NCBI RefSeq assembly: GCF_016921195.1
Contig: NZ_JAFGYF010000001.1
Span: 310,001-374,000, forward strand
Direction: 5' to 3'
DNA from: Cellulosimicrobium cellulans
GTDB lineage: Bacteria; Actinomycetota; Actinomycetes; Actinomycetales; Cellulomonadaceae
Length of the DNA: 64,000 nt
Part shown: in pieces, positions 1-64,000 of the stretch
Position numbering within the stretch: position 1 is the stretch's first letter
Layout: each line of letters begins with the position of its first letter
Notes under the pieces: model-generated
What the model saw: the letters and a program-made list of their open reading frames with translations, nothing else
What the model was told of the DNA's origin: nothing
Databases searched by the model: none
Position numbers and translations under genes: made by a program

Positions 1-34
1 GGCCGGGCGGAGGCGTCGCCCGGGAGGGCAGCGG

Positions 35-1168
35 TCAGGAGGTGCCGCGGCCTCCGCACGAAGCCACCGTCTCGCCCTCGACGACGACCGAGGCATCCCA
101 GCTCCACGCCGCCGGGAGCGCGGCGACGGTCGCCGCCGGGACGTGGACCGCGTCGAGCCCCGAGCCGTCGGGCGTGGGCGGGACGACTTCCCAGTCGCTG
201 CCGCCGTCGGCGCGCTGGTCGACCCGGAACGGCGACTCGAACGTGGCGAGGTCGTCGCCCTCCCACGTCTCGAGGCGCAGGACGAGCGCGGCGTCGAGCG
301 GCTGGTCGAGCGTGGCGTCCAGGTCCACGTCGACGGCGAACGACGCGTCGAGGCCCGTCTGGTCCCCGGCCTCGTCGGGGAGCGGGCTCGTCCGGGTCAC
401 GCCCCACCGGCTCTCGGTGCCCGGCGTCGACCAGCTGACGACCTCCACGTCCCCGACGGTCAGCGGTGACTCGTCCGACACCTTCGGTGTGCACGTCGCC
501 GTCCACACGTCGCCGCCGGTGTACGTGGCCGGGCCGAGGGCGAAGACGGCGCTCCCCACCGAGAGGACGGTCGCCGCGACGGTGACGGTGCGCGACGGCG
601 TCGGGCCGCCCATGCCGGTGCCGGGGCCGAGGAACGGCACGGGCGGGCGGACGCGCCGCAGCACGACCGTGCTGCACAGGGAGTCGGCGAACGTCCGGCG
701 CTGCGCGTGCCACAGCGGGCGGAGGAAGCCGATGTACAGGATGGCGTCGAGGAGATGGGCCAGGTGGCGCAGGACGGTGCGGATCAGCCCGGCGGGTCGC
801 CCGGTGGTGTCGTGCACGACGACGATGCCCACCGCCCGCTTGCCGGGCGTCGCCCCGGTCCAGCCCTGGAAGGCGAAGAGCGCGGCCGAGGTGCCGAGAG
901 CCCACCAGGTGCCGCCGGGGACCACGGTGTCCGCGGTCACGCCGAAGCTGATCCCCGGGAGCCAGGCCACCTCGTAGGCGGGCCCGACCGCGAGGAACAG
1001 CACCGTCGCGACGATCGCCGTGTCGAGCAGCGACGCGACGACGCGGCGGGACCAGCTCGCGTACTCCTCGCGCGCCGGCTCCGGAGAGAGCCCGGGAAGG
1101 GCGGGCTCGAGGTCTCCGGCTCCGACGGCGTGCGTCGGCCCCCTGCCGGTCGGGGCGTCGATGGCCAC
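35..1168 (-). CDS. RDD-domain membrane protein with extracytoplasmic C-terminal region
   Basis: This 377-residue protein carries an RDD-type membrane domain. The family motif is visible near residue 43 (SRRVVASLLDTAI), with hydrophobic segments around 46-66, 83-105 and 128-150. A TPGKRAVGI stretch and a hydrophilic FADSLCST segment are also typical of the family. A fourth hydrophobic segment near residues 198-216 precedes a region of about 160 residues with two cysteines (TCTPK and ASCGG) that probably faces outside. Most RDD proteins end soon after the third helix, so this tail is the unusual part. RDD proteins have been linked to ion transport in some bacteria, but no substrate can be read here. 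It is the first gene in the window and its upstream neighbour is transcribed in the same direction. Confidence 0.8.
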   Translation of the reverse strand: MAIDAPTGRGPTHAVGAGDLEPALPGLSPEPAREEYASWSRRVVASLLDTAIVATVLFLAVGPAYEVAWLPGISFGVTADTVVPGGTWWALGTSAALFAFQGWTGATPGKRAVGIVVVHDTTGRPAGLIRTVLRHLAHLLDAILYIGFLRPLWHAQRRTFADSLCSTVVLRRVRPPVPFLGPGTGMGGPTPSRTVTVAATVLSVGSAVFALGPATYTGGDVWTATCTPKVSDESPLTVGDVEVVSWSTPGTESRWGVTRTSPLPDEAGDQTGLDASFAVDVDLDATLDQPLDAALVLRLETWEGDDLATFESPFRVDQRADGGSDWEVVPPTPDGSGLDAVHVPAATVAALPAAWSWDASVVVEGETVASCGGRGTS

Positions 1169-1236
1169 GCGCCGATCCTGGCAGAGACCCCGGCCGGCGG
1201 GAAGCGCGGCCGGCTATGTCCGAGCGGCGGAGCGGT

Positions 1237-2475
1237 TCAGCGGAAGGAGTGCCGCCGACCCAGGGCGACGGTCGCGAGCACCGGGACCATGAGGGCGAGC
1301 GAGACCCACGGGAGGCCGCCGGGGCCCGCGACGGCGAGAACCGCTCCGCCGACGGCTCCGCCGAGCGCGACGGACGTGTTCCACACCGTGACGAGCGCCG
1401 ACTGCGCGACGTCGGCGCCGTCGCCCGCGGCCCGGGCAGCGGCGGTCGTGTAGAGCGTCCCGGCGCCGCCGAACGCGGCACCCCAGGCGGCGACGGCGAC
1501 CACGACGACGACCGTCGACGTCGGCGCGAGGCCGAGCACGAGCATCGCGAGGGCGAAGACGACGACCGACCCGAGCGTGAGGGCACGCAGGCGGCGGTCG
1601 ATGAGCGAACCGAGGAGCACGAGCGCCCCCGCGGACGCCGCGCCGAGGACGAGCAGCAGCGCGCTGGTGCGTGAGCCCTGGCCGAGGTGCGCGAGGTGGA
1701 CCGCGACGTACGTGTAGAGCGACGTGTTGGCGAGCACGTTGAGTCCAGTCACGAGCAGCACGGGCCGCAGGCCCGGGCGGGGGAGGACCGCGGTGATCGC
1801 GAGCTGCGCGCCCCGCGGGGTGCCCGCGGCGGCGGGGGCACCGAACCGGACCCCGGCGAGCAGGCCGAGGCCGACGAGCGAGAGGACGCCGAACGTCCAC
1901 CGCCACCCGACGGCGGCGCCCAGCACCGCGCCCGCGGGCACGCCGAGCGTGAGGGCGAGCGGACCGCCCGCCATGGCGATCGTCATGGCGCGGCCGAGGC
2001 GGTCCGCGGGCGCGATCCGGCGCACGTACCCGGGCAGGAGCGCCCACGTGAGGCCTGCGACGAGCCCTGCGGCGAAGCGTGCGACGAGCGTCAGCGTGAA
2101 CGACGACGACACCGCGGTGACGGTGTTCGCGACGACGAACCCCGTGACCGTCACGAGGAGCAACGTTCGGCGGTCCCACCGCGCCGTGACGCGTGTGAGC
2201 GGGATCGCGGCGACGATCGCCCCGACGGCGAACGCGGTGACGGTCTGCCCGGCCGCGCCGGCGCCGACGCCGAGGTCGGCGGCCATGGCGGGCAGCACGC
2301 CCGCGGGCAGGATCTCGGTGAGCAGCGTGAGGAACCCCGACGCCGCGAGCGCGACGAGCGCGCCGACCGGCAACGTACCCGGGCTGCGAGCGCCGGAGGC
2401 GGTGGGAAGGGCGCCGGCCGAGGAGGTGCCGGGGTCCGGGACGGTGGCGGTGGTGGGTGTGCTCGTCGTGGACAT
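1237..2475 (-). CDS. MFS exporter, DHA1/AraJ-like
   Basis: This 412-residue major facilitator protein has about 12 hydrophobic segments. A GTLPVGALVALAASGF start and a RRTLLLVTV loop between helices 2 and 3 place it with DHA1-type sugar or drug efflux permeases. The chosen ATG at 2475 lies just inside a longer frame. Another in-frame ATG at 2499 falls within the putative promoter, so it is disfavoured. No Shine-Dalgarno sequence precedes 2475, which suggests a leaderless transcript. The gene is divergent from a MerR regulator. That arrangement is common for drug-responsive efflux and suggests MerR-controlled export, but the exported compound is unknown. Confidence 0.85.
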   Translation of the reverse strand: MSTTSTPTTATVPDPGTSSAGALPTASGARSPGTLPVGALVALAASGFLTLLTEILPAGVLPAMAADLGVGAGAAGQTVTAFAVGAIVAAIPLTRVTARWDRRTLLLVTVTGFVVANTVTAVSSSFTLTLVARFAAGLVAGLTWALLPGYVRRIAPADRLGRAMTIAMAGGPLALTLGVPAGAVLGAAVGWRWTFGVLSLVGLGLLAGVRFGAPAAAGTPRGAQLAITAVLPRPGLRPVLLVTGLNVLANTSLYTYVAVHLAHLGQGSRTSALLLVLGAASAGALVLLGSLIDRRLRALTLGSVVVFALAMLVLGLAPTSTVVVVVAVAAWGAAFGGAGTLYTTAAARAAGDGADVAQSALVTVWNTSVALGGAVGGAVLAVAGPGGLPWVSLALMVPVLATVALGRRHSFR

Positions 2476-2491
2476 GGGGTTAGCATCGATG

Positions 2492-2514
2492 TCTGACATT
2501 GATGTGAAGGTCAA
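2492..2514 (-). promoter_or_regulatory. Putative MerR-type operator/promoter of the MFS gene
   Basis: Read on the minus strand, TTGACC (2514-2509) is a good -35 element, followed by a partial dyad TGAC/GTCA. It lies between the MFS start and the divergent MerR gene. MerR regulators bind such dyads inside over-long spacers, but no convincing -10 element was found at 19-20 bases. The assignment therefore rests mainly on position and the -35 match. Confidence 0.35.
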
Positions 2515-2541
2515 GCGACGCGGCCCGGTGAGGTGGATCAC

Positions 2542-2967
2542 GTGCGGATCGGCGAGCTGTCCCGGCGCACCGGGACCCCGACGCGGCTCCTGCGGTACTA
2601 CGAGGAGCAGGGGCTGTTCACGCCCGAGCGGGCGGAGAACGGGTACCGCGAGTACGGCGAGCACCTGGTCGACCGGGTGCTCCAGATCCGCGGGCTCCTC
2701 GAGGTCGGCTTCACGACGAGGATCATCAAGGAGTTCCTGCCCTGCCTCGGCGACGCGCCGGAGATCCACCTGCACAACGCGTACCCGGACAAGATCGCGC
2801 TCCTGGAGGCCGAGCTCGCGCGGCTGGAGGACCGCATCCGCATCCTCGAGAAGAACCGCGACGCGATCGCCGACTACCTCGACCGCATTCGCCCCTTCGC
2901 CCAGCGCCCGGAGGACCGCGTCCCGGCACCCACCCGGTCGGGCGAGCCGACCGCCGTCGTGCGCTGA
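2542..2967 (+). CDS. MerR-family transcriptional regulator
   Basis: The protein has 141 residues. The N-terminus RIGELSRRTGTPTRLLRYYEE is the MerR winged-helix DNA-binding domain, with the usual helix-turn-helix and RYYE signature. A predicted coiled coil (about 95-125, rich in L, E and R heptads) is the dimerisation helix. The GTG at 2542 is preferred over the GTG at 2533 because GAGGTG sits six bases upstream and the family normally begins M-R-I-G-E-L. The C-terminal segment is short and shows no metal-binding Cys cluster, so an organic effector is more likely than a metal. It is divergent from the MFS exporter and probably controls it. Confidence 0.85.
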   Translation: MRIGELSRRTGTPTRLLRYYEEQGLFTPERAENGYREYGEHLVDRVLQIRGLLEVGFTTRIIKEFLPCLGDAPEIHLHNAYPDKIALLEAELARLEDRIRILEKNRDAIADYLDRIRPFAQRPEDRVPAPTRSGEPTAVVR

Positions 2968-2993
2968 CCGCCGTCCGGCGGGAGCGTGCTCGG

Positions 2994-3329
2994 CTACTCG
3001 GGGCGCGGCGCGTACATGATGACCGCGACGCCGACGAGGCAGAGCAGCGCGCCGACGACGTCCCAGCGGTCCGGGCGGAACCCGTCCACGACCATGCCCC
3101 ACGCGAGCGAGCCGGCGACGAACACCCCGCCGTACGCGGCGAGGATGCGGCCGAAGCCGGCGTCCGGCTGGAGCGTCGCGACGACGCCGTAGAGCCCGAG
3201 CGCGACGACGCCCGCCCCGATCCAGAGCCAGCCGCGGTGCTCGCGCAGCCCCTGCCACACGAGCCACGCCCCGCCGATCTCGAGCAGCGCGGCGAGGACG
3301 AACAGCGGGACGGAGCGCGCGAGATCCAT
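2994..3329 (-). CDS. UPF0060 (YnfA-like) small membrane protein
   Basis: This 111-residue protein has four hydrophobic helices and the UPF0060 pattern: [18 protein letters not shown] near the N-terminus, the loop [11 protein letters not shown], and a final [19 protein letters not shown] helix. YnfA-type proteins resemble the SMR/EmrE fold, and some members have reported efflux activity, but the general function is unresolved. The start is the ATG giving [10 protein letters not shown], because the long upstream open frame lacks coding character. It ends convergently 26 bases from the MerR gene. Confidence 0.9.
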
Positions 3330-3379
3330 GCGCGCCAGCGTAGGGGGCAGTGCACGCGCCCCGAGTTCGGGGTCTCTCG

Positions 3380-3393
3380 TGCAAACGTAGGTC
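3380..3393 (-). promoter_or_regulatory. LacI-family operator, copy upstream of lacI
   Basis: On the minus strand this reads GACCTACGTTTGCA. It matches the two sites before the alpha-galactosidase operon at 13 of 14 positions. It lies 24 bases before the lacI start, consistent with autoregulation. The core resembles the CG-centred palindromes bound by LacI proteins, with one half (GTTTGCA) better conserved than the other. Confidence 0.7.
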
Positions 3394-3416
3394 GCGATTC
3401 GGCGTAGCCTTCCGGG

Positions 3417-4430
3417 GTGACTCCCAGACACCAGCCGCCCGTGCTCTCCGACGTGGCTGAGCTCGCCGGGGTGAGCGTCTCGACGGTCTCGCGCGTCCTC
3501 ACCGGACGCACCCCGGTGAGCCCGAAGCTCCGGGACAAGGTGCAGGCCGCCGTCTCCCAGCTCGGCTACCGCCCCAACGCCGCTGCGCAGACGCTCGTCA
3601 GCGGGCGCCGGTCGACGGTCGCGGTGCTCGCGCGCAACACGCTGCGCTACGGCTACGCCGCCACGCTCCAGGGGATCGAGGAGGCGGCACGCGCTGCGGG
3701 CTACGTCGTCTCGATCGCCGTCGTGGAGTCGGAGGCCCCTCGCGACCTGGGCCGCGCGGTCGACCTCGTCCTGTCGCAGTCGCTCGCCGGGGCGATCGTG
3801 GTCGAGTTCGACTCGCTCGGCGTGCGCACGCTCGAGGCGCTGCCGGAGGCGCTGCCGGTCGTGGCGGCCGCCGGCGCGCGGCGCAGGCAGGGGACGCGAC
3901 CGCACGCGTTCCTCGACGACCAGGCGGGTGGCGAGGAGGCGACGCGCTACCTCCTGGGACTGGGGCACCGCACCGTCCACCACGTCGCGATCCCCGCGAC
4001 CCGGCCGCGCAGCGGGCGCAGCTGGGGCTGGCGGCGTGCGCTCGACGCGGCCGGGGTCGAGCGGCCGGACGTCGTCCAGGCGAGCTACGACCCCGACTCC
4101 GGCTACGAGGCCGGGCTGCGGCTGGCCGACGACCCCGACGTCACCGCGGTCCTGTGCGGCAACGACGAGCTGGCGATCGGCGTCATGCGGGCGCTGGCCG
4201 AGCGCGGGCGTCGCGTCCCGGAGGACGTCAGCGTGGTCGGCTTCGACGACCAGCCGTTCGCGCGCATGTGGAGTCCCCCGCTGACGACGGTCGCCCAGGA
4301 CTTCGTCGACCTCGGGCGCCGGACCTTCGGGATGCTGGCGCGCTGGGTCGAGACGGGCGAGCCGCCGGAGGACAGCGCGACCCGGCCCACGCTCGTCGTC
4401 CGGGAGAGCGCCGCGCCGCCGCGCGCCTGA
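3417..4430 (+). CDS. LacI-family transcriptional regulator of the galactoside locus
   Basis: The protein has 337 residues. Residues 9-55 form the LacI helix-turn-helix and hinge ([20 protein letters not shown], then GYRPNAAAQ). Residues 65-330 form a periplasmic-binding-protein-like sensor with the family segments [12 protein letters not shown] and [21 protein letters not shown]. The start is a GTG at 3417. The gene faces the same way as the alpha-galactosidase/ABC operon that follows. Identical 14-base sites lie before both, so it most likely represses this operon and itself until a galactoside or arabinoside ligand binds. The ligand cannot be deduced from sequence alone. Confidence 0.9.
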
Positions 4431-4628
4431 CACCGCCGCGCGCCTGGCGCCCCCGCGCCCTCCTGCGCCTGACGGCGCCGCGCGCCCGGCGGCCCCGCGC
4501 GCGTGACGTCGCGCCCGTGGCGCTCGGGCTGGCGCACCCGCCTCCGACCGCGGGCTCGGCCTGGACGCCTCCGCCCCGTCCCGAGGTCCCTTCCCGTCGG
4601 GTCTCCGGCCGATCGGCCGCCGCATTTT

Positions 4629-4683
4629 GACCGACGTTTGCAGAACCTCGGATGTGTGCGCTAACTTCTGACCAACGTTTGCA
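4629..4683 (+). promoter_or_regulatory. Twin LacI operators and promoter region of the alpha-galactosidase/ABC operon
   Basis: Two near-identical sites, GACCGACGTTTGCA (4629-4642) and GACCAACGTTTGCA (4670-4683), are spaced 41 bases apart, close to four helical turns on one DNA face. A possible promoter lies between them: TTTGCA (4637-4642) as -35 and TAACTT (4662-4667) as -10, with 19 bases between. In that case the first operator covers the -35 and the second covers the transcription start. The preceding 4431-4628 is GC-rich spacer with degenerate GCGCGCC repeats and no gene. Confidence 0.7.
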
Positions 4684-4723
4684 GGACCCGCACCGGTGCG
4701 GGGCGACGAGGGAGTGCACGTAC

Positions 4724-6913
4724 GTGGTGAGCACAACGATGGCCGAGGACGTCCGGGACGCGGGCGGGACCCGTGTCTGGCCCCGGGTGGTGCGTCTGTC
4801 GGCGGCGGGTGCGGCCGTCGTCCTGCTGCTCCCCGAGGACGGTCTCCCCGAGGTCCTGCACTGGGGCTCCGACATCGGCGAGAGCCGGCAGGACCTCGAG
4901 GCCCTCGAGCGGGCGACCAGTCCCGTGCTCGCCACGAACGGGGTCGACCAGGGCGTCCGCGTCTCCCTGCTGCCGGAGTCCTGGACCGGCTGGACGGGCA
5001 CGCCGGGCCTCTCGGGGCACCGCGCGGGAGCGGCCTGGTCGCCGCGGTTCCGGCCGGTCCGGATCGACGTCGACCAGCGTCGGCACGGCGGCGCGGTCGT
5101 CGTCGAGGCGCACGACGCGGACGCAGGGCTGCGCCTCGGGCTGGAGCTGGAGATGCTGCCCTCGGGGCTGCTCCGCCTCCGCGGCCGGGTCACCAACGTC
5201 GCCACCCGGCCCTACGCGCTCCACGGGCTGCAGCTCGCCCTGCCGGTCCCCACGACGGCGGACGAGCTCCTCGATCTCGCCGGGCGCTGGGCCAAGGAGC
5301 GGGTCCCGCAGCGGTCCGCCTTCGTCGTCGGCTCCCACGTCCGCGAGGGCCGGCACGGCCGGACCGGCGCGGACGCCGCGACCGTGCTGGTCGCGGGGGA
5401 GCCGGGGTTCGGTTTCGAGGCCGGGGAGACGTGGGGCATCCACGTGGCCTTCAGCGGCAACCACGTCGTCGCCGCCGAGCGGACCTTCGACGGGCGCCGG
5501 CTCCTCCTCGGTGGCGAGCTGCTGCTCCCCGGCGAGGTCGAGCTCGCCCCGGAGGAGTCGTACACGGGCCCCTGGCTCTACGCGAGCCACGCGGACGGTC
5601 TCGACGCGCTCGCCGCGCGGTTCCACGACCACCTCCGCGCACGTCCCGGGCACCCGCGCACCCCGCGGCCGGTCGTCATGAACGTGTGGGAGGCCGTCTA
5701 CTTCGACCACGACCTCGACCGTCTCAAGGAGCTCGCCGACCTCGCCGCCGAGGTGGGGACCGAGCGGTTCGTCCTCGACGACGGGTGGTTCGGCGGGCGT
5801 CGGGACGACGCCACGGGCCTCGGCGACTGGACCGTGTCCGACGACGTCTGGGGAGACGGGCGCTTCGCCGACCTCGTCCGGCACGTCAAGGGGCGCGGGA
5901 TGGAGTTCGGCCTCTGGTTCGAGCCCGAGATGGTGAACCTGGACTCCGACCTCGCGAGGCGGCACCCCGAGTGGATCCTCCAGGTCGACGGACGGCTCCC
6001 CGTCGAGGCGCGGCACCAGCAGGTGCTCGACCTCTCGCACCCGGGCGCGTACGAGCACGTGCTGTCGAGCATCGTCGCGATCGTCCGCGAGCACGGCGTC
6101 GACTTCATCAAGTGGGACCACAACCGCGACCTCGTCGACGCGGGCTCGACGCGCACCGGTCGTGCCGGCGTCCACGAGCAGACGCTCGCGACCTACCGCC
6201 TCCTCGACGAGGTCCGCGAACGGTGCCCGGGGCTCGAGATCGAGTCCTGCTCGTCCGGCGGAGCGCGCGTCGACCTCGAGATCCTCGAGCGGACCGACCG
6301 GGTGTGGGCGTCGGACTGCATCGACGCCCACGAGCGACAGCAGATCCAGCGCTGGACGGCGCAGCTCCTCCCGCCCGAGCTGGTCGGCAGCCACGTGGGG
6401 GCCGACCGGGCCCACACGACCGGGCGCCGGCTCGACCTGTCGTTCCGCGCGGCCACGGCGCTCTTCGGCCACTTCGGGATCGAGTGGGACCTCTCGGAGG
6501 CCACCGAGGCGGAGCGGCGCGAGCTCGCCGACTGGGTGGAGCACTACAAGCAGGTGCGCCACCTCGTGCACACGGGCCGGGTCGTGCGCCGGTCGCTGGA
6601 GGGCGGCGACCTGTGGCTGCACGGCGCGGTGAGCCCGGACCGTACCGAGGCGCTGTACGGGCTCACGCTGCGCGAGCGCCACGTGACGTGGCCCGCGGGG
6701 CGGGTGCAGCTCCCCGGTCTCGACCCCGACGCGACCTACCTCGTCCGCCCGTCGGGGCCGCCGGTGGTCCGCGGGGGCGACCCGCGCTCGGTGCCCGCGT
6801 GGTGGGCGAGCGGGCTCCGGCTGAGCGGAGCGGCCCTCGGGTCCGTCGGGCTGAGCGTCCCCGCGCTCGACCCGGACCAGGCGGTGCTGATCCACGTGGA
6901 GGTGGAGCGATGA
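4724..6913 (+). CDS. GH36 alpha-galactosidase, intracellular
   Basis: This 729-residue enzyme hydrolyses terminal alpha-galactosides. The layout is GH36: an N-terminal beta-supersandwich (about 1-310), a TIM barrel beginning [15 protein letters not shown], and a C-terminal beta domain. The catalytic nucleophile is D465 in FIKWDHNRD, and the acid/base is D531 in [10 protein letters not shown]. Other family segments visible are [19 protein letters not shown] and [10 protein letters not shown]. There is no signal peptide, so the substrate is cleaved after import. The GTG at 4724 has GAGGGAG nine bases upstream. The longer frame to 4652 would run into the operators and is rejected. The stop overlaps the next gene (ATGA). 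Confidence 0.93.
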
Positions 6914-7845
6914 CCACGCAGGTGACGGGGGCGCGGCCGGGGGCCGCCCCTCCGGCGGCGCGACGGCGGTCGCAGGAGCTGCGGAACCTGCCGGCGGCCC
7001 TGCTGTTCGTGCTGCCCGCCGGGATCGGGTTCGTCGTGTTCTTCCTGTGGCCGGCGCTCCGGGGGATCTGGCTGAGCTTCACCGACTCGACCGCCTTCAA
7101 CACCGGCGGGTTCGTGAGGCTCGAGAACTACCAGCGGATGGTCGCGGACCCGGTCTTCTGGAACGCCTTCAAGGTGACCGTCTGGTACGTGCTGCTCAAC
7201 ATCGGCCTCCAGACGGTGCTCGCGGTGGTGGTGGCGGTGCTCATGCACCGGCTCACGCGGTCCCTGGTGGTCCGCGGCATCATCCTCACGCCGTACCTCG
7301 TGTCCAACGTCGTGGCGGCGATGCTCTTCCTCATGCTGCTCGACTATCAGCTCGGCTTCGTCAACGAGCTGGTCGAGTCGCTCGGCGGCGACCGCGTCAT
7401 GTTCTTCGGCGACCAGTCCCTCGTGATCCCGACGATCGCCCTCGTCAACGTGTGGCGCCACCTCGGCTACACGGCGCTCCTGCTGTTCGCGGGCCTCCAG
7501 ACGATCCCCGAGAACCTCTACGAGGCGGGCCGCGTCGACGGCGCGTCCGAGCTGCGCATGTTCCGGTCGATCACGATGCCGCTCCTGCGCCCGTACCTGG
7601 GCCTCGTGCTCATCGTGACGATGATCGGCTCGTTCCAGGTGTTCGACACCGTCTCCGTCGCGACCCAGGGCGGGCCGGCGAACGCGTCGAACGTCATCCA
7701 GTACTACATCTACGAGGTCGCCTTCAGCCGCGGGTACGACTTCGGGTACGCGTCGGCCATGTCGGTCGCGCTGCTCGTGGTGCTCGCCGCGATCGCGGTC
7801 GTCCAGTTCCGGCTCACCCGGGCGAACCAGAACGACATGGCGTGA
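6910..7845 (+). CDS. Carbohydrate ABC transporter permease (MalF/UgpA type)
   Basis: This 311-residue inner-membrane permease has six predicted helices and an EAA loop (EAGRVDGASELRMFRSITMPLL, residues about 216-237) that docks the ATPase. It belongs to the CUT1 family, which imports oligosaccharides. Its start overlaps the alpha-galactosidase stop, which indicates translational coupling. The partner permease follows after seven bases and the binding protein after that. No dedicated ATPase gene is present. CUT1 systems in actinobacteria often share a housekeeping MsiK-type ATPase encoded elsewhere. Confidence 0.92.
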   Translation: MTTQVTGARPGAAPPAARRRSQELRNLPAALLFVLPAGIGFVVFFLWPALRGIWLSFTDSTAFNTGGFVRLENYQRMVADPVFWNAFKVTVWYVLLNIGLQTVLAVVVAVLMHRLTRSLVVRGIILTPYLVSNVVAAMLFLMLLDYQLGFVNELVESLGGDRVMFFGDQSLVIPTIALVNVWRHLGYTALLLFAGLQTIPENLYEAGRVDGASELRMFRSITMPLLRPYLGLVLIVTMIGSFQVFDTVSVATQGGPANASNVIQYYIYEVAFSRGYDFGYASAMSVALLVVLAAIAVVQFRLTRANQNDMA

Positions 7846-7852
7846 GGTACCG

Positions 7853-8803
7853 ATGACCACCACAGCTCCTGCTCCCGTCGCCACGCCGACCGGACCAGCC
7901 CGCCCCGAGCCGGGACCCCGCCGGCGCCGCCGCACCACCCCGGGCCGGGTCCTCGGCTGGGTCGTGCTCGCGCTCCTCCTGGTCGTGACGCTCTTCCCGT
8001 TCTACTGGATGCTCCGCACCGCGTTGTCCACGAACGCCGCGCTGCCGGGAGGAGCGGCCGACCCGCTGCCCGTGGGGCTCAGCGGGGAGGGCTTCCGCCG
8101 TGCGCTCGGGCTCGCCACCGCGCAGGAGTCGCTCGCGGACGGCGGGTCCGGCGCCTCGATGGACTTCCCGCGCTACCTGCTGAACTCCGTCGTGGTCGCG
8201 ACGCTCGTCACCGTGTGCCAGGTGTTCTTCTCGGCGATGGCGGCGTACGCGTTCGCGCGGCTGCGCTGGCCGGGACGCGACGCCGTGTACGCGGTGTTCC
8301 TCGCCGGCCTGATGGTCCCGACCATCTTCACGCTGCTGCCGAACTTCCTGCTCGTGCGCGACCTCGGTCTGCTGGACACGCTGCCCGGCATCGCGCTCCC
8401 CACGATGCTCATGACGCCGTTCGCGGTGTTCTTCCTCCGCCAGTTCTTCGCCGGGATCAGCTTCGAGATCGAGGAGGCGGCGAAGCTCGACGGCGCGGGC
8501 CGGTTCCGGACGTTCTTCACCATCGTGCTGCCCATGGCGTCGCCCGCCGTGGTCACGCTCGCGGTCCTCACGTACATCACGGCCTGGAACGACTACCTGT
8601 GGCCCCTGCTCGTGAGCCAGTCCGACGACTCACGAGTCCTGACCCTCGCGCTCGGGATCTTCCGGGCGCAGTCCCCCCAGGCGTCCCCGGACTGGGCGGG
8701 GCTCATGGCGGCGACGCTGCTCGCAGCGCTGCCGATGCTCCTGCTCTTCCTCGCCTTCGCGAAGAGGATCGTCAACTCGATCGGCTTCACCGGGATCAAG
8801 TAG
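7853..8803 (+). CDS. Carbohydrate ABC transporter permease (MalG/UgpE type)
   Basis: This 316-residue protein is the second CUT1 permease. A proline- and arginine-rich cytoplasmic tail of about 35 residues precedes the first helix (WVVLALLLVVTLFPFYWML). The EAA motif EEAAKLDGAGRFRTFFTIVL (about 204-223) is intact, and the C-terminus FAKRIVNSIGFTGIK is typical of MalG proteins. An insertion of about 45 residues after helix 1 is common in this family. It pairs with the permease immediately upstream. Confidence 0.92.
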   Translation: MTTTAPAPVATPTGPARPEPGPRRRRRTTPGRVLGWVVLALLLVVTLFPFYWMLRTALSTNAALPGGAADPLPVGLSGEGFRRALGLATAQESLADGGSGASMDFPRYLLNSVVVATLVTVCQVFFSAMAAYAFARLRWPGRDAVYAVFLAGLMVPTIFTLLPNFLLVRDLGLLDTLPGIALPTMLMTPFAVFFLRQFFAGISFEIEEAAKLDGAGRFRTFFTIVLPMASPAVVTLAVLTYITAWNDYLWPLLVSQSDDSRVLTLALGIFRAQSPQASPDWAGLMAATLLAALPMLLLFLAFAKRIVNSIGFTGIK

Positions 8804-8895
8804 CCGCTCGGCACCAGGGGGGCACGGGCCGGCGGCCGTCGGACCCGACAACCATTCCGCACCATCGACGCGGATGTCTGCGAAAGGGAACAACG

Positions 8896-10236
8896 ATGCG
8901 AAAGTCTGTCCACGTCGCGGTGGCGGGATGCCTGGTCCTGGCCCTCGGTGCGTGCTCGTCGGGAGGCGGCTCCGGCTCGGGAGGGTCGGGCGAGCAGATC
9001 TCGTACTGGCTCTGGGACTCGAACCAGGTGCCCGCCTACCAGGAGTGCGCGGCCGCGTTCACGGAGCAGAACCCGGACATCACGATCAAGATCGAGCAGT
9101 TCGCCTGGGACGACTACTGGACGAAGCTCACCGCCTCCTTCGTGGGCGGCTCCGGCCCGGACGTCTTCGTCGACCACCTGTCGAAGTACGGCGAGTTCGC
9201 GGCGCAGGGCCAGATCGTCGCGCTCGACGACCTCGTGGAGGAGGACTCGGTGGACACGTCGGTCTACGCCGAGGGCCTCGTCGACCCGTGGCGGTACGCC
9301 GACGGCTCGCTCTACGGCCTGCCGAAGGACTGGGACACGACCGCCTTCTTCTACAACGAGGCGCTGGTCGCCGACGCCGGCTACACGGCGGAGGACCTGT
9401 GGGCCGCCGACTGGAACCCCGACGACGGCGGCACGTTCGAGCAGATCGTCGCGCACCTGACGGTGGACGCGAACGGCGTGCGCGGCGACGAGGCCGGGTT
9501 CGACAAGTCGAACGTCGCGGTCTACGGCCTGGGCATCAACCCGAACTTCGAGGAGACGGGCCAGATGCAGTGGGCCAACTTCACGGGGTCGCTCGACTGG
9601 GACTACCTCGACGAGAACCCGTGGGGCACGCGCTACAACTTCGACGACCCGGAGTTCCAGAAGGCGGTCGACTGGTTCTACGGGCTCGCGGACAAGGGCT
9701 ACGCCCCCGCCGCCGGCGTCTTCTCCGAGGAGACGCTCACCCAGGTGGGTTCGGGCAAGGTCGCCATGGGGACCAACGGCTCCTGGGCGACGGGGACCTT
9801 CAAGGCGCTCGAGGGCGTCGAGGTCGGGATCGCGCCCGGGCCGGTCGGGCCGACGGGTGAGCGTGCCTCGGTCTTCAACGGCGTCGCCGACTCGATCAGC
9901 GCGTCGTCGAAGAAGCAGGACGCGGCCTGGGAGTGGGTCAAGTTCCTCGGGTCCAGCGCGTGCCAGGACCTCGTCGCCGAGCACGCCGTCGTGTTCCCCG
10001 CGATCCCCGGCTCCGCCGACAAGGCGCTGGCGGCCTTCGACGCGAAGGGCTGGGACGTCTCGGCGTTCTTCAGCTACCGCGAGGAGGGGCGCACGTTCCT
10101 CCCGCCGATCACCGTCCGGGCCGGCGAGGTGAACGCGATCGCGTCGGTCGCCTTCGAGGACATCGCGCTCGGGAACAAGGACGCGTCGTCGCTGACCGAG
10201 GCCAACGAGCAGATCAACGCGGTCCTCGCGGACTGA
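8896..10236 (+). CDS. ABC transporter sugar-binding lipoprotein
   Basis: This 446-residue family 1 solute-binding protein has a lipoprotein signal (MRKSVHVAVAG, then LALGAC with the lipidated cysteine at position 20) and a Gly/Ser linker before the mature domain. The ligand-binding fold shows GSGPDVFVDH, the KDWDTTAFFYN segment and multiple aromatic residues suited to stacking against sugar rings. The ATG at 8896 is preceded by GAAAGGGAA. It delivers a glycoside, probably an alpha-galactosyl di- or oligosaccharide judging from the alpha-galactosidase, to the two permeases encoded just upstream. Confidence 0.92.
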   Translation: MRKSVHVAVAGCLVLALGACSSGGGSGSGGSGEQISYWLWDSNQVPAYQECAAAFTEQNPDITIKIEQFAWDDYWTKLTASFVGGSGPDVFVDHLSKYGEFAAQGQIVALDDLVEEDSVDTSVYAEGLVDPWRYADGSLYGLPKDWDTTAFFYNEALVADAGYTAEDLWAADWNPDDGGTFEQIVAHLTVDANGVRGDEAGFDKSNVAVYGLGINPNFEETGQMQWANFTGSLDWDYLDENPWGTRYNFDDPEFQKAVDWFYGLADKGYAPAAGVFSEETLTQVGSGKVAMGTNGSWATGTFKALEGVEVGIAPGPVGPTGERASVFNGVADSISASSKKQDAAWEWVKFLGSSACQDLVAEHAVVFPAIPGSADKALAAFDAKGWDVSAFFSYREEGRTFLPPITVRAGEVNAIASVAFEDIALGNKDASSLTEANEQINAVLAD

Positions 10237-10248
10237 GCACCAGCACGA

Positions 10249-10279
10249 CGGCGGGGTGCGGCGTCGTCGCACCCCGCCG
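10249..10279 (+). terminator. Hairpin between binding-protein gene and secreted glycosidase
   Basis: A perfect 12-bp stem (CGGCGGGGTGCG with CGCACCCCGCCG) encloses a seven-base loop, starting 12 bases after the binding-protein stop. No T-run follows. It could be an attenuator or mRNA-stabilising hairpin that sets the ratio of binding protein to the downstream glycosidase, or a terminator. Confidence 0.55.
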
Positions 10280-10335
10280 GCGGGGCGGTCGTCCCGGGCG
10301 CCCCGCTTCCCGACAGCACGAAGGAGTGTGGACAG

Positions 10336-13239
10336 ATGCACGGCAGGAGAGCGGACGGCGGGCGCAGGATGCTCCGCCGGCTCACGGCAGGGTTGACCGC
10401 GTCCGTGGTCGTGGCGACCGGCGCGGTGACCGTGCTGCCCGGTGCGGCGGCCGCGGAGGACGTGGAGGTCCTGGCCGTCGACCTGGCCGCGTCGACGGGC
10501 GCGGTGCAGGGCGGAGCCTCGGGCATGCTCTACGGGCTGGGTGACGACGGCGTGCCCACCGACCCGATCATCGCGGGGGCCCGGCCGACCAACGTCACCC
10601 AGAAGGCACCGCACGGCGCGCAGCACCCCAACGGGGACCCGCTCGACGTCGAGCGCTCGCTCTTCGAGAACGGGGGCGAGTACCTGATGGTGAACATCCA
10701 GGACTACTACCCCGACTGGCCCTACAACGGCGGCAAGCGTCCCGAGGACTTCGACACCTACCTCGACATCGTCCGCACCGTCGTGACGAGCATCGTCGAG
10801 GAGTCCGACCACCCCGAGCGGTACGTCTTCACGCCGTTCAACGAGCCCGACGGCATCAACTGGTACGGCGACTGGAACGTCATGCGGGACACGTTCCTCG
10901 CGGACTGGAAGGCCGCCTACGAGACCATCAAGGAGGTCTACCCGGAGGCGAGGATCGCCGGCCCCGGTGACGCGTGGTGGCACGGGACGAGCACCCGCCA
11001 GATCCTCACCTACGCCAAGGCCAACGACGTCCTGCCGGACATGTGGACCTGGCACGAGCTCGGTGTCGAGAACCTTGCGACCTTCCGCTCGCACCTCGCC
11101 GAGTTCCGTCGGATCGAGCAGGAGGTCGGGGTCGGCCCGCTGCCCGTGAACATCACGGAGTACGCGATGCGCCGCGACATGGGCGTGCCCGGTCAGCTGG
11201 TGCAGTGGATCTCGATGTTCGAGGACGAGAAGGTCGACGCCCAGACGGCGTACTGGACGTTCGCGGGCAACCTCAACGACAACATGGCCAAGAACAACGG
11301 CGCGAACGGCGCGTGGTGGCTGCTCAAGTGGTACGGCGACCTCACGGGGGAGACCGTGGAGCTCACCCCGCCGGCGCTGAACAAGGTCGACACGCTGCAG
11401 GGGCTCGCCGCCCTGGACGCCGAGAAGCGCCAGGCGACGGTGCTCTTCGGCGGTGGCTCGAAGGACGTCCGCGTCGACGTGTCGGGGGTCGACACGGAGG
11501 TCTTCGGCGACGAGGTCGACGTCCAGGTGCGCCGGGCGGAGTTCACCGGGCAGGAGGGCGAGGCACTGGCGCCGCCGGTCGTGGTGGCCGAGCGCGCGCC
11601 GGTGGTCGACGGCGCGGTGCAGGTCGTCGTCCCGAACGACGACCGCCACTCGGCCTACCAGGTCGTGGTGACGCCGGCCCTCGACGAGGCGCCCGTGGCG
11701 GACACGACGTGGAGGCAGCGCGTGGAGGCGGAGTCGACCCGGCTGTCGGGGCTGACGGTCGTGGACCGGCCGGCCGGTGACGCGTGGACGTTCGCGGCCT
11801 CGGGCGCCAAGGACGTGCGCGGGTTCACGACGGCGGGGGCGTCGGCGTCGTGGACGGTCGACGTCCCGACGACGGGTACCTACCGCCTGGGCGTCATCGC
11901 GGGGGTGAACGGCCCGAACGTGGGGCCGGGTTCGCACGCGCTGTTCGTCGACGGCGCTGCGGCGGGCACGATCCGCTACGAGGCCGGGTTCTCGGACTCC
12001 TACCGCGGCAAGGCGGAGGTCCTGGTCGAGCTCGAGGCGGGTGCGCGCGAGCTGTCGGTGCGTGCGAGCGCCGACGGGTCGACCGTGCTGCCCGGGGCGA
12101 ACGTCACGCTCGACCGGTTCGACCTCGAGCGCGTGGACGGTCCGGACACGACGACCTACCCGGCGAACCTCGCCCGCCTGGAGGGCGCGTCCGTCTCCTA
12201 CGACGCCGGCGAGGCCGGGCGCGTGCACGTCGGCGGCGAGGGCACGGCGACGTTCTACGTGGCCGCGCGCGAGACGGGGTACTACGACGTCACGCTCGAC
12301 TACTCCGCGGACGCGCCGACCACGGTCGGCCTGCGTCTCAACGGTCGCGAGGTCGTGGGCCTCGAGGCCGACGCCGCCGGTGCGCGCACCTCGACGGCGC
12401 GGGTGCACCTCGCGCAGGGGATCACGGAGCTCGCGGTCACCGCGCCGGGCGGCATCTCGCTCGGCTCGCTGACGACCACGCGAGCGGCCGCGTCCGACGA
12501 GACGGTCGAGACGGTCGAGGCCGAGGACGTGCTCCAGCTCTCGGGCGGTGCGCGCATCGAGTCGGTGGCGCAGCCGACCGACGTGTCGGGGCGGCAGGTC
12601 TCCTGGCTGGGCGGCAGCGAGCAGAGCGTCGCGGTGTGGCCGCGGGCCGAGGGCGTGGGCGCGGGCCAGTACGACCTCGTGGTGCGGTACGCGAACGCGG
12701 AGAAGAACACCGGGCACGCGTACAACACCGACGTCATCACGCGCTTCCTCGACGTGAGCGAGGCCGGGGGCGGCACCACGCGCGGCGCCTTCCGGCACAA
12801 CTACTCGTGGAAGGGCTTCTGGACCCACACGGTGGCCCTGGACCTGACCACCGACGACGGTGCCCTGACGCTGGGCAACGCCACGGGCTGGGCGCCGAAC
12901 CTGGACACGCTCGCCCTGGCGCCGCTCGTGCTCGACGTGAGCAACGGGGAGTCCTCGCCGGGCGTCGCGGTGGAGGTCCAGGTGCAGCCACGCTGCCTGG
13001 CGGGCACCGCGTACCTCGCCGTGCGTGCGACGAACGAGGAGCCGTCCGCGGTCGACCTCGACGTCGTCACGGCGTACGGCACCCGCGACTTCGCCGCGGT
13101 CGCGCCCGAGCGCTCGGGCTACCAGTCGTTCTCGACGCGCGCGGCCCGTCTCGAGGCGGGCTCCGTCACGGTGACCGCGTCGACGGACGGGCGCGACGGC
13201 CGGTACGACGTCGCGTACGACGCGCTCGACTGCGGCTGA
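10336..13239 (+). CDS. Secreted GH39-like glycosidase with beta-sandwich modules and a C-terminal Cys-pair module
   Basis: This 967-residue exported enzyme has a signal peptide of about 40 residues ending GAAAA. Residues 50-375 form a clan GH-A TIM barrel resembling GH39, with acid/base E170 in FTPFNEPDG and nucleophile E275 in ITEYAMRRD. Three beta-sandwich, CBM35-like regions follow at about 457-600, 609-715 and 724-865. The last region begins VETVEAEDV. Residues 871-967 form a module (RCLAGTAYLAVRATN to DALDCG) shared with the GH2 enzyme at 59011-62625. It is the last gene of the LacI-controlled unit, so it probably releases the glycoside that the ABC system imports. A 3-O-alpha-galactosyl-arabinofuranosidase activity, known in GH39, would fit; beta-xylosidase is an alternative. 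Confidence 0.75.
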   Translation: MHGRRADGGRRMLRRLTAGLTASVVVATGAVTVLPGAAAAEDVEVLAVDLAASTGAVQGGASGMLYGLGDDGVPTDPIIAGARPTNVTQKAPHGAQHPNGDPLDVERSLFENGGEYLMVNIQDYYPDWPYNGGKRPEDFDTYLDIVRTVVTSIVEESDHPERYVFTPFNEPDGINWYGDWNVMRDTFLADWKAAYETIKEVYPEARIAGPGDAWWHGTSTRQILTYAKANDVLPDMWTWHELGVENLATFRSHLAEFRRIEQEVGVGPLPVNITEYAMRRDMGVPGQLVQWISMFEDEKVDAQTAYWTFAGNLNDNMAKNNGANGAWWLLKWYGDLTGETVELTPPALNKVDTLQGLAALDAEKRQATVLFGGGSKDVRVDVSGVDTEVFGDEVDVQVRRAEFTGQEGEALAPPVVVAERAPVVDGAVQVVVPNDDRHSAYQVVVTPALDEAPVADTTWRQRVEAESTRLSGLTVVDRPAGDAWTFAASGAKDVRGFTTAGASASWTVDVPTTGTYRLGVIAGVNGPNVGPGSHALFVDGAAAGTIRYEAGFSDSYRGKAEVLVELEAGARELSVRASADGSTVLPGANVTLDRFDLERVDGPDTTTYPANLARLEGASVSYDAGEAGRVHVGGEGTATFYVAARETGYYDVTLDYSADAPTTVGLRLNGREVVGLEADAAGARTSTARVHLAQGITELAVTAPGGISLGSLTTTRAAASDETVETVEAEDVLQLSGGARIESVAQPTDVSGRQVSWLGGSEQSVAVWPRAEGVGAGQYDLVVRYANAEKNTGHAYNTDVITRFLDVSEAGGGTTRGAFRHNYSWKGFWTHTVALDLTTDDGALTLGNATGWAPNLDTLALAPLVLDVSNGESSPGVAVEVQVQPRCLAGTAYLAVRATNEEPSAVDLDVVTAYGTRDFAAVAPERSGYQSFSTRAARLEAGSVTVTASTDGRDGRYDVAYDALDCG

Positions 13240-13262
13240 CCGGCTGACGGTCGCCGCGACGT

Positions 13263-13305
13263 CGCTCGGGCCCCGCACGGAAGTGGATCGTGCGGGGCCC
13301 GAGCG
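13263..13305 (+). terminator. Rho-independent-like terminator of the carbohydrate operon
   Basis: A perfect 16-bp stem, CGCTCGGGCCCCGCAC paired with its complement, encloses an 11-base loop. It starts 24 bases after the glycosidase stop. The T-tract is weak, as is usual in high-GC actinobacteria. Confidence 0.75.
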
Positions 13306-13361
13306 TCGTGCTCTCCAGGGAGGTAGGAGGGCCGAGGACCCCGAGGCGGAGCGCCGCGCGG

Positions 13362-13580
13362 CTACCGCCGAACCTGCTCCAGCGGCTCGGCCAGGCGGGT
13401 GCACTCGCTGCACCGCAGGCGTCGTGCCGTCCGCGCCACCGGGTTTCCCACGGAGGTGGCGGGGATCCGGATCCTCACCTCGTGGGTGTGCTCCGTGCAC
13501 GTGGCCGCGCCGCACTCGCTGCACACGGCCGTCGCGACCCGGCCGTCGCGGGGGGTGGTCCCGCACTCTGCACACTGCAT
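13362..13580 (-). CDS. Small Cys-rich zinc-ribbon protein (DUF2180-like)
   Basis: This 72-residue protein starts MQCAECG and carries three CxxC pairs (CAEC, CSEC, CSEC) plus a CTEHTHE stretch. The spacing suggests two zinc sites of ribbon or treble-clef type. The N-terminal half resembles DUF2180. No membrane segment or enzyme motif is visible. It lies alone between the operon terminator and the acetyltransferase gene. The Cys pairs and a start at a conserved M-x-C position support a real gene rather than a chance frame. Confidence 0.65.
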   Translation of the reverse strand: MQCAECGTTPRDGRVATAVCSECGAATCTEHTHEVRIRIPATSVGNPVARTARRLRCSECTRLAEPLEQVRR

Positions 13581-13676
13581 GGCTCCTGCTCTCCGCCGGC
13601 GCCGAGCGCCGGCTGTTCGGGGGGACTGCGTTCGTCGTGCGCACCGGGGCGTCGTCGCCCCGGCACGGGGTGCGGT

Positions 13677-14312
13677 TCAGCGGGAGGTGGTGTCCTCGGC
13701 GGCGGTCGCGATCTCGCGGAGGGGTCGGCACGGGTTCCCCACCGCGACGACGCCCGCGGGGATGTCCCGCGTGACCACGGACCCGGCACCGATGATGCTG
13801 TCGTCGCCGATCGTCACGCCGGGCGTGATGGTGACCGAGCCGCCGATCCACACGTTGCGCCCGATCGTGACGGGCTCGGGACGCTCCCACCCCTCGTGGC
13901 GGCGGACGACGTCCTCGGCGTGGTTCGGCGTGTAGATCGAGCAGCGCGGGCCGATGAGGCAGTCCGGGCCGATCGTGACGAGGCCGCCACCGATGACCAT
14001 GAAGTCGGCGTTGATGAAGGTCCGCGCGCCGATGAGCAGCCGGTCGCCGTAGTCGATCGTCAGCGGCGGGCGGAAGTCGATCCCTTCCTCGGCGCCGGGG
14101 ACGAGCCGGTGGAAGAGGCGGCGCGCCTCGTCGACGTCCTCGAAGTACACGCGCCCGATCCGGGCGCACGTCGCGTGCGCGTGGCGGGTCAGCTCCTGCA
14201 GCGCGGGCGACGTGCGGTAGCGCAGCCACCCGCCGGAGAGCAGGCTGCGGAGGTCCTCGTCCGTGGCCGCCAGCTCGGCCATCCTCGTCGTCGGTTCGGT
14301 CGTGCTGCTCAT
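13677..14312 (-). CDS. Sugar O-acetyltransferase (Maa/LacA type)
   Basis: This 211-residue left-handed beta-helix enzyme transfers acetyl from acetyl-CoA to a sugar hydroxyl. The N-terminal region (M-A-E-L then RSLLSGGWLRY) is the maltose/galactoside acetyltransferase helical segment. Hexapeptide repeats run from about 90 to 190, with the catalytic His in TPNHAED and the family segment GRNVWIGGSVTI, ending AGVVAVGNPCR. The ATG has GAGGGAG just upstream. A distinct AT-rich promoter precedes it. The physiological acceptor is unknown, though the neighbouring galactoside locus makes galactosides or maltose plausible. Confidence 0.9.
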   Translation of the reverse strand: MSSTTEPTTRMAELAATDEDLRSLLSGGWLRYRTSPALQELTRHAHATCARIGRVYFEDVDEARRLFHRLVPGAEEGIDFRPPLTIDYGDRLLIGARTFINADFMVIGGGLVTIGPDCLIGPRCSIYTPNHAEDVVRRHEGWERPEPVTIGRNVWIGGSVTITPGVTIGDDSIIGAGSVVTRDIPAGVVAVGNPCRPLREIATAAEDTTSR

Positions 14313-14345
14313 CGGACTCCCTCGTGCCGATTAGTATTTCGGTTA

Positions 14346-14374
14346 AACATATAGGCGCCCGCGACGCGACGCAA
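14346..14374 (-). promoter_or_regulatory. Putative promoter of the sugar acetyltransferase gene
   Basis: On the minus strand, TTGCGT (14374-14369) and TATGTT (14351-14346) are spaced 17 bases apart. They sit within an AT-rich island (14325-14353) that contrasts with the flanking GC-rich DNA. The AT-rich leader between promoter and start could also hold a repressor site, but no clear dyad was found. Confidence 0.4.
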
Positions 14375-14430
14375 GACCCCTCGGGCACAGCCTCTGTGCC
14401 GCCGTCGCCGGGGCGGCTCCCGGCGCCCGG

Positions 14431-14565
14431 TCAGGACGTGCGGTCGAGCTCGAGGTTCGCGCGCGGGCCCGGCAGCCCCGACCCCGCGGTGAGGTGCGCG
14501 CGCACCGCGGCCGGCTCGCCGTCGAGCGCGCGCAGCGCGGCCCGGTGCTCCTCCCGCACGGTCAT
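14431..14565 (-). pseudogene. Possible gene remnant, C-terminal fragment
   Basis: A 44-codon frame on the minus strand reads with good coding character (REEHRAALRALDGEPAAVRA, then SGLPGPRANLEL). The frame stays open upstream without a plausible start or ribosome site, as if the 5' part of a longer gene were lost. The LPGPRANLEL stretch looks like a conserved protein segment, but I cannot name the family. It fills the gap between the acetyltransferase promoter and the flavin dehydrogenase. It might also be a chance GC-rich frame. Confidence 0.3.
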
Positions 14566-14662
14566 GACGACCACGCTGGCGGCGTCCCCGCCCGACAGGG
14601 TCTTTCGGCCGCGCTGGGCCGGCCCGGACCCGGGAGCCGTCCGAGGGCGCCCGCCGCCAGGC

Positions 14663-16099
14663 TCAGCGCAGCGGGTCGAACGCGCGGATCTCGTCGGGCG
14701 TCTCGCCGGTCGTCACGAGGCGGGCGAGCGCCCGGCCGGTCGCGGGCCCGAGCACCATGCCCCACATGCCGTGGCCGCCCGCGACGTAGACGCCGCGCGT
14801 GCGCGTCGCGCCGACGAGCGGCAGGCCGTCGGGCGTGACGGGGCGCGAGCCGACCCACTCGTCGTGCCGGTCGTCGAGGTCGACGCCCTGGAACAGGTGT
14901 CGCACGGACGCGAGGATGGCCTCGATCCGGCGCGGCTGGAGCGGCTCGTCGGGGCCGCGGAACTCCATGGTCCCCGCGACGCGGAACCGCCCCTGGTAGG
15001 GGGTGCACGCCACACGGCGCGCGGGGAGGTAGATCGGTGTCTCGACGGGCTCGTCGGTCTTCACGGTGAACGAGTAGCCGCGTCCGGCCTGCACGCGCGT
15101 GCGCACGCCGAGCGGCGCCGCCAGCGTCGGCAGCCACGCGCCGGTCGCGAGCACGACGGCGTCGCCGCGCAGCACGACGCCCTCCTCGCGGTCGGCGGGA
15201 GAGCCGGCCCGGCTCGGCGCCCCGGCGTCCGGCCCGACGCCGTCGGTGACCCCGGACCCGTCGCTCGCCCCGGCGCCCACGAGCGCGGGGTGCCGGGCGG
15301 CGTCGGGGTGCACGGCGCGCGCGAAGACGCACGCGCCGAGGCGGCCGGGCTCGACGTCGAGCACCTCGAGCCCGGTGAGGATCGTGCCGCCACGGGCGCG
15401 CACGGAGTCGGCGAGGGCGTGGACGAACGGTCCCGGCTCGAGGAAGCGCTGGCCTTCGAGCGCGTAGACCGTGGAGACGCGCTCGGTGAGCTGGTGCGCG
15501 CGCTCGCCGGCCTCGACGCGCCGGACGGGGACGGTCTGCCCGGCGGCGGCGACGTGCTCGAGCTCGCGCAGGAACGGCCGCGTCTCGCGCGCGTGCTCGA
15601 ACGCGACGGTGAACGGCCCGGGCGTGGTGCCGGCCGCGACGCCGTGCCCGAGGCTGCCGCCCGCGGCGAGCTCGTCGAACGCGTCGAGCGCGACGCGGTC
15701 GATGGGGGTGAGGGCCGCCATCGCGCGGTCCCAGCGGGTCTGCGTCGCGTGCGCCATGAAGCGCGCGAAGAACGTCCACAGGCGCGGGTCGAACCGCAGC
15801 GGGACGTGCAGGGGAGCGGCGGGGTCGAGGAGGGCGCGCGGCCCGTACGTCCACAGGGACGGGTCGGCGAGCGGCATCGCCATGCCGGGCGTGAGCCACC
15901 CGGCGTTGCCCCACGACGACCCGGCGGCGACCCCCTCCCGGTCGACGACGGTGACCTCGACGCCCTGCTCCTGCAGGTGCCAGGCGGTGGCGAGGCCCAC
16001 CATGCCGGCGCCGACGACGACCGCCGTGCGGGGGGCGCGGCCGGGCGACGCGGACCGCGCGTCGCGGGTGCGGGGACGGGTACGGGGGGTCGTGCTCAC
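14663..16099 (-). CDS. dadA: FAD-dependent D-amino-acid dehydrogenase (DadA-like)
   Basis: This 478-residue DAO-family flavoenzyme oxidatively deaminates D-amino acids to 2-oxo acids. The FAD Rossmann motif VVVGAGMVGLATAWHL is near residue 25. AGSSWGNAGWLTPGMA is the DadA-type N-terminal signature, and the C-terminal flavin segment includes WVGSRPVTPDGLPLVG and YVAGGHGMWGMVLGP. It is longer than typical DadA (about 430) because of a Gly/Ser/Asp-rich insertion near 270-305. The start is a GTG with AAGGAG six bases upstream. It is divergent from an Lrp-type regulator across a palindromic site, the classical arrangement for substrate-induced control. Confidence 0.88.
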   Translation of the reverse strand: MSTTPRTRPRTRDARSASPGRAPRTAVVVGAGMVGLATAWHLQEQGVEVTVVDREGVAAGSSWGNAGWLTPGMAMPLADPSLWTYGPRALLDPAAPLHVPLRFDPRLWTFFARFMAHATQTRWDRAMAALTPIDRVALDAFDELAAGGSLGHGVAAGTTPGPFTVAFEHARETRPFLRELEHVAAAGQTVPVRRVEAGERAHQLTERVSTVYALEGQRFLEPGPFVHALADSVRARGGTILTGLEVLDVEPGRLGACVFARAVHPDAARHPALVGAGASDGSGVTDGVGPDAGAPSRAGSPADREEGVVLRGDAVVLATGAWLPTLAAPLGVRTRVQAGRGYSFTVKTDEPVETPIYLPARRVACTPYQGRFRVAGTMEFRGPDEPLQPRRIEAILASVRHLFQGVDLDDRHDEWVGSRPVTPDGLPLVGATRTRGVYVAGGHGMWGMVLGPATGRALARLVTTGETPDEIRAFDPLR

Positions 16100-16157
16100 G
16101 CCGGGCTCCTTCGACCGACGCCCGCCTCGCGGGTGGCGAGGCGGGCGCGTGGCTGGC

Positions 16158-16302
16158 GTGCGACGGGATGGTGTCGCACGACTCCAGCGTGGTGGATCCT
16201 TCGGCGTGCGGCAAGATGTGCCGAAGGATCGTCGTCGTGCGTGGCGTCGATCGACCTCACCTTCGTCTGACCGCCGGAGGAGGCTCCTCGTGCCGAAGGA
16301 TC
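16158..16302 (+). promoter_or_regulatory. Lrp/AsnC operator array between dadA and its regulator
   Basis: A perfect dyad GATCCTTCGGC / GCCGAAGGATC (16195-16205 and 16220-16230) has a 14-base centre. A third copy of GCCGAAGGATC at 16292-16302 overlaps the regulator's start codon. A separate dyad GTGCGAC / GTCGCAC lies at 16158-16164 and 16173-16179. Repeated half-sites over about 100 bases fit oligomeric Lrp binding, with the third copy explaining autorepression. Confidence 0.65.
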
Positions 16303-16751
16303 TTCGACCCACCGTCCTGGACGACGTCGACCGCCGCATCCTCGACGTCCTCGCCACGGACGCGCGCGCCACGAACGCGGCCATCGCCGCCCGCGTCGGC
16401 ATCGCCGCGTCGACGTGCCACGCGCGCGTGCGTGCCCTCGTGGACCGCGGCGTGATCCGCGGCTTCCGGGCCGACGTCGACCCGGCCGCGCTCGGCCGCG
16501 GGCTCGAGGCGCTCATCGCGATCCGGCTCCAGGCAGGGGCGCGCAAGGGCCTCGAGGCGTTCCGCGACTACCTGCTCACGCTGCCCGACGTCGAGGGCGT
16601 CTTCTTCGTCACCGGCGACCGCGACTTCCTCCTGCACGTCGCCGTCGCCGACTCCGACGCCCTGCGCGACCTGGTCTCCAAGACGCTCAGCGTCCGGCCC
16701 GAGGTCGCGGGGACCAGCACGACCGTGATCTTCGAGCACGCGCGCCCCTGA
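16290..16751 (+). CDS. Lrp/AsnC-family transcriptional regulator
   Basis: This 153-residue protein begins with a helix-turn-helix (LDDVDRRILDVLATDARATN to IAASTCHARVRALVDRGVIRGF). It ends with an RAM/AsnC ligand-binding domain (VEGVFFVTGDRDFLLHVAVAD). The GTG at 16290 has GGAGGAGG six bases upstream. It is divergent from dadA and most likely activates or derepresses it in response to an amino acid. One copy of its putative operator overlaps its own start codon, which implies negative autoregulation. Confidence 0.9.
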   Translation: MPKDLRPTVLDDVDRRILDVLATDARATNAAIAARVGIAASTCHARVRALVDRGVIRGFRADVDPAALGRGLEALIAIRLQAGARKGLEAFRDYLLTLPDVEGVFFVTGDRDFLLHVAVADSDALRDLVSKTLSVRPEVAGTSTTVIFEHARP

Positions 16752-16756
16752 GCGTG

Positions 16757-18313
16757 TCAGACGGCGGGCGCCCCCTCCCGGACCCGCGAGCGCAGCACGT
16801 GCTTGGTGAGCTTGCCGGACGGGTTGCGGGGGAGCTCGGTGACGAGCACGACGTCGCGCGGCACCTTGTAGCGCGCGAGCCGGTCGGCGAGGAACGCGCG
16901 CAGCGAGTCGAGCGTCGGCTCGGCGCCCGGCGCGGGGACGACGAACGCGACGACCGTCTCGCCCCAGTCGGCGTGCGGGCGGCCGACGACGGCGACGTCG
17001 GCGACCTCGGGCGACCCGCGCAGCGCCTCCTCGACCTCCTGGGAGTAGACGTTCTCGCCGCCCGTGATGATGACGTCCTTGAGCCGGTCGACGATGAAGA
17101 GGTACCCGTCCTCGTCGACGCGCACGACGTCGCCGGTGCGGTACCAGTCGCCGACGAGCACGGCCTCGGTCGCCTCGGGGTCGTCGAGGTAGCCGACCAT
17201 CCGGGTGTCCGACCGCAGCCAGATCTCGCCGGTGCCGCCCGGGCCGACGTCGTTCCCGTCGAGGTCGACGACGCGCACGTCCACGCCGGGCATCCCCGCG
17301 TGGCCGATCGAGCCGGCCTTGCGCTCCTGGTCGGCCGGGCCGAGCGCGGTGCCGACCGGCCCCATCTCGCTCATGCCGTAGACCTGGTGCAGCTCGCCCG
17401 GGTAGGCGGCGCGGATCGCCCGCACGGTGTCGGCGCCGACGGGCGCGCCACCGGCGAGCCACAGCCGCGCGCTCGACAGGTCGAACGTCGAGAGGTCGAT
17501 GCCCTGCGCGGCCGCGACCTGGAGCGGCGCGACGTACGCGATGGGCGCGCCGAAGAAGGCGGTCGTGCGCTCCGCGGCGACCGTCCGCAGCATCTCGATC
17601 GGGTGGTACTCGCGCAGCAGCACCGTCGTCCCGCCGAGGAACACCATCGACAGGAACCAGTTGTTGAGCGGCGACGCGTGCCAGATCGGCATGGCGAGGA
17701 GGAAGCGGTCGTCCGCGCGCAGCCCGACGGCGGCCGTCGTGTACGCCGCGACCGAGCTCAGCCCGCGGTGGGTGTGCTCGCAGCCCTTGGGGGCCGCCGT
17801 CGTGCCGGACGTGTAGAGCACCTGGGCGATGGTGTCCTGGTCGGGCGGGACGCCGTCCCACGGCGTCGCCGCCGCGACGAGGCGGTCGAAGTCGTCACGC
17901 TCGTCCGTCGACCCTGCGTCCGGCCCGACGGCGTCCGCCTCCGTCCACAGCCACCGGACCGCGGGCGCCGCGGCCGTGACGACGGGTGCGAGCGAGGCGT
18001 CGGCCACGCCCAGCGCGGCGCCGCCGTGCGCGACGAGTCGCGCGACCTCCGGCGCCTGGAGCTTGTGGTTGACGGGGACGAGCACGGCGCCCGCGCGCCA
18101 CAGCCCGAACGCCGCGACGACGAAGCCGGGGGTGTTGAACGTCATCACGGTGACGCGGTCGCCGGGGCGCACCCCGGCGTCGCGGAACACCGCGGCGGCG
18201 CGGCGCGCGGCGTCGTCCAGCTCGGCGTACGTGAGCCGGCGCTCGCTTAGCACGAGCGCCTCCTTCGCGGGGACCTTGCGTGCCGTGCTCTCCAGCATGC
18301 TGGCCAGGTGCAT
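16757..18313 (-). CDS. Acyl-CoA synthetase (AMP-binding, long-chain fatty-acid ligase type)
   Basis: This 518-residue ANL-superfamily enzyme activates a carboxylic acid with ATP and CoA. The AMP-binding P-loop LYTSGTTAAPKG is at about 165-176. YGMSEMGPVG is the A5 motif, DWYRTGD the A7 motif, and RNPSGKLTKH carries the C-terminal catalytic lysine. It probably acts on fatty or branched-chain acids and supplies the acyl-CoA dehydrogenase two genes away. It is divergent from a TetR regulator. An 18-base near-palindrome lies between them. Its stop is five bases from the convergent Lrp stop. Confidence 0.9.
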   Translation of the reverse strand: MHLASMLESTARKVPAKEALVLSERRLTYAELDDAARRAAAVFRDAGVRPGDRVTVMTFNTPGFVVAAFGLWRAGAVLVPVNHKLQAPEVARLVAHGGAALGVADASLAPVVTAAAPAVRWLWTEADAVGPDAGSTDERDDFDRLVAAATPWDGVPPDQDTIAQVLYTSGTTAAPKGCEHTHRGLSSVAAYTTAAVGLRADDRFLLAMPIWHASPLNNWFLSMVFLGGTTVLLREYHPIEMLRTVAAERTTAFFGAPIAYVAPLQVAAAQGIDLSTFDLSSARLWLAGGAPVGADTVRAIRAAYPGELHQVYGMSEMGPVGTALGPADQERKAGSIGHAGMPGVDVRVVDLDGNDVGPGGTGEIWLRSDTRMVGYLDDPEATEAVLVGDWYRTGDVVRVDEDGYLFIVDRLKDVIITGGENVYSQEVEEALRGSPEVADVAVVGRPHADWGETVVAFVVPAPGAEPTLDSLRAFLADRLARYKVPRDVVLVTELPRNPSGKLTKHVLRSRVREGAPAV

Positions 18314-18390
18314 GTCGTCCTCCTCGACGTCGTGCCGGCGTCACCCTCGACGCCGTCTCGGCGGCCCGGCCGGAGCCGGTACCGTGATGG

Positions 18391-18408
18391 ATTGAACCAT
18401 GATTCAAT
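18391..18408. promoter_or_regulatory. TetR operator between the acyl-CoA ligase and tetR
   Basis: ATTGAACCATGATTCAAT is an 18-base palindrome broken at one symmetrical pair, in a stretch clearly more AT-rich than its surroundings. It is centred between the divergent ligase and TetR genes, so one repressor dimer could block both promoters. Confidence 0.65.
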
Positions 18409-18462
18409 TCTTGATGGGAAGCCGCGACGGTGCGGTGCACCCTCGACGACGACGGAGGAACC

Positions 18463-19158
18463 GTGCCCTACCGCGAGACGCCCGCCACGCGGGCCGCCCG
18501 TGAGCGCAAGCGCGAGGCGCTGCTCGACGCGGCGCGCGCGATCGTCGCCGAGCACGGCTTCGCGGGCGCGAGCGTGCAGGCGCTCGCCGCGCGCGCCGGG
18601 GTCAGCACCGGCGGCGTCTACTCCTACTTCCCCACCAAGGCCGACCTGCTCGTGGCCGTGTTCCGGCAGGCGGCCGACGTCGAGCTCGAGGCGGTGCGGG
18701 CCGCTGCGTCGGCACGTGCGGACGACCCGCCCGGCGGGACGACCGTCGCGCGCCTCGGCCGCGCCGTCGACACGTTCGCGCGGCGCGCGCTGCGCGGCCC
18801 GACGCTCGCGTGGGCGTTGCTGCTGGAGCCGGTCGACCCGGCCGTGGACGCCGCGCGCCTGGAGTACCGGCGCGCGTACGCGGAGACGTTCGCGGAGGTC
18901 GTGCGCGCCGGCGTCGACACGGGGGAGATCCCCGACCAGGACGTCGCGGTCGTCGCGACCGCCCTCGTCGGCGCGATCGGCGAGTCGCTCACCGGTCCGC
19001 TCTCCCCGCTCGCGGGCGGCGGGCCGACCGCGTCCGACGGAACGGTCCCCACCGAGGCGCGGGACGCCGTCGTCGCGACGATCCTGCGCTTCTGCCTGGG
19101 CGCGGTCGGCGCCCTGGCCGGCGCGCGAGTCGACCCGACCACGTCCGAGCCGACCTGA
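18463..19158 (+). CDS. TetR-family regulator of acyl-CoA metabolism
   Basis: This 231-residue protein has a TetR DNA-binding domain at residues 10-60 (KREALLDAARAIVAEHGFAG, then VSTGGVYSYFPTKADLL). A C-terminal ligand domain has no close signature that I recognise. The GTG at 18463 follows GGAGGAA and gives the usual short N-terminus. An in-frame upstream GTG at 18430 lacks a ribosome site. Its position between a CoA ligase and an acyl-CoA dehydrogenase suggests it responds to an acyl-CoA. Its likely operator is the palindrome at 18391-18408. Confidence 0.88.
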   Translation: MPYRETPATRAARERKREALLDAARAIVAEHGFAGASVQALAARAGVSTGGVYSYFPTKADLLVAVFRQAADVELEAVRAAASARADDPPGGTTVARLGRAVDTFARRALRGPTLAWALLLEPVDPAVDAARLEYRRAYAETFAEVVRAGVDTGEIPDQDVAVVATALVGAIGESLTGPLSPLAGGGPTASDGTVPTEARDAVVATILRFCLGAVGALAGARVDPTTSEPT

Positions 19159-19225
19159 GCTCCGACCCCGCCGCACCACCGCACGGCGCAGCCCCGAGCC
19201 ACCCGCAGAGCCGCAGGAGGACACC

Positions 19226-20959
19226 GTGACCCCCACCGACACCGCACCGACGACGACCACCGCCCCGGCCACCGCTCCGGCGGACCCCGCCGCGCGTCCG
19301 GCGCCGCACGTCACGCACCGCGTGACGAACCAGCCTCCGGAACGCGTGGGCGTCAACGAGTACCTCGACCACCCCGTGCTGCGCGAGGCCGTGCACGCCT
19401 ACGGCGGCGCGTGGGGCGAGGACCGGCTCGTCGAGGTGGGCGCGCTCGTCGGGTCGGGGGACTTCCAGCGCGCGGCCGAGCTCGCGAACGACCACGAGCC
19501 GGTGCTGCGCACGCACGACCGCCGCGGGAACCGCGTCGACGAGGTCGAGTACCACCCGGCGTACCACGAGGTGATCGGGGCGGCGGTCGCGCACGGCGCG
19601 CACACGAGCGCGTGGGCGGAGCCGGGCCCGGGGGCGAACGTCGTGCGGGGCGCGGTGTTCTCGCTGTTCGCGCAGGTCGAGCCGGGGCACGCGTGCCCGG
19701 TCTCCATGACGCACGCGGCGGTACCCTCGTTGCGGCACGCGCCGTCGCTCGCCGCGCTGTGGGAGCCGCGCCTGCTCTCGCGCGGGTACGACGGCGCCCT
19801 CGCGGCCCCGGGCAGCAAGCCCGGCGCGCTCGTCGGCATGGCGATGACGGAGAAGCAGGGCGGCTCGGACGTGCGCGCGAACGCGACGACGGCCGTGCCC
19901 GCCGGGGCGGACGGGGCGTACCTGCTGACCGGGCACAAGTGGTTCTGCTCGGCGCCGATGTCGGACGCGTTCCTCGTGCTCGCGCAGATCCCGGGCGGCG
20001 CAGGAACGGGCGCGCCGTCGTGCTTCCTCGTGCCGCGCGTGCTGGAGGACGGGACACGCAACGTGTTCCGCATCCAGCGGCTCAAGGAGAAGCTGGGCAA
20101 CCGGTCGAACGCGTCGTCGGAGATCGAGCTCGACGGCACCGTCGGGTTCCTCGTCGGGGAGCCCGGGCGCGGCGTCCGGACGATCATCGAGATGGTGTCG
20201 CGCACGCGGCTCGACTGCGTGCACGGCTCGGCCGCGGGGATGCGGCAGGCCGTGACCGAGGCCCTGTGGCACGCGCGGCACCGCAGCGCGTTCGGCGCGG
20301 CGCTCGTCGACCAGCCCGCCATGACCGCGGTGCTCGCCGACCTCGCGCTCGAGTCCGAGGCCGCGACCCTCACGTCCGTGCGCCTCGCCGCCGCGCACGA
20401 CGGCGAGTCCGAGCACGACCGCGCGTTCCGCCGCCTCGCGACGGCCGTGAGCAAGTACTGGGTGTGCAAGCGCGGGCCGCACCACGCGTACGAGGCGATG
20501 GAGTGCCTGGGCGGCAACGGCTACACGGAGGCGTTCCCGCTCGCGCGCCGCTACCGCGAGCAGCCGGTCATGGCGATCTGGGAGGGGTCGGGCAACGTCA
20601 TCGCGCTCGACGTGCTGCGCGCCATGGGCCGGGAGCCCGCCTCCGTCGCGGCGTTCGAGGCGGAGCTCGCCACGACGGCGGGCGCGCACCCCGTCCTCGA
20701 CGCGCACGTCGCGCGCACGCGCCGCCTGCTCGCCGAGGTCGCGGGGTCCGACGCCGCGGCGCAGCAGGCGCGGGCCCGCCGTGTCGTGGAGTCGCTCGCG
20801 CTCGCGCTCCAGGGGTCGCTCCTGGTGCGGCACGCGCCGTCGGCCACGGCGGACGCGTTCGTCGCGGCACGCCTCGGGGAGGACCGCGGCCACGGGTACG
20901 GCGTCCTGCCGCGCGGCACCGGCGCGCACGCGATCCTCGCGCGGCACGCGGGCGCGTGA
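19226..20959 (+). CDS. AidB-like acyl-CoA dehydrogenase
   Basis: This 577-residue flavoprotein resembles AidB and isovaleryl-CoA dehydrogenase. It has a Thr/Ala/Pro-rich N-terminal tail (1-40), then the AidB-type start HVTHRVTNQPPERVGVNEYL. FAD-binding and core motifs follow: MAMTEKQGGSDVRAN, HKWFCSAPMSDAFLVL and ECLGGNGYTEAFPLARRYRE. AidB of E. coli binds DNA and is induced by alkylation damage, but many actinobacterial homologues sit in acyl-CoA catabolic clusters, as here. The GTG has AGGAGG five bases upstream. It is co-directional with tetR across 67 bases. Confidence 0.88.
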   Translation: MTPTDTAPTTTTAPATAPADPAARPAPHVTHRVTNQPPERVGVNEYLDHPVLREAVHAYGGAWGEDRLVEVGALVGSGDFQRAAELANDHEPVLRTHDRRGNRVDEVEYHPAYHEVIGAAVAHGAHTSAWAEPGPGANVVRGAVFSLFAQVEPGHACPVSMTHAAVPSLRHAPSLAALWEPRLLSRGYDGALAAPGSKPGALVGMAMTEKQGGSDVRANATTAVPAGADGAYLLTGHKWFCSAPMSDAFLVLAQIPGGAGTGAPSCFLVPRVLEDGTRNVFRIQRLKEKLGNRSNASSEIELDGTVGFLVGEPGRGVRTIIEMVSRTRLDCVHGSAAGMRQAVTEALWHARHRSAFGAALVDQPAMTAVLADLALESEAATLTSVRLAAAHDGESEHDRAFRRLATAVSKYWVCKRGPHHAYEAMECLGGNGYTEAFPLARRYREQPVMAIWEGSGNVIALDVLRAMGREPASVAAFEAELATTAGAHPVLDAHVARTRRLLAEVAGSDAAAQQARARRVVESLALALQGSLLVRHAPSATADAFVAARLGEDRGHGYGVLPRGTGAHAILARHAGA

Positions 20960-20972
20960 CCCGGCGTCGTCG

Positions 20973-21620
20973 TCAGCCCTGGAGATAGTGCAGGACCGCG
21001 AGCACGCGGCGGCTGTACCCGCCGACGGCGTCGAGCCCGAGCTTCGTGAAGATCGCGTTGCCGTGCTTCTCGACCGCCGAGAGCGACAGGTGCAGCGCGG
21101 CCGCGATCCCGGCGTTCGTCCGGCCCTCGGCCATGAGGCGCAGGACGTCGTGCTCGCGCTGCGTCAGCCGCGACAACGGGTCGGTGCGGGAGGTGTCCGC
21201 GAAGAGCTGGCGGACGACCTCCGGGTCGACGACGAAGTCGCCGGCGTCGACGCGTCGCAACGCGTCCAGGAGCTCCGAGACCCGCATCACGCGGTCCTTG
21301 AGCAGGTAGCCGACCCCTGCGCCGTCGCTCGTGACGAGGTCGCGCGTCGGCTCGGCCTCGACGTACTGCGAGAGGACGAGCACGCCGACGCCGGGGAAGC
21401 GGCGCCGCACCTCGATCGCGGCCCGGATCCCCTCGTCGGTGTGGGTCGGGGGCATCCGCGCGTCGAGCAGCACGACGTCCGGCGCGGGACGACGGCCGAG
21501 CAGGGCGAGGAGCTCGTCGGCGTCGCCGACGGCGGCGTCGACCGTGACGCCCTCGTCCAGGAGCAGGGCCCGCAGGCCCTCGCGCAGGAGGGCGGAGTCC
21601 TCGGCGATCATCACGCGCAC
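20973..21620 (-). CDS. NarL/FixJ-type response regulator
   Basis: This 215-residue response regulator has its phospho-acceptor D53 in VVLLDARMPP and the acidic pair ED near residue 7. The C-terminal LuxR-type helix-turn-helix (LTQREHDVLRLMAEGRTNAG, then SLSAVEKHGNAIFTKLGL) binds DNA. The GTG at 21620 overlaps the end of the upstream histidine kinase gene, so the two are translationally coupled. The output could include the divergent DedA gene, though this is only inferred from position. The ATG at 21611 is an alternative start. Confidence 0.9.
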   Translation of the reverse strand: MRVMIAEDSALLREGLRALLLDEGVTVDAAVGDADELLALLGRRPAPDVVLLDARMPPTHTDEGIRAAIEVRRRFPGVGVLVLSQYVEAEPTRDLVTSDGAGVGYLLKDRVMRVSELLDALRRVDAGDFVVDPEVVRQLFADTSRTDPLSRLTQREHDVLRLMAEGRTNAGIAAALHLSLSAVEKHGNAIFTKLGLDAVGGYSRRVLAVLHYLQG

Positions 21621-22717
21621 GGCAGCACCGCCGTCACCGTGGTCGGCCCGCCGGGCGGGCTGTCCACGTCGAGCGAGCCGCCGAGCGCCGCCGCCCGGGC
21701 CGCGAGCCCTGCGAGCCCCCGGCCCGCCGCGGTGCTCGCCCCGCCCACCCCGTCGTCGGTGATCGTGGCCGTGACGACCCCGTCGTCCGCGGCGACCGTG
21801 ACCGTGGTCCGGCTCGCGCGCGCGTGCTTCGCGACGTTGGCGAGCGCCTCGGCGACCACGTAGAACGCGCACGCCTCCACCTCCGGCCGCGGGCGACCGT
21901 CGAGGCGGTAGTCGAGGTGCGCCGGCGGCGTGGCCCGTGACGCGAGGCGCGCGAGGACCGGCCGCAGCCCCCGGGTGTCGAGCACAGAGGGGTGCACCCG
22001 CCACGCGACGTCGCGGACGGCGGCGAGCACGCGGGACGCCTCGTCGGCGGCGTCGGCGAGCAGCCGGTCGCGCGCCGCGGGGTCCGTGGCCCGCCGACCG
22101 CGGTCGAGCAGCATGCCGAGCGCGACCACCTGCTGCTGGACGCCGTCGTGCAGGTCGCGCTCGACCCGACGACGCTCCGCCTCGACGGCCGCGACGATGT
22201 CCGAGCGCGAGGCCGTGAGGGCCTCGACCTGGGCCAGGAGCCGCGTGCGGTCCTCCGTGCCCAGCAGCCGGCTCGCCGTCGAGCGCTCGAGCGCCGCGGA
22301 ACCGACGAGACCCATGACCGCCAGGTAGAGCAGGATCCCGCCCGGGACGACGGCGGACAGGACGGTGAGCCCCGTCGTCGGTTCGCTGTCGTCGTCGGCG
22401 AGCGCCGGCACGCGCAGGTCGAACGCCCAGGACGCGACCATGAGGGCGGCCGCCACCGCTCCGTAGGCGAGCAGGAGGCCGATCCCGGCGGTGAGCAGGC
22501 CGACGGCGAGGCGCGCGGTGAGGTACCGCAGCGGTCGGCCGGCGCCGTCCGGGGTGTCGGTGCGCCAGGCGAACCACCGCGCGAGGCGCCGCGTGTGCAC
22601 CTGCACCGCGGCGGCGACGAGCCGGTCGCGCCGCGCGGCGACCCGGGCGGACCGGGCGAACGGGGCGGCCGCGGCGGCGGCGAGCAGCGTCGCCGCGTCC
22701 ATCGGGACGAGGCACAC
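21611..22717 (-). CDS. DesK/NarX-type sensor histidine kinase
   Basis: This 368-residue kinase has two to three hydrophobic helices (about 68-95 and 113-135), a dimerisation region with the phospho-accepting histidine in VERDLHDGVQQQVVALGM, and a HATPase domain (ALANVAKHARAS, then DDGVGG and GRGLAGLAARA). There is no large extracellular sensor, so the signal is probably sensed in the membrane. The chosen GTG start has an ATG at 22702 as an alternative. Its stop overlaps the response regulator start. Confidence 0.88.
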   Translation of the reverse strand: MCLVPMDAATLLAAAAAAPFARSARVAARRDRLVAAAVQVHTRRLARWFAWRTDTPDGAGRPLRYLTARLAVGLLTAGIGLLLAYGAVAAALMVASWAFDLRVPALADDDSEPTTGLTVLSAVVPGGILLYLAVMGLVGSAALERSTASRLLGTEDRTRLLAQVEALTASRSDIVAAVEAERRRVERDLHDGVQQQVVALGMLLDRGRRATDPAARDRLLADAADEASRVLAAVRDVAWRVHPSVLDTRGLRPVLARLASRATPPAHLDYRLDGRPRPEVEACAFYVVAEALANVAKHARASRTTVTVAADDGVVTATITDDGVGGASTAAGRGLAGLAARAAALGGSLDVDSPPGGPTTVTAVLPCA

Positions 22718-22805
22718 CCCGACCGCGACGCCGTACGACGCGCGGCGCTCGGCTGGGCACGCGACTCACCCTAGTCAGGCGCGGCCGGGGACGGACTGCG
22801 GGAAA

Positions 22806-22823
22806 CCGCACCTCGTGGTGCGG
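22806..22823. promoter_or_regulatory. Short palindrome between the two-component system and DedA gene
   Basis: CCGCACC and GGTGCGG are perfect complements separated by four bases, midway between the divergent kinase and DedA genes. It is a candidate response-regulator site, but a chance GC-rich hairpin cannot be excluded. Confidence 0.3.
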
Positions 22824-22890
22824 GAGGCCGTCGCGGGTCGTGCGCGACACCGCGTACCGGCGCGGCTCGTGCCTTCCTAGCGTCGTCGGC

Positions 22891-23604
22891 ATGACCTTCT
22901 CCTCGACGGCCGTCCTCGCGGCCGAGTCCCCCGGCACCGGTCCGATCTCCCGCATCACCGACTGGGCGGTGAGCCTCATGGAGTCCCTCGGCGCGCCGGG
23001 CGCGGGCGTCGCGGCGGCGCTGGAGAACCTCTTCCCGCCGATCCCGAGCGAGGTGATCCTGCCGCTCGCCGGGTTCACGGCCGCACAGGGGCGTCTCGGT
23101 CTGCTCGAGGCGATCCTGTGGACGACGGCCGGCTCCGTCGTCGGGGCGCTCCTCCTCTACGGGCTCGGCGCCGCACTCGGTGCCGACCGGCTCCGCGCCG
23201 TCGCCGCGCGCCTGCCGCTCGTGCGGGTCGAGGACGTGGACACGGCCGAGGCGTGGTTCGCCCGGTACGGGACGACCGCGGTCCTCGTCGGGCGCGTCAT
23301 CCCCATCGTGCGCAGCCTGATCTCGATCCCGGCCGGCGTCGAGCGCATGCCCCTGGGGCGCTTCCTCGTCCTCACGGTGCTCGGCAGCGGCGTGTGGAAC
23401 ACCGCGCTCGTCCTGCTCGGCTACGGTCTCGGTGAGCGGTGGCCCGAGATCGAGGCCGCGATCGGGACGTACCAGAAGGGCGTCCTCGCCGTCGTCGCGG
23501 TGCTCGCGGTGGCGTACGTCGTCCACCTGCTGCGCCGCCGCGTGCGTGCCGACGCGGGCACGTGGCGGTCCGACGGCGCACCGCGTCGGCACGCACGCCG
23601 GTGA
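22891..23604 (+). CDS. DedA-family membrane protein
   Basis: This 237-residue protein has the DedA/SNARE-associated (VTT) domain. ALENLFPPIPSEVILPLAGF near residues 44-63 is the family signature, and GRVIPIVRSLISIPAGVERM is the conserved amphipathic segment with the essential arginine. DedA proteins are involved in lipid carrier or phospholipid flipping and membrane homeostasis. The C-terminus is Arg- and His-rich. It is divergent from the two-component system and 10 bases before the tyrosine phosphatase gene, with which it may be co-transcribed. Confidence 0.9.
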   Translation: MTFSSTAVLAAESPGTGPISRITDWAVSLMESLGAPGAGVAAALENLFPPIPSEVILPLAGFTAAQGRLGLLEAILWTTAGSVVGALLLYGLGAALGADRLRAVAARLPLVRVEDVDTAEAWFARYGTTAVLVGRVIPIVRSLISIPAGVERMPLGRFLVLTVLGSGVWNTALVLLGYGLGERWPEIEAAIGTYQKGVLAVVAVLAVAYVVHLLRRRVRADAGTWRSDGAPRRHARR

Positions 23605-23614
23605 GGAGGAACGC

Positions 23615-24055
23615 ATGGGGACGTGGGAGCGAGGCGACGGGGTCGTGGAGCTGCCCGACGGGCGCCGGGTGCGGGGCCGCGGTCTCCGGTCGGGGCCACC
23701 CGGGCCGGACGACGTGCCGGAGCTCGGCGTCTACCTCACCGGGACGCCGCCGCCGGCCACGGTGTGGGAGTCGCGCTGGGTCCGGTGGCCGGACTTCGCG
23801 CTGCCGCGGTCCACGCCGGACGCCGTCGCCGTGCTGCGCGAGGCCTACGATCGGGCCCCCGACGAGCGCGTCGAGATCGCGTGCGGGGGCGGGACCGGTC
23901 GCACCGGCACGGCGCTCGCGCTGCTCGCCGTCTGGGGCGGCGTCCGGCCCGACGACGCCGTCGCCTGGGTTCGCGCGCACTACCGGCCCCGCGCCGTCGA
24001 GACGCCGTGGCAGCGCCGCTGGGTGCGGCGCTCCGGGGCCCGGACGGTCGCGTAG
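23615..24055 (+). CDS. Protein-tyrosine phosphatase-like protein
   Basis: This 146-residue protein carries the Cys-x5-Arg phosphate-binding loop, ACGGGTGRTGTALA, with nucleophile C90 and R96. A candidate general-acid loop (VRWPDFALPRS) lies upstream. The small size and single domain fit a cytosolic dual-specificity-like phosphatase. The ATG has GAGGAGGA five bases upstream and lies 10 bases after the DedA stop, so the two probably form one transcript. The substrate is unknown. Confidence 0.8.
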   Translation: MGTWERGDGVVELPDGRRVRGRGLRSGPPGPDDVPELGVYLTGTPPPATVWESRWVRWPDFALPRSTPDAVAVLREAYDRAPDERVEIACGGGTGRTGTALALLAVWGGVRPDDAVAWVRAHYRPRAVETPWQRRWVRRSGARTVA

Positions 24056-24144
24056 CGGTGGACCGACCCTGGTCCGCAGGCGGGCCGATCGGAGCGTCGA
24101 GCACCGGGCACGAGCTGTGGGTGCCGGGCCGTACCGTCCGCGCC

Positions 24145-24720
24145 ATGGATCGAGAGACCTTCTGGCAGATCGTCGACACGGCTCGCGAGCGGGCGGGCGC
24201 CGGCGCCGACGACCGCGGACCCGAGGACGACCCGCTGCCCGACGCCCTGACCGACCTCCTCGTCGAGCGGCTGAGCCCGGACGAGATCCTCGCGTTCGCC
24301 GACGTCGCCGGTGCCGTGGCGCGCGACGCCTACGCGTGGCCGGTGTGGGGAGCGGCGTACCTCGTCGAGGGCGGGTGCGGCGACGACGGATTCATGGACT
24401 TCCGCGACGGGCTCGTCCTCGCGGGCCGTGCGACGTTCGAGCGCGCGGTCGCCGACCCGGACTCGCTCGCCGACCACCCCGTGGTCGCGGCGATGGCCGA
24501 CGGCGGCTCGCCGTGGTTCGGGTACGAGTCCCTCGAATGGCTCGTCGGCGATGCCTGGGCGCGCGCGACGGGTGAGGACCGCGCGGCGTATCTCGCGGCG
24601 CGCGAGCGGACGTCGTCGGGGCACGCCCACCCCGAGCCCGCGGGCGAGCGGTGGGACTTCGACGACGACGAGGAGAACGCGCGCCGTCTCCCGCGGCTCG
24701 CCGCCCTGTTCGCGGTGTGA
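24145..24720 (+). CDS. DUF4240-family protein
   Basis: This 191-residue soluble protein starts MDRETFWQIVDTAR. It matches DUF4240, with the conserved segments WGAAYLVEGGCGDDGFMDFRDG and FGYESLEWLVGDAW. These proteins are often encoded near toxin or immunity genes, but no partner is seen here. The acidic C-terminus (FDDDEENARRLPRLAALF) is also typical. The function is unknown. Confidence 0.85.
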   Translation: MDRETFWQIVDTARERAGAGADDRGPEDDPLPDALTDLLVERLSPDEILAFADVAGAVARDAYAWPVWGAAYLVEGGCGDDGFMDFRDGLVLAGRATFERAVADPDSLADHPVVAAMADGGSPWFGYESLEWLVGDAWARATGEDRAAYLAARERTSSGHAHPEPAGERWDFDDDEENARRLPRLAALFAV

Positions 24721-24894
24721 GACCTCGCCGTGTCGATCGACGCGCGGTCGGTCGGCAACGGCCCCACCTATCGGCTGGTCCGAGGCTGAGAGACTGCCGG
24801 GGTGGGAGATGACGAGGGGGCATCGACGCGACGGGGCGCCGTTCCTGCGCGGCGCGACGGTGACAGCTCGCCCCTGGACGGAGAGGCCCCGAGA

Positions 24895-25227
24895 GTGCAT
24901 CCGGTGCTCACGACGTCCGAGATGCGTCGACGACGAGACCGGGCAGCCGCGGGAGCGCTCGTCGCCTTCCTCGGGCTCGTCCTCGCCGTGGTGCCCGCGG
25001 GTATCGCGTTCATCCTCGGTGCCGACGCCAACAGTGACACGTGCGTGGACGCGTTCGGCGACCCGTGCCGCACGGCGCCGCAGGCCTTCGGCGTGATGGT
25101 CGGTCTCCTCGTGGCGCCGCTGCTTCTGGGGCTGGCGATCGCCCGCCCCCGTCGCACACGCGTGTGGATCGTCGCGACGCTCGGAGCGGCGCTCGTGCTC
25201 TTCGTCGTCCTGTTGATCGCGACCTGA
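24895..25227 (+). CDS. Small membrane protein of unknown function
   Basis: A 110-residue protein with three hydrophobic helices (about 20-42, 63-83 and 90-110) and a short exported loop with two cysteines (SDTCVDAFGDPCRTA) that could form a disulphide. The GTG at 24895 has GGAGAGG eight bases upstream. A longer form from the GTG at 24802 would add a hydrophilic, Arg-rich tail and is less likely. I do not recognise the family. Confidence 0.6.
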   Translation: MHPVLTTSEMRRRRDRAAAGALVAFLGLVLAVVPAGIAFILGADANSDTCVDAFGDPCRTAPQAFGVMVGLLVAPLLLGLAIARPRRTRVWIVATLGAALVLFVVLLIAT

Positions 25228-25261
25228 ATCACCTCACGACTCGACGCCGGTGCGATGCGTC

Positions 25262-25287
25262 TCAACCCGTGGGCCGAGTCGTGCGTT
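25262..25287 (+). promoter_or_regulatory. Candidate ECF-type promoter of the SigE-family sigma gene
   Basis: TCAACC (25262-25267) and CGTT (25284-25287) are separated by 16 bases and lie 24 bases before the sigma-factor start. ECF sigma factors often recognise AAC-type -35 and CGT-type -10 elements and drive their own genes, so autoregulation is plausible. Confidence 0.4.
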
Positions 25288-25310
25288 GTCCTGGGTGATC
25301 GGGAGGGTCG

Positions 25311-25865
25311 ATGGTGGAGGTGCGGGTGGAGCAGGGGGCCGGGTCGGGCGACGTCGAGGCGTACCTTCCCCTCGCGGTGGGCGACCGGTCTCCGGCGGTC
25401 GAGTTCGAGGTGTTCGTGCGCGACTCGGCGAGGGCGCTGGCCACGACGGCGTACCTGCTGGTCGGCGAGCGGCACCGGGCCGAGGAGCTGACGCAGCAGG
25501 CCTTCGAGCGCGTGTGGCGGGCGTGGCCGCGGGCGCGCCAGGACCCGCTGCCGTACGCGCGGCGGGTGCTGGTGAACCTGCGGGTCGACCACTGGCGCCG
25601 ACGGCGGCGTGAGCATCTCGTCGAGGCCGTGCCCGAGCGCGCGCACGCAGCGGGAGACGACGCCGTGGTGCTGCGCGACGAGCTCGTGCGCGCGCTGATG
25701 ACCCTGCCGCCGCGCCAGCGTCGGATCGTCGTGCTGCGTCATCTGCTGGACCTCTCGGTCGAACAGGTCAGTGCCGAGCTGGGCGTCACGCCCGGCACCG
25801 TCAAGGCTTCCGCGTCGCGCGGCCTCGCCGCGCTGCGCGTCGTGCTGGGAGAGGAGCACCCGTGA
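25311..25865 (+). CDS. SigE-family ECF RNA polymerase sigma factor
   Basis: This 184-residue sigma factor has region 2 at about 30-95 (FVRDSARALATTAYLLVGER, then EELTQQAFERVWRAW). Region 4 lies at about 120-175 (LMTLPPRQRRIVVLRHLLDL, then VTPGTVKASASRGLAALR). The TVKxxxSRGLAAL ending is characteristic of the actinobacterial SigE/SigK-like group of short ECF factors. It overlaps the next gene, a single-pass membrane protein, by four bases, as for a sigma/anti-sigma pair. Confidence 0.9.
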   Translation: MVEVRVEQGAGSGDVEAYLPLAVGDRSPAVEFEVFVRDSARALATTAYLLVGERHRAEELTQQAFERVWRAWPRARQDPLPYARRVLVNLRVDHWRRRRREHLVEAVPERAHAAGDDAVVLRDELVRALMTLPPRQRRIVVLRHLLDLSVEQVSAELGVTPGTVKASASRGLAALRVVLGEEHP

Positions 25866-26548
25866 ACGACGACGACCTCGCCGCCGCGCTGCGCGACCGG
25901 CTGCGCGCCGCCCCGCTCGACCCGGACCTCGATCCTGCGAAGGTCCTCACCCGTGCCCGGCGGGCCCGTACGCGCCGCCGAGTCGGCATGGTCAGCGGGT
26001 CCGTGGTGGCTCTGGTCGCGGTGGCTGCTCTGGTCGTGCCCGCAGCGCTCGGGGCGTCGGGCACGGACCCCAGCGACCGCCCGGACCCTGTCATGCCAGG
26101 TGGCCCGAGCGATCCTTCGAGCCCCGGCCTCAGCACGAGTGACCCGGAGCCGTCCACGCCCGCGCGCGACACGAACGGCGTCCGGGTCTGCGGGAACCAC
26201 GTGGCACAGTCCAGCGGGAACACGGTGACCCAGTACGAGCCCGACGGCACGACGTACGAGGTCGGCGGGCTCGAGGGCTGGTGGAACTCGATCCCCGCCG
26301 ACACCGACGGCAGCTACCTGCCCGTCGAAGAGTGGCCCCAGCAGATCCTCGACCACCCCGCGACCGCCACCGTCGAGACCGTCAGCGGCACCGTCCTCGA
26401 GTCCTTCGACCGGCGCACCTGCCGACCCGTCGAGGACTACGTCCCCCCGCCGGCCGAGACGCTGCCCGCCGACGCCATCGTCGTCCTGGACGCCCAGACC
26501 GGCGAGGTCCTTGCCGAGCAGGCGCTCAACACCCCGACCACGCCGTAG
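25862..26548 (+). CDS. Membrane-anchored partner of the SigE-type sigma factor (putative anti-sigma)
   Basis: A 228-residue protein with a short acidic cytoplasmic N-terminus (MNDDDLAAALRDRLR), an Arg-rich stretch and a single transmembrane helix at about 42-63. A Pro/Ser/Asp-rich linker leads to an external domain with two cysteines (VRVCGNH and RRTCRPVE). The layout and the GTGA overlap with the sigma gene suggest an anti-sigma or membrane cofactor, but no zinc-binding anti-sigma motif is present. The outer domain may sense envelope or ligand signals. I do not recognise its fold. Confidence 0.65.
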   Translation: MNDDDLAAALRDRLRAAPLDPDLDPAKVLTRARRARTRRRVGMVSGSVVALVAVAALVVPAALGASGTDPSDRPDPVMPGGPSDPSSPGLSTSDPEPSTPARDTNGVRVCGNHVAQSSGNTVTQYEPDGTTYEVGGLEGWWNSIPADTDGSYLPVEEWPQQILDHPATATVETVSGTVLESFDRRTCRPVEDYVPPPAETLPADAIVVLDAQTGEVLAEQALNTPTTP

Positions 26549-26610
26549 ACCCGGCCTGAGACGACACCCCGCGACCGCGGACATGCCCCGCACGACACGG
26601 TGCCCGTCGA

Positions 26611-26639
26611 GTCGCCTCCCCCCGTTGCCGGGGGGCGAC
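26611..26639. terminator. Bidirectional hairpin between convergent genes
   Basis: CCCCCCG and CGGGGGG pair around a four-base loop (26618-26635), with GTCGCC/GCGAC flanks that extend the stem with a bulge. It lies between two convergent stops. Confidence 0.5.
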
Positions 26640-26643
26640 GACG

Positions 26644-28032
26644 TCACACGCGCCAGGCGAAGAGACCTGTGGGGTCGTAGGCCGACCGTACGGACGCGAG
26701 CCGCGCCGCGGTCTCCGGGGACCAGGCCCGCGCGAGCGTCTCGTCCGTCCACGGCCCGGGCAGGAAGTTGATGTTGGTCTCCGACGCGGCCCACGGCTGC
26801 GACCACTGCGAGAAGGCGGCCGCCGCCTGGATCATGTCCGGCACGCGCGGCGGGTTCACGCCGACCAGGCCGAGCAGGAACCCGGCAGTCCGACCGCCCG
26901 CGGCCGAGCCGCCGGGGACGTCGCGGGCGCCGGCCCCGCCGACGTGGCGCAGCTCCGCGGCGACGAACGGCGAGCCGCTGCCAGGCCCGAGCTCGGCGAG
27001 GAACCGGTCGAGGAACGCCGCGTCGACCTCGCGGAGCCCGGCGCCGAAGACCCACGACGGACCGGCGTCCTCGGGGTCGGAGTGGATCGACGCGACCGCG
27101 GTCGTGGGGATCTCGGCCACCGCGTCGGTCAGGACGGGAGCGAGGGCCCGCAGCGGCGCGGCCAGACGCTCGCCCTCCGCGGCGTCGCCCGGGTAGGCGA
27201 ACCGCAGGTTGAGCACGGTCCGTCCGCGCAGGTGCTCCGGGATGAACGGCAGGTCCGGGAGGGCGAGCACGGCGACGGAGGTCGTGACGTCGTCGGGCGC
27301 GGTCGCGGTCCAGTCGACCCAGCCGCGCAGGACGTCCTCGACGTGCGGGGTGTCGAACGTGAGCGCCCCCGCGTACAGGGTGCGCAGCGGCGCGAGCTCG
27401 ACGTCCACGCGCGTCACCACGCCCAGGCCGCCCTTGCCGCCGCGCAGCGCCCAGAACAGGTCCGGCTCGGAGTCCGCGCTCGCCTCGACGACCGAGCCGT
27501 CGGCCAGCACGACCCGGAAGCCGCGGACCCAGTCCGTCGTGAGCCCGTGGCTGCGCGTGAGCGGACCGAACCCGCCGCCGAGCGTGTAGCCGACGACGCC
27601 GACGCCCGTGGACGACCCCGTGACGGGGAGCAGCCCGTGCTCCGCCGCCGCCTCGACCACGGTCTTCCAGCGCGTGCCCGCGGCGATGCGCGCGATCCGG
27701 GTCTCCGGGTCGAGCTCGACGCCCGCGAGGTCGCTCGTGCCGATCACCAGGCCGTCGGTGATCGGGGACGACTGGCCGTGGCCCGTCGCGTGGGCCCGCA
27801 CGCGCAGCCCGTGGTGGGCCGCGAACCGCACGGCCTCCACGACGTCGGCCTCCGTGGCGGCGAGCACCGCGAGGTCGGGGTCGTGCGTGACGAGCGTGCT
27901 GTGGGCGGCGACGGCCTCCGCGGCGGTCGGGCCGCCGTCGGGCAGGTCGCCCCGGGCGAGGACGCGGCCCGTGACGCGGTCGCGCAGCGCGGCGACCTCG
28001 GTGGGCGGGAGCGTGGTGGCAGCGGTGGTCAT
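26644..28032 (-). CDS. FAD-linked oxidoreductase (berberine-bridge-enzyme type)
   Basis: This 462-residue flavin oxidase has a PCMH-type FAD-binding domain (residues about 45-215) with the histidine of RAHATGHGQSSP at the place where BBE enzymes attach FAD. The segment GVGVVGYTLGGGFGPLTRSHGL is also typical. The C-terminal BBE segment (NINFLPGPW to RLASVRSAYDPTGLF) is present. The second covalent cysteine of bicovalent enzymes is not obvious, so FAD is probably attached through one bond. Substrates of the family include sugars, lactones and alkaloids, and this one cannot be assigned. The start is the ATG giving MTTAATTLPP. Confidence 0.88.
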   Translation of the reverse strand: MTTAATTLPPTEVAALRDRVTGRVLARGDLPDGGPTAAEAVAAHSTLVTHDPDLAVLAATEADVVEAVRFAAHHGLRVRAHATGHGQSSPITDGLVIGTSDLAGVELDPETRIARIAAGTRWKTVVEAAAEHGLLPVTGSSTGVGVVGYTLGGGFGPLTRSHGLTTDWVRGFRVVLADGSVVEASADSEPDLFWALRGGKGGLGVVTRVDVELAPLRTLYAGALTFDTPHVEDVLRGWVDWTATAPDDVTTSVAVLALPDLPFIPEHLRGRTVLNLRFAYPGDAAEGERLAAPLRALAPVLTDAVAEIPTTAVASIHSDPEDAGPSWVFGAGLREVDAAFLDRFLAELGPGSGSPFVAAELRHVGGAGARDVPGGSAAGGRTAGFLLGLVGVNPPRVPDMIQAAAAFSQWSQPWAASETNINFLPGPWTDETLARAWSPETAARLASVRSAYDPTGLFAWRV

Positions 28033-28148
28033 GGTGGAGGTCCCCTTCGTCGCGGTGTGCGCGTCTCGACGCCAGGTGCGGTCACCCGGACGACGACGCA
28101 CGGGCACGGTGTGTGACACGTGCCCCGAGGGGTAGGGAGGGCGCGACG

Positions 28149-28946
28149 TCAGGTTCGTGGCGTCCCGGGCAGCGGCAGCCAGTCGAGGACGTCCTGGATC
28201 GTGCGGTCCCAGAAGCCCCACTCGTGCGTCCCGGGCGAGAACTCCGACCGCAGCGCGACGCCCGACTCATCGGCCACGCGCTCGAACGCTCTGTTGCCAT
28301 CGACGAGGAAGTCCTCCGTCCCGCACGCGAGGAACAGGTCCGGCAGGTCCGCGGTGCGCCCCTCGGCGGCGGCCCGGCGCAGCAGCGCGAGCAGGTCGTC
28401 GTCCGTGCCGGCGATCTCGCGGTCACCGAACACGCGCTCGATGTCCGGCAGGCGGCGCTCGCGGTACGACTCGTCGGCGAGGTCGAGGACCCCGGACAGG
28501 CTCGCCGCCGCCGCGAACCGCTCGGGGTGCCGCAGCGCCCACCGGAACGCGCCGTAGCCGCCCATCGAGAGCCCGGCGACGAAGGTGTCCTCGCGCCGCG
28601 ACGACACCCGGAAGAACTGGTCGACCAGGCTCGGCAGCTCCTCCGACAGGAAAGTCCAGTACCGGTGCCCGTGCAGCTCGTCGGCGTAGAAGCTGCGCTC
28701 CACGCGCGGCATGACGACGGCCAGCCCCCGGTCGGCGACGTACCGCTCGATCGACGTCCGGCGCGTCCAGATCGTCTCGTCGTCGCTCATGCCGTGCAGC
28801 AGGTAGAGCACCGGCGCGCCCTCGGCGCGGGCGCTCGCGGACCCGGCCATGCCGATCTGGGTCGTCGTGGCCTGCGGGAGCACGACGGTCATGGTCGTGC
28901 TCACCTCGAGCACGTCGGAGTAGAAGGAGCAGCGGACGAGGGCCAC
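28149..28946 (-). CDS. Alpha/beta-hydrolase esterase (tributyrin esterase/EstA type)
   Basis: This 265-residue serine hydrolase resembles the esterase D/tributyrin esterase family. The nucleophile is in GLSMGGYGAF, the oxyanion region in VLYLLHGMSDDETIW, and the catalytic histidine in GTHEWGFWD. The Asp is probably in ACGTEDFLVDGN. There is no signal peptide, so it is cytoplasmic. Such enzymes deacylate short-chain esters, including acetylated sugars. It is transcribed in the same direction as the upstream exonuclease gene. Confidence 0.88.
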   Translation of the reverse strand: MALVRCSFYSDVLEVSTTMTVVLPQATTTQIGMAGSASARAEGAPVLYLLHGMSDDETIWTRRTSIERYVADRGLAVVMPRVERSFYADELHGHRYWTFLSEELPSLVDQFFRVSSRREDTFVAGLSMGGYGAFRWALRHPERFAAAASLSGVLDLADESYRERRLPDIERVFGDREIAGTDDDLLALLRRAAAEGRTADLPDLFLACGTEDFLVDGNRAFERVADESGVALRSEFSPGTHEWGFWDRTIQDVLDWLPLPGTPRT

Positions 28947-29021
28947 GGGGTCGCCTCCAGGGGTCGTTCGGGTCGCCCGGGCGTGTGCCCGACGGCGCCC
29001 GCCCAGTCTGCCGGACCGCCG

Positions 29022-30077
29022 TCAGGGCGCGGTGCGCGTCGCGGCGAGCGCGTCCAGCAGTCGCCGGACCGACGTGCCGAGACCCCACCGATCGGTGAGC
29101 TCGGCGAGCGCGTCGGGGTCTGCGGGAGCGGTCGGCAGCGCGTCCTGGACCTCCCCGACGGGGGCGTCCGGCGCGACGCGCACGACGAGCGGCGCGACCT
29201 CCAGGTAGGACGCTGCCTCGGTGAGCCGACGGCGCTGCGTCGCCGTCAGGCCGGGGTCCCCCGCGTCGCGCGCGGCGAGCACGCCGGCGAGGTCACCGAA
29301 CTTCGCGAGCAGCGCGACCGCCGTCTTCTCCCCGATGCCGGGCACGCCCGGCAGGCCGTCGCTCGGGTCGCCGCGCAGCACCGCCATGTCCGCGTACGCC
29401 GCGCCGGTCGTGATGCCGTACCGCTCGGCGAGGCGCGACTGGTCGACGACGTCGAGGTTCTTCACGCCCTTCGTCGGATAGAGGATCCGCACGCCCGCCG
29501 CGTCGTCGACGAGCTGGAACAGGTCGCGGTCCCCGGTGACGACCTCGACGGCGGCCCGGCCCGACGGGTCTGGTGCCGCCCCCTCGGCCGCGCGCCGCGC
29601 GACCTCGCGCGCGGTGAGCGTGCCGATGACGTCGTCGGCCTCGTAGCCCGGCGCGCCGACGCGCGCGATGCCCAGTGCCGCGAGCACGTCGACGATCACC
29701 GGGACCTGGGCGACCAGCTTCTCCGGGACCTCCTCGACGCCCGTGGTCCCCGGCACCTTCTCGGCGACCCGGTGCGCCTTGTAGGTCGGGATGGCCTCGA
29801 CGCGGAACGCCGGGCGCCAGTCGACGTCCCAGCACGCGACGAGGCGCGACGGACGCCGGTCCGTGACGAGCGTCGCGATCATGTCGAGCAGGCCGCGCAC
29901 CGCGTTGACCGGCGTGCCGTCGGGGGCCTTGATCGAGTCGGGCACACCGAAGAACGCGCGGAAGTACAGGCTCGCGGTGTCGAGCAGCATGAGCTCGCCG
30001 CCCGCCGTCGGGCTGCTGCCTGCCGGGTCGCCCGCGGGGCCGCTCGAGGGGGCGCCGTCGTCCGTGCTCTGCGTCAT
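29022..30077 (-). CDS. 5'-3' exonuclease (PolI N-domain/FEN family)
   Basis: This 351-residue stand-alone flap nuclease resembles the N-terminal domain of DNA polymerase I. Metal-binding acidic motifs are visible: LMLLDTASLYFRAF, YEADDVIGTL and VVTGDRDLFQLV. The helix-hairpin-helix DNA grip is DGLPGVPGIGEKTAVALL. The N-terminal 28 residues are a low-complexity Ser/Gly/Pro tail. It probably processes 5' flaps or RNA primers. Many actinobacteria encode such a paralogue in addition to polA. Confidence 0.92.
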   Translation of the reverse strand: MTQSTDDGAPSSGPAGDPAGSSPTAGGELMLLDTASLYFRAFFGVPDSIKAPDGTPVNAVRGLLDMIATLVTDRRPSRLVACWDVDWRPAFRVEAIPTYKAHRVAEKVPGTTGVEEVPEKLVAQVPVIVDVLAALGIARVGAPGYEADDVIGTLTAREVARRAAEGAAPDPSGRAAVEVVTGDRDLFQLVDDAAGVRILYPTKGVKNLDVVDQSRLAERYGITTGAAYADMAVLRGDPSDGLPGVPGIGEKTAVALLAKFGDLAGVLAARDAGDPGLTATQRRRLTEAASYLEVAPLVVRVAPDAPVGEVQDALPTAPADPDALAELTDRWGLGTSVRRLLDALAATRTAP

Positions 30078-30215
30078 GCCGCCATCCTGCCGCACGGTCC
30101 CGACACCCGGCCCCCGACGCCCGGTCCCGGCACCGCCTGGTGCCGCGCCTGCCCTCGCCGCCGGGTGACGCGCGCGGTTCACTGGTGCCCTCGACCGGTA
30201 CACGGAGGTGCGCTC

Positions 30216-30509
30216 ATGTCCACGACGACGCGACGAGGAGCCGGCGCGGCCCTCGCCCTCGCGGTGCTCCTGCTCCTGGGGGCGTGCGCGGCCGGGCCCA
30301 ACGTGGCCGCGAGCCCGGGCGGCTACGGGTTCTGGTGGGGACTGTGGCAGGGCATCATCCTGCCGGTCACGTTCATCGTGTCCCTGTTCACGGACACGGT
30401 GAGCATCTACGAGGTCGACAACAACGGGAACTGGTACGACGTCGGGTTCATGCTCGGCATCGCGCTGTTCTCCGGTCCCGTGATCGCCCTGCGCGGGCGT
30501 CGGTCCTGA
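30216..30509 (+). CDS. Small lipoprotein with membrane segments
   Basis: A 97-residue protein with a lipoprotein signal: TTRRGAG, then a hydrophobic run ending LLLLGAC, with the lipidated cysteine at about position 24. Two hydrophobic segments follow (GIILPVTFIVSLF and FMLGIALFSGPVIAL) around an IYEVDNNGNWYDVGF loop. That loop pattern is known from small actinobacterial membrane proteins of unknown function. The ATG has GGAGGT seven bases upstream. It lies just before the IS remnant. Confidence 0.7.
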   Translation: MSTTTRRGAGAALALAVLLLLGACAAGPNVAASPGGYGFWWGLWQGIILPVTFIVSLFTDTVSIYEVDNNGNWYDVGFMLGIALFSGPVIALRGRRS

Positions 30510-30554
30510 CGACGGGGGTGTCGAGGGCGTGGCTCCTGAGTACCCGCGGCCACG

Positions 30555-30930
30555 ATGCTGCAGAGTGCGCTCGTGGATCGTGGGCGGGAGTTGTCGGACG
30601 AGCAGTGGGCAGCGATCGGCCCGTTGATGCCACAGGTCTCGGGCAGGTCGCGTCCGTGGCGTGATCATCGTCGGGTCGTGGAGGGTACCGTTCACCGGTA
30701 TCGGACCGGGGTCGCATGGCGTGATCTTCCCGAGCGGTTCGGGCCGTGGCAGACGGTGTGGAAGCGCCACGCGCGGTTCTCCCGCGACGAGACGTGGGAC
30801 AAGATCTTGACGGCCTTGCAGGCTCGCGCGGACGCGAACGGCGGCAGATCCCGGGGCGGGCTGTCGACGAAGATCCACGCCGCGGTCGACGGCAACGGGC
30901 GACCGCTCGCGGTGCTCGTGGGACCAGGCC
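30555..30930 (+). mobile_element. Truncated IS5-family transposase remnant
   Basis: The first 120 or so codons match the N-terminal region of IS5-type transposases with a DUF4096 domain: LSDEQWAAIGPLMP, VEGTVHRYRTGVAWRDLPERFGPWQTVWKRH and the start of the DDE domain, GGLSTKIHAAVDGNGRPLAVLVGPG. After VLVGPG the similarity stops and the frame ends 10 codons later at 30959, so most of the DDE catalytic core is absent. No matching right-hand inverted repeat was found downstream. The element cannot move by itself. Confidence 0.8.
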
Positions 30931-30999
30931 GTGGGCGGGGCGTAGCGCGTCCAGGATGAGGCAGGCCCATCCGACTGACGAGAGTCTTGGCAGGGGAGG

Positions 31000-31374
31000 C
31001 CGCCCAAGATCACCTCGGCGGGATCGGCGGTTCGTTGCGCGCGCAACGTGGGTACCTACGATTGAGCCAGCTCTCCGCTCGAGGCATGCTCCGCGCCGCT
31101 CGATGTTCGTGCGGTACCCCGCCCCAGCCTGATAGATCGTGACCTGGGCGTCGACGTGCCGAGCGTCGACAAGATCGTGTGCTGACGCGCCGGAGACTCC
31201 TTGACCATGTGCAGCCGGCGCTGGCCAGGCTTCTGCAGACCACGCACCGTCTTGCGCGCGAGAGCGAGCTCGCCAGGGATGATCACCGCGGCGACGAGCA
31301 GGTAGTCCTGCTTCTTGCTCCCCGACGAACACGTGACCGCCTCGCGGGGAGCGGTCCGACACGCTGGTAGGCAC
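31000..31374 (-). pseudogene. Frameshifted conserved actinobacterial protein
   Basis: Two minus-strand frames together read as one protein. A GTG near 31374 opens VPTSVSDRSPRGGHVFV. The second frame supplies SKKQDYLLVAAVIIPGEL, KTVRGLQKPGQRRLH and KESPARQHTIL. The first frame resumes with DAQVTIYQAGAGYRTNIERR and ACLER. At least two indels separate these blocks and the C-terminal part is missing, probably lost with the neighbouring IS. The blocks resemble an actinobacterial family that I recall as a conserved hypothetical with an N-terminal HVFVDE-type motif. I cannot give a function. Confidence 0.6.
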
Positions 31375-31681
31375 GACGCAAGGGTACGGACGCCGAGCGA
31401 CACCTCTGCGGGCGAGCGCGAGTTCAGCGACTGAACTTCTTTCGAGCTCTTGCGAAGAGGACTCGGCCGCGCGCACAACCGACCGATGGGACGCGTACTC
31501 GATCGATCCCGTCACCTCGGCCATGGGCCACCTCTCGTCCGCCGTCACACGGCCGTCCGCGACGGCCGGGCCGGCGCGGTGAGCGTGACCGGTACGCCGA
31601 GCGTAGGGACGCGACCCACGGAGCGTGCGGCGAACCGGCCGCCGTCCCGGTCGGGGTCGAGGGCCGGTCCGACGCGGACCT
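31375..31681. other. Intergenic debris without a supported gene
   Basis: Between the frameshifted gene and arsM I see no complete gene. It contains a perfect palindrome AGTTCAG-CGA-CTGAACT at 31421-31437, upstream of the pseudogene start, which may be the former operator of that gene or an element end. A GC-rich stretch with dyads (31550-31580) precedes the arsM stop. Confidence 0.4.
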
Positions 31682-32467
31682 TCAGCCCGCGGTGGTCGCC
31701 CGCGGCTTCGTGGCCCGGACGATCGCACCGTGCATGCCGTCGGCGACCTCGTGGGTGAACGTGACATCGGCGTCCGCGAACCCCGCGGCGGCGAGGCTGT
31801 CGAGGTACTCGGCGCGCGACAGGGCGCCCGCGACGCAGCCGACGTGGCTGCCGCGCTCGGCCCGGTCGGCTGCGGAGAGGTGGTCCTCGGCGACGACGTC
31901 CGAGATACCGACGCGCCCGCCCGGGACGAGGACGCGGTACACCTCGGCCAGCACCGCCGCCTTGTCGGGGGACAGGTTGACGACGCAGTTGGAGATGACG
32001 ACGTCCACGGCGGCGTCCTCGAACGGCAGGTCCTCGATGGTGCCCCGGCGGAACTCGACGTTGGTCGCGCCGGCCTCGGCGGCGTTGCGGCGGGCGAGGT
32101 CGAGCATCTCGTCGGTCATGTCGACCCCGTAGGCGAACCCCGTGGTCCCGACCCGCCGCGCGGAGAGCAGCACGTCGATCCCGCCGCCCGAGCCGAGGTC
32201 GAGCACGCGCTCGCCCTCGCGGAGCTCGGCGACAGCGGACGGGTTGCCGCAGCCGAGGCTCGCGAGGACCGCGGTCTCCGGGAGCCCGGCGGTCTGCCGC
32301 GCGTCGTACAGGCCCGGGCCGAAGACCGGGGGCGACGCCGTGGACCCGCAGCACGCGGACGTCGTCGTGCAGCACCCGTCCTCCGCGGCGGTCCCCGCCG
32401 CTGCGGTCCGTGCCGCCTCGGCGTACCGGGCCCGGACCTGCTCGCGCACCTCGTGGTCGGTCGTCAT
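31682..32467 (-). CDS. arsM: Arsenite S-adenosylmethionine methyltransferase
   Basis: This 261-residue enzyme methylates As(III) using S-adenosylmethionine. The SAM-binding motif VLDLGSGGGIDVLLSA is at about 88-103. Conserved arsenic-binding cysteines are visible: N-terminal pairs in EDGCCTTTSACCG, one in VISNCVVNLSPDK and one in HVGCVAGAL. The length fits short bacterial ArsM. The ATG at 32467 has GAGGAG eight bases upstream and is preferred to the GTG at 32476. It is divergent from arsR, and the shared region carries an ArsR-type dyad. Methylation converts arsenite to methylated, partly volatile species. Confidence 0.92.
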   Translation of the reverse strand: MTTDHEVREQVRARYAEAARTAAAGTAAEDGCCTTTSACCGSTASPPVFGPGLYDARQTAGLPETAVLASLGCGNPSAVAELREGERVLDLGSGGGIDVLLSARRVGTTGFAYGVDMTDEMLDLARRNAAEAGATNVEFRRGTIEDLPFEDAAVDVVISNCVVNLSPDKAAVLAEVYRVLVPGGRVGISDVVAEDHLSAADRAERGSHVGCVAGALSRAEYLDSLAAAGFADADVTFTHEVADGMHGAIVRATKPRATTAG

Positions 32468-32518
32468 GATTTCCACTCCTCAGATCGATGGGCGTCGATA
32501 CGAGGACGATGGGCCACG

Positions 32519-32549
32519 TATCGACATCTGTCAATACGTCTGCGAGAAT
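32519..32549 (+). promoter_or_regulatory. ArsR operator and arsR promoter
   Basis: A dyad TATCGAC-ATCT-GTCAATA (32519-32536; one mismatch in 7-bp arms) overlaps the -35 element TCGACA (32521-32526). GAGAAT (32544-32549) follows at 17 bases as -10. The arsR ATG begins eight bases after the -10, so the transcript should be nearly leaderless. A repressor here would block arsR-arsC and could also reach the divergent arsM promoter. Confidence 0.6.
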
Positions 32550-32556
32550 CTGTCGC

Positions 32557-32931
32557 ATGACGACCCTCCTGCCGATCACCGCCACGACCGGCGGCTGCTG
32601 CGGCCCGGCGGAGGCCGGCGGCCTCGACCCCGACGCCGCGCGCGACGCGGCCGCCACCTTCAAGGCCCTGGCCGACCCGGCGCGTGTGCGGCTGCTCTCG
32701 ATCATCGCGGCGCGGCCCGACGGCGAGGCGTGCGTCTGCGACCTCACCGACCCGCTCGGCCTGTCCCAGCCCACGGTCTCGCACCACATGTCGACGCTCG
32801 CCAAGGCCGGCCTCGTGACGCGCGAGCAGCGGGGGAAGTGGGCGTACTACGCGGTCGCGCCCGGTGCGCGCGACCTCGTCGACGGCGCCGTGCGCGCCGT
32901 CCTCGCCGACGCCCCGGCGGTGGCCCGGTGA
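32557..32931 (+). CDS. arsR: ArsR-family arsenic-responsive repressor
   Basis: This 124-residue winged-helix repressor has the ArsR core (FKALADPARVRLLSIIAARP, then LSQPTVSHHMSTLAKAGLV). The metal site ACVCDLTDPLG gives the CxC pair of the alpha-3 helix. An additional CC pair (TGGCCGPAEAGG) lies at the N-terminus, as in ArsR proteins that use a third cysteine. As(III) binding would release the operator. The stop overlaps the arsC GTG. Confidence 0.92.
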   Translation: MTTLLPITATTGGCCGPAEAGGLDPDAARDAAATFKALADPARVRLLSIIAARPDGEACVCDLTDPLGLSQPTVSHHMSTLAKAGLVTREQRGKWAYYAVAPGARDLVDGAVRAVLADAPAVAR

Positions 32932-33362
32932 GCGGGGCGGTGGCGCGAGCGAGCGTCCTGTTCGTCTGCGTCCACAACGCCGGGCGCTCGCAGATGGCCG
33001 CCGGGTTCCTGCGCGCCCTCGGCGGCGACGCCGTCGAGGTGCGCTCCGCCGGGTCGATGCCGGGGGACCGGATCAACCCGGTCGCGGTCGAGGCCATGCG
33101 CGAGGTCGGGATCGACCTGACCGGCGAGCAGCCCAAGGTCCTGACGCCCGAGGCCGTGCAGGCGTCCGACGTCGTGATCACCATGGGCTGCGGCGACGCC
33201 TGCCCGTTCTACCCGGGCAAGCGCTACGAGGACTGGGTCCTCGACGACCCGGCCGGTCAGGACCTCGACGCCGTCCGCCCGATCCGCGACGAGATCCGCC
33301 GCCGCGTCGTCGCCCTGCTGGACTCCCTCGGTCTCCCTCCGGTCGGCCGGCAATCCGTGTGA
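32928..33362 (+). CDS. arsC: Arsenate reductase, low-molecular-weight phosphatase type
   Basis: This 144-residue enzyme reduces arsenate to arsenite. The phosphatase loop C-x5-R with nucleophile C14 is in FVCVHNAGRSQMAAGFLR. The segment VITMGCGDACPFYPGKRYEDWVLDDPAG holds the further redox cysteines and the catalytic Asp of the thioredoxin- or mycothiol-linked ArsC families. The GTG overlaps the arsR stop, so the two genes are coupled. Arsenite made here would be methylated by ArsM, because no arsenite pump is present in the window. Confidence 0.93.
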   Translation: MSGAVARASVLFVCVHNAGRSQMAAGFLRALGGDAVEVRSAGSMPGDRINPVAVEAMREVGIDLTGEQPKVLTPEAVQASDVVITMGCGDACPFYPGKRYEDWVLDDPAGQDLDAVRPIRDEIRRRVVALLDSLGLPPVGRQSV

Positions 33363-33390
33363 GCTTGCCGGGGCGGGAAAGGCTCGTGCC

Positions 33391-33510
33391 GTGACCGACC
33401 TCCTGCTCCGCCCGGCCCGCCCCCACGGCACCGACGCGCTGGTCGACGTCTGGCGGCGAGCCGTCGAGGCCACGCACGACTTCCTCACCATGGACGACGA
33501 CGCCACCTGA
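33391..33510 (+). pseudogene. Truncated GNAT acetyltransferase, N-terminal fragment
   Basis: This 39-codon frame, starting GTG, reads LLLRPARPHGTDALVDVWRR and then AVEATHDFLTMDD, the beginning of a GNAT acetyltransferase of the YafP/ElaA kind. It stops at DDDAT. The acetyl-CoA binding region is absent, so it is a remnant. It sits between arsC and a tandem repeat, next to the other debris near the IS fragment. Confidence 0.6.
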
Positions 33511-33527
33511 CGGCGCCGAGCCTCCGA

Positions 33528-33608
33528 ACCACGGTTCTACCTCGCGCGACCACGGTTCTACCTCGCGCGACCACGGTTCTACCTCGCGCGACCACGGGGC
33601 TATCTCGG
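33528..33608. repeat. 21-bp tandem repeat, about 3.9 copies
   Basis: Three perfect copies of a 21-base unit beginning ACCACGGTTCTACCTCGCGC are followed by a diverged fourth (33591-33608) that reaches the response-regulator stop. On the minus strand the unit would encode a seven-residue repeat, but it lies just after a stop codon. No spacers are present, so this is not a CRISPR array. It may act as a transcription barrier or be a variable-number repeat. Confidence 0.85.
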
Positions 33609-34286
33609 CTGGCCCAGGCCCTCCTCGCGCGCCCGGACGATCGCGGCGGAGCGGTCGCGGACCGCGAGCTTGGCGAGCACGTTCGCGACGTGGTTGCGCA
33701 CGGTCTTGGGGCTGAGCGCCAGGCGGCGTGAGATGGAGGCGTTGTCGAGCCCCGCGGCGACCAGGTCGAGCACCTCGCGCTCGCGGTCCGTGAGCTGCGG
33801 GAACGGCACGCGCGCCGCGGCACGCCCACCGACGACGTACGCCATGGCCCGGTCGGCGACGGACGGGGAGAGGATCATGGCGCCGTCGGCCACCGCACGG
33901 ACGGCCCGCTCGACCTCGGCCGGGCTCGCGGACTTCACGAGGAACCCACGGGCGCCGGCACGGACGGCCGCGACGACGGCGTCGTCGTCCTCGTGCATCG
34001 TCACGACGAGGACGCGTGCGGTCGGGTCGGCGCGCACGAGGTCGCGCGTCACGTCGACGCCCGAGCCGTCGCCGAGGTCGAGGTCCATGAGCACGACGTC
34101 GGGCCGTGCCTCGTCGGCCCCCGCGCCGGACGCCGCCCCGTCGCCGGGCTCCAACCCGAGCAGCGTGCGCGACTCGGCGGCGGACGCCGCGTGCCCGACG
34201 ACGCGTACGCCCTCGAACGAGTCCAGCAGCGCCGCCATCCCGAGACGGAACACGGGATGGTCGTCCACGACCGCGACCCGGATCAC
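33600..34286 (-). CDS. NarL/FixJ-type response regulator
   Basis: This 228-residue response regulator has acidic residues D8 and D9 and phospho-acceptor D68 in VVLMDLDLGDGSG. A Gly/Ala/Asp-rich insertion near 46-61 delays the acceptor relative to typical NarL proteins. The LuxR-type helix-turn-helix is LTDREREVLDLVAAGLDNAS, then ALSPKTVRNHVANVLAKL. The GTG at 34286 overlaps the kinase stop by GTGA, and the upstream extension in the same frame is not coding. Its stop abuts the tandem repeat. Confidence 0.9.
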   Translation of the reverse strand: MIRVAVVDDHPVFRLGMAALLDSFEGVRVVGHAASAAESRTLLGLEPGDGAASGAGADEARPDVVLMDLDLGDGSGVDVTRDLVRADPTARVLVVTMHEDDDAVVAAVRAGARGFLVKSASPAEVERAVRAVADGAMILSPSVADRAMAYVVGGRAAARVPFPQLTDREREVLDLVAAGLDNASISRRLALSPKTVRNHVANVLAKLAVRDRSAAIVRAREEGLGQPR

Positions 34287-36265
34287 GACGCGCCCTCGCG
34301 CGCGAGCGCCCCCGCCGGGACGAGCGGGAGTGTCGCGCGCACGCGCGTCCCCGGGCGCTCGTCGTCGGCCCGCGCCGCGGTGACCTCGAGGCGCCCACCG
34401 AGCTCGTCCGTGCGCTCGCGCAGCGACCGCGAGCCGACGCCGCGGGTCGCCTCGGGCGCGATGCCGCTCCCGTCGTCCTCGCACGTGACCACGAGGCAGC
34501 CGTCACCGAGCCGGACGGTGAGGCGGCACTCCCCGGCGCCGGAGTGCCGCGCGGCGTTGACGACGCTCTCGCTCGCGATCGCGTAGGCGGCCGCGGCGAC
34601 GCGCGGGTCGAGGCCGTCGCACGGGTCGCACCGCACGTCCACGACGAACCCGCCGAGCGCCTGGCGGCCCGCGAGCTCCCCGAGCGCGACCTCGAGCCCG
34701 TGCTCGTCGAGCGAGGGGGGCAGGAGGCTGCGGGAGAGGGCGCGGACGTCCTCGACGCGCTGCGCCACCTCGGCGCCCAGCGCGTCGAGCACGGCGGCGG
34801 CCGCGGCCGGGTCGGTCTCGAGCGTGTTGCGCGCCCCCTGCAGACCCAGGCGCAGGCCGACGAGCCATGGCCCGACGCCGTCGTGCAGCTCCCGGCGGAT
34901 CACGCGCCGCTCGGCGAGCCGGGCGCGCGTCGTCGCGTCACGCGCCTCCTCGAGCTCGCGCGCGCCCTGGGCGAGCGCGAGGCCCGCGCCGAGCACGGGC
35001 AGGAGCTGGTCGAGCGCGTCCCGGGTCCGCGCGTCGAGGCGCTCGCCCGCCCGGGCGACGACGTGGACCCGGCCGAGCACCCGTCCGCCGTGCGTCACGG
35101 GGAGCGAGGCGGTCTGCCCGGTCGAGCGGGAGGTCGGACCGGCCCAGGCAGAGCCGGGTCGGTCCTCGGGGACGCCGGGCCCGGTCGGGGGGTCCGGGGC
35201 GCGCTCGATCGTCACGCTCTCGAGGCGCAGCGCCTCGCGCACGCCGACCGCGAGGCTCACCACGAGGTCGTCCGCGGTCGACGCGGACGACAGGTGCCGA
35301 CCGACGCTCAGCGCCGCCCGGCCCGGATCGTTGCCCTCCCCGTAGACGAGCGTGCGGACCCGGTGCCGCAGCCAGGTGTGCAGGGGCTGCACGGCGAGCG
35401 CCACCCCGACCGCCGCGAGGATCTGCGCGGCGGGGCCGTCGACCACGGTCGTCGCGAGCACGACGACGACCGTGTACACGACCGCGAGGCCCACGGCCAG
35501 CATCGCGGCGACGGTCGCGCGCGAGAGCACGAGGTCGATGCCCCACAGCCGGTTGCGCAGCACGCACACGAGGATCGCCGCGGGGAAGAGCGCCTGGCAC
35601 GCGAGGTGCGTGAGGGGGAGCGCGAGGAGCACGTCGGGGTCGGCCCACGTGCCGAGCAGCGGGAGGAACGACAGCGCCATGAGCGCGGTCCCGAGCGCGA
35701 GCAGACCCAGGCCGCGGCGTTCCCCGACCGGACCGCGGCGCCATCGCCACGCGGTCGCGGCGGCGGTGACGAGTCCCATGGCGACGACGCCGACGATCGC
35801 GGGGCGCGGGTCGTCGGTGGGGGCGAGGAAGAAGAAGGCGATGGACGCCGCGCCTCCCGCGACGCCGCACCACGCGCCCGTGCCGAGCCGCGCGCCGCGC
35901 ACGAACCACGGGACGAGGACGAACAGCCCGACCGTCCCGGGGACCCACGCCCAGCCGTAGGCGTCCGCGAGCGGCGCCAGCGGCGGCAGGCCGGGGTGGG
36001 TCGACGCGTAGCTGCGCCACGCGCCGCCCAGGGCCGCGACCCCGCCGCCGATCCCCGCGAGCGCGACGAGCCAGCCGACGACGTGCGGCCGGCGCACGAG
36101 GATCACGGCGGCGACGGTACCGTAGACGAGCGCGACCGTCGCGTCGACGACGACGAACAGCAGGTCGCCCAGCAGCAGGGGCACGCCGGACGTGAGCTGG
36201 AGCGCGAGCGCGGACACGCCGAGGACCCAGGCGAGGACGCCGATCGTCCAGCCCGTGCGGGGCAT
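34283..36265 (-). CDS. Multi-pass sensor histidine kinase (NarX/DesK group)
   Basis: This 660-residue kinase has a membrane sensor of about eight to ten helices in the first 300 residues. A GAF-like segment (about 330-450; GRHLSSASTADDLVVSLAVG) follows, then a histidine in RRELHDGVGPWLVGLRLGL. The HATPase domain contains SESVVNAARHSGAGE and GSRSLRERTDELGG. The long membrane region suggests sensing of a lipid or envelope state. The start is the ATG at 36265; an in-frame GTG at 36295 is possible. It is coupled to the following response regulator. Confidence 0.85.
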   Translation of the reverse strand: MPRTGWTIGVLAWVLGVSALALQLTSGVPLLLGDLLFVVVDATVALVYGTVAAVILVRRPHVVGWLVALAGIGGGVAALGGAWRSYASTHPGLPPLAPLADAYGWAWVPGTVGLFVLVPWFVRGARLGTGAWCGVAGGAASIAFFFLAPTDDPRPAIVGVVAMGLVTAAATAWRWRRGPVGERRGLGLLALGTALMALSFLPLLGTWADPDVLLALPLTHLACQALFPAAILVCVLRNRLWGIDLVLSRATVAAMLAVGLAVVYTVVVVLATTVVDGPAAQILAAVGVALAVQPLHTWLRHRVRTLVYGEGNDPGRAALSVGRHLSSASTADDLVVSLAVGVREALRLESVTIERAPDPPTGPGVPEDRPGSAWAGPTSRSTGQTASLPVTHGGRVLGRVHVVARAGERLDARTRDALDQLLPVLGAGLALAQGARELEEARDATTRARLAERRVIRRELHDGVGPWLVGLRLGLQGARNTLETDPAAAAAVLDALGAEVAQRVEDVRALSRSLLPPSLDEHGLEVALGELAGRQALGGFVVDVRCDPCDGLDPRVAAAAYAIASESVVNAARHSGAGECRLTVRLGDGCLVVTCEDDGSGIAPEATRGVGSRSLRERTDELGGRLEVTAARADDERPGTRVRATLPLVPAGALAREGAS

Positions 36266-36365
36266 CCCGGCGCGGCCGGGACCGGGGTCGGCCACGGGCC
36301 CACGGTAGGGCCGCGGCACGCGCGGCGAGAAGGGCCCCGGCGGGAGATCACCCGGCCTCGGCCGA

Positions 36366-36458
36366 CGGCGAGATCGGCGGCCCGGGGCCAGGGCGGCGGT
36401 CGCAACCGCCGACCTCGACCGGACGCGCCGATCTCGCCGCGTGCTGCCGATCTCGCGG
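36366..36458. repeat. Inverted and repeated GCCGATCTCGCCG elements
   Basis: CGGCGAGATCGGCG (36366-36379) and its exact 14-base complement (36426-36439) enclose 46 bases. A third, shorter copy, GCCGATCTCGCGG, follows at 36446-36458, just before the stop of the next gene. The unit GAGATC also occurs upstream near 36343. It may form a strong terminator for the 231-residue membrane-protein gene or be a REP-like intergenic repeat. Confidence 0.6.
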
Positions 36459-36465
36459 GTCGCGC

Positions 36466-37161
36466 TCAGCGCCGGTCCCCGAGGGCGAAGCCGAGCGCGG
36501 TGACGAGGAGCCAGATCGGCCCCACGAAACCGGCCATGTACTGCAGCGGCGACACGCCCGTGAGGAGCGCGAGCCCGCCGAGCACGAACCCGACGACGCC
36601 GATCCAGCGGGGCGCGGCCGCGTGCCGCAGCGCGGCGACCCCGAGTGCGACGCCCGCGACGCCCGCGCCGACCCACAGCCAGGGGATCGTCGCGACCCAG
36701 TCGCTGTAGAACGCGCCAGACTCGGGGACGATGAGCGCGGTGTCGCCGAGGCCGAAGAGGAACTGCGTGTCGAGGCCCGAGCCGAGCAGCCCGGCGACCG
36801 AGACGAGCACGAGCCCCCAGCCGGCGACGGTCGGCAGGAGCGACCCGGCGGGTGCCTGCGCGTCGAGACGGCGCTTGAGGCCCGCGGCGAACACGAGCAC
36901 GAGCAGCGCGCACGCGATCGTCGCGGTGTGGAACACGATCTGGGTCCCGGTCCGGCCGGCGAGGTCGGCGACGATGGCCTCGGCGTCGCCCGCGGTCTCC
37001 TCCCAGTTCACGCCGAGCGCCATCGAGGACTGGATCGAGACCAGGCCGAGGACGCCGGCGACGACGCCGGTCCAGGCCCACGCGCGGGGCGTCGTGCCGC
37101 GCGAGCGACGGGTCGGGTCGCCGGCGAGCGGCGACGGGGCGGTGAGCGAGCTGTCCTGCAT
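36466..37161 (-). CDS. Multi-pass membrane protein of unknown function (DUF998-like)
   Basis: This 231-residue protein has a Ser/Thr/Arg-rich cytoplasmic start and about six hydrophobic segments. The outer segment SSMALGVNWEETAGDAEAIV follows helix 1, and LDTQFLFGLGDTAL follows helix 3. I do not recognise a defined family beyond a loose similarity to DUF998-like proteins. It lies in tandem upstream of the histidine kinase, so it may be part of, or regulated by, that system. Confidence 0.7.
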   Translation of the reverse strand: MQDSSLTAPSPLAGDPTRRSRGTTPRAWAWTGVVAGVLGLVSIQSSMALGVNWEETAGDAEAIVADLAGRTGTQIVFHTATIACALLVLVFAAGLKRRLDAQAPAGSLLPTVAGWGLVLVSVAGLLGSGLDTQFLFGLGDTALIVPESGAFYSDWVATIPWLWVGAGVAGVALGVAALRHAAAPRWIGVVGFVLGGLALLTGVSPLQYMAGFVGPIWLLVTALGFALGDRR

Positions 37162-37303
37162 GGGACGACCTTCCGTTCGGGCCGCCCATCCCGCGGCCGG
37201 GGACCGCCACGGGTGCGGCGGTCGCCGTAGCGTCGGCCGGGCGGTGTCCCGGGTCCCAGGGGCACGCGTCCCGACGTGCCGGGCAGTCGCGCCGTGCCGT
37301 AGA

Positions 37304-37322
37304 GCCCCCGTTCGTCGGGGGC
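37304..37322. terminator. Short GC hairpin in the divergent intergenic region
   Basis: GCCCCCG and CGGGGGC pair around five bases, between the divergent membrane-protein gene (36466-37161) and the gene at 37390. Terminators are not expected between divergent starts, so it could be a regulatory hairpin or a boundary. Confidence 0.3.
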
Positions 37323-37358
37323 CGCGACCCGTCCAGAACAGGCTGAACCTGCGGTTGC

Positions 37359-37386
37359 GGAACCTGACCGGGGGCGGGACCGTTAC
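37359..37386 (+). promoter_or_regulatory. ECF-sigma-type promoter with leaderless start
   Basis: GGAACC (37359-37364) and CGTTAC (37381-37386) are separated by exactly 16 bases and match the consensus for envelope-stress ECF sigma factors. The ATG begins three bases after the -10 box, so transcription would start at or next to the start codon. Confidence 0.55.
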
Positions 37387-37389
37387 CGC

Positions 37390-37809
37390 ATGATCCGGTT
37401 CCTGCTGAGCTTCGCGATCAACGTGGTCCTCGCCGCCGTGGGCCTTCTCGTCGCCTCGAGCCTCTTCGACGGCGTCACCGTGCACGCCTCGGGCTTCGTC
37501 CTCGCCGTGCTGATCTTCGCGGTGGCGCAGGCGGTCCTCGCGCCGTTCGTGTTCAACGTGGCGCGCAGGTACGCGTCGGCGATCCTGGGCGGGATCGGTC
37601 TCGTGTCGACGTTCCTCGCCCTGTGGGTCGCGACGCTCGTCGGGGACGGCCTCGAGATCTCGGGCGCGTCCACGTGGATCGGTGTCACGGTCGTCGTCTG
37701 GCTGATCGGCGCGCTCGGCGGCTGGTTCCTCGGGTGGCTCGTGCTCACGCGCTGGTGGGACCGTCGCCAGGAGCAGAAGCGGATCCGCGAGGCGACGGCC
37801 GGGGGCTGA
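37390..37809 (+). CDS. Phage-holin-superfamily-IV-like membrane protein
   Basis: This 139-residue protein has four hydrophobic helices and the PF04020-like start IRFLLSFAINVVLAAVGLLV, with an Arg-rich C-terminus. Despite the family label it is common in bacterial chromosomes as a small membrane protein with no link to phage. The position of the ECF-type promoter directly in front suggests it belongs to an envelope-stress regulon. Confidence 0.75.
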   Translation: MIRFLLSFAINVVLAAVGLLVASSLFDGVTVHASGFVLAVLIFAVAQAVLAPFVFNVARRYASAILGGIGLVSTFLALWVATLVGDGLEISGASTWIGVTVVVWLIGALGGWFLGWLVLTRWWDRRQEQKRIREATAGG

Positions 37810-37843
37810 CGGCGCCACGGACCACGGTCGGTCGGGCGCCGTC
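37808..37843. terminator. Bidirectional terminator between convergent genes
   Basis: GACGGCGCC (37808-37816) and GGCGCCGTC (37835-37843) form a nine-base-pair stem with an 18-base loop. The left arm overlaps the stop codon of the membrane-protein gene, and the convergent regulator gene ends eight bases beyond the right arm. Confidence 0.55.
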
Positions 37844-37850
37844 GCCCGCG

Positions 37851-38480
37851 CTACCGCAGGAGCGTCTCGACGCGCTCGACGCAGTCCGCACCGCCCCGCA
37901 CGCCCTCGTCCACGACGAGCCGGGCGAGCTCGCGCAGCGGGACGTTGCGGTCGTTGGACACGCGCTTCAGGCGCGCGAACGCCTCGTCCGGGTGCACGCC
38001 GTAGGCGGCCACGAGGACGCCCTTGGCCTGCTCGATCGTCCCTCGGGTCTGCGCGGCGGCCGCGATGTCGCGGCGGGCGCGCTCCTGGGCGTGGTCGGCG
38101 ACCGTGCCCGTGACGTCGACGAAGTAGCCGACGAGCTCGACGACGCGGCCCGTCTCCCGGTCCCGGCGACCCTGCCCGACGACGACCAGGTAGCGCTCCT
38201 TGCCGTGCGCGTCCATGATGCGGTGCACGCTCGAGAAGGGCTCGCCCGTCGCGCGGGCCTCGTCGAGGATCTGCCGGACCCGTTCGCGGTCGTCGGGGTG
38301 CTTGTGGGCGAGGACGAGCGCGGTCGTGGGCACGACGTCGCCCGGCTCGAAGCCGTGCAGGCGGTACGTCTCGGGCGACCACCACCACACGCCCGTGCTC
38401 AGGTCCAGGCGGTACTGGCCGATCTGCTGGTGCGCTCCGCGCGCGAGGGCTTGCTCGATCGCACGGTCGTCGATGGACAT
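37851..38480 (-). CDS. PAS-ANTAR RNA-binding regulator
   Basis: This 209-residue protein combines a PAS domain (about 18-125; WWWSPETYRLHGFEPGDVVP and YFVDVTGTVADHAQ) with a C-terminal ANTAR domain (about 145-200; AQTRGTIEQAKGVLVAAYGV, then ARLKRVSNDRNVPLRELAR). ANTAR domains bind paired RNA hairpins and act as antiterminators. The PAS domain probably senses a small molecule or redox state. Its RNA target is unknown. It lies upstream of no obvious operon on its own strand. Confidence 0.9.
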   Translation of the reverse strand: MSIDDRAIEQALARGAHQQIGQYRLDLSTGVWWWSPETYRLHGFEPGDVVPTTALVLAHKHPDDRERVRQILDEARATGEPFSSVHRIMDAHGKERYLVVVGQGRRDRETGRVVELVGYFVDVTGTVADHAQERARRDIAAAAQTRGTIEQAKGVLVAAYGVHPDEAFARLKRVSNDRNVPLRELARLVVDEGVRGGADCVERVETLLR

Positions 38481-38538
38481 GCTGGCCTCCGGTGATCGGA
38501 GTGATGAGGAGCCGGGTCCAGACTCGACCTTCGCGAGC

Positions 38539-40326
38539 CTACCCCGGTTCCCTTGCCCTCCGGGCGGTCTCGGCCGCGATGGCGTCGTCGATGTCGGCGT
38601 AGACGGGCGGGCGATCGTCGCGCTCGACGGCGGCGCGCAGCTCGTCGCGGACCTGACCGACGTTGCGCGCGAGGACGAGCCGGGCGCCGAGGCGGTCGAG
38701 GTCGGTGCGCAGCGTCGCGAGCATCTCGGCCGCGTCCACGTCGACGAACGGCACGGTCTCGGTGTCGAGGACCACGAGGCGCGGCGACGACTGCGCGACG
38801 AGGCCGCGGACGCGGTTGCGGACGGCGTCGGCGTTGGCGAAGAACAGCCCGGACTCCGGGCGCACGACGAGCACGCCGGACACGGACGTCCCGCCGTCCT
38901 TCTGGAGCACGGCCCGCCGGTCCCCGTCCACCCACACGCCGTGCGCGGAGCGCACGAGGACCGCGACGTGCGGCCGCGACGCACGGGCGAGGAGCAGGAG
39001 GAGCGACAGCAGGACACCGATGACGAGGCCGGGGAGCGTGTCGAAGACGAGCACTCCGAGGGCCGCGGCCGCCGCGGCGTAGAAGTCGCTGCGCGCCGCG
39101 TTGCCGTAGAGACGCCGCATGGTCGGGGTCCGCAGGCCGTAGAGGCGGCGCAGCGCGCGCACGTCCACGAGCTCGACGACGGCCGCGATGACGACCGCGG
39201 CAAGCGTCGCCTCGGGTAGCGACTCGAAGACCGGCGTGAGGAACAGGAGCGTGAGGACGACGAGCACCGCGGCGGTGAGCCCCGAGACCTGGCTCTTTGC
39301 CCCCGCCCCGCCGTTGACGGCCGTCTTCGACAGGCTGCCGTTGACCACCATCCCCGCGGCGAGGCCCGCCCCGAGGTTGGCGGCGCCCATGCCGATCAGC
39401 TCGCGGTTGGTGTCGATGTCGTAGCCCTCGCGCGCGGCGTACGTCTTCGCGGCGCCGAGCGCCTCGGCGAAGCCCACGAGCATGACCCCGGCGCACGGCC
39501 CGATCAGCGCGGTGTAGTCGGACCAGTCCATGTCCGGGAATCCGAGCGCGGGTAGCCCGGCGTCGATCGGGCCGACGATCTCCACGCCGTCGTCGTCGAG
39601 CGAGAACGCGAGGATCGCGACGATCCCGATGAGGACCGCGACGAGCGAGCCGGGGACCCGGGGCGCCCATCGCTTGGTCGCGAGGAGCGCGGCGAGCGTC
39701 CCCAGCCCCAGCACCACGGTCGGGCCGTTCGCGGTGCCGAGCTCGGTGAGGATCGTCCACGCCTTCTCGAAGAAGTTGCCCTCCCCCTTCTCAACCCCGA
39801 GCAGGGCCGGGACCTGGCCGATGATGATGACCAGCGCCATGCCGACGATGAACCCCTTGAGCACGGGCTCGGAGATGAACGACGCGACGAACCCGAGCCG
39901 GGCGATCCCCGCGACGAGGCACAGGACGCCGGTCACGAGCGCGACGCCCGTCGTGAGCGCGGTGAAGAACGCCGCGTCGCCGGGCGCGAACACCGCGACC
40001 ACGCCCGCCGAGAGGGCGGCCGTCGCGGACATCGGTCCGACGACGAGGTGGCGCGAGCTGCCGAACGCCGCGTAGAGGATCAGCGACGGCACGGCGGCGT
40101 AGAGGCCGACGACGGGCGAGACGCCCGCGATCGACGCGTAGGCGAGCGACTCCGGCACGAGCACCGCCCACACCGTGAGCCCCGCGACGAGGTCGCCCTG
40201 GAGCCAGGCCTTCTGGTAGCCGCGCAGCGAGCCGAAGACGAGCGGTGTCCGGGCGGTCCGTGCGGCACCGCGGCCCCGAGAGGTGCCACCGGAAGGTCGC
40301 GTCACCGTGCTGCCGGGTCCCGCCAT
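38539..40326 (-). CDS. SulP-family anion transporter with STAS domain
   Basis: This 595-residue SLC26/SulP carrier has the family signature LTVWAVLVPESLAYASIAGV near residues 50-70 and about 12 membrane segments. LGAGLAAGMVVNGSLSKTAV is visible in the core. A C-terminal STAS domain (about 470-580; LFFANADAVRNRV, then VVLDTETVPFVDVDAAEML) completes the layout. These carriers move sulfate, bicarbonate or other anions. Nearby alkylsulfatase and other envelope genes make sulfate plausible, but this is inference. Confidence 0.92.
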   Translation of the reverse strand: MAGPGSTVTRPSGGTSRGRGAARTARTPLVFGSLRGYQKAWLQGDLVAGLTVWAVLVPESLAYASIAGVSPVVGLYAAVPSLILYAAFGSSRHLVVGPMSATAALSAGVVAVFAPGDAAFFTALTTGVALVTGVLCLVAGIARLGFVASFISEPVLKGFIVGMALVIIIGQVPALLGVEKGEGNFFEKAWTILTELGTANGPTVVLGLGTLAALLATKRWAPRVPGSLVAVLIGIVAILAFSLDDDGVEIVGPIDAGLPALGFPDMDWSDYTALIGPCAGVMLVGFAEALGAAKTYAAREGYDIDTNRELIGMGAANLGAGLAAGMVVNGSLSKTAVNGGAGAKSQVSGLTAAVLVVLTLLFLTPVFESLPEATLAAVVIAAVVELVDVRALRRLYGLRTPTMRRLYGNAARSDFYAAAAAALGVLVFDTLPGLVIGVLLSLLLLLARASRPHVAVLVRSAHGVWVDGDRRAVLQKDGGTSVSGVLVVRPESGLFFANADAVRNRVRGLVAQSSPRLVVLDTETVPFVDVDAAEMLATLRTDLDRLGARLVLARNVGQVRDELRAAVERDDRPPVYADIDDAIAAETARRAREPG

Positions 40327-40503
40327 GACCAGCCTCCACGCTCGACGACGTTCCGTGACCGATCATCCCGGCCCCGCGCCGGACCGCCACCGGAGCCGCC
40401 GTCGCTCGCCGCGCGCGACCGCACGACGGGGGATACGTTCGACGCGTCCCGGGGCGCGGCGTCGCGCTCCCGCCGAACGCACGAACGGAACGAGGGGTCT
40501 GGC

Positions 40504-41001
40504 ATGGCAACGCTCACCGTGTGGAAGTTCGACACCCCCGAGGGTGCGCAGCGCGCCGAGGACGCGCTGCTGGCGCTCCAGAAGCAGGAGCTCATCCAGG
40601 TCCAGGACGCGGCGACCGTGTCCTGGGAGGAGGGCAAGAAGAAGCCGAAGACGCGGCAGGGCAACAGCACGACGGCGGTCGGGGCGCTCGGCGGCACGTT
40701 CTGGGGCCTGCTGTTCGGCCTCCTCTTCTTCGTCCCGCTGCTCGGCGCGGCCATCGGTGCGGCCTCCGGCGCGATCGCCGGCGCGCTGACCGACGTCGGC
40801 ATCGACGACGACTTCATCGACTCCGTGCGCAGCAAGGTCACGCCGGGGACGTCCGCGCTGTTCGTCCTCACGTCGGGCGCGGTGATCGACCGCGTGCACG
40901 AGGCGCTCCAGGCCGAGGGCATCCACGGCGAGCTCATCCAGACGAACCTCTCCGCCGACGAGGAGGCCAAGCTCCGCGCGGCCTTCGACGAGAACGCCTG
41001 A
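40504..41001 (+). CDS. DUF1269-family protein, copy 1
   Basis: This 165-residue protein starts MATLTVWKFDTPEGAQRAED. It has a glycine-rich hydrophobic core (GLLFGLLFFVPLLGAAIGAA, then SGAIAGAL) and the KVTPGTSALFVLTS element of DUF1269. A second copy lies at 45732-46214 with the same start pattern and the same VTPGTSALFV block. The family is widespread in actinobacteria and often stress-induced, but its function is unknown. Confidence 0.85.
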   Translation: MATLTVWKFDTPEGAQRAEDALLALQKQELIQVQDAATVSWEEGKKKPKTRQGNSTTAVGALGGTFWGLLFGLLFFVPLLGAAIGAASGAIAGALTDVGIDDDFIDSVRSKVTPGTSALFVLTSGAVIDRVHEALQAEGIHGELIQTNLSADEEAKLRAAFDENA

Positions 41002-41160
41002 GCGGTCCAGGACCCGCGGCGAGGCCGCACGGGTGAGGTGCCCGACGGCGGTGCGTGACGTCGTCGAGCACCTCGCCCGCCCGTGCGCTTCCCTCCGCGC
41101 GCCGTCGTCCCCGTAGATCCCGCCGTCCCGTCCGGGACCGGACCACGAAGGAGGCCGCCC

Positions 41161-41832
41161 ATGGGCGCGGCGATCGGCCAGTCCCTCCCCATCGCGGTCG
41201 GCGTGCTCGTGAGCCCGCTGCCGATCGTCGCCGTCGTGCTCATGCTCGTGAGCGGGCGCGCGAAGGCCAACGCCTTCGCGTTCCTCGTCGGCTGGTTCGT
41301 CGCGGTCGGCGCGGTGACGCTCGTCGTCGCGCTGGTCGCGGGGTCCGCCGTCCCGCAGGACGGCGGACCGGCGCTGTGGGCGGCGATCCTCAAGCTCGTC
41401 CTCGGCGTGCTGCTGCTCCTGCTCGCGCTCAAGCAGTGGCGGGGGCGCCCGCGCGACGGCGTCGACCCGCCCGCACCCCGCTGGATGGCCGCGATCGACG
41501 CGTTCACGCCCGTCAAGGCGGCGGGGCTCGCCGTGCTCCTCGGCGCGGTCAACCCGAAGAACCTGCTGCTCGTCGTCTCGGGCGGTGCCGCGATCGCGTC
41601 GGCCGCGCCGGACGACGCGACCGCCCAGGTGGTCGCGGCCGTCGTGTTCGCCGTCGTGGCGAGCGTCGGGGTGGCGGCGCCCGTCTTCATCTACCTCTTC
41701 ATGGGCTCCCGCGCGGCCGCGATGCTCGACGCGCTCAAGGCCTGGATGACCCACAACAACGCGGTGATCATGGCCGTCCTGCTGCTCGTCCTCGGGGCGA
41801 AGCTGCTCGGCGACGGCATCGCGGCGCTCTGA
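41161..41832 (+). CDS. GAP-family (SfLAP) membrane protein
   Basis: This 223-residue protein has six predicted helices and the GAP/LysE-like signature. Examples are SLPIAVGVLVSPLPIVAVVLML at the start and AAGLAVLLGAVNPKNLLLVVSGG with the conserved NPKN. Related proteins export glycolipids or small molecules. It lies 62 bases before the alkylsulfatase gene on the same strand, so they may be co-transcribed. Confidence 0.85.
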   Translation: MGAAIGQSLPIAVGVLVSPLPIVAVVLMLVSGRAKANAFAFLVGWFVAVGAVTLVVALVAGSAVPQDGGPALWAAILKLVLGVLLLLLALKQWRGRPRDGVDPPAPRWMAAIDAFTPVKAAGLAVLLGAVNPKNLLLVVSGGAAIASAAPDDATAQVVAAVVFAVVASVGVAAPVFIYLFMGSRAAAMLDALKAWMTHNNAVIMAVLLLVLGAKLLGDGIAAL

Positions 41833-41894
41833 CCACGCGTCTCGCCGGCCCGCGGGTCGGCCACACGCCCACCCGTCCCGAACGCGAGGAAGAC

Positions 41895-43814
41895 ATGAGC
41901 CACGGACCGAGCGACCCCACCGACCACACGATCGAGGCCAACCGTCGCGTGCTGGCCGACCTGCCCTTCGACGACACGCAGGACTTCGAGGACGCCCGGC
42001 GGGGCTTCGTCGCGACGTTCCCCGACCTGCGGGTCCAGGCGGAGGGCTCCCCTCTCCCGGCCTGGGACCTGACGCAGTACGCGTTCCTCGACGCCGAGGA
42101 GGCGCCGCCGTCGGTCAACCCGAGCCTGTGGCGCATCGCCCGGCTCAACCTGATCAACGGGTTGTTCGAGGTGACCGACGGCGTCTACCAGGTCCGCGGC
42201 TTCGACCTGTCGAACATGACGATCGTCGAGGGGGAGACGGGGATCGTCGTGATCGACCCGCTCATCTCGCCGATCATGGCGGCCAAGGGACTTGAGCTGT
42301 ACCGCCGCGAGCGCGGGGACCGTCCCGTCGTCGCCGTCGTCTACACGCACAGCCACATCGACCACTACGGGGGCGTCAAGGGCGTGACCACGGCCGAGGA
42401 CGCCGCCGCGGGCCGCGTGCAGGTCATCGCCCCGGTCGGCTTCCTCGAGGAGGCGGCGAGCGAGAACGTCTATGCGGGCAACGCCATGGCGCGACGCGCG
42501 TTCTTCCAGTACGGCGCGCTGCTCGCGCGCGGTCCGCGTGGCGGCATCGACGCCGGCCTCGGGAAGTCGACGTCGCTCGGGCAGTCGACGCTCATCCCGC
42601 CCACCGACCTCGTCGAGCGGACCGGTGAGACCCGCACCGTCGACGGGATCGACATGGAGTTCTACATGGCGCCGAACACCGAGGCGCCGGCCGAGTTCCT
42701 CGTCTGGTTCCCGCAGCACAGGCTCCTCGACGCCGCGGAGGACGTCACCCACACGCTGCACAACCTGTACACGCTCCGCGGTGCCCAGGTCCGTGACGCG
42801 CGCACGTGGTGGAAGGTGCTCAACGACGTCATCGAGCGCTACGGCGTGGACGTCGAGGTGATCATCGCGCAGCACCACTGGCCGGTGTGGGGGAACGACC
42901 GCGTCGTCGCGCTGATCGAGGACCAGCGCGACATGCTCAAGTACCTGCACGACCAGGCGCTGCACCTGGCCAACGCCGGGCTCACGATCACCGAGGTCGC
43001 CGAGACCCTCCGGCTGCCGGACGCTATCGGCAAGAAGTGGCACAACCGCGGGTACTACGGCTCGGTGAACCACGACGCGAAGGCCGTCGTGCAGCGGTAC
43101 CTCGGCTGGTACGACTCCAACCCCTCCCACCTGTGGGAACTGCCGCCCGAGGACGCGGCCCGGCGGTACGTCGAGTTCATGGGAGGCGCGGACGCGGTGC
43201 TGGAGAAGGCCCGCGCGGCGTTCGACGCCGGCGACTACCGGTGGGTGGCGCAGGTCGTCGACCACGTCGTCTTCGCCGACCCGGACAACGCCGAGGCACG
43301 CGAGCTGGCCGCCCGGGCGCTCGACCAGCTCGGGTACCAGTCGGAGAACCCGACGTGGCGCAACTCGTTCCTCTACGCCGCCCACGAGCTGCGCAACGGC
43401 GTGCCGGACCTTCACCTGGGCGCGGTCGCGAGCCCCGACGTCGTCGCTGCCATGAGCGCGGAGATGCTGCTCGACTACCTCGGGATCCGGCTCGACGGCC
43501 CACGGGCGGCCGCCGGCGGCCCGGTGACCCTGCGCTGGGAGCTGCCCGCGGCGGGCGACGCTCCCGCGGAGGACTTCCTGCTGGAGCTGCGGCGGGGCGT
43601 GCTCGTCTACACCCGCGGCCGGACCGCTCCCGCCGTCGACGCGACGGTCCGGGCGACGAAGGAGGCCTTCGCCGCGATCGTCACCGGCGGCACGACCCTG
43701 GACGACGCGCTGTCCTCGGGCGACCTCACCGTCGAGGGCGACGAGGCGGCCGTGCGCACCCTGTTCGACCTTCTCGTCGTCTTCCCCGAGATGTTCCCCG
43801 TCGTCACCCCGTAG
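41895..43814 (+). CDS. Linear alkylsulfatase (SdsA1/BDS1-type metallo-beta-lactamase fold)
   Basis: This 639-residue zinc hydrolase removes sulfate from alkyl sulfates such as dodecyl sulfate. The metal motif is THSHIDHYGG (H152, H154, D156, H157). Further ligands are visible in EFLVWFPQHRLLDAAEDVTH and VIIAQHHWPVWG. A dimerisation domain (about 390-510) and an SCP2-like C-terminal domain (about 515-639) follow. There is no signal peptide, so it acts in the cytoplasm. The ATG has GAGGAAG upstream. Release of sulfate suits a locus that also has a SulP carrier. Confidence 0.9.
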   Translation: MSHGPSDPTDHTIEANRRVLADLPFDDTQDFEDARRGFVATFPDLRVQAEGSPLPAWDLTQYAFLDAEEAPPSVNPSLWRIARLNLINGLFEVTDGVYQVRGFDLSNMTIVEGETGIVVIDPLISPIMAAKGLELYRRERGDRPVVAVVYTHSHIDHYGGVKGVTTAEDAAAGRVQVIAPVGFLEEAASENVYAGNAMARRAFFQYGALLARGPRGGIDAGLGKSTSLGQSTLIPPTDLVERTGETRTVDGIDMEFYMAPNTEAPAEFLVWFPQHRLLDAAEDVTHTLHNLYTLRGAQVRDARTWWKVLNDVIERYGVDVEVIIAQHHWPVWGNDRVVALIEDQRDMLKYLHDQALHLANAGLTITEVAETLRLPDAIGKKWHNRGYYGSVNHDAKAVVQRYLGWYDSNPSHLWELPPEDAARRYVEFMGGADAVLEKARAAFDAGDYRWVAQVVDHVVFADPDNAEARELAARALDQLGYQSENPTWRNSFLYAAHELRNGVPDLHLGAVASPDVVAAMSAEMLLDYLGIRLDGPRAAAGGPVTLRWELPAAGDAPAEDFLLELRRGVLVYTRGRTAPAVDATVRATKEAFAAIVTGGTTLDDALSSGDLTVEGDEAAVRTLFDLLVVFPEMFPVVTP

Positions 43815-43841
43815 CGGGGGCGCGGAGAGGACGCCGCCGGC

Positions 43842-45131
43842 TCAGTCGATGCCCTCGGCGCGCCGCTCGTCGACCGTGCGCTCGGCCTCGAGGTTCGCCT
43901 CGCGGTTGCGGCGTCGGCGGCGGGCGGTGCGCCCGTCGCCGTCCTTGGTCCTCCCGTCGCTCTTGCCGTCGCCCTTGCCCCGGCCCGGGCCGTGGCCCTC
44001 GGCCTCCGGGTCGTGCAGCATGTGCGACTCGATGAGCTCGTGCCGCTGGAGGTAGGTGTTCGCGACCGCCTGGAACGTCGCCGCGATCGGCAGCGCGAGG
44101 AACGCCCCCAGCGCCCCGAAGACGGCGCCGAACGCGAGGACGACGACGAAGCTCACCGCCGGGTTCATCTCCAGCGCGCGGGCGGAGACCTTGGGCGAGA
44201 AGTAGAGGTTCTCGAGCTGCTGGTACCCGATGATGAACGCGAGCACGCCGAGCGCCTGCGGCAGGCCCTGGGACGTGAGGGCGACCGCGACGGGGAGCGC
44301 GCCGCCGATGTACGTGCCGATCGTCGGGACGAACTGGGACACGACGCCGGTGAACACCGCGAGCGGGAGTGCGTAGGGCGTCTGGATGATCACCAGGAAC
44401 ACGAACGTGAAGACGCTCGACAGCGCCGCGAGGACGATGCGTGAGTTGATGAAGTCCGAGACCTTGACCTGCGTGATCTCCCACAGCCGCAGCACCTCCT
44501 GCTGACGGTTGGGCGAGAGCCAGCGGCACACGGCTGCGCGGAACTTGGGCCCCGCCGCGAGCAGGTAGTAGGTGACGAGCATGATCGTCAGCGACGCGAA
44601 GATCCCTCCGACGATCGTCGTCGTGACGACGAGCGCGCCGGACGCGACGTCGTCGCCGAAGTCGTTGATCACCTGCTTGAGGAGGTCGTCCGAGTCGGGG
44701 ACGACCACGTCGAAGCGTTCCGCGACGAGGTCCTGGATGCTTGCGTACAGGTCGGGGATGGACTGCACGAGCTGGATGAGCTGCTGGACGAAGAGGTTCC
44801 CGAAGAGCGCGAGGACCACGAGGATCGCGACGAGCGAGCCGAGGAGCGCCACGGCCGCCGCCGCGCCGCGGCGCCAGCCGTGCCGCACGAGCCACACGAC
44901 GATCGGCTCGAGGGCGAGCGCGACGAAGAACGCGATGAGGATGTTCACGCCGAGCGCCTTGAGCTGACCGAGGGCGTACCACGCGAAGATCCCGACGAAG
45001 ACCGCGGCGACCGCCATCGCGAGCGCGCGCGGGACCCAGCGCGGCGGGCGCCGCGAGTCGTGCTGGACGGGGCGCGTGCCGGCGTCCGGCACGTCCGCCC
45101 ACGGGTCCTCGGCGCGGGTCGGCGTCGTCAT
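43842..45131 (-). CDS. AI-2E-type transporter family permease (PF01594)
   Basis: This 429-residue protein has about eight membrane segments and the PF01594 features. Those visible are ALGVNILIAFFVALALEPIVVWL, QFVPTIGTYIGGALPVAVAL and ENLYFSPKVSARALEMNPAV. The C-terminal 60 residues are highly charged, with a Lys/Arg/Asp-rich low-complexity stretch (GRGKGDGKSDGRTKDGDGRT). Members export autoinducer-2 or act as sodium-proton antiporters; the substrate here is unknown. Another ATG six bases upstream (45137) is possible. It is convergent with the alkylsulfatase gene. Confidence 0.88.
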   Translation of the reverse strand: MTTPTRAEDPWADVPDAGTRPVQHDSRRPPRWVPRALAMAVAAVFVGIFAWYALGQLKALGVNILIAFFVALALEPIVVWLVRHGWRRGAAAAVALLGSLVAILVVLALFGNLFVQQLIQLVQSIPDLYASIQDLVAERFDVVVPDSDDLLKQVINDFGDDVASGALVVTTTIVGGIFASLTIMLVTYYLLAAGPKFRAAVCRWLSPNRQQEVLRLWEITQVKVSDFINSRIVLAALSSVFTFVFLVIIQTPYALPLAVFTGVVSQFVPTIGTYIGGALPVAVALTSQGLPQALGVLAFIIGYQQLENLYFSPKVSARALEMNPAVSFVVVLAFGAVFGALGAFLALPIAATFQAVANTYLQRHELIESHMLHDPEAEGHGPGRGKGDGKSDGRTKDGDGRTARRRRRNREANLEAERTVDERRAEGID

Positions 45132-45280
45132 GGCCATGAACCTAGCGGCGCGGAAGGGCGCGTCCCGGCGGACGCGCCGCACCTTCCGGATGCCGAACCC
45201 GCTGACCGGTGCCACGATCGACCCGCACGGTCGTCCGCTCGTCTCGCCCCGGCCTCGGCCGGCACCTCAGGAGGACTCGC

Positions 45281-45688
45281 ATGGCACGCTCGTCGCAGGT
45301 CTCGGCATGGGTCGGATGGGTCTGGTTCGCGGGGATCGTCCTCGTGACCATCGGCTTCTTCAACGCGATCAGCGGGCTGGTCGCCGTCTTCTCCCCGGAC
45401 AGCCTCGTCGGCGTCACCGACGCGGGCATCGTCGTGCTCGACGTCTCGACGTGGGGCTGGATCCACCTCGTCATCGGCGTGCTGCTGATCCTCACCGGCT
45501 TCGCCCTGCTCTCCGGCAAGGGCTGGGCGCGCATGGTCGCCATCGTCCTCGTCGTCCTCAACGCGATCGCCCAGTTCACGACGCTCCAGGTGACGCCGTG
45601 GTGGTCGCTCATCACCATCGTGCTCGACGTGTTCGTCCTGTGGGCGCTCGTGGTCCACGGCGACGAGGCCGAGCGCGCCGCGCGCTGA
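45281..45688 (+). CDS. Four-helix membrane protein (DUF7144-like)
   Basis: This 135-residue protein has four hydrophobic helices, with the conserved start SAWVGWVWFAGIVLVTIGFF and a WGWIHLVIGVLLILTGFALL segment. It ends with an acidic/basic cytoplasmic tail. This pattern fits an actinobacterial four-helix family now listed as DUF7144. It is 43 bases before the second DUF1269 gene on the same strand. Confidence 0.8.
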   Translation: MARSSQVSAWVGWVWFAGIVLVTIGFFNAISGLVAVFSPDSLVGVTDAGIVVLDVSTWGWIHLVIGVLLILTGFALLSGKGWARMVAIVLVVLNAIAQFTTLQVTPWWSLITIVLDVFVLWALVVHGDEAERAAR

Positions 45689-45731
45689 CCCGCCGCACCC
45701 AGCACGCTCGGCCGACGAGGAGGAAAGAGCG

Positions 45732-46214
45732 ATGGCCACGTTCACCGTCTGGAAGTTCGAGTCTCCCGAGGGCGCGGACACCGGGTCCCGGATCCTGCAC
45801 GACTCCGCCTCGGAGCACGCGATCCGCATCATCGACACCGCCGTCGTGTCGTGGCCCGAGGGCGCGCCCAAGCCGACGACGCGTCACGGTCACCAGGACG
45901 AGTGGCGCGGCACGGGCTGGGGCGCGTTCTGGGGACTGCTCCTCGGGTCGCTCTTCTTCGCCCCCGTCCTGGGCGCGGCGGCCGGCGCCGCGATCGGCGC
46001 CTCGACGAAGGCGATGGCCGCCGTCGGGATCGACAAGGACCAGCTCGAGCGCATCCGCGAGGGCGTCACGCCGGGGACGTCCGCGCTGTTCGTCGTCACC
46101 GAGGACGGCGACCTCGACCGCGTGGGCGAGCGGTTCCACGGCGTCCACGGGAAGCTCGTCGCCACGAACCTGACGGACGCCGAGCGGAGCATCCTCCTCG
46201 AGACGTTCGACTGA
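45732..46214 (+). CDS. DUF1269-family protein, copy 2
   Basis: This 160-residue paralogue of the protein at 40504-41001 shares the MATxTVWKFxxPEGA start, a TxWGAFWGLLLGSLFF hydrophobic block and VTPGTSALFVV. The middle sequence has diverged, so the duplication is not recent. The ATG has AGGAGGAAAG upstream. It ends near a terminator-like dyad facing the sigma-factor gene. Confidence 0.85.
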   Translation: MATFTVWKFESPEGADTGSRILHDSASEHAIRIIDTAVVSWPEGAPKPTTRHGHQDEWRGTGWGAFWGLLLGSLFFAPVLGAAAGAAIGASTKAMAAVGIDKDQLERIREGVTPGTSALFVVTEDGDLDRVGERFHGVHGKLVATNLTDAERSILLETFD

Positions 46215-46255
46215 CGGGGGAGAGGCCGCCGGACCCTCTACCCGCGTGCCGTCAG
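46211..46255. terminator. Terminator-like dyad between convergent genes
   Basis: CTGACGG (46211-46217) and CCGTCAG (46249-46255) pair as an outer stem, and AGAGG with CCTCT as an inner one. The dyad overlaps the stop codons of both convergent genes. Confidence 0.4.
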
Positions 46256-47322
46256 TCGTCGAGCCGCTCGGGGAGGCCGAAGAGCGGAAACCACGACGCC
46301 GTGTCGAGGAACGCGTTGATCGCCGTCACCTTCCCGTCCTCGGTCTCGATCACCTGGAGCGCCCACGGCTCGTGCCCGCCGTCCGCCGCGCGGCGGTACT
46401 GGCCGAACCCGAACGTGCCGTTCACCGCCACCGGGACCATGCGGGAGCCCTCGCACTCGTGGCCCGGGCCCGTCATCCAGGTGACGATGTCCGCCGTCCC
46501 CCGCATCCACAGCGGGTACGGCGGCATGGACAGCGTCGCGTCCTCATGGAGGATCGCGACGAGCGCGTCCATGTCGTAGCGCTCGAACGCGTCGAGGTAG
46601 CGCTCGAGCAGCAGCCTCTCCTCGTCGCCGAGACCGGCGTTCGAGGCGACGGGCGAGGGCGCGGTCTCGCCGTCCTCGCCGAGACCGGAGCTGTCCCAGT
46701 GCGCCCGTGCCGCCATCGTCGCGCGCGCTCGCTGGAGGGCGCTGTTCACCGACGCCACGGACGTGTCGAGGAGCTCCGCGACCTCGCTCGCCTGCCAGCG
46801 CAGCACCTCGCGCAGCAGGAGGACGGCGCGCTGCTTGGGCGGCAGGAACTGCAGCGCGGCGACGAACGCGAGCCGGATCGTCTCGCGGCCCACGGCGACC
46901 TGCGCCGGGTCACCGTCGTGCGGCAGCACGCGGTCGTCCGGGACCGGCTCGACCCACGTCTCCTCCGGGAGCACCTGGCCCAGGTTCTCGGCCTCCGGCG
47001 CCTGCGGGCCGCCGAGCCCCATCGGTCGCTCACGCCGCTTGCGTGCGCCCAGCGCGTCGAAGCACACGTTCGTCGCGATGCGGTACAGCCAGGAGCGCAG
47101 CGACGAGCGCCCCTCGAACCGGTCGTAGGAGCGCCACGCGCGCAGGAACGTCTCCTGCACCGCGTCGTCCGCCTCGAACGAGGACCCCAGCATGCGGTAG
47201 CAGTAGCCGGTGATCTCGCGGCGGTGGCCGTCGAGGACCGCGTCGAGGTCGGCGCGCGCGGGCAACGGGGCGGGGTCGGTCGCGGTGGCTTCCGGGCTCG
47301 TCGGGGTGGCGAGGTCGGTCAT
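46252..47322 (-). CDS. ECF sigma factor with SnoaL-like C-terminal domain (TIGR02960/SigX5 type)
   Basis: This 356-residue factor has sigma region 2 (YCYRMLGSSFEADDAVQETF, then WRSYDRFEGRSSLRSWLYRI), a linker of about 50 residues, and region 4 (LPPKQRAVLLLREVLRWQAS, then TSVASVNSALQRARATM). A C-terminal SnoaL-like domain (about 235-350; ERYLDAFERYDMDALVAIL, then YPLWMRGTADIVTWMTGPG) takes the place of a separate anti-sigma factor and may bind a small molecule. This is the sigma-70 group known as TIGR02960 or ECF41-like. The regulon is unknown. Confidence 0.88.
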   Translation of the reverse strand: MTDLATPTSPEATATDPAPLPARADLDAVLDGHRREITGYCYRMLGSSFEADDAVQETFLRAWRSYDRFEGRSSLRSWLYRIATNVCFDALGARKRRERPMGLGGPQAPEAENLGQVLPEETWVEPVPDDRVLPHDGDPAQVAVGRETIRLAFVAALQFLPPKQRAVLLLREVLRWQASEVAELLDTSVASVNSALQRARATMAARAHWDSSGLGEDGETAPSPVASNAGLGDEERLLLERYLDAFERYDMDALVAILHEDATLSMPPYPLWMRGTADIVTWMTGPGHECEGSRMVPVAVNGTFGFGQYRRAADGGHEPWALQVIETEDGKVTAINAFLDTASWFPLFGLPERLDD

Positions 47323-47462
47323 GGCGCTGCCTCTCAGGACTCGATGGTCTCGACGTTCTCGAGGGGTCACGAAGGTCTCGTGGGGATCACGAGGTCGCAC
47401 GGGCCGGGGGAGTGGCCCACCTCACACACGCTACCTCTGCCCTCCGACACGGCACAGGGGTG

Positions 47463-49610
47463 TCAGTGGTCGAGGTCGAGCTCGAACCACACGGTCTTTC
47501 CCGGCACGCCGTCGAGGACGTCGACGCCCCAGCGCGACGCGCAACGTTCGAGGAACTGCACGCCCCGGCCCCCTGTCTCGTCCGGCCGCGGGGTACGCAG
47601 CCGCGGCAGCGCCGCCGATCCGTCGTGCACCGCGACGCGCAGGACGCGGTGGGCGATCTCCAGCTCGGCCTCGACCGGCTCCGCGCCGTGCTGCACGGCG
47701 TTGGTCAGCACCTCGCTCGTGAGGAGCATCGCGATGCGGCGGACCGCCGGGGAGACGTCGCAGCTCTCGAGGACGTCGTCCACCCAGCGGCGGGCAGGGC
47801 CGATCGCCGACGACGCGTGCTCGACCGGCCGCGTCAGGACCGTCGGCCGCCCCGGGCCGGGCAGCCGTCTGACCGTGTGCCGCACGCGCAGCGCGAGGAC
47901 GGCGACGTCGTCGCGCTGGTCGGACATGAGCCGGCGCACGAGCGCGTCGGGCAGCGAGGACGTCGCGGTGGCCGTGTGCTCCGCGAGGGCCCCGCGCAGT
48001 CCGTCGAGCCGCTCGGCGTAGGTGGTGCCGCGCCGCTCGACCAGGCCGTCGGTGTAGAGGAGGAGCGTGTCGCCGTGCGCGAGGTGGGCGCGGTGGTCGT
48101 GCCGCGTGGTCCCCGGCAGGACACCCAGCATGAGGTCCGCGGGCGCGTCGAGGGTCTCGACGCTGCCGTCTGCGCGCAGCACGAGCGGGGCCGGGTGCCC
48201 GGCGTTGGACCACGTGACGTCGAACCCGTGCGGGGTGCGGTCGAGCCGCACGACGACGGCCGTCCCGCTCGAGTGCAGCGCGAGACCGCGGTTGGCCCGG
48301 TCCAGGAGCCGGAGCAGGACGGCGGGGGGTTCGTCCTGGCACCACGCGAACGTGCGCAGCATGGAGCGGAGCTGGCCCATCTGCGCGGCGGCGCGCATGT
48401 CGTGGCCCGTGACGTCGCCGATCATGAGGACGCACGCGTCGTCGTCGAGGACGACCGCGTCGTACCAGTCGCCGCCGACCTGGTCGGTCCGGGTCGCCGA
48501 CGCGTAGGTCGCGGCGAGCTCTGCGCTGCGCACGGACGGGAGCTCCGTGAGCATCGCCGCCTGGAGCGTCGTCGCGACGCGGTGCCGTTCCTCCAGGAGC
48601 CGGACGCGGTCGAGCGCGTGCGCGACGTACGACGCGATCGCGGTCTTCGTCTGGACCGCGTCGTCGTCGAACTCGCGCGTCGTCTCCCAGGCGAGGGAGA
48701 CCACGCCGAGCAGCCGCTCGCCCGCGAGCACGGGCAGGAACGCGCGGGCCTCGACGTCGTCGGACGCGATGAGGGCCGCGGCCTCCGGCAGCCGCGCGGC
48801 GTACTGGGCGTGGTCGCGGAAGAACAGGGGCTCGCGCGTGCGGGCGGCGATCGACGCGCCCCGCTCCGCGTCGACGCGCATCCGGCGGAACGACGCCGGG
48901 ACGCCCGGCTCCAGGTGGTCCAGCGTCGTGTACTCGAGCCGGGTGCCGCTCGAGTCGAGCACGGCGAGGCCCGCGTAGCGCGCACCGATCCCCGTGCCGA
49001 CCGCCGAGAGCCGCTCGGCGACGTCGCGCACGGAGGTCGCGGCGGCGAACGACTCGGAGAGCTCCAGCAGGAGCCGGGAGCGCCGGTTGGCCGCGAGGGC
49101 GACGCGCTGCATGCGCTTCGCCCGCGCCCGGGCGAGCCGGAGCCGCAGCTCCGACGTGCACGCGGACGCGAGGTCGGCGAGGGTCGCGAGGTCCTCGTCG
49201 GACCAGGGGCGCGGCCGCCCGTCGAACGCGCACAGCGACCCGACGGCGTTGCCGTGCGGGTCGAAGATCGGGAACCCGGCGTAGGACACGACGCCGATGT
49301 CGTCCACGGCGCGCAGCCTCGCGAGGTGCGGGACGACCCGCGCGTCCTCGACCACGAGGGGGCGTGCGTCGGTCGTGACGAACTGGCAGAACGTGTGGCT
49401 CAGGGGAGTGCGGCGCTCGGACTGGTACGGCTCGGGCAGGCCGAGCGCGCCGGGCAGCACCGCCTCGTCGTCGAGGACCAGCGTGACCAGCGCCGACGGT
49501 ACCCCGAGCTGCCGCCGTACGAGGCGCGCGAACCGGTCGAACGACTCGTCCGCCACCGGCTCGGCGAGCCCCGCCTGCGCGAGCTCGTGGATCGCCTGGG
49601 CGTCGGTCAT
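47463..49610 (-). CDS. GAF-GAF-SpoIIE phosphatase with C-terminal HATPase (RsbU/RsbW fusion)
   Basis: This 715-residue signalling protein has two GAF-type domains (about 25-160 and 185-330). A PP2C/SpoIIE serine phosphatase domain follows (about 360-560; VGGDWYDAVVLDDDACVLMI GDV region with metal Asp residues, then RRLMSDQRDDVAVLALR). An anti-sigma-type HATPase (about 590-710; LLTSEVLTNAVQHGAE, then GRGVQFLERCA) ends it. Phosphatase and kinase activities in one chain allow partner switching with an anti-sigma-factor antagonist. No STAS antagonist gene is adjacent. The GAF domains probably take the input signal. Confidence 0.9.
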   Translation of the reverse strand: MTDAQAIHELAQAGLAEPVADESFDRFARLVRRQLGVPSALVTLVLDDEAVLPGALGLPEPYQSERRTPLSHTFCQFVTTDARPLVVEDARVVPHLARLRAVDDIGVVSYAGFPIFDPHGNAVGSLCAFDGRPRPWSDEDLATLADLASACTSELRLRLARARAKRMQRVALAANRRSRLLLELSESFAAATSVRDVAERLSAVGTGIGARYAGLAVLDSSGTRLEYTTLDHLEPGVPASFRRMRVDAERGASIAARTREPLFFRDHAQYAARLPEAAALIASDDVEARAFLPVLAGERLLGVVSLAWETTREFDDDAVQTKTAIASYVAHALDRVRLLEERHRVATTLQAAMLTELPSVRSAELAATYASATRTDQVGGDWYDAVVLDDDACVLMIGDVTGHDMRAAAQMGQLRSMLRTFAWCQDEPPAVLLRLLDRANRGLALHSSGTAVVVRLDRTPHGFDVTWSNAGHPAPLVLRADGSVETLDAPADLMLGVLPGTTRHDHRAHLAHGDTLLLYTDGLVERRGTTYAERLDGLRGALAEHTATATSSLPDALVRRLMSDQRDDVAVLALRVRHTVRRLPGPGRPTVLTRPVEHASSAIGPARRWVDDVLESCDVSPAVRRIAMLLTSEVLTNAVQHGAEPVEAELEIAHRVLRVAVHDGSAALPRLRTPRPDETGGRGVQFLERCASRWGVDVLDGVPGKTVWFELDLDH

Positions 49611-49704
49611 GGTTCAGTATCACCAGGACGAGGCCGGTCAAACAGTGCAAGCCGCGCTAGCCGGGCGCGCGGACGGGGTGAAATCGGCGCGGAGGGAACG
49701 TCGG

Positions 49705-50034
49705 GTGAGCCCCGCGAACGGAAGCCCGGCGCCCACCCCGCCCGAGGACGACTTCCTCGCCCGGCTGCGACGCACGGCTGACGACGCCGTCCCGTCCTCG
49801 ACGCTCGACCTCGACGTGCTCCTCCGGTCGAGCCGCCGCGGCGTACAGCGGCGCCGGTCGCTCGCGGGGGGCGTTGCGGTGGGGCTCGTCGGCACGGGCG
49901 TCGTGACGGCGGGCGGCCCGCCGCTGGCGGGACTATCGCGCCACAGCTCACGGCTCGGAGCGAGAATCCCTCAGGTGCCGCCACGGGACCTGAGATCGGT
50001 GAGCGCGTGCTCGGCGCCGTGCGCGTCGAGATAG
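49705..50034 (+). CDS. Short putative membrane protein, probably truncated
   Basis: A 109-residue frame with GGAGGG eight bases before a GTG. The start is hydrophilic (TPPEDDFLARLRRTADDAVP), then an Arg-rich RRSLAGGVAVGLVGTGVVTA gives one membrane helix. From about residue 75 the sequence becomes low-quality GC-rich text and runs 64 bases into the convergent phosphoglycerate mutase gene. The start resembles the cytoplasmic and membrane part of a larger anchored protein whose outer domain is lost. Confidence 0.45.
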   Translation: MSPANGSPAPTPPEDDFLARLRRTADDAVPSSTLDLDVLLRSSRRGVQRRRSLAGGVAVGLVGTGVVTAGGPPLAGLSRHSSRLGARIPQVPPRDLRSVSACSAPCASR

Positions 50035-50762
50035 GTGCCGCCGCGGACCTCGGGGACGAGGGCGCCGTCGGGCCCGGCCGTGAAGCGGTGGACGAGCGGG
50101 TGGCCGGTGGGCACGTCGAGGTCCTGGACCTCCTCGGGCGTGAGGCCGTCCACGAGCACGGACAGGGCGCGCAGCGAGTTGCCGTGCCCGACGACGAGGA
50201 CCGCCGCGCCGCGCGCGAGCGTCGCGAGGGTCGCGGTCCAGAAGGGGCGCAGCCGCTCGACGACGTCCGCGAGCGACTCCGCGTCGGGGCGCAGGGCCGC
50301 GCGCGCGGCGTCGGGCAGGCGCAGCAGCGTGTCGTCGACGAGCCGGCGCGCGGGGTCGTCCACCGCGAGCGGCGGCGGCCGGTGGAGGTAGGAGCGGCGG
50401 TAGCGCCAGTAGGCGGCCTCGCCGTAGTCGCGCCGGACGACGTCGCGCGGCTTGTCCGTGAACGCGCCGTAGTGGCGCTCGACGAGGCGCCACTCGACGG
50501 CGAGCGGCGGCGGGCCGGGCAGCGCGTGGGCGACGATCGCGGCCGTCGCCGACGCGCGCACGAGCGGGGACGTCACGACGCGGCGCGGCGCGAGGGCGGG
50601 CTCGCGCGCGACGGCGTCCGCGAGCAGCCGTGCCGCGCGCCCTGCCTCGGCGACCCCGACGTCCGAGAGCGGGACGTCGAGCAGGCCCGTGAACCGGTCG
50701 CCCGCGTTGAACGTGCTCTGCCCGTGCCGCACGAGCACGAGCGTGCCGGGCGAGGAACCCAC
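49971..50762 (-). CDS. 2,3-bisphosphoglycerate-dependent phosphoglycerate mutase-like enzyme
   Basis: This 263-residue histidine phosphatase superfamily protein has the catalytic LVLVRHGQSTFNAGDRFTGL, with the phosphohistidine in RHG. RLVERHYGAFTDKPRDVV is the dPGM-specific lid segment, and VVGHGNSLRALSVLVDGLT the second histidine. It probably interconverts 3- and 2-phosphoglycerate in glycolysis. The GTG at 50762 is five bases after the LuxR stop, with GAGGT upstream, so translation could be coupled. It is somewhat longer than E. coli GpmA. Confidence 0.82.
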   Translation of the reverse strand: MGSSPGTLVLVRHGQSTFNAGDRFTGLLDVPLSDVGVAEAGRAARLLADAVAREPALAPRRVVTSPLVRASATAAIVAHALPGPPPLAVEWRLVERHYGAFTDKPRDVVRRDYGEAAYWRYRRSYLHRPPPLAVDDPARRLVDDTLLRLPDAARAALRPDAESLADVVERLRPFWTATLATLARGAAVLVVGHGNSLRALSVLVDGLTPEEVQDLDVPTGHPLVHRFTAGPDGALVPEVRGGTYLDAHGAEHALTDLRSRGGT

Positions 50763-50767
50763 GCGCG

Positions 50768-53714
50768 TCAGACCTCGAGCAGCCCGCGCTGGTGCGCGAG
50801 CGAGACGGCCTCGGCGCGCCCGGACGCGCCGAGCTTGGCCAGGACGTTGGACACGTGCACGCTCACCGTCTTCGCGGAGATGAACAGGCGCTCGCCGATC
50901 TGCCGGTTGGTCAGGCCCTGCGCGACGAGCAGCAGGACCTCCTCCTCGCGCTCGGTGAGCACCGCCGTCGTGGACCGCCGGACGCCGGGCAGGTCGAGGC
51001 GGCCCCGGCGCCCGAGCGCGCGCACCGCCTCCGCCAGCGGCGCCGCGCCCATGGACTCGGCCTCCTCGAGCGCCTGCGCGGCCTCGATCTCGGCCGCGTT
51101 GCGGTCGCCCGCGCCGAGCAGCGCCTGGGCCCAGCGGAAGCGCGACCGCGCGACCTCGTACCGGTAGCCGTAGTCGAAGAGGCGCGTCGTCTCCTCCCAC
51201 AGCGCCGGGTCGTCCTCGCCCGTGAGGCGGGAGTGCTCGGCCGCGGCGCGCGCCAGCCACGCGCGGCCCTCGGGCCCGAGGCGACCGCCGCGCGGTCGGC
51301 CGCGCTCCGCCGTCGTGCGCGCCGCCTCCAACAGCTCGGAACCGCGCGCGACGAGCTCCGCGACCTGTCCCGCTCCGGCCGCGCCCTGGAGGCGTGCGGC
51401 GTCCGCCGCGTCGGCGAGCGCGGCGAGCGCGAGCGCCGAGATCCAGATGCGGCCGAGGAAGTAGTCGCTCCACGTGCGACCCAGGTGGTCCACGAGCTCG
51501 ACGGCGAGCGCGACGGCCTCCTCGTCGCGTCCGGCCCACGTCAGCGCGTCGATCGAGCAGCCGCCGGAGATCAGCGCGATCTGCCCGTCCCGGAACCAGT
51601 CGCGCCGCAGCGCCGTGCCGCGCGCGAGGGCGTCGGCGTCGCCGCGCGCCACGGCCGCGTAGAGCTGGACGCAGGAGAGCTGCGGGGCGGAACCCTCGGG
51701 CATGGTCTCGCCCGTGGTCTCGGTGGGCGTGAGGTCGCCGAGCACGTAGCGCACGAGGTCGCGGAACAGGCGGAGCTCGACGCCGTACGCGCTCCAGCCG
51801 AGCCCCGTCGCGCGTGCCCGGTCGAGACCGTCGGCCGTCACCTGCAGCGCCTCGTCGATGCGGCCCGCGTAGTAGCGGTTCGCCGCGATGTTGTACCAGC
51901 AGCGCAGCTCGGTGAGGATGTCGCCCGCCTCGACCGCGCGCTCCCGGGCCTGGGCGAGCAGCACCGCGGCCCGGTCGTCGTCCGCGACCTCGAGGATCGC
52001 CATCGTGGTGAGCACGTCCGCCTCGACGTCCGGCGCGTCGAGGCGGTGCGCGACGTCCAGTGCCTCGGCGGCGACCTCCGCGGCGAGCTCGTCGAGGTCG
52101 GCGTTCATCGCGGCGCGCGCCCGCATCGCGAGCGTCCACGCGCGGTCGAGCGACGGCGGCTCCTCCGGGAGCACGGCCAGCGCGGCCTCCGTGTGGGCGA
52201 GGGTCTCCTCGACCTCCTCCGTCCCGAGCAGGTAGCGGGACAGCACGTGGCGCAGCGACGCCTGGCGCATCGGGTCGCTCGCCGTGCCCTCGACGACCTT
52301 GCGGGCCAGCGCGACCGCGCGGTCCGGCTCGCCCGCACGGCTCGCCGCCCCGGCCGCGGCCAGCGCGACGGTGACGCGGTCCTCGCCGAGGAGAGCCGCG
52401 GCGTCGGGCACCGCCTGCCACAGCGCGAGCACCTGCTCGAGGTGCCGCAGCTCCTCCGCGGGCGCGAGCACGCGCGCGGCCTTGCGGGCGGCGGCGCGCG
52501 ACGCCGTCAGCGCGGCCGGGAGGTCGTGCGCGGCGAGCGCGTGGTGGGCGCGCAGCGCGGGGGAGCCGAGCGTGGGGTCGTCGTCGAGCGCGGCGAGGTA
52601 GGCGCGGTGCACGCCCACGCGCTCGCCCGGCAGCAGGTCGGACGCCACCGCCTCGGCGAGCAGCGCGTGCCGGAACACGACCGTGTCGCGCGCGCCGTCG
52701 CCCTCGACCGCGAGGACGTGGTGCGCGATCGCCTCGCGCAGCGCCGCGTCGAACGAGCGCCCGGTGGCCGTCTCGCCGTCCACCGCGTCCCGTGCGAGCG
52801 CGGCACGCAGGAGCGGCTCGCTCACCTGGCGCCCCGACACCGACGCGACCCGGACGAGGTGCTGCACGGCGGGGTCGAGCACCTCGAGACGGGCGCGCAG
52901 CACGTCCGCGAGGGACCAGGGCAGCTCGTCGTCGAGGCCCGACTCGACGAGCTCCTCGGCGAAGTACGCGTTGCCCTCGGAGCGCGAGCGCACGGACTCG
53001 AACGCGTCCCGCGGCAGGGGGGGCGCCCGCGAGCGCGGTGGTGAACTCGCGCAGCTCGCCCTCGGTGAAGGGGGCGAGCTGCACGTGCTCGACGCGCGGG
53101 TGGCGCAGCAGCTCCGCGAGGACGGGGCGCAGGGGGTGACGGCGGTGCAGGTCGTCCGCGCGGTAGCTCGCGACGACGAGGACGTGCTCCGCGCGCAGGC
53201 GCGCGACGACGAAGCGCAGGACGTCGCGGCTCGACGGGTCCGCCCAGTGCAGGTCCTCGACGACGAGCACGAGCGGCGCCTCGGCCGTCCCGGACGCGGC
53301 GAGCGCGGCCGCGACGCTCTCGAAGAGCTGGAGGCGCTCGCCCTGGCTCTGCTCGTCGTCCGCCGGGGTACCGGCGTCGAGCAGGCGCGCGAGCGCGGGC
53401 CGTGCGGCCACGGTCTCGTCGACGGCGGGGTGCTGGCTGCGCAGCGTCGTCAGCGCCTCGGAGAAGGGGAGATAGGGGAGGCCGACCTCGCCGAGGTCCA
53501 CGCAGTGGCTCCAGACGACGGTCGCGCCGCTCGCGGCGGCGAGCTCGGCCGCGCGCGTGAGCAGTCGCGTCTTGCCGACCCCGGCGTCAGCGCCCACGAG
53601 CACCACGCCGGGCTCGCCGCGGCGCGCGCGCTCGACCGCCGCGGAGAGCGCGTCGAGCTCGGCGGCGCGAGCCACGAAGGGCGCGCGCGAGGAGGGGCGT
53701 GGCACAGCTCCCAT
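50768..53714 (-). pseudogene. LuxR-family AAA ATPase regulator split by a one-base frameshift
   Basis: The intact reading would be about 981 residues. It has an AAA-type ATPase domain (Walker A GADAGVGKTRL near residue 35, Walker B LVLVVEDLHWAD) with an N-terminal FVARAAELDAL start. A TPR-like helical region and a C-terminal LuxR helix-turn-helix (LTEREEEVLLLVAQGLTNRQ) follow. The frame breaks at a run of seven G (53017-53023). Removing one base restores A-G-A-P-L-P-R-D-A-F-E-S and joins the two parts cleanly. The break is either a sequencing or assembly error in a homopolymer, or a true phase-variable or recent inactivating shift. The start is the ATG at 53714. Confidence 0.8.
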
Positions 53715-53824
53715 CCTCGCAGCGCGCACCGACACGTGACCAGCGGACAGACCGCCGGAGCCCGCGCCGGGCACGACGACGCCGCCGACGAGAGGGTTCT
53801 CGTCGACGGCGTCGGGCGGCGCGG

Positions 53825-53968
53825 TCACCGCGCCGGGTGGTCGTGGCGCCGACGGCGTCCCCGCCACCAGTGCAGCAGCGAGGGCTCGTCGTGCCGGAAG
53901 TCGTCACGCAGCCGCTGCGTGCGGTAGGTGAGATCCGCCTCGAAGGTCGGATCGAACTGTGCGCTCAT
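53825..53968 (-). CDS. Small basic-tailed protein of unknown function
   Basis: A 47-residue protein reading SAQFDPTFEADLTYRTQRLRD, then DEPSLLHWWRGRRRRHDHPAR. A weak GGGGAC lies before the ATG. The length and tryptophan/arginine ending are similar to small actinobacterial proteins of unknown role. It lies between the regulator gene and the acidic small protein. Confidence 0.45.
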   Translation of the reverse strand: MSAQFDPTFEADLTYRTQRLRDDFRHDEPSLLHWWRGRRRRHDHPAR

Positions 53969-54162
53969 GGTCGTCCCCGTCTCCGCAGGCACCCTGCCTG
54001 TCCGACACTCACGGTCGTCCTGAGCAGCGGGCCGTCGCATCGGACGACCGCGCACGGTTCGGGAGAGGGGGCCTTAGACGGCGCCCTCCACCGGCACTGA
54101 GGCGTCTGAGGCGGGCCGTCGCGACTAAGGCACCGGGGACGGTCGGGCCGCCCGGCGCTGCG

Positions 54163-54339
54163 TCAGCCGGCGTCGAAGCGGTCCTCCTCGTCCCGCTCCG
54201 GCTCGTCGGCGGGCACCTCGCCCGGGATCGCCTCGGTGGCGGCAGCCCCCGCGCGGTCGGTGCGCGCCCGTCCGGGTACCTGGCGGTCCTCGGCCGTCGC
54301 GCCGTCGTCGCGCCCGGTTCCCTCGTCGTTCTCGCTCAT
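54163..54339 (-). CDS. Small acidic protein of unknown function
   Basis: A 58-residue, Glu/Asp/Arg-rich protein (SENDEGTGRDDGATAEDRQV start, EPERDEEDRFDAG end) with no hydrophobic segment. Low complexity and charge suggest a disordered protein. It lies divergently from the Eis-type gene. It is supported mainly by the good start position and lack of a competing frame. Confidence 0.4.
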   Translation of the reverse strand: MSENDEGTGRDDGATAEDRQVPGRARTDRAGAAATEAIPGEVPADEPERDEEDRFDAG

Positions 54340-54471
54340 GGTCCGGCCCTCGCTCGTCGTCGTCCTCGTCGTCGACGCTAGGGCGGGGTCGCGGCGCTCG
54401 CAGGCGCTGGCCGCGGTCCCGCGCGCGAAATCCGGTGGACCGCGCCGCCCGGCGGGGACTATGACCAGGGC

Positions 54472-55734
54472 ATGACCTCCCCCACGCCCTCCTCGTTCGA
54501 CGTCCGGCCGCTGGAGCAGGAGGACCGGGACCAGGCGCTGGACGTGGTGTGGCGGGCCTTCGGCTGGGGCTACCGGCAGGACGCCGCCGACGACGTCTTC
54601 GCCGGCCGCTCCATCGAGGCCGACCGCACGCTCGTGGCCGTCGACGGCTCGCGCAGCGAGGTCGTCGGAACCGCGAGCGCGTACTCGCTGCGGATGACGA
54701 TGCCCGGCGGGGGTTCGCAGCCCGTCGCCGGGGTGTGGATGGTGACCGTGGCCCCCACCCACCGCCGGCGCGGCGTCATGACCGCGATGATGCGCCGCCA
54801 GCTCACGGACCTGGCCGCGGGCGGCGAGGCCGTGGCCGCGCTCTGGGCGACGGAGGCCGGCGTCTACGGGCGCTACGGCTACGGGATCGCGTCGTGGCGC
54901 CAGCCGATCGAGGTCGATCTGTCGCGCGCAGCGTTCACCCCGCACGCGACGAGGCTGGTCGCGGGATCGCCCGCGCGCCTGCACCTCATGAGCCTGCCGG
55001 CCGCGCTGCCGCACCTGGCCGCGATCCACGACGACCTGCTGGCCACGCGGCCGGGGACGCTCGCGCGCGACGCGGACCGTTGGCAGTTCCTCCTGGGCGG
55101 CGGTGACGGCCGGCCGCCGGCGGAGATCGTCGTCGCCCTGGGCCCCGACGGGCCCACCGGGTTCGCGGCGTACCGGGTGCGCGAGGGCGAGGCGGCACTG
55201 GTGCCCAGGGGCGTGGTCGCCGTCCAGGAGGTGGGCGCCACGGACCCGGCCACCCACGCCCAGCTCTGGCGCTACCTGCTCGACCTCGACCTCGTGAGCA
55301 CGCTGACGTGCGAGTCGCGGCCCGTGCCGGACCCGCTGGCCCACCTGCTCGCCGACCACCGTCGGATGCACGCCCGTCTCGACGAGGCGCTGTGGGTCCG
55401 TGTCGTCGACGTCGAGCGGGCGCTCGGCGCGCGCGCCTTCTCCGCCCCCGTCGACCTCGTGCTCGACGTCACCGACGACGCGGTCCCCGCCAACGCCGGG
55501 CGGTGGCACGTCGTCGTCGGCGAGGCGGGCGGCACGGCCGCCGTGCGCCGGACCGACGCGCGGCCCGACCTCTCGATGGACGTCGCCGACCTCGGCGCGG
55601 CGCACCTGGGTGCCACCCCGCTGCACGTCCTCGCGCTCGCCGGGCGCGTCGTCGAGCACACCCCCGGCGCGGTCGCCGCCGCGGCGGCCGCGTGGTCCTG
55701 GTCCCCGACCGCGCACACCGCCGAGATCTTCTGA
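54472..55734 (+). CDS. Eis-type GNAT N-acetyltransferase
   Basis: This 420-residue enzyme has the three-part Eis architecture. An N-terminal GNAT domain holds the acetyl-CoA loop WMVTVAPTHRRRGVMTAMMR (about 88-107). A second GNAT-like region (about 165-300) and a C-terminal SCP2-like domain (about 310-415; HTPGAVAAAAAAWSWSP) complete it. The terminal carboxylate of such enzymes is used in catalysis. Eis proteins acetylate amines, including aminoglycosides and lysine side chains. Whether this one affects drug resistance cannot be told from sequence. Confidence 0.88.
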   Translation: MTSPTPSSFDVRPLEQEDRDQALDVVWRAFGWGYRQDAADDVFAGRSIEADRTLVAVDGSRSEVVGTASAYSLRMTMPGGGSQPVAGVWMVTVAPTHRRRGVMTAMMRRQLTDLAAGGEAVAALWATEAGVYGRYGYGIASWRQPIEVDLSRAAFTPHATRLVAGSPARLHLMSLPAALPHLAAIHDDLLATRPGTLARDADRWQFLLGGGDGRPPAEIVVALGPDGPTGFAAYRVREGEAALVPRGVVAVQEVGATDPATHAQLWRYLLDLDLVSTLTCESRPVPDPLAHLLADHRRMHARLDEALWVRVVDVERALGARAFSAPVDLVLDVTDDAVPANAGRWHVVVGEAGGTAAVRRTDARPDLSMDVADLGAAHLGATPLHVLALAGRVVEHTPGAVAAAAAAWSWSPTAHTAEIF

Positions 55735-55823
55735 GGCGTGACGGAGGTCACTCCTCCCGTTGCCAACGACCCGACCCCGGCGCAGACTGGACGAAGGACC
55801 GGACCCGCTGTGGGGGTGACCTC

Positions 55824-56516
55824 GTGACCGACACCTACGACATGCTGCCGATGCTGGGCCGTGGCAAGCACCGCAACCCGAAGAAGGGCGCGTGCTTCAT
55901 GGAGCTCGCGTCCTACCTCGCGGGGGAGCGGTGGAGCGACCACCCACGGTGCACGCACCCGCTGCTCGCGATGCTCGCGCGCGCCGTGAACGACCTCACG
56001 GTCGACCCGGAACGCCCCAAGCTCGCGCCGCTCATCCCGTCCGTCATCGGGCTGACGAGCGACGACCCGCACTGGGACGTGCGCATCGCGTTGCGTGCCG
56101 CGGTCGCGGCGCTGCCGATCGCCCCGGCGGACCGGCAGCAGACGCTGGCCGTCGCGATCATCGGGGCGGAGAAGATGCTCGACGTCCTCGACGACCGCCC
56201 CGCGGGCACGCTGAGCGCCGAGTCGGCGGACGCGCTCGCGAGCTGCCCGCGTACGGCGCGCTGGGCGCAGCGGTTCTGCGAGGGCGCCCGGTTGCGGCCG
56301 AGCCGGTTCGTGCGCGACGCCGCGCCGAGCATCATCTCCGCGGCGGTGCAGGGCATCGCCGAGGCGTGCGTGCCCGACCCGGACGAGCGCCTGCGCGCGC
56401 TGCTCGCCGCGACGATCGACGACTGCCGCGCCTGGGCCGCGGCGGAGCCCGCCCCGGCGCTCGACCCCGAGTCCTGGGCGCCCGTCGTCCGCGCCGCGGG
56501 TGCGGGGGCGCGGTGA
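55824..56516 (+). CDS. Conserved protein of unknown function
   Basis: This 230-residue soluble protein reads MLPMLGRGKHRNPKKGACFM and ELASYLAGERWSDHPRCTHPL near the start, a pattern I recall from an actinobacterial hypothetical family. No membrane helix or enzyme motif is visible. The GTG start has GGGGGTGA upstream. It overlaps the UBP-zinc-finger gene by four bases, so the two probably act together. Confidence 0.7.
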   Translation: MTDTYDMLPMLGRGKHRNPKKGACFMELASYLAGERWSDHPRCTHPLLAMLARAVNDLTVDPERPKLAPLIPSVIGLTSDDPHWDVRIALRAAVAALPIAPADRQQTLAVAIIGAEKMLDVLDDRPAGTLSAESADALASCPRTARWAQRFCEGARLRPSRFVRDAAPSIISAAVQGIAEACVPDPDERLRALLAATIDDCRAWAAAEPAPALDPESWAPVVRAAGAGAR

Positions 56517-56923
56517 CGACCGAGCGCGCGCCGAACGTCAACGGCGAGGGCCTCGACGACCCCGTGCTGGCCGCCGCCCTGGCGACGGCCGTCGACGTGG
56601 AGGTGCCCCCGAGCGGCACCGGGTGCGCCGAGTGCGACGCGGACGGCGGCTGGTGGGTCCACCTGCGCCGGTGCGCGACGTGCGGGCACGTCGGGTGCTG
56701 CGACACCTCACCGGCCCAGCACGCGACGGCGCACTTCGAGGAGACCGGCCACCGCCTCATCCGCTCGTTCGAGCCGGGCGAGGACTGGTACTGGGACTAC
56801 GAGACGGAGCAGGTCCTCGAGGGGCCGCACCTCGCCGCACCGCTCTCGCGCCCGCCGGAGCAGGGCTCGCCCGGCCCCGCCGACCGCGTGCCGGCCGACT
56901 GGACCTCGCTCATCCACCGCTGA
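56513..56923 (+). CDS. UBP-type zinc-finger protein
   Basis: This 136-residue protein has the zinc finger found in ubiquitin-specific proteases (about 35-100): GCAECDADGGWWVHLRRCATCGHVGCCDTSPAQHATAH is the Cys/His array, split here as GCAEC, CATCGHVGCC and QHATAHFEETGH. In bacteria there is no ubiquitin, and the domain is thought to bind C-terminal peptides. The GTG overlaps the stop of the preceding gene. Confidence 0.88.
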   Translation: MTTERAPNVNGEGLDDPVLAAALATAVDVEVPPSGTGCAECDADGGWWVHLRRCATCGHVGCCDTSPAQHATAHFEETGHRLIRSFEPGEDWYWDYETEQVLEGPHLAAPLSRPPEQGSPGPADRVPADWTSLIHR

Positions 56924-56933
56924 CGCGGCGGTC

Positions 56934-57869
56934 TCACGCGAACGCGACGCGCGTCAGCCGCTCCGACAGGGCCCAGACGCGAGCGGCCTCCTCCGCGCTG
57001 CGCAGGGGCGCCCACAGCCGCTGCTCGCCCGGAGGACCGCCGAGGTTGCCCGGCCACTGCGGGCCGTAGAACCCGCCGTTCCTCGCCTCGGGGGACGTCA
57101 CGGCCAGGAGTGCGGGGAGCGGGGCGGTCTCCACCGTCCCGACGACGAGGCCCCGCCGCGAGAGCGCACGGATCACCCGGACCCCGCGCGTGTCCCCCGC
57201 CCGGCCGACCTCGGGGCGAGCCGCGAGCAGGCTCGTCGGCGCGACGCCAGGGTGCGAGAGCATGCTCGTGACGCCCCAGCCGGCTGACGCGCTGCGGCGC
57301 GCGAGCTCCAGCGCGAACAGCCCGACCGCGATCTTGGACGCGCGGTAGGCGCGCATGCCGTCGTAGCGGCGCTCCGCGTTCGGGTCCGTCCAGTCGATCG
57401 CGCCGCGGCGGGCGGCGATGCTCGTCTGCGAGGTGATCCGTGCGCGACCCGCCCGCAGCAGCGGGAGCAGGTGAGCCGTGAGCGCGAAATGACCGAGGTG
57501 GTTGGTCCCGAGCTGGAGCTCGAACCCGTCCGCCGTCTCCTGCCGGTCGGGCGGCGTCATCACGCCCGCGTTGTTGACGAGGACGTGGACGGGGGCTCCC
57601 TCGCTGCGCAGCTCGTCACCGAACGCCTCGACCGACGCCAGCGAGGAGAGGTCCAGCGTGCGGAGCGAGAGCCTCGCCCCCGGATGCCGCGCGCGGATCG
57701 TCGCGGCGGCCGCTTCCCCCTTGCGCGCGTTCCGCACCGGCATGACGACCTCGGCGCCGGCCGCGGCGAGGCGTGCGGCGATGCCGAGCCCGACGCCGTC
57801 GCTGGCTCCGGTCACCACGGCTCGCCTCCCGGAGAGGTCGGGGACGGTGAGGTCGTCTCTCGTGCGCAT
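56934..57869 (-). CDS. Short-chain dehydrogenase/reductase
   Basis: This 311-residue SDR oxidoreductase has the cofactor loop [16 protein letters not shown] (about 19-34) and [10 protein letters not shown]. The active-site serine is near [11 protein letters not shown] and the catalytic YRASK follows. The length and the [16 protein letters not shown] segment fit retinol-dehydrogenase-like proteins. It is divergent from an XRE-type regulator, with 126 bases between the starts. The substrate is unknown. Confidence 0.9.
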
Positions 57870-57995
57870 GGTTGCTCCCGTGTCGTCGGACGGGCGTCGT
57901 CCGACGCCCGGGCTCCACGGTGCCTGCCGCGGCACGCGGTATCCACGGCCTGGTGATCCGTGGCTGGGAGGTCCGGCCCGGGGGAGGATGCCTGC

Positions 57996-58835
57996 ATGAT
58001 CGACCGGCCTGGGCTCGCGAGCTTCCTGCGCACGCGCCGCGAGGCGCTCCAGCCCGAGGACGTCGGGCTGCCGCGTGGCCGGCGGCGCCGGACGAGCGGC
58101 CTCCGGCGGGAGGAGGTGGCCGTGCTGTGCCACATCTCCACCGACTACTACTCCCGCCTGGAGCGCGAGCGCGGCCCGCAGCCGTCGGAGCGGATGGTCG
58201 CCTCGATCGCGCAGGGACTCCACCTCTCGCGCGACGAGCGTGACCACCTCTTCCGCCTCGCGGGCCACCGTCCGCCCGAGCGCGGCCCGGGCGGCGACCA
58301 CATCAGCCCGGGCATGCTGCGCATCTTCGACCGGCTCACCGACACCCCGGCCGAGATCGTCACCGAGCTGGGGGAGTCGCTGCGGCAGACGCCGCTCGGA
58401 GCGGCGCTCGTCGGCGACAACGGCCGGTTCACCGGGCCGATGCGCAGCATCGGGTTCCGGTGGTTCGCGCAGCCCGGCGCGCGGGACCTCGTCCCGCCCG
58501 AGGAGCACGAGTTCTACTCCCGGATGTACGCGTCCGGGCTCCGCCGGGTCGCCACGCTGCGCGGCCCGCGGTCGCGCGCGGCACAGCTGCGGGACGTGCT
58601 CAGCGCACGCAGCGAGGAGTTCCGCGCGGTGTGGAGCCGGCACGAGATCGGCGTCGTGCCGCGCGAGACCAAGCGCTACCAGCATCCCGAGGTCGGCCTG
58701 GTCGAGGTGGCCTGCCAGGTCCTGCTCGACCCGGACCAGGCGCACTCGCTGCTCGTCTACACCGCCGTCCCGGGCACCGAGAGCCACGAGAAGCTCCGGT
58801 TCCTCGCCACCATCGGGGCTCGGACACCGGCCTGA
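57996..58835 (+). CDS. XRE-family regulator with MmyB-like ligand domain
   Basis: This 279-residue protein has an N-terminal helix-turn-helix ([20 protein letters not shown], then [21 protein letters not shown], with [12 protein letters not shown]). A PAS-like MmyB ligand-binding domain fills residues 105-265 ([20 protein letters not shown], then [20 protein letters not shown]). Members bind fatty acids in methylenomycin-type regulators. The ATG at 57996 has GGGGGAGGA upstream. It is divergent from the SDR gene and probably controls it. Confidence 0.9.
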
Positions 58836-58869
58836 CCCGGCGTCGCGCGATGTCGCATGCTGTCACCTG

Positions 58870-58898
58870 TTGTCTTTTTCTGGTGGAAGTTGTTTGAT
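58870..58898 (+). promoter_or_regulatory. Possible promoter in an AT-rich patch before the secreted GH2 gene
   Basis: TTGTCT (58870-58875) and TTTGAT (58893-58898) are 17 bases apart, in a stretch (58865-58902) that is clearly more AT-rich than the rest of the window. The 112 bases to the start leave room for an operator, but none is obvious. Confidence 0.3.
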
Positions 58899-59010
58899 TC
58901 TGGGGAGACGTCGTGCGGTGCGCCAAGGAGGGCGTCCGCCGGACACAGGTGCCCGGCACGCCGCCGCGTCGGAGCAGTCCCTGGATTCACTCGACGAGGA
59001 GGAAGCACGG

Positions 59011-62000
59011 ATGCAGTCCATGACAGCGGTAGCACCCCCGCGGGGCAGACCGGCGAGGATCGTGGCGGCGGCGTTGGCCGCCGCGCTCACGGTCCCCCTG
59101 GCCGTGGCGACGGCGGTCGGGGCGACGGCGTCGCCGTCGGCCACCGCCACGGACGAGGCGGGCGCGGCTGACGTCGCGGCCCAGGACCTCGCTCTCGACA
59201 ACGGCCTCAAGGGCGAGTACTTCCTGTCCGGCGGCCCCGGCTGGCCGCTCACCGACCTCAAGGCCACGATCCCCGACCAGCGGATCGAGTTCCCCAACCT
59301 GGTCCCGACGTTCGCGGAGCTCACCGGCCGCGGCGAGCGCACCTCCGCGCGCTGGACGGGCCAGATCACGCCCGACTACAGCGAGGCGTACACGTTCTCC
59401 GCGATCGGCGACAACGGCTTCCGGCTCTGGATCGACGACGAGCTCGTCATCGACCACTGGGTCGACGACTGGGACGTCGAGCAGACGTCCGCCCCGGTCC
59501 AGCTGCAGGCTGGCCAGGAGTACGCGTTCCGCATGGAGATGTTCCAGAACACCGGCGGGTCGCACCTCCGGTTGCGGTGGCAGAGCCCCTCGCAGGAACG
59601 TGAGATCGTGCCGACCGACGCGTTCACCTACCCCGACGACTTCGTCGTCTTCCCCGCCCAGGCCGCGCTCGAGAGCGACGGCACGAGCCTCAACGTGACG
59701 TTCCAGGACACCGCGGGCGGTGTCGACGAGAGCCTCGTCGACCACCTCAAGGTCCAGGTGGACCAGCTGGCGTGGCCCGTCGCGCAGGTCGCTGCGCAGG
59801 GCGACGTCCTCGGCGTCACGCTCGCCGAGCCCGTCGACCGCGCGTCGACCGCTCGCCTCGTCTACGACGGCGAGGGCGACCTGACGGTCGGCGGCGAGAA
59901 GGTCGGCTCGCTCAACCTGCCGGTCACGAACGGGTCCGACTTCCGGATCCAGACCCCGTGGGCTGACGACTTCGACCCGACCAACCCCCTGCCCGAGTAC
60001 CCGCGCCCGCAGCTCACGCGCGACGCGTGGCAGAACCTCAACGGCGTCTGGCAGTTCGAGGCGGCGGAGTCCGACGACGCCGTGCCGAGCGGCCGCGACC
60101 TCGAGGAGGAGATCGTCGTCCCGTACGCGGTCGAGTCCGCGCTGTCCGGCATCGAGCGGCGCGAGGACGACATGTTCTACCGCCGCACGTTCGAGGTGCC
60201 GCAGGACTGGGCGGTGGGGAGCGACAACCGCCTGCGCATCAACTTCGGCGCGGTCGACTACCTCGCCACGGTGTACGTGAACGGCACCGAGGTCGGCACG
60301 CACCGCGGTGGGTACGAGTCGTTCTCCGTGGACGTCACCGACGCGCTCGTCGAGGGCTCCGAGCAGGAGCTCGTGGTGCGCGCCGTCGACACGACGGACG
60401 GCAGCAACCAGGCCGTCGGCAAGCAGACGCTCAACCCCGGCGGCATCTTCTACACCCCGACGTCGGGCATCTGGCAGACGGTGTGGATGGAGCCGGTCCC
60501 CACCGCGGCGATCGACGCCGTCGTCACGACGCCCGACGTCGAGGCGGGCGTGCTCGCGGTGACCGTGCAGTCGGCCTCCGCGTCCGACGACGCCGAGGTC
60601 ACCGCCGTCGTGCGGGACGCCGAGGGCGCCGAGGTCGGCAGCGTCACCGGCGCCGCGAACGAGCTGCTCGCCGTCGAGATCCCGGACGCGCACCTGTGGT
60701 CGCCCGAGGACCCGTACCTCTACGACGTCGACGTCACGCTCACCGACGGCGGTTCCACCGACACCGTGGCGTCGTACGCGGGCATGCGCTCGATCGAGGT
60801 CTCCGAGGTGGACGGCGTCCAGCGCATCCTGCTCAACGGCGAGAACACCTTCCTCATGTCGACGCTCGACCAGGGCTACTGGCCGGACGGCATCTACACG
60901 CCGGCGTCCGACGAGGCGTACGTGTTCGACATCCAGGCCCACAAGGACCTGGGCTTCAACACCCTGCGCAAGCACATCAAGGTCGAGCCGGCCCGGTTCT
61001 ACTACCACGCCGACACCCTCGGCCTGATGATCTGGCAGGACATCCCCAGCGGCTGGTTCAACAACGGCGACACGAACCCGGCGTCCCGCGTCTTCTGGGA
61101 GCAGGAGATGAAGGACATCATCGACCAGCACCGCTCGGTGCCGTCGATCGTGGGCTGGGTGACGTTCAACGAGGGCTGGGGCGAGTGGAACCTCGCCGAC
61201 ACGGCGCGGATCGGCGACACGATCGACGAGTACGACCCGAGCCGCATCCTCAACACGCACTCGGGCTACAACTGCTGCGCGTCGAAGGGCGACTCCAAGA
61301 CGGGCGACATCATCGACTGGCACCAGTACACCGGCCCGGCGCTGCCGAAGCCGGACGCCACGCGCGCCGCGATCGACGGCGAGCACGGCGGCTTCTCGAT
61401 GAGCGTCCCGGGCCACATGTGGCCCGGCGTGTCCGCCAACCCGTACGGCGGCGTCGCGGACAGCGAGGCGCTGACCGACGCGTACGTGCAGAACACGGAG
61501 AAGCTGGTCCGGCCTGCGCAGTGCTACCTGTCCGGCTCGGTGTACACGGAGATCTCCGACGTCGAGAACGAGCTCAACGGCTTCTACACCTACGACCGCC
61601 GCGTGCTCAAGATGGACGCCGCGCGCGTCAAGGACGTCAACGAGCGCGTGATCGCGGCGGCGAAGCAGGGCTCCGCGCCGGTCGACCCCGGCACCCCGGG
61701 CCTGACCGGCACGGGCCGCTGGTCGTTCGACGAGGGGCAGGGCACGACGGCGGCCGACGGCGTGGGCGACCACCCGGCGACCGGCGCGGGGACCTGGGTG
61801 GCCGGGCACGACGGCACCGGGTCCGCGATCAGGCTCAACGGCACGAACCAGTCGTTCGCGACCGAGGGCCCCGTCGTCGACACGACCGGCTCCTACACGG
61901 TCTCCGCCTGGGTCCAGCTCGACAAGACGCCCGGCGGCGCGTGGTCGACGATCGTCGGCCAGGACTCGGTCACGGGCTCGAGCGCGTTCTACCTCCAGTA

Positions 62001-62625
62001 CGGCGGGGGCGGCCGCTGGGCGCTCTCGTACGACGGCGAGCCGCGCGCGGAGTACGTCGTGCAGCCCGTGCTGGGTGACTGGTACCACGTCGTGGGCGTC
62101 CGCGACGCGGCCGACCAGAAGCTCAAGCTCTACGTCAACGGCGAGCTCGTCGGCCAGTCCGACGTGTGCGGCGGCACCACGCCGTCGGGCCCGCTGACGA
62201 TCGGGCGCGGGCAGTGGGGCGGCAACCCCGTCGACTACTGGCCGGGCACGATCGACGACGTGCGCGTCTTCGACCGGGCGCTGTCCGACGCCGAGGTCGC
62301 CCAGGTGTACACCGGCGACGACGGCGAGGAGCCGGCCCTCGACGTGACGGTCACCGCGCAGACGCGCTGTCTCGCGGGCAAGGCCTACGTGGCCGTGCGC
62401 GCGACGAACGGCGAGGACGTGCCCGTGGACGTCACCCTCGCCACGCCGTTCGGGACCAAGGCGTTCACCGCCGTGGCCCCGGGGGCGAACGCGTACCAGT
62501 CGTTCGCGGTGCGCGGCACGTCCGTCGAGGCGGGCGAGGCGACGATCACGGCGTCGGCCACGGTCGACGGGGAGCAGGTCACCGCGGAGGTCGTCGCGCC
62601 GTACGACGCGACCACCTGCGGCTGA
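59011..62625 (+). CDS. Secreted GH2 glycosidase with PA14, LamG and C-terminal Cys-pair module
   Basis: This 1204-residue exported enzyme has a signal peptide of about 41 residues. A PA14 domain (about 64-190; LKGEYFLSGGPGWPLTD, then DNGFRLWIDDELVIDHWVDD) comes next. The GH2 sugar-binding and Ig-like domains (about 330-600) and GH2 TIM barrel (about 600-880) follow. The acid/base is E721 in TFNEGWGEW and the nucleophile E791 in GEHGG. A LamG-like domain (about 905-1105) and a final module (about 1110-1204; RCLAGKAYVAVRATN to DATTCG) end the protein. The last module repeats that of the GH39-like enzyme at 10336-13239. The substrate is probably a beta-galactoside or beta-glucuronide in plant polymers. 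The ATG has GAGGAGGAAG upstream. Confidence 0.88.
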   Translation: MQSMTAVAPPRGRPARIVAAALAAALTVPLAVATAVGATASPSATATDEAGAADVAAQDLALDNGLKGEYFLSGGPGWPLTDLKATIPDQRIEFPNLVPTFAELTGRGERTSARWTGQITPDYSEAYTFSAIGDNGFRLWIDDELVIDHWVDDWDVEQTSAPVQLQAGQEYAFRMEMFQNTGGSHLRLRWQSPSQEREIVPTDAFTYPDDFVVFPAQAALESDGTSLNVTFQDTAGGVDESLVDHLKVQVDQLAWPVAQVAAQGDVLGVTLAEPVDRASTARLVYDGEGDLTVGGEKVGSLNLPVTNGSDFRIQTPWADDFDPTNPLPEYPRPQLTRDAWQNLNGVWQFEAAESDDAVPSGRDLEEEIVVPYAVESALSGIERREDDMFYRRTFEVPQDWAVGSDNRLRINFGAVDYLATVYVNGTEVGTHRGGYESFSVDVTDALVEGSEQELVVRAVDTTDGSNQAVGKQTLNPGGIFYTPTSGIWQTVWMEPVPTAAIDAVVTTPDVEAGVLAVTVQSASASDDAEVTAVVRDAEGAEVGSVTGAANELLAVEIPDAHLWSPEDPYLYDVDVTLTDGGSTDTVASYAGMRSIEVSEVDGVQRILLNGENTFLMSTLDQGYWPDGIYTPASDEAYVFDIQAHKDLGFNTLRKHIKVEPARFYYHADTLGLMIWQDIPSGWFNNGDTNPASRVFWEQEMKDIIDQHRSVPSIVGWVTFNEGWGEWNLADTARIGDTIDEYDPSRILNTHSGYNCCASKGDSKTGDIIDWHQYTGPALPKPDATRAAIDGEHGGFSMSVPGHMWPGVSANPYGGVADSEALTDAYVQNTEKLVRPAQCYLSGSVYTEISDVENELNGFYTYDRRVLKMDAARVKDVNERVIAAAKQGSAPVDPGTPGLTGTGRWSFDEGQGTTAADGVGDHPATGAGTWVAGHDGTGSAIRLNGTNQSFATEGPVVDTTGSYTVSAWVQLDKTPGGAWSTIVGQDSVTGSSAFYLQYGGGGRWALSYDGEPRAEYVVQPVLGDWYHVVGVRDAADQKLKLYVNGELVGQSDVCGGTTPSGPLTIGRGQWGGNPVDYWPGTIDDVRVFDRALSDAEVAQVYTGDDGEEPALDVTVTAQTRCLAGKAYVAVRATNGEDVPVDVTLATPFGTKAFTAVAPGANAYQSFAVRGTSVEAGEATITASATVDGEQVTAEVVAPYDATTCG

Positions 62626-62649
62626 GCTGAGCCGCGAGCGCTGACAGCA

Positions 62650-62699
62650 GACGCCAGGCCCGCCTCGTCCGGTTCCCCGGGCGGGGCGGGCCTGGCGTC
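62650..62699 (+). terminator. Strong hairpin terminator after the GH2 gene
   Basis: A perfect 15-bp stem (GACGCCAGGCCCGCC and its complement) encloses a 20-base loop, 25 bases after the GH2 stop and just before the end of the convergent kinase gene. It can serve both directions. Confidence 0.75.
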
Positions 62700-62719
62700 G
62701 TGCCCTGCGGGATCCGTCG

Positions 62720-63181
62720 TCAGGCGGCGAACGTCGCCCACACGGTCTTGACCGTCTCGGTGCGGTACCACCCGACGTCGAGCGAGAGCTGGCGGGCCAT
62801 GTGGAGACCGACGCCGCCGGCGCCCGGTATGCGGCGCCCGGCGTAGACCGGCTCGTGCGAGACGTCGTGGTCGGCGACCTCGAGGAGGAACCGGTCGTCG
62901 GTGCGGGCGAGCCGCACGATGGTGGGCGGCAGGCCGTGCCGCAGCGCGTTCGTCGCGAGCTCCGACGCGATGAGGACGAGCGTGTCCGGCGTGGCGGACA
63001 ACCGCCCGGTCGTCACCACGCCCTCGGCCTCCAGCGCCCGGATCACTCCGGACCGGAGGGCCGAGAGCTCCTCGGTCGTGCTCAGCACCCACTCCCGGAC
63101 GGGGCGGTAGCCCTCGGGCGGGTGGGAGGTGGTGAGATCGTCGTCGTCGCTCGGGACGGCGAGGGTCGGCAGGTCGTCCAT
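62720..63181 (-). CDS. RsbW-like anti-sigma kinase (HATPase)
   Basis: This 153-residue protein has a stand-alone HATPase domain of the anti-sigma/serine-kinase group. N-box ASELATNALRHGLPP and GXG boxes GAGGVGLHMARQLS are visible. The acidic N-terminus (MDDLPTLAVPSDDDDL) is not conserved. Such kinases phosphorylate an antagonist or bind a sigma factor. No partner is adjacent. The SpoIIE-type phosphatase at 47463-49610 could act in the same pathway. Confidence 0.85.
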   Translation of the reverse strand: MDDLPTLAVPSDDDDLTTSHPPEGYRPVREWVLSTTEELSALRSGVIRALEAEGVVTTGRLSATPDTLVLIASELATNALRHGLPPTIVRLARTDDRFLLEVADHDVSHEPVYAGRRIPGAGGVGLHMARQLSLDVGWYRTETVKTVWATFAA

Positions 63182-63215
63182 GAGGCCCCCGGGTCGGGTC
63201 GGGTGGTCGCGCCCG

Positions 63216-63485
63216 TCAGGCGCGGCTGCGGTTTCCCTTGGTGATCGCGCCGTAGACACCCAGCGTGATGAGCGAGCCGAGGATCGCCAGGAGCCAGGTG
63301 CGGAAGTCGCCGAGGTCACCGAGCGACGTGCCGAACAGGACGGAACCGAGCCACCCTCCGAGCAGTGCCCCGAGGATGCCCAGCAGGATCGTGATGATGA
63401 TCGAGCCGGTCTGCTTTCCCGGCAGCACCGCACGCGCGATGAGCCCTGCGACGAGACCGAGCACGATGTACGCGAGCCAACCCAT
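63216..63485 (-). CDS. GlsB/YeaQ/YmgE-family membrane protein
   Basis: This 89-residue protein has three hydrophobic, glycine-rich helices: GWLAYIVLGLVAGLIARAVL, then SIIITILLGILGALLGGWLG and TWLLAILGSLITLGVYGAI. It matches the transglycosylase-associated family (PF04226), which is often stress-induced. An excellent AAGGAG ribosome site precedes the ATG. It is divergent from speD. Confidence 0.9.
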   Translation of the reverse strand: MGWLAYIVLGLVAGLIARAVLPGKQTGSIIITILLGILGALLGGWLGSVLFGTSLGDLGDFRTWLLAILGSLITLGVYGAITKGNRSRA

Positions 63486-63712
63486 GGATTTCTCCTTTTT
63501 GTGTGCTGTGCGAGGTTTTGCCCCCAGCCGCGCCAGCATCGCAGCCGCGCGGGGCACTCGCACGCGGACGAGGGATCACGGCTCCCGGACCGAGCGGCTC
63601 GCCGGTGCGTCGGTCGGCTAGGGTGTGCGCGGCCCGCCGGCGCGGCCACCGGACCGCGGGTCGCTCGCCCGCGTGCGGACCACGGAGCGACGAGCGGGAC
63701 AGGGGGACGGGC

Positions 63713-64000
63713 GTGCAGCGCAACCTCGTCCACGTCTTCGACGTGACGGGCGCCGATCCTGCGCTGCTCGACGACGACCCCACCGTCCGCCGGTGCCTCG
63801 ACGCGATCGTCCGGCACGCGGGGATGACCCCGCTCGGCGAGGCGTCGCACCGGTTCGAGCCGCAGGGCACGAGCGTCGTGATCCTGCTCGCCGAGTCGCA
63901 CCTCGCCGTGCACACGTGGCCCGAGCACGGCACCGCGTACGTGACCCTCACGACCTGCCGGGCCCCGGCGTCCGCCACGTTCACCGAGGACGTGCGCGCC
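63713..64000 (+). CDS. speD: S-adenosylmethionine decarboxylase proenzyme (partial, cut by window end)
   Basis: This incomplete gene begins with a GTG preceded by AGGGGGA, and 96 codons are visible. The sequence FDVTGADPALLDDDPTVRRC, then SVVILLAESHLAVHTWPEHG with the Glu-Ser self-cleavage site (Ser becomes the pyruvoyl group), identifies SpeD. The enzyme makes decarboxylated S-adenosylmethionine, the aminopropyl donor for spermidine. The downstream gene, which could be a spermidine synthase, lies outside the window. Confidence 0.85.
   Translation, partial: MQRNLVHVFDVTGADPALLDDDPTVRRCLDAIVRHAGMTPLGEASHRFEPQGTSVVILLAESHLAVHTWPEHGTAYVTLTTCRAPASATFTEDVRA

Follow-up and report, generated by a model that had tools for sequence, protein, structure and literature searches.

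Within the 64,000-nucleotide stretch of DNA analysed here (the window), from the soil bacterium Cellulosimicrobium cellulans, we found genes for a LacI-type repressor, a GH36 enzyme, two permeases, a solute-binding protein and a GH39-type enzyme, all on the plus strand, which most probably form a locally regulated operon for alpha-D-Galp-(1->3)-L-Ara, the disaccharide found in side chains of arabinogalactan protein of the gum-arabic type. Release of the disaccharide would fall to the secreted GH39-type enzyme, as the fold, catalytic residues and Asn120 marker of that enzyme suggest; the binding protein and permeases, judged by their linkage, would import it; and the cytoplasmic GH36, judged by its family and pocket motif, would split it into galactose and L-arabinose. 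LacI would repress the operon by binding two operators, one on the -35 element and one at the transcription start, and probably also binds a weaker third operator at the lacI promoter; repression would be relieved by the imported sugar or a product derived from it. Our direct observations concern where the sites lie, how conserved and how spaced they are, how the genes are ordered, and which GH36 type accompanies each state of residue 120. A release-import-cleave route of this kind had been put forward in the original prediction and finds good support, at the level of sequence, in conservation, the specificity residue and the matching GH36 type.

Gene order and the encoded enzymes

Table 1. 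Features of the operon, with positions in the window
Feature	Position	Strand	Basis or remark
Operator-like site O3 upstream of lacI	3380..3393	-	exact 14-mer; weaker copy
Putative -10 of lacI, TAGCCT	3405..3410	+	read by eye
LacI-family repressor	3417..4430	+	Pfam LacI HTH and periplasmic-binding-like sensor domain
Operator O1 (predicted)	4628..4643	+	contains exact 14-mer 4629-4642
Putative -10 of operon, TAACTT	4662..4667	+	18 bp after -35
Operator O2 (predicted)	4669..4684	+	contains exact 14-mer 4670-4683
GH36 alpha-galactosidase	4727..6913	+	Pfam Melibiase and GH36 N and C domains
ABC importer permease A	6910..7845	+	Pfam BPD_transp_1
ABC importer permease B	7853..8803	+	Pfam BPD_transp_1
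Solute-binding lipoprotein	8896..10236	+	SBP_bac_8 / SBP_bac_1; start and lipobox-like signal by eye
Secreted GH39-type enzyme, predicted GAfase class	10336..13239	+	structure matches, catalytic residues, Asn120
Hairpin, 18-bp stem, after last gene	13263..13305	+	probable terminator without T run

Two open reading frames were rejected: a start at 4652 for the GH36 gene is too early, because the frame would cover both operators, and 8874-9860 lies in the wrong frame. Beyond the last gene, the region 13240-13310 had a fold z of -5.31, and none of 200 shuffles folded equally well; a pattern scan found no T-tailed terminator for the operon. Among the 20 Pfam-scanned window ORFs outside the operon, no further arabinogalactan genes were evident, bar one GH2-type ORF.

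The Pfam GH39 model matched the last gene weakly (16.4 bits versus a cut-off of 26), so the label "GH39-like" given to this secreted enzyme in the original prediction needed other evidence. Its product has the GH39 catalytic fold, and NF2152 of Neocallimastix frontalis (5u22) is one of its two closest solved structures. Two catalytic glutamates, Glu170 (putative acid/base) and Glu275 (nucleophile), were present in all 59 alignment rows, their roles being assigned by hand alignment with published residues. The specificity position is Asn120 (Asn119 in GAfase), a column that we identified by hand, using NF2152 Glu110 and the Trp/Tyr spacing reported in PMC10688797; the residue is known by mutation from one enzyme only. 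Fold, glutamates and Asn120 fit the label despite the Pfam score, and the predicted product of the enzyme acting on gum arabic is alpha-D-Galp-(1->3)-L-Ara. The protein comprises a signal (~1-40, by eye), the catalytic domain (43-448), a CBM35 (462-577), a CBM35-like domain (718-864, matching 2wz8) and a C-terminal add-on (~873-967).

The GH36 protein matched Pfam Melibiase at 387.3 bits and, among solved structures, AgaB best (4fnq, E 7.8e-87) and also AgaA (4fnr, 1.3e-84), both matches spanning roughly residues 151-685 of its 728; we saw nothing on Gal-Ara disaccharides as substrates of AgaB or AgaA. It retains the motif DDGW, which we take to supply both pocket aspartates of GH36 and which occurred in 22 of 22 GH36 sequences of the window type and in 0 of 65 of the other type (rows that include four second copies of named records). 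Against NF053652, the model of BAD_1528-type beta-L-arabinopyranosidases, it scored 100.2 bits, far under the curated cut-off of 1100; the GH36s of Tyr loci that we scanned scored 553-627 bits, also under that cut-off. No signal peptide was seen by eye, so the enzyme is likely cytoplasmic. As the operon has no ATPase gene, the importer ATPase must come from elsewhere.

Proposed operators and promoters

The three 14-base sites lie exactly where the original prediction had placed them, and the starts of the two operon-proximal copies are indeed 41 bp apart. Allowing up to two mismatches, the window held five matches against 0.75 expected, a number reached by none of 100 shuffles, and we rejected a chance origin of the three sites. 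In the whole 4,580,223-bp genome the exact 14-mer occurs only at these three sites, and at one mismatch in one more place (C1:623695). At up to two mismatches the genome had 32 places, against 17 for the pattern reversed as a control; it is thus the exact 14-mers alone that stand out. The 16-bp core TGACCAACGTTTGCAG had one exact and one 1-mismatch place in the genome, both at the operon. O3 was judged the weaker copy because it is one of 10 genome places with three mismatches to this core, and the reversed control yielded 10 places in total. By hand count, the half-sites of the operator agree at only 4 of 8 positions, a symmetry unlike that of most LacI-family motifs, which are even palindromes with a central CG according to the part of PMC4052901 available. 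The central CG was present in 44 of 44 operator sites, which were chosen by likeness to the motif; the sites form 22 pairs and cover 21 of the 22 loci compared, L153 supplying none and L077 one extra overlapping pair, so that one site is counted twice.

O1 contains a putative -35 element, TTGCAG (4638-4643), and in all 20 loci compared a TAnnnT lies 17-18 bp further on. Since O2 lies directly 3' of the putative -10, it should cover the expected transcription start. This promoter spacing stays within 17-18 bp, whereas operator spacing varies (38, 41 or 42 bp). A sigma-70 scanner made no call for the operon promoter. The putative -10 of lacI ends 6 nt ahead of the GTG start, so lacI is likely leaderless; TAnnCT was seen by eye shortly 5' of GTG in relatives. 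O3 is probably autoregulatory. Each of the three further loci from the genus (L039, L040 and, as a variant, L041) has a site before lacI despite differing upstream sequence, and L056 has a similar one; a word search found none in the other five class-N loci of the family.

Conserved sites lie beside the regulator gene in 18 of 19 named Asn loci, so the LacI regulon of the original prediction stands, as predicted regulation, on conservation. It is not universal because of L153, which has Asn, a GH36 of the window type and an importer, but a LacI-type match of only 30% identity and no operator pair.

Residue 120 and its GH36 partner in relatives

Our survey covered the best 80 of 194 relatives, to which these counts refer. 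Tyr was the commoner state (61 of 80 named loci), and GH39 stayed with the window-type GH36 in all 18 named Asn loci with neighbours. L138, L056 and L153 carry a GH39 from another clade, yet have Asn; L138 and L056 keep LacI and operators alongside the GH36 and importer. An Asn-type enzyme of a probable member of the Bifidobacteriaceae (L167), only ~45% identical to the window enzyme, is nested in a Tyr clade and does not group with the clade of the window enzyme. Tyr-type sister operons in the family use the other GH36 type, and their permeases are only ~28-34% identical. Seven Tyr loci (L092, L098, L108, L116, L123, L135 and L136) gave no GH36 match within 20-21 kb stretches; with L074, a 3.6-kb contig, and L097, which has a 111-bit end piece of BAD_1528 type, they make up the nine named loci counted without GH36.

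The tree, built from 59 of 97 extracted sequences with Tyr rows thinned and L156 (same genome as L068), L040 and L158 left out, requires only three changes of residue 120, and independent tests of the pairing are therefore few. L157, L058, L155, L129, L153 and L166 are on long branches and unsurely placed. ATGAAAGCG was present in 8 of 8 Tyr loci, drawn from 11 such loci collected within the family, and each time in both searched stretches (the GH39-LacI gap and the first 500 bp past LacI). A common operator for Tyr loci is not general, because TGAAAGCG occurred anywhere in only 28 of the 61 named ones.

We are inclined, with some reserve, to think that cassette chemistry can be read from one residue: Asn and Tyr would have interchanged at least three times across Actinomycetota, matching the GH36 partner wherever it is seen, and some lineages would have swapped in a distant Asn enzyme while keeping GH36 and importer (L138 and L056 also LacI and operators), with the first operator doubling as -35, the second covering the start site and promoter spacing held as operator spacing drifts.

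Known counterparts, competing readings and implications

The original prediction regarded the locus as an unreported single-operon version of the pathway. This did not hold, as such clusters are already described in the accessible part of PMC10688797, and a gene set of this kind is thus known in gut bifidobacteria: those of Bifidobacterium longum JCM7052 and B. pseudocatenulatum MCC10289 combine GH39, GH36, a LacI-type regulator, a solute-binding protein and two permeases, the former being called similar to the latter in regulator, binding protein and permeases. The JCM7052 GAfase cluster (BLGA_00340, GH39; BLGA_00330, BlAga3, GH36) shares the Asn and the GH36 alpha-galactosidase partner with the window operon, but its GAfase is wall-anchored, whereas the window enzyme has no anchor by eye, and it includes an ATPase gene (BLGA_00350) (PMC10688797). 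The MCC10289 AAfase cluster shares gene types with our operon, and its GH39 likewise carries galactose-binding-like domains and a signal peptide and lacks a membrane anchor; the cluster differs in having Tyr116 and a GH36 of the BAD_1528 branch (PMC10688797). For a Gal-Ara pathway in Cellulosimicrobium, Isoptericola or Microbacterium, we found nothing relevant among the matches listed, which cover subscription literature thinly; the available part of PMC5928203 mentions neither GH39 nor GH36.

With the enzyme family shared, the window operon might instead encode an AAfase-type enzyme and serve beta-L-Arap-(1->3)-L-Ara, a disaccharide of the kind carried by larch arabinogalactan. Tyr homologs are the commoner ones, and weak AAfase activity is reported for GAfase itself (PMC10688797, in part). 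We consider this improbable, given Asn rather than Tyr at position 120, a GH36 that retains DDGW and scores low against the BAD_1528 model, and Tyr-type sister operons with another GH36 type and divergent permeases. An enzyme freeing some other disaccharide, such as 1,2-linked arabinobiose, would accord with the structural closeness of NF2152, reported to be an alpha-L-(beta-1,2)-arabinofuranobiosidase; it is very improbable, since NF2152 has Glu at this position (PMC10688797, in part) and the neighbouring gene is of the alpha-galactosidase, not the arabinofuranosidase, type.

GH36 with raffinose-type uptake is a common arrangement, and our genome search found no Melibiase match besides the GH36 of the operon. 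Both would suit an operon for alpha-galactosides in general (melibiose or raffinose) with only a loose link to its secreted arabinan-type enzyme. This too has little chance of being right: raffinose needs no secreted arabinofuranosidase-type enzyme, the GH39 stays with this GH36 type in the Asn loci, and even enzymes of another clade there carry Asn.

If the operon serves alpha-D-Galp-(1->3)-L-Ara as we propose, a pathway for plant-gum side chains that is known in gut bifidobacteria would also reach Cellulosimicrobium, Isoptericola, Myceligenerans, Serinibacter, Agromyces and Microbacterium. The state of residue 120 (Asn or Tyr), read together with the GH36 motif, would serve as a sequence rule for predicting the disaccharide handled by such a locus, and the compact twin-operator promoter with its paralogous sister operons may be a model for the divergence of LacI regulators from their operators.

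Operator pairs and gene order

The original prediction placed one 14-bp operator before lacI and two before the adjacent operon, and we found all three exactly there, as the only exact copies in the 4.58-Mb genome. With up to 2 mismatches allowed, the 14-mer occurred at 32 places in the genome versus 17 for a reversed control pattern, so inexact copies elsewhere carry little meaning. One such place, on contig 1 (G000:C1:623695-623708), has a single mismatch and is not recovered by the 16-mer when up to 3 mismatches are allowed.

Features of the operon and of other genes in the window
Feature	Position	Strand	Note
YnfA-family gene, upstream of lacI	2994-3329	minus	
Site O3, before lacI	3380-3393	minus	
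LacI-family gene	3417-4430	plus	
Operators O1 and O2	4628-4643, 4669-4684		
GH36	4727-6913	plus	
ABC permeases, two	6910-7845, 7853-8803	plus	
Binding lipoprotein	8896-10236	plus	
Secreted multidomain glycosidase (GH39-type)	10336-13239	plus	
C-terminal domain of glycosidase	12952-13236		residues ~873-967
Strong hairpin after glycosidase gene	13263-13305		fold z -5.31
ORF, sigma-70 factor regions then SnoaL-like domain	46252-47400		single ORF
ORF with PA14, GH2 sugar-binding and laminin-G-like domains	58075-62625		1516 aa

No ATPase gene for the importer was found within the operon, and a shared ATPase is therefore assumed. The genome search gave one match each for arabinose isomerase and GH30_2. 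Among the loci found, the closest named relatives belong to Cellulosimicrobium, with C. cellulans NBRC 15516 sharing 95% identity over the catalytic domain; the full-length GH39-type gene was present at ≥91% identity in 4 of the 17 Cellulosimicrobium genomes among those listed, the window's own included. The C-terminal domain of this protein, which matched no Pfam family above cut-off, turned up again (~39-63% identity among the matches listed) in further large ORFs from Cellulosimicrobium and its kin, and may be a common module for surface display or export. The 1516-aa ORF, judged by its domains, could encode a large GH2-type enzyme.

All nine window-like loci among the 20 examined around GH39 genes in the family have TCTGACCAACGTTTGCAGAA, exactly or in closely similar form, twice before GH36 at a distance of 41 bp. 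We then classed 80 named relatives, the best of 194, by specificity residue 120, which was Asn (as in GAfase) in 19 and Tyr (as in AAfase) in 61. The operator pair was present in 18 of the 19 Asn loci, at spacings of 38, 41 or 42 bp; the nineteenth is a 3.6-kb contig from which that region is missing. No operator site was found in 60 of the 61 Tyr loci, and the remaining one has a single site with 3 mismatches. Across 44 sites, selected for their resemblance to the motif, 12 of the 16 core positions were invariant and the other four were the same in 42 or 43. Locus L153 has Asn, the window's type of GH36 and the importer, but its LacI-type match is only 30% identical and it has no operator pair, which speaks against a fixed package of genes and operators. 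A third, degenerate operator-like copy lies 33 bp ahead of the pair in Microbacterium testaceum StLB037 (L077, ~3997). A single Isoptericola halalbus record (L045/L069) retains LacI, GH36, GH39 and both operators, with no match in that stretch for the permeases or binding protein.

Tyr loci of the family have permeases only ~28-34% identical to the window's, and their LacI proteins share 50-57% identity with the window's LacI and differ from it in the recognition helix. A different word, ATGAAAGCG, lies near their genes in all eight loci examined; this word is not general, as TGAAAGCG occurs anywhere in 28 of the 61 named Tyr loci (best 80 of 194 relatives). Three proteobacterial loci (L123, L135 and L136; Kushneria aurantia and Methylobacterium) have Tyr-type GH39 genes, probably acquired by horizontal transfer, with no GH36 or LacI matches nearby.

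Paired enzyme types and their history

GH36 type provided a second marker. DDGW, whose second Asp would bind the 6-hydroxyl of galactose, is kept by the window's GH36 and by all 22 GH36s of its type; DAGW or DCGW replaces it in all 65 of the other type, four being duplicate records. When compared with the NCBIfam model for the BAD_1528 beta-L-arabinopyranosidase (curated cut-off 1100 bits), twelve GH36s of that other type scored below the cut-off, at 553-627 bits, and five of the window's type at 91-114 bits. Among the best 80 of 194 relatives, 18 loci paired Asn with the alpha-galactosidase type and 53 paired Tyr with the BAD_1528 type, with no crossed pairs. The other nine lacked a GH36 above 300 bits, seven of them (all Tyr, 20-21 kb examined each) having no GH36 match at all. 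The Asn/Tyr state and GH36 type thus go together. Locus L166 has a Tyr-type GH39 beside GH36s of both types, and a separate contig of its genome carries a GH39 of Asn type (L167).

When 59 catalytic domains were placed on a tree with the marker column left out, starred branches forced at least three changes between Asn and Tyr. Asn occurs in three groups: the window clade (19 entries), a group of L138, L056 and L153, and L167, which is nested in a Tyr clade and probably comes from a Bifidobacteriaceae genome; its contig is short and shows no GH36. The tree of GH36 sequences clusters L056 with L066 and sets L138 apart, and the placement of L153 there is unsure. From this disagreement between trees, some lineages seem to have replaced the operon's GH39 gene by a distant relative that also has Asn. 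In L060/L041, L057 and L129 the GH39 gene runs over two reading frames, through decay or assembly error. The window's own genome holds a 37% identical GH39-type paralog (L157, G000:C1:57810-60695) with permease-like and LacI-like matches nearby and a specificity region unlike both classes.

Predicted regulation and pathway

In 19 of 20 loci the first site has TTGCAG within its right half, L138 being the exception with TTGCAT, and in all 20 TAnnnT follows 17 or 18 bp downstream, directly ahead of or touching the second site. The shift to 38-bp operator spacing changes the promoter spacer just from 18 to 17 bp. This arrangement suggests a sigma-70-type promoter whose -35 element falls within operator 1 and whose start of transcription lies under operator 2; a generic promoter scanner made no call there. 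Site O3 matches the 16-bp core less well than O1 and O2. All three genus mates have a site before lacI (a variant in one of them), and L056 has a similar one; a search of five other loci in the family revealed none. Because this site is weak and patchy, lacI autoregulation is likely in some lineages only.

A likely pathway is one in which Gal-Ara, the side-chain disaccharide of gum-arabic-type arabinogalactan protein, would be released outside the cell, imported and cleaved inside to galactose and arabinose, with LacI repressing at O1 and O2 until an imported sugar lifts repression. Among the papers listed from open-licence literature, none bore on this pathway in relatives of the window, which suggests only weakly that it is unpublished there. 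The proposal that this was an unreported single-operon version did not hold, since one paper describes the cluster type in Bifidobacterium longum JCM7052 and B. pseudocatenulatum MCC10289 (PMC10688797). The window's operon is thus a further member of a known cluster type.
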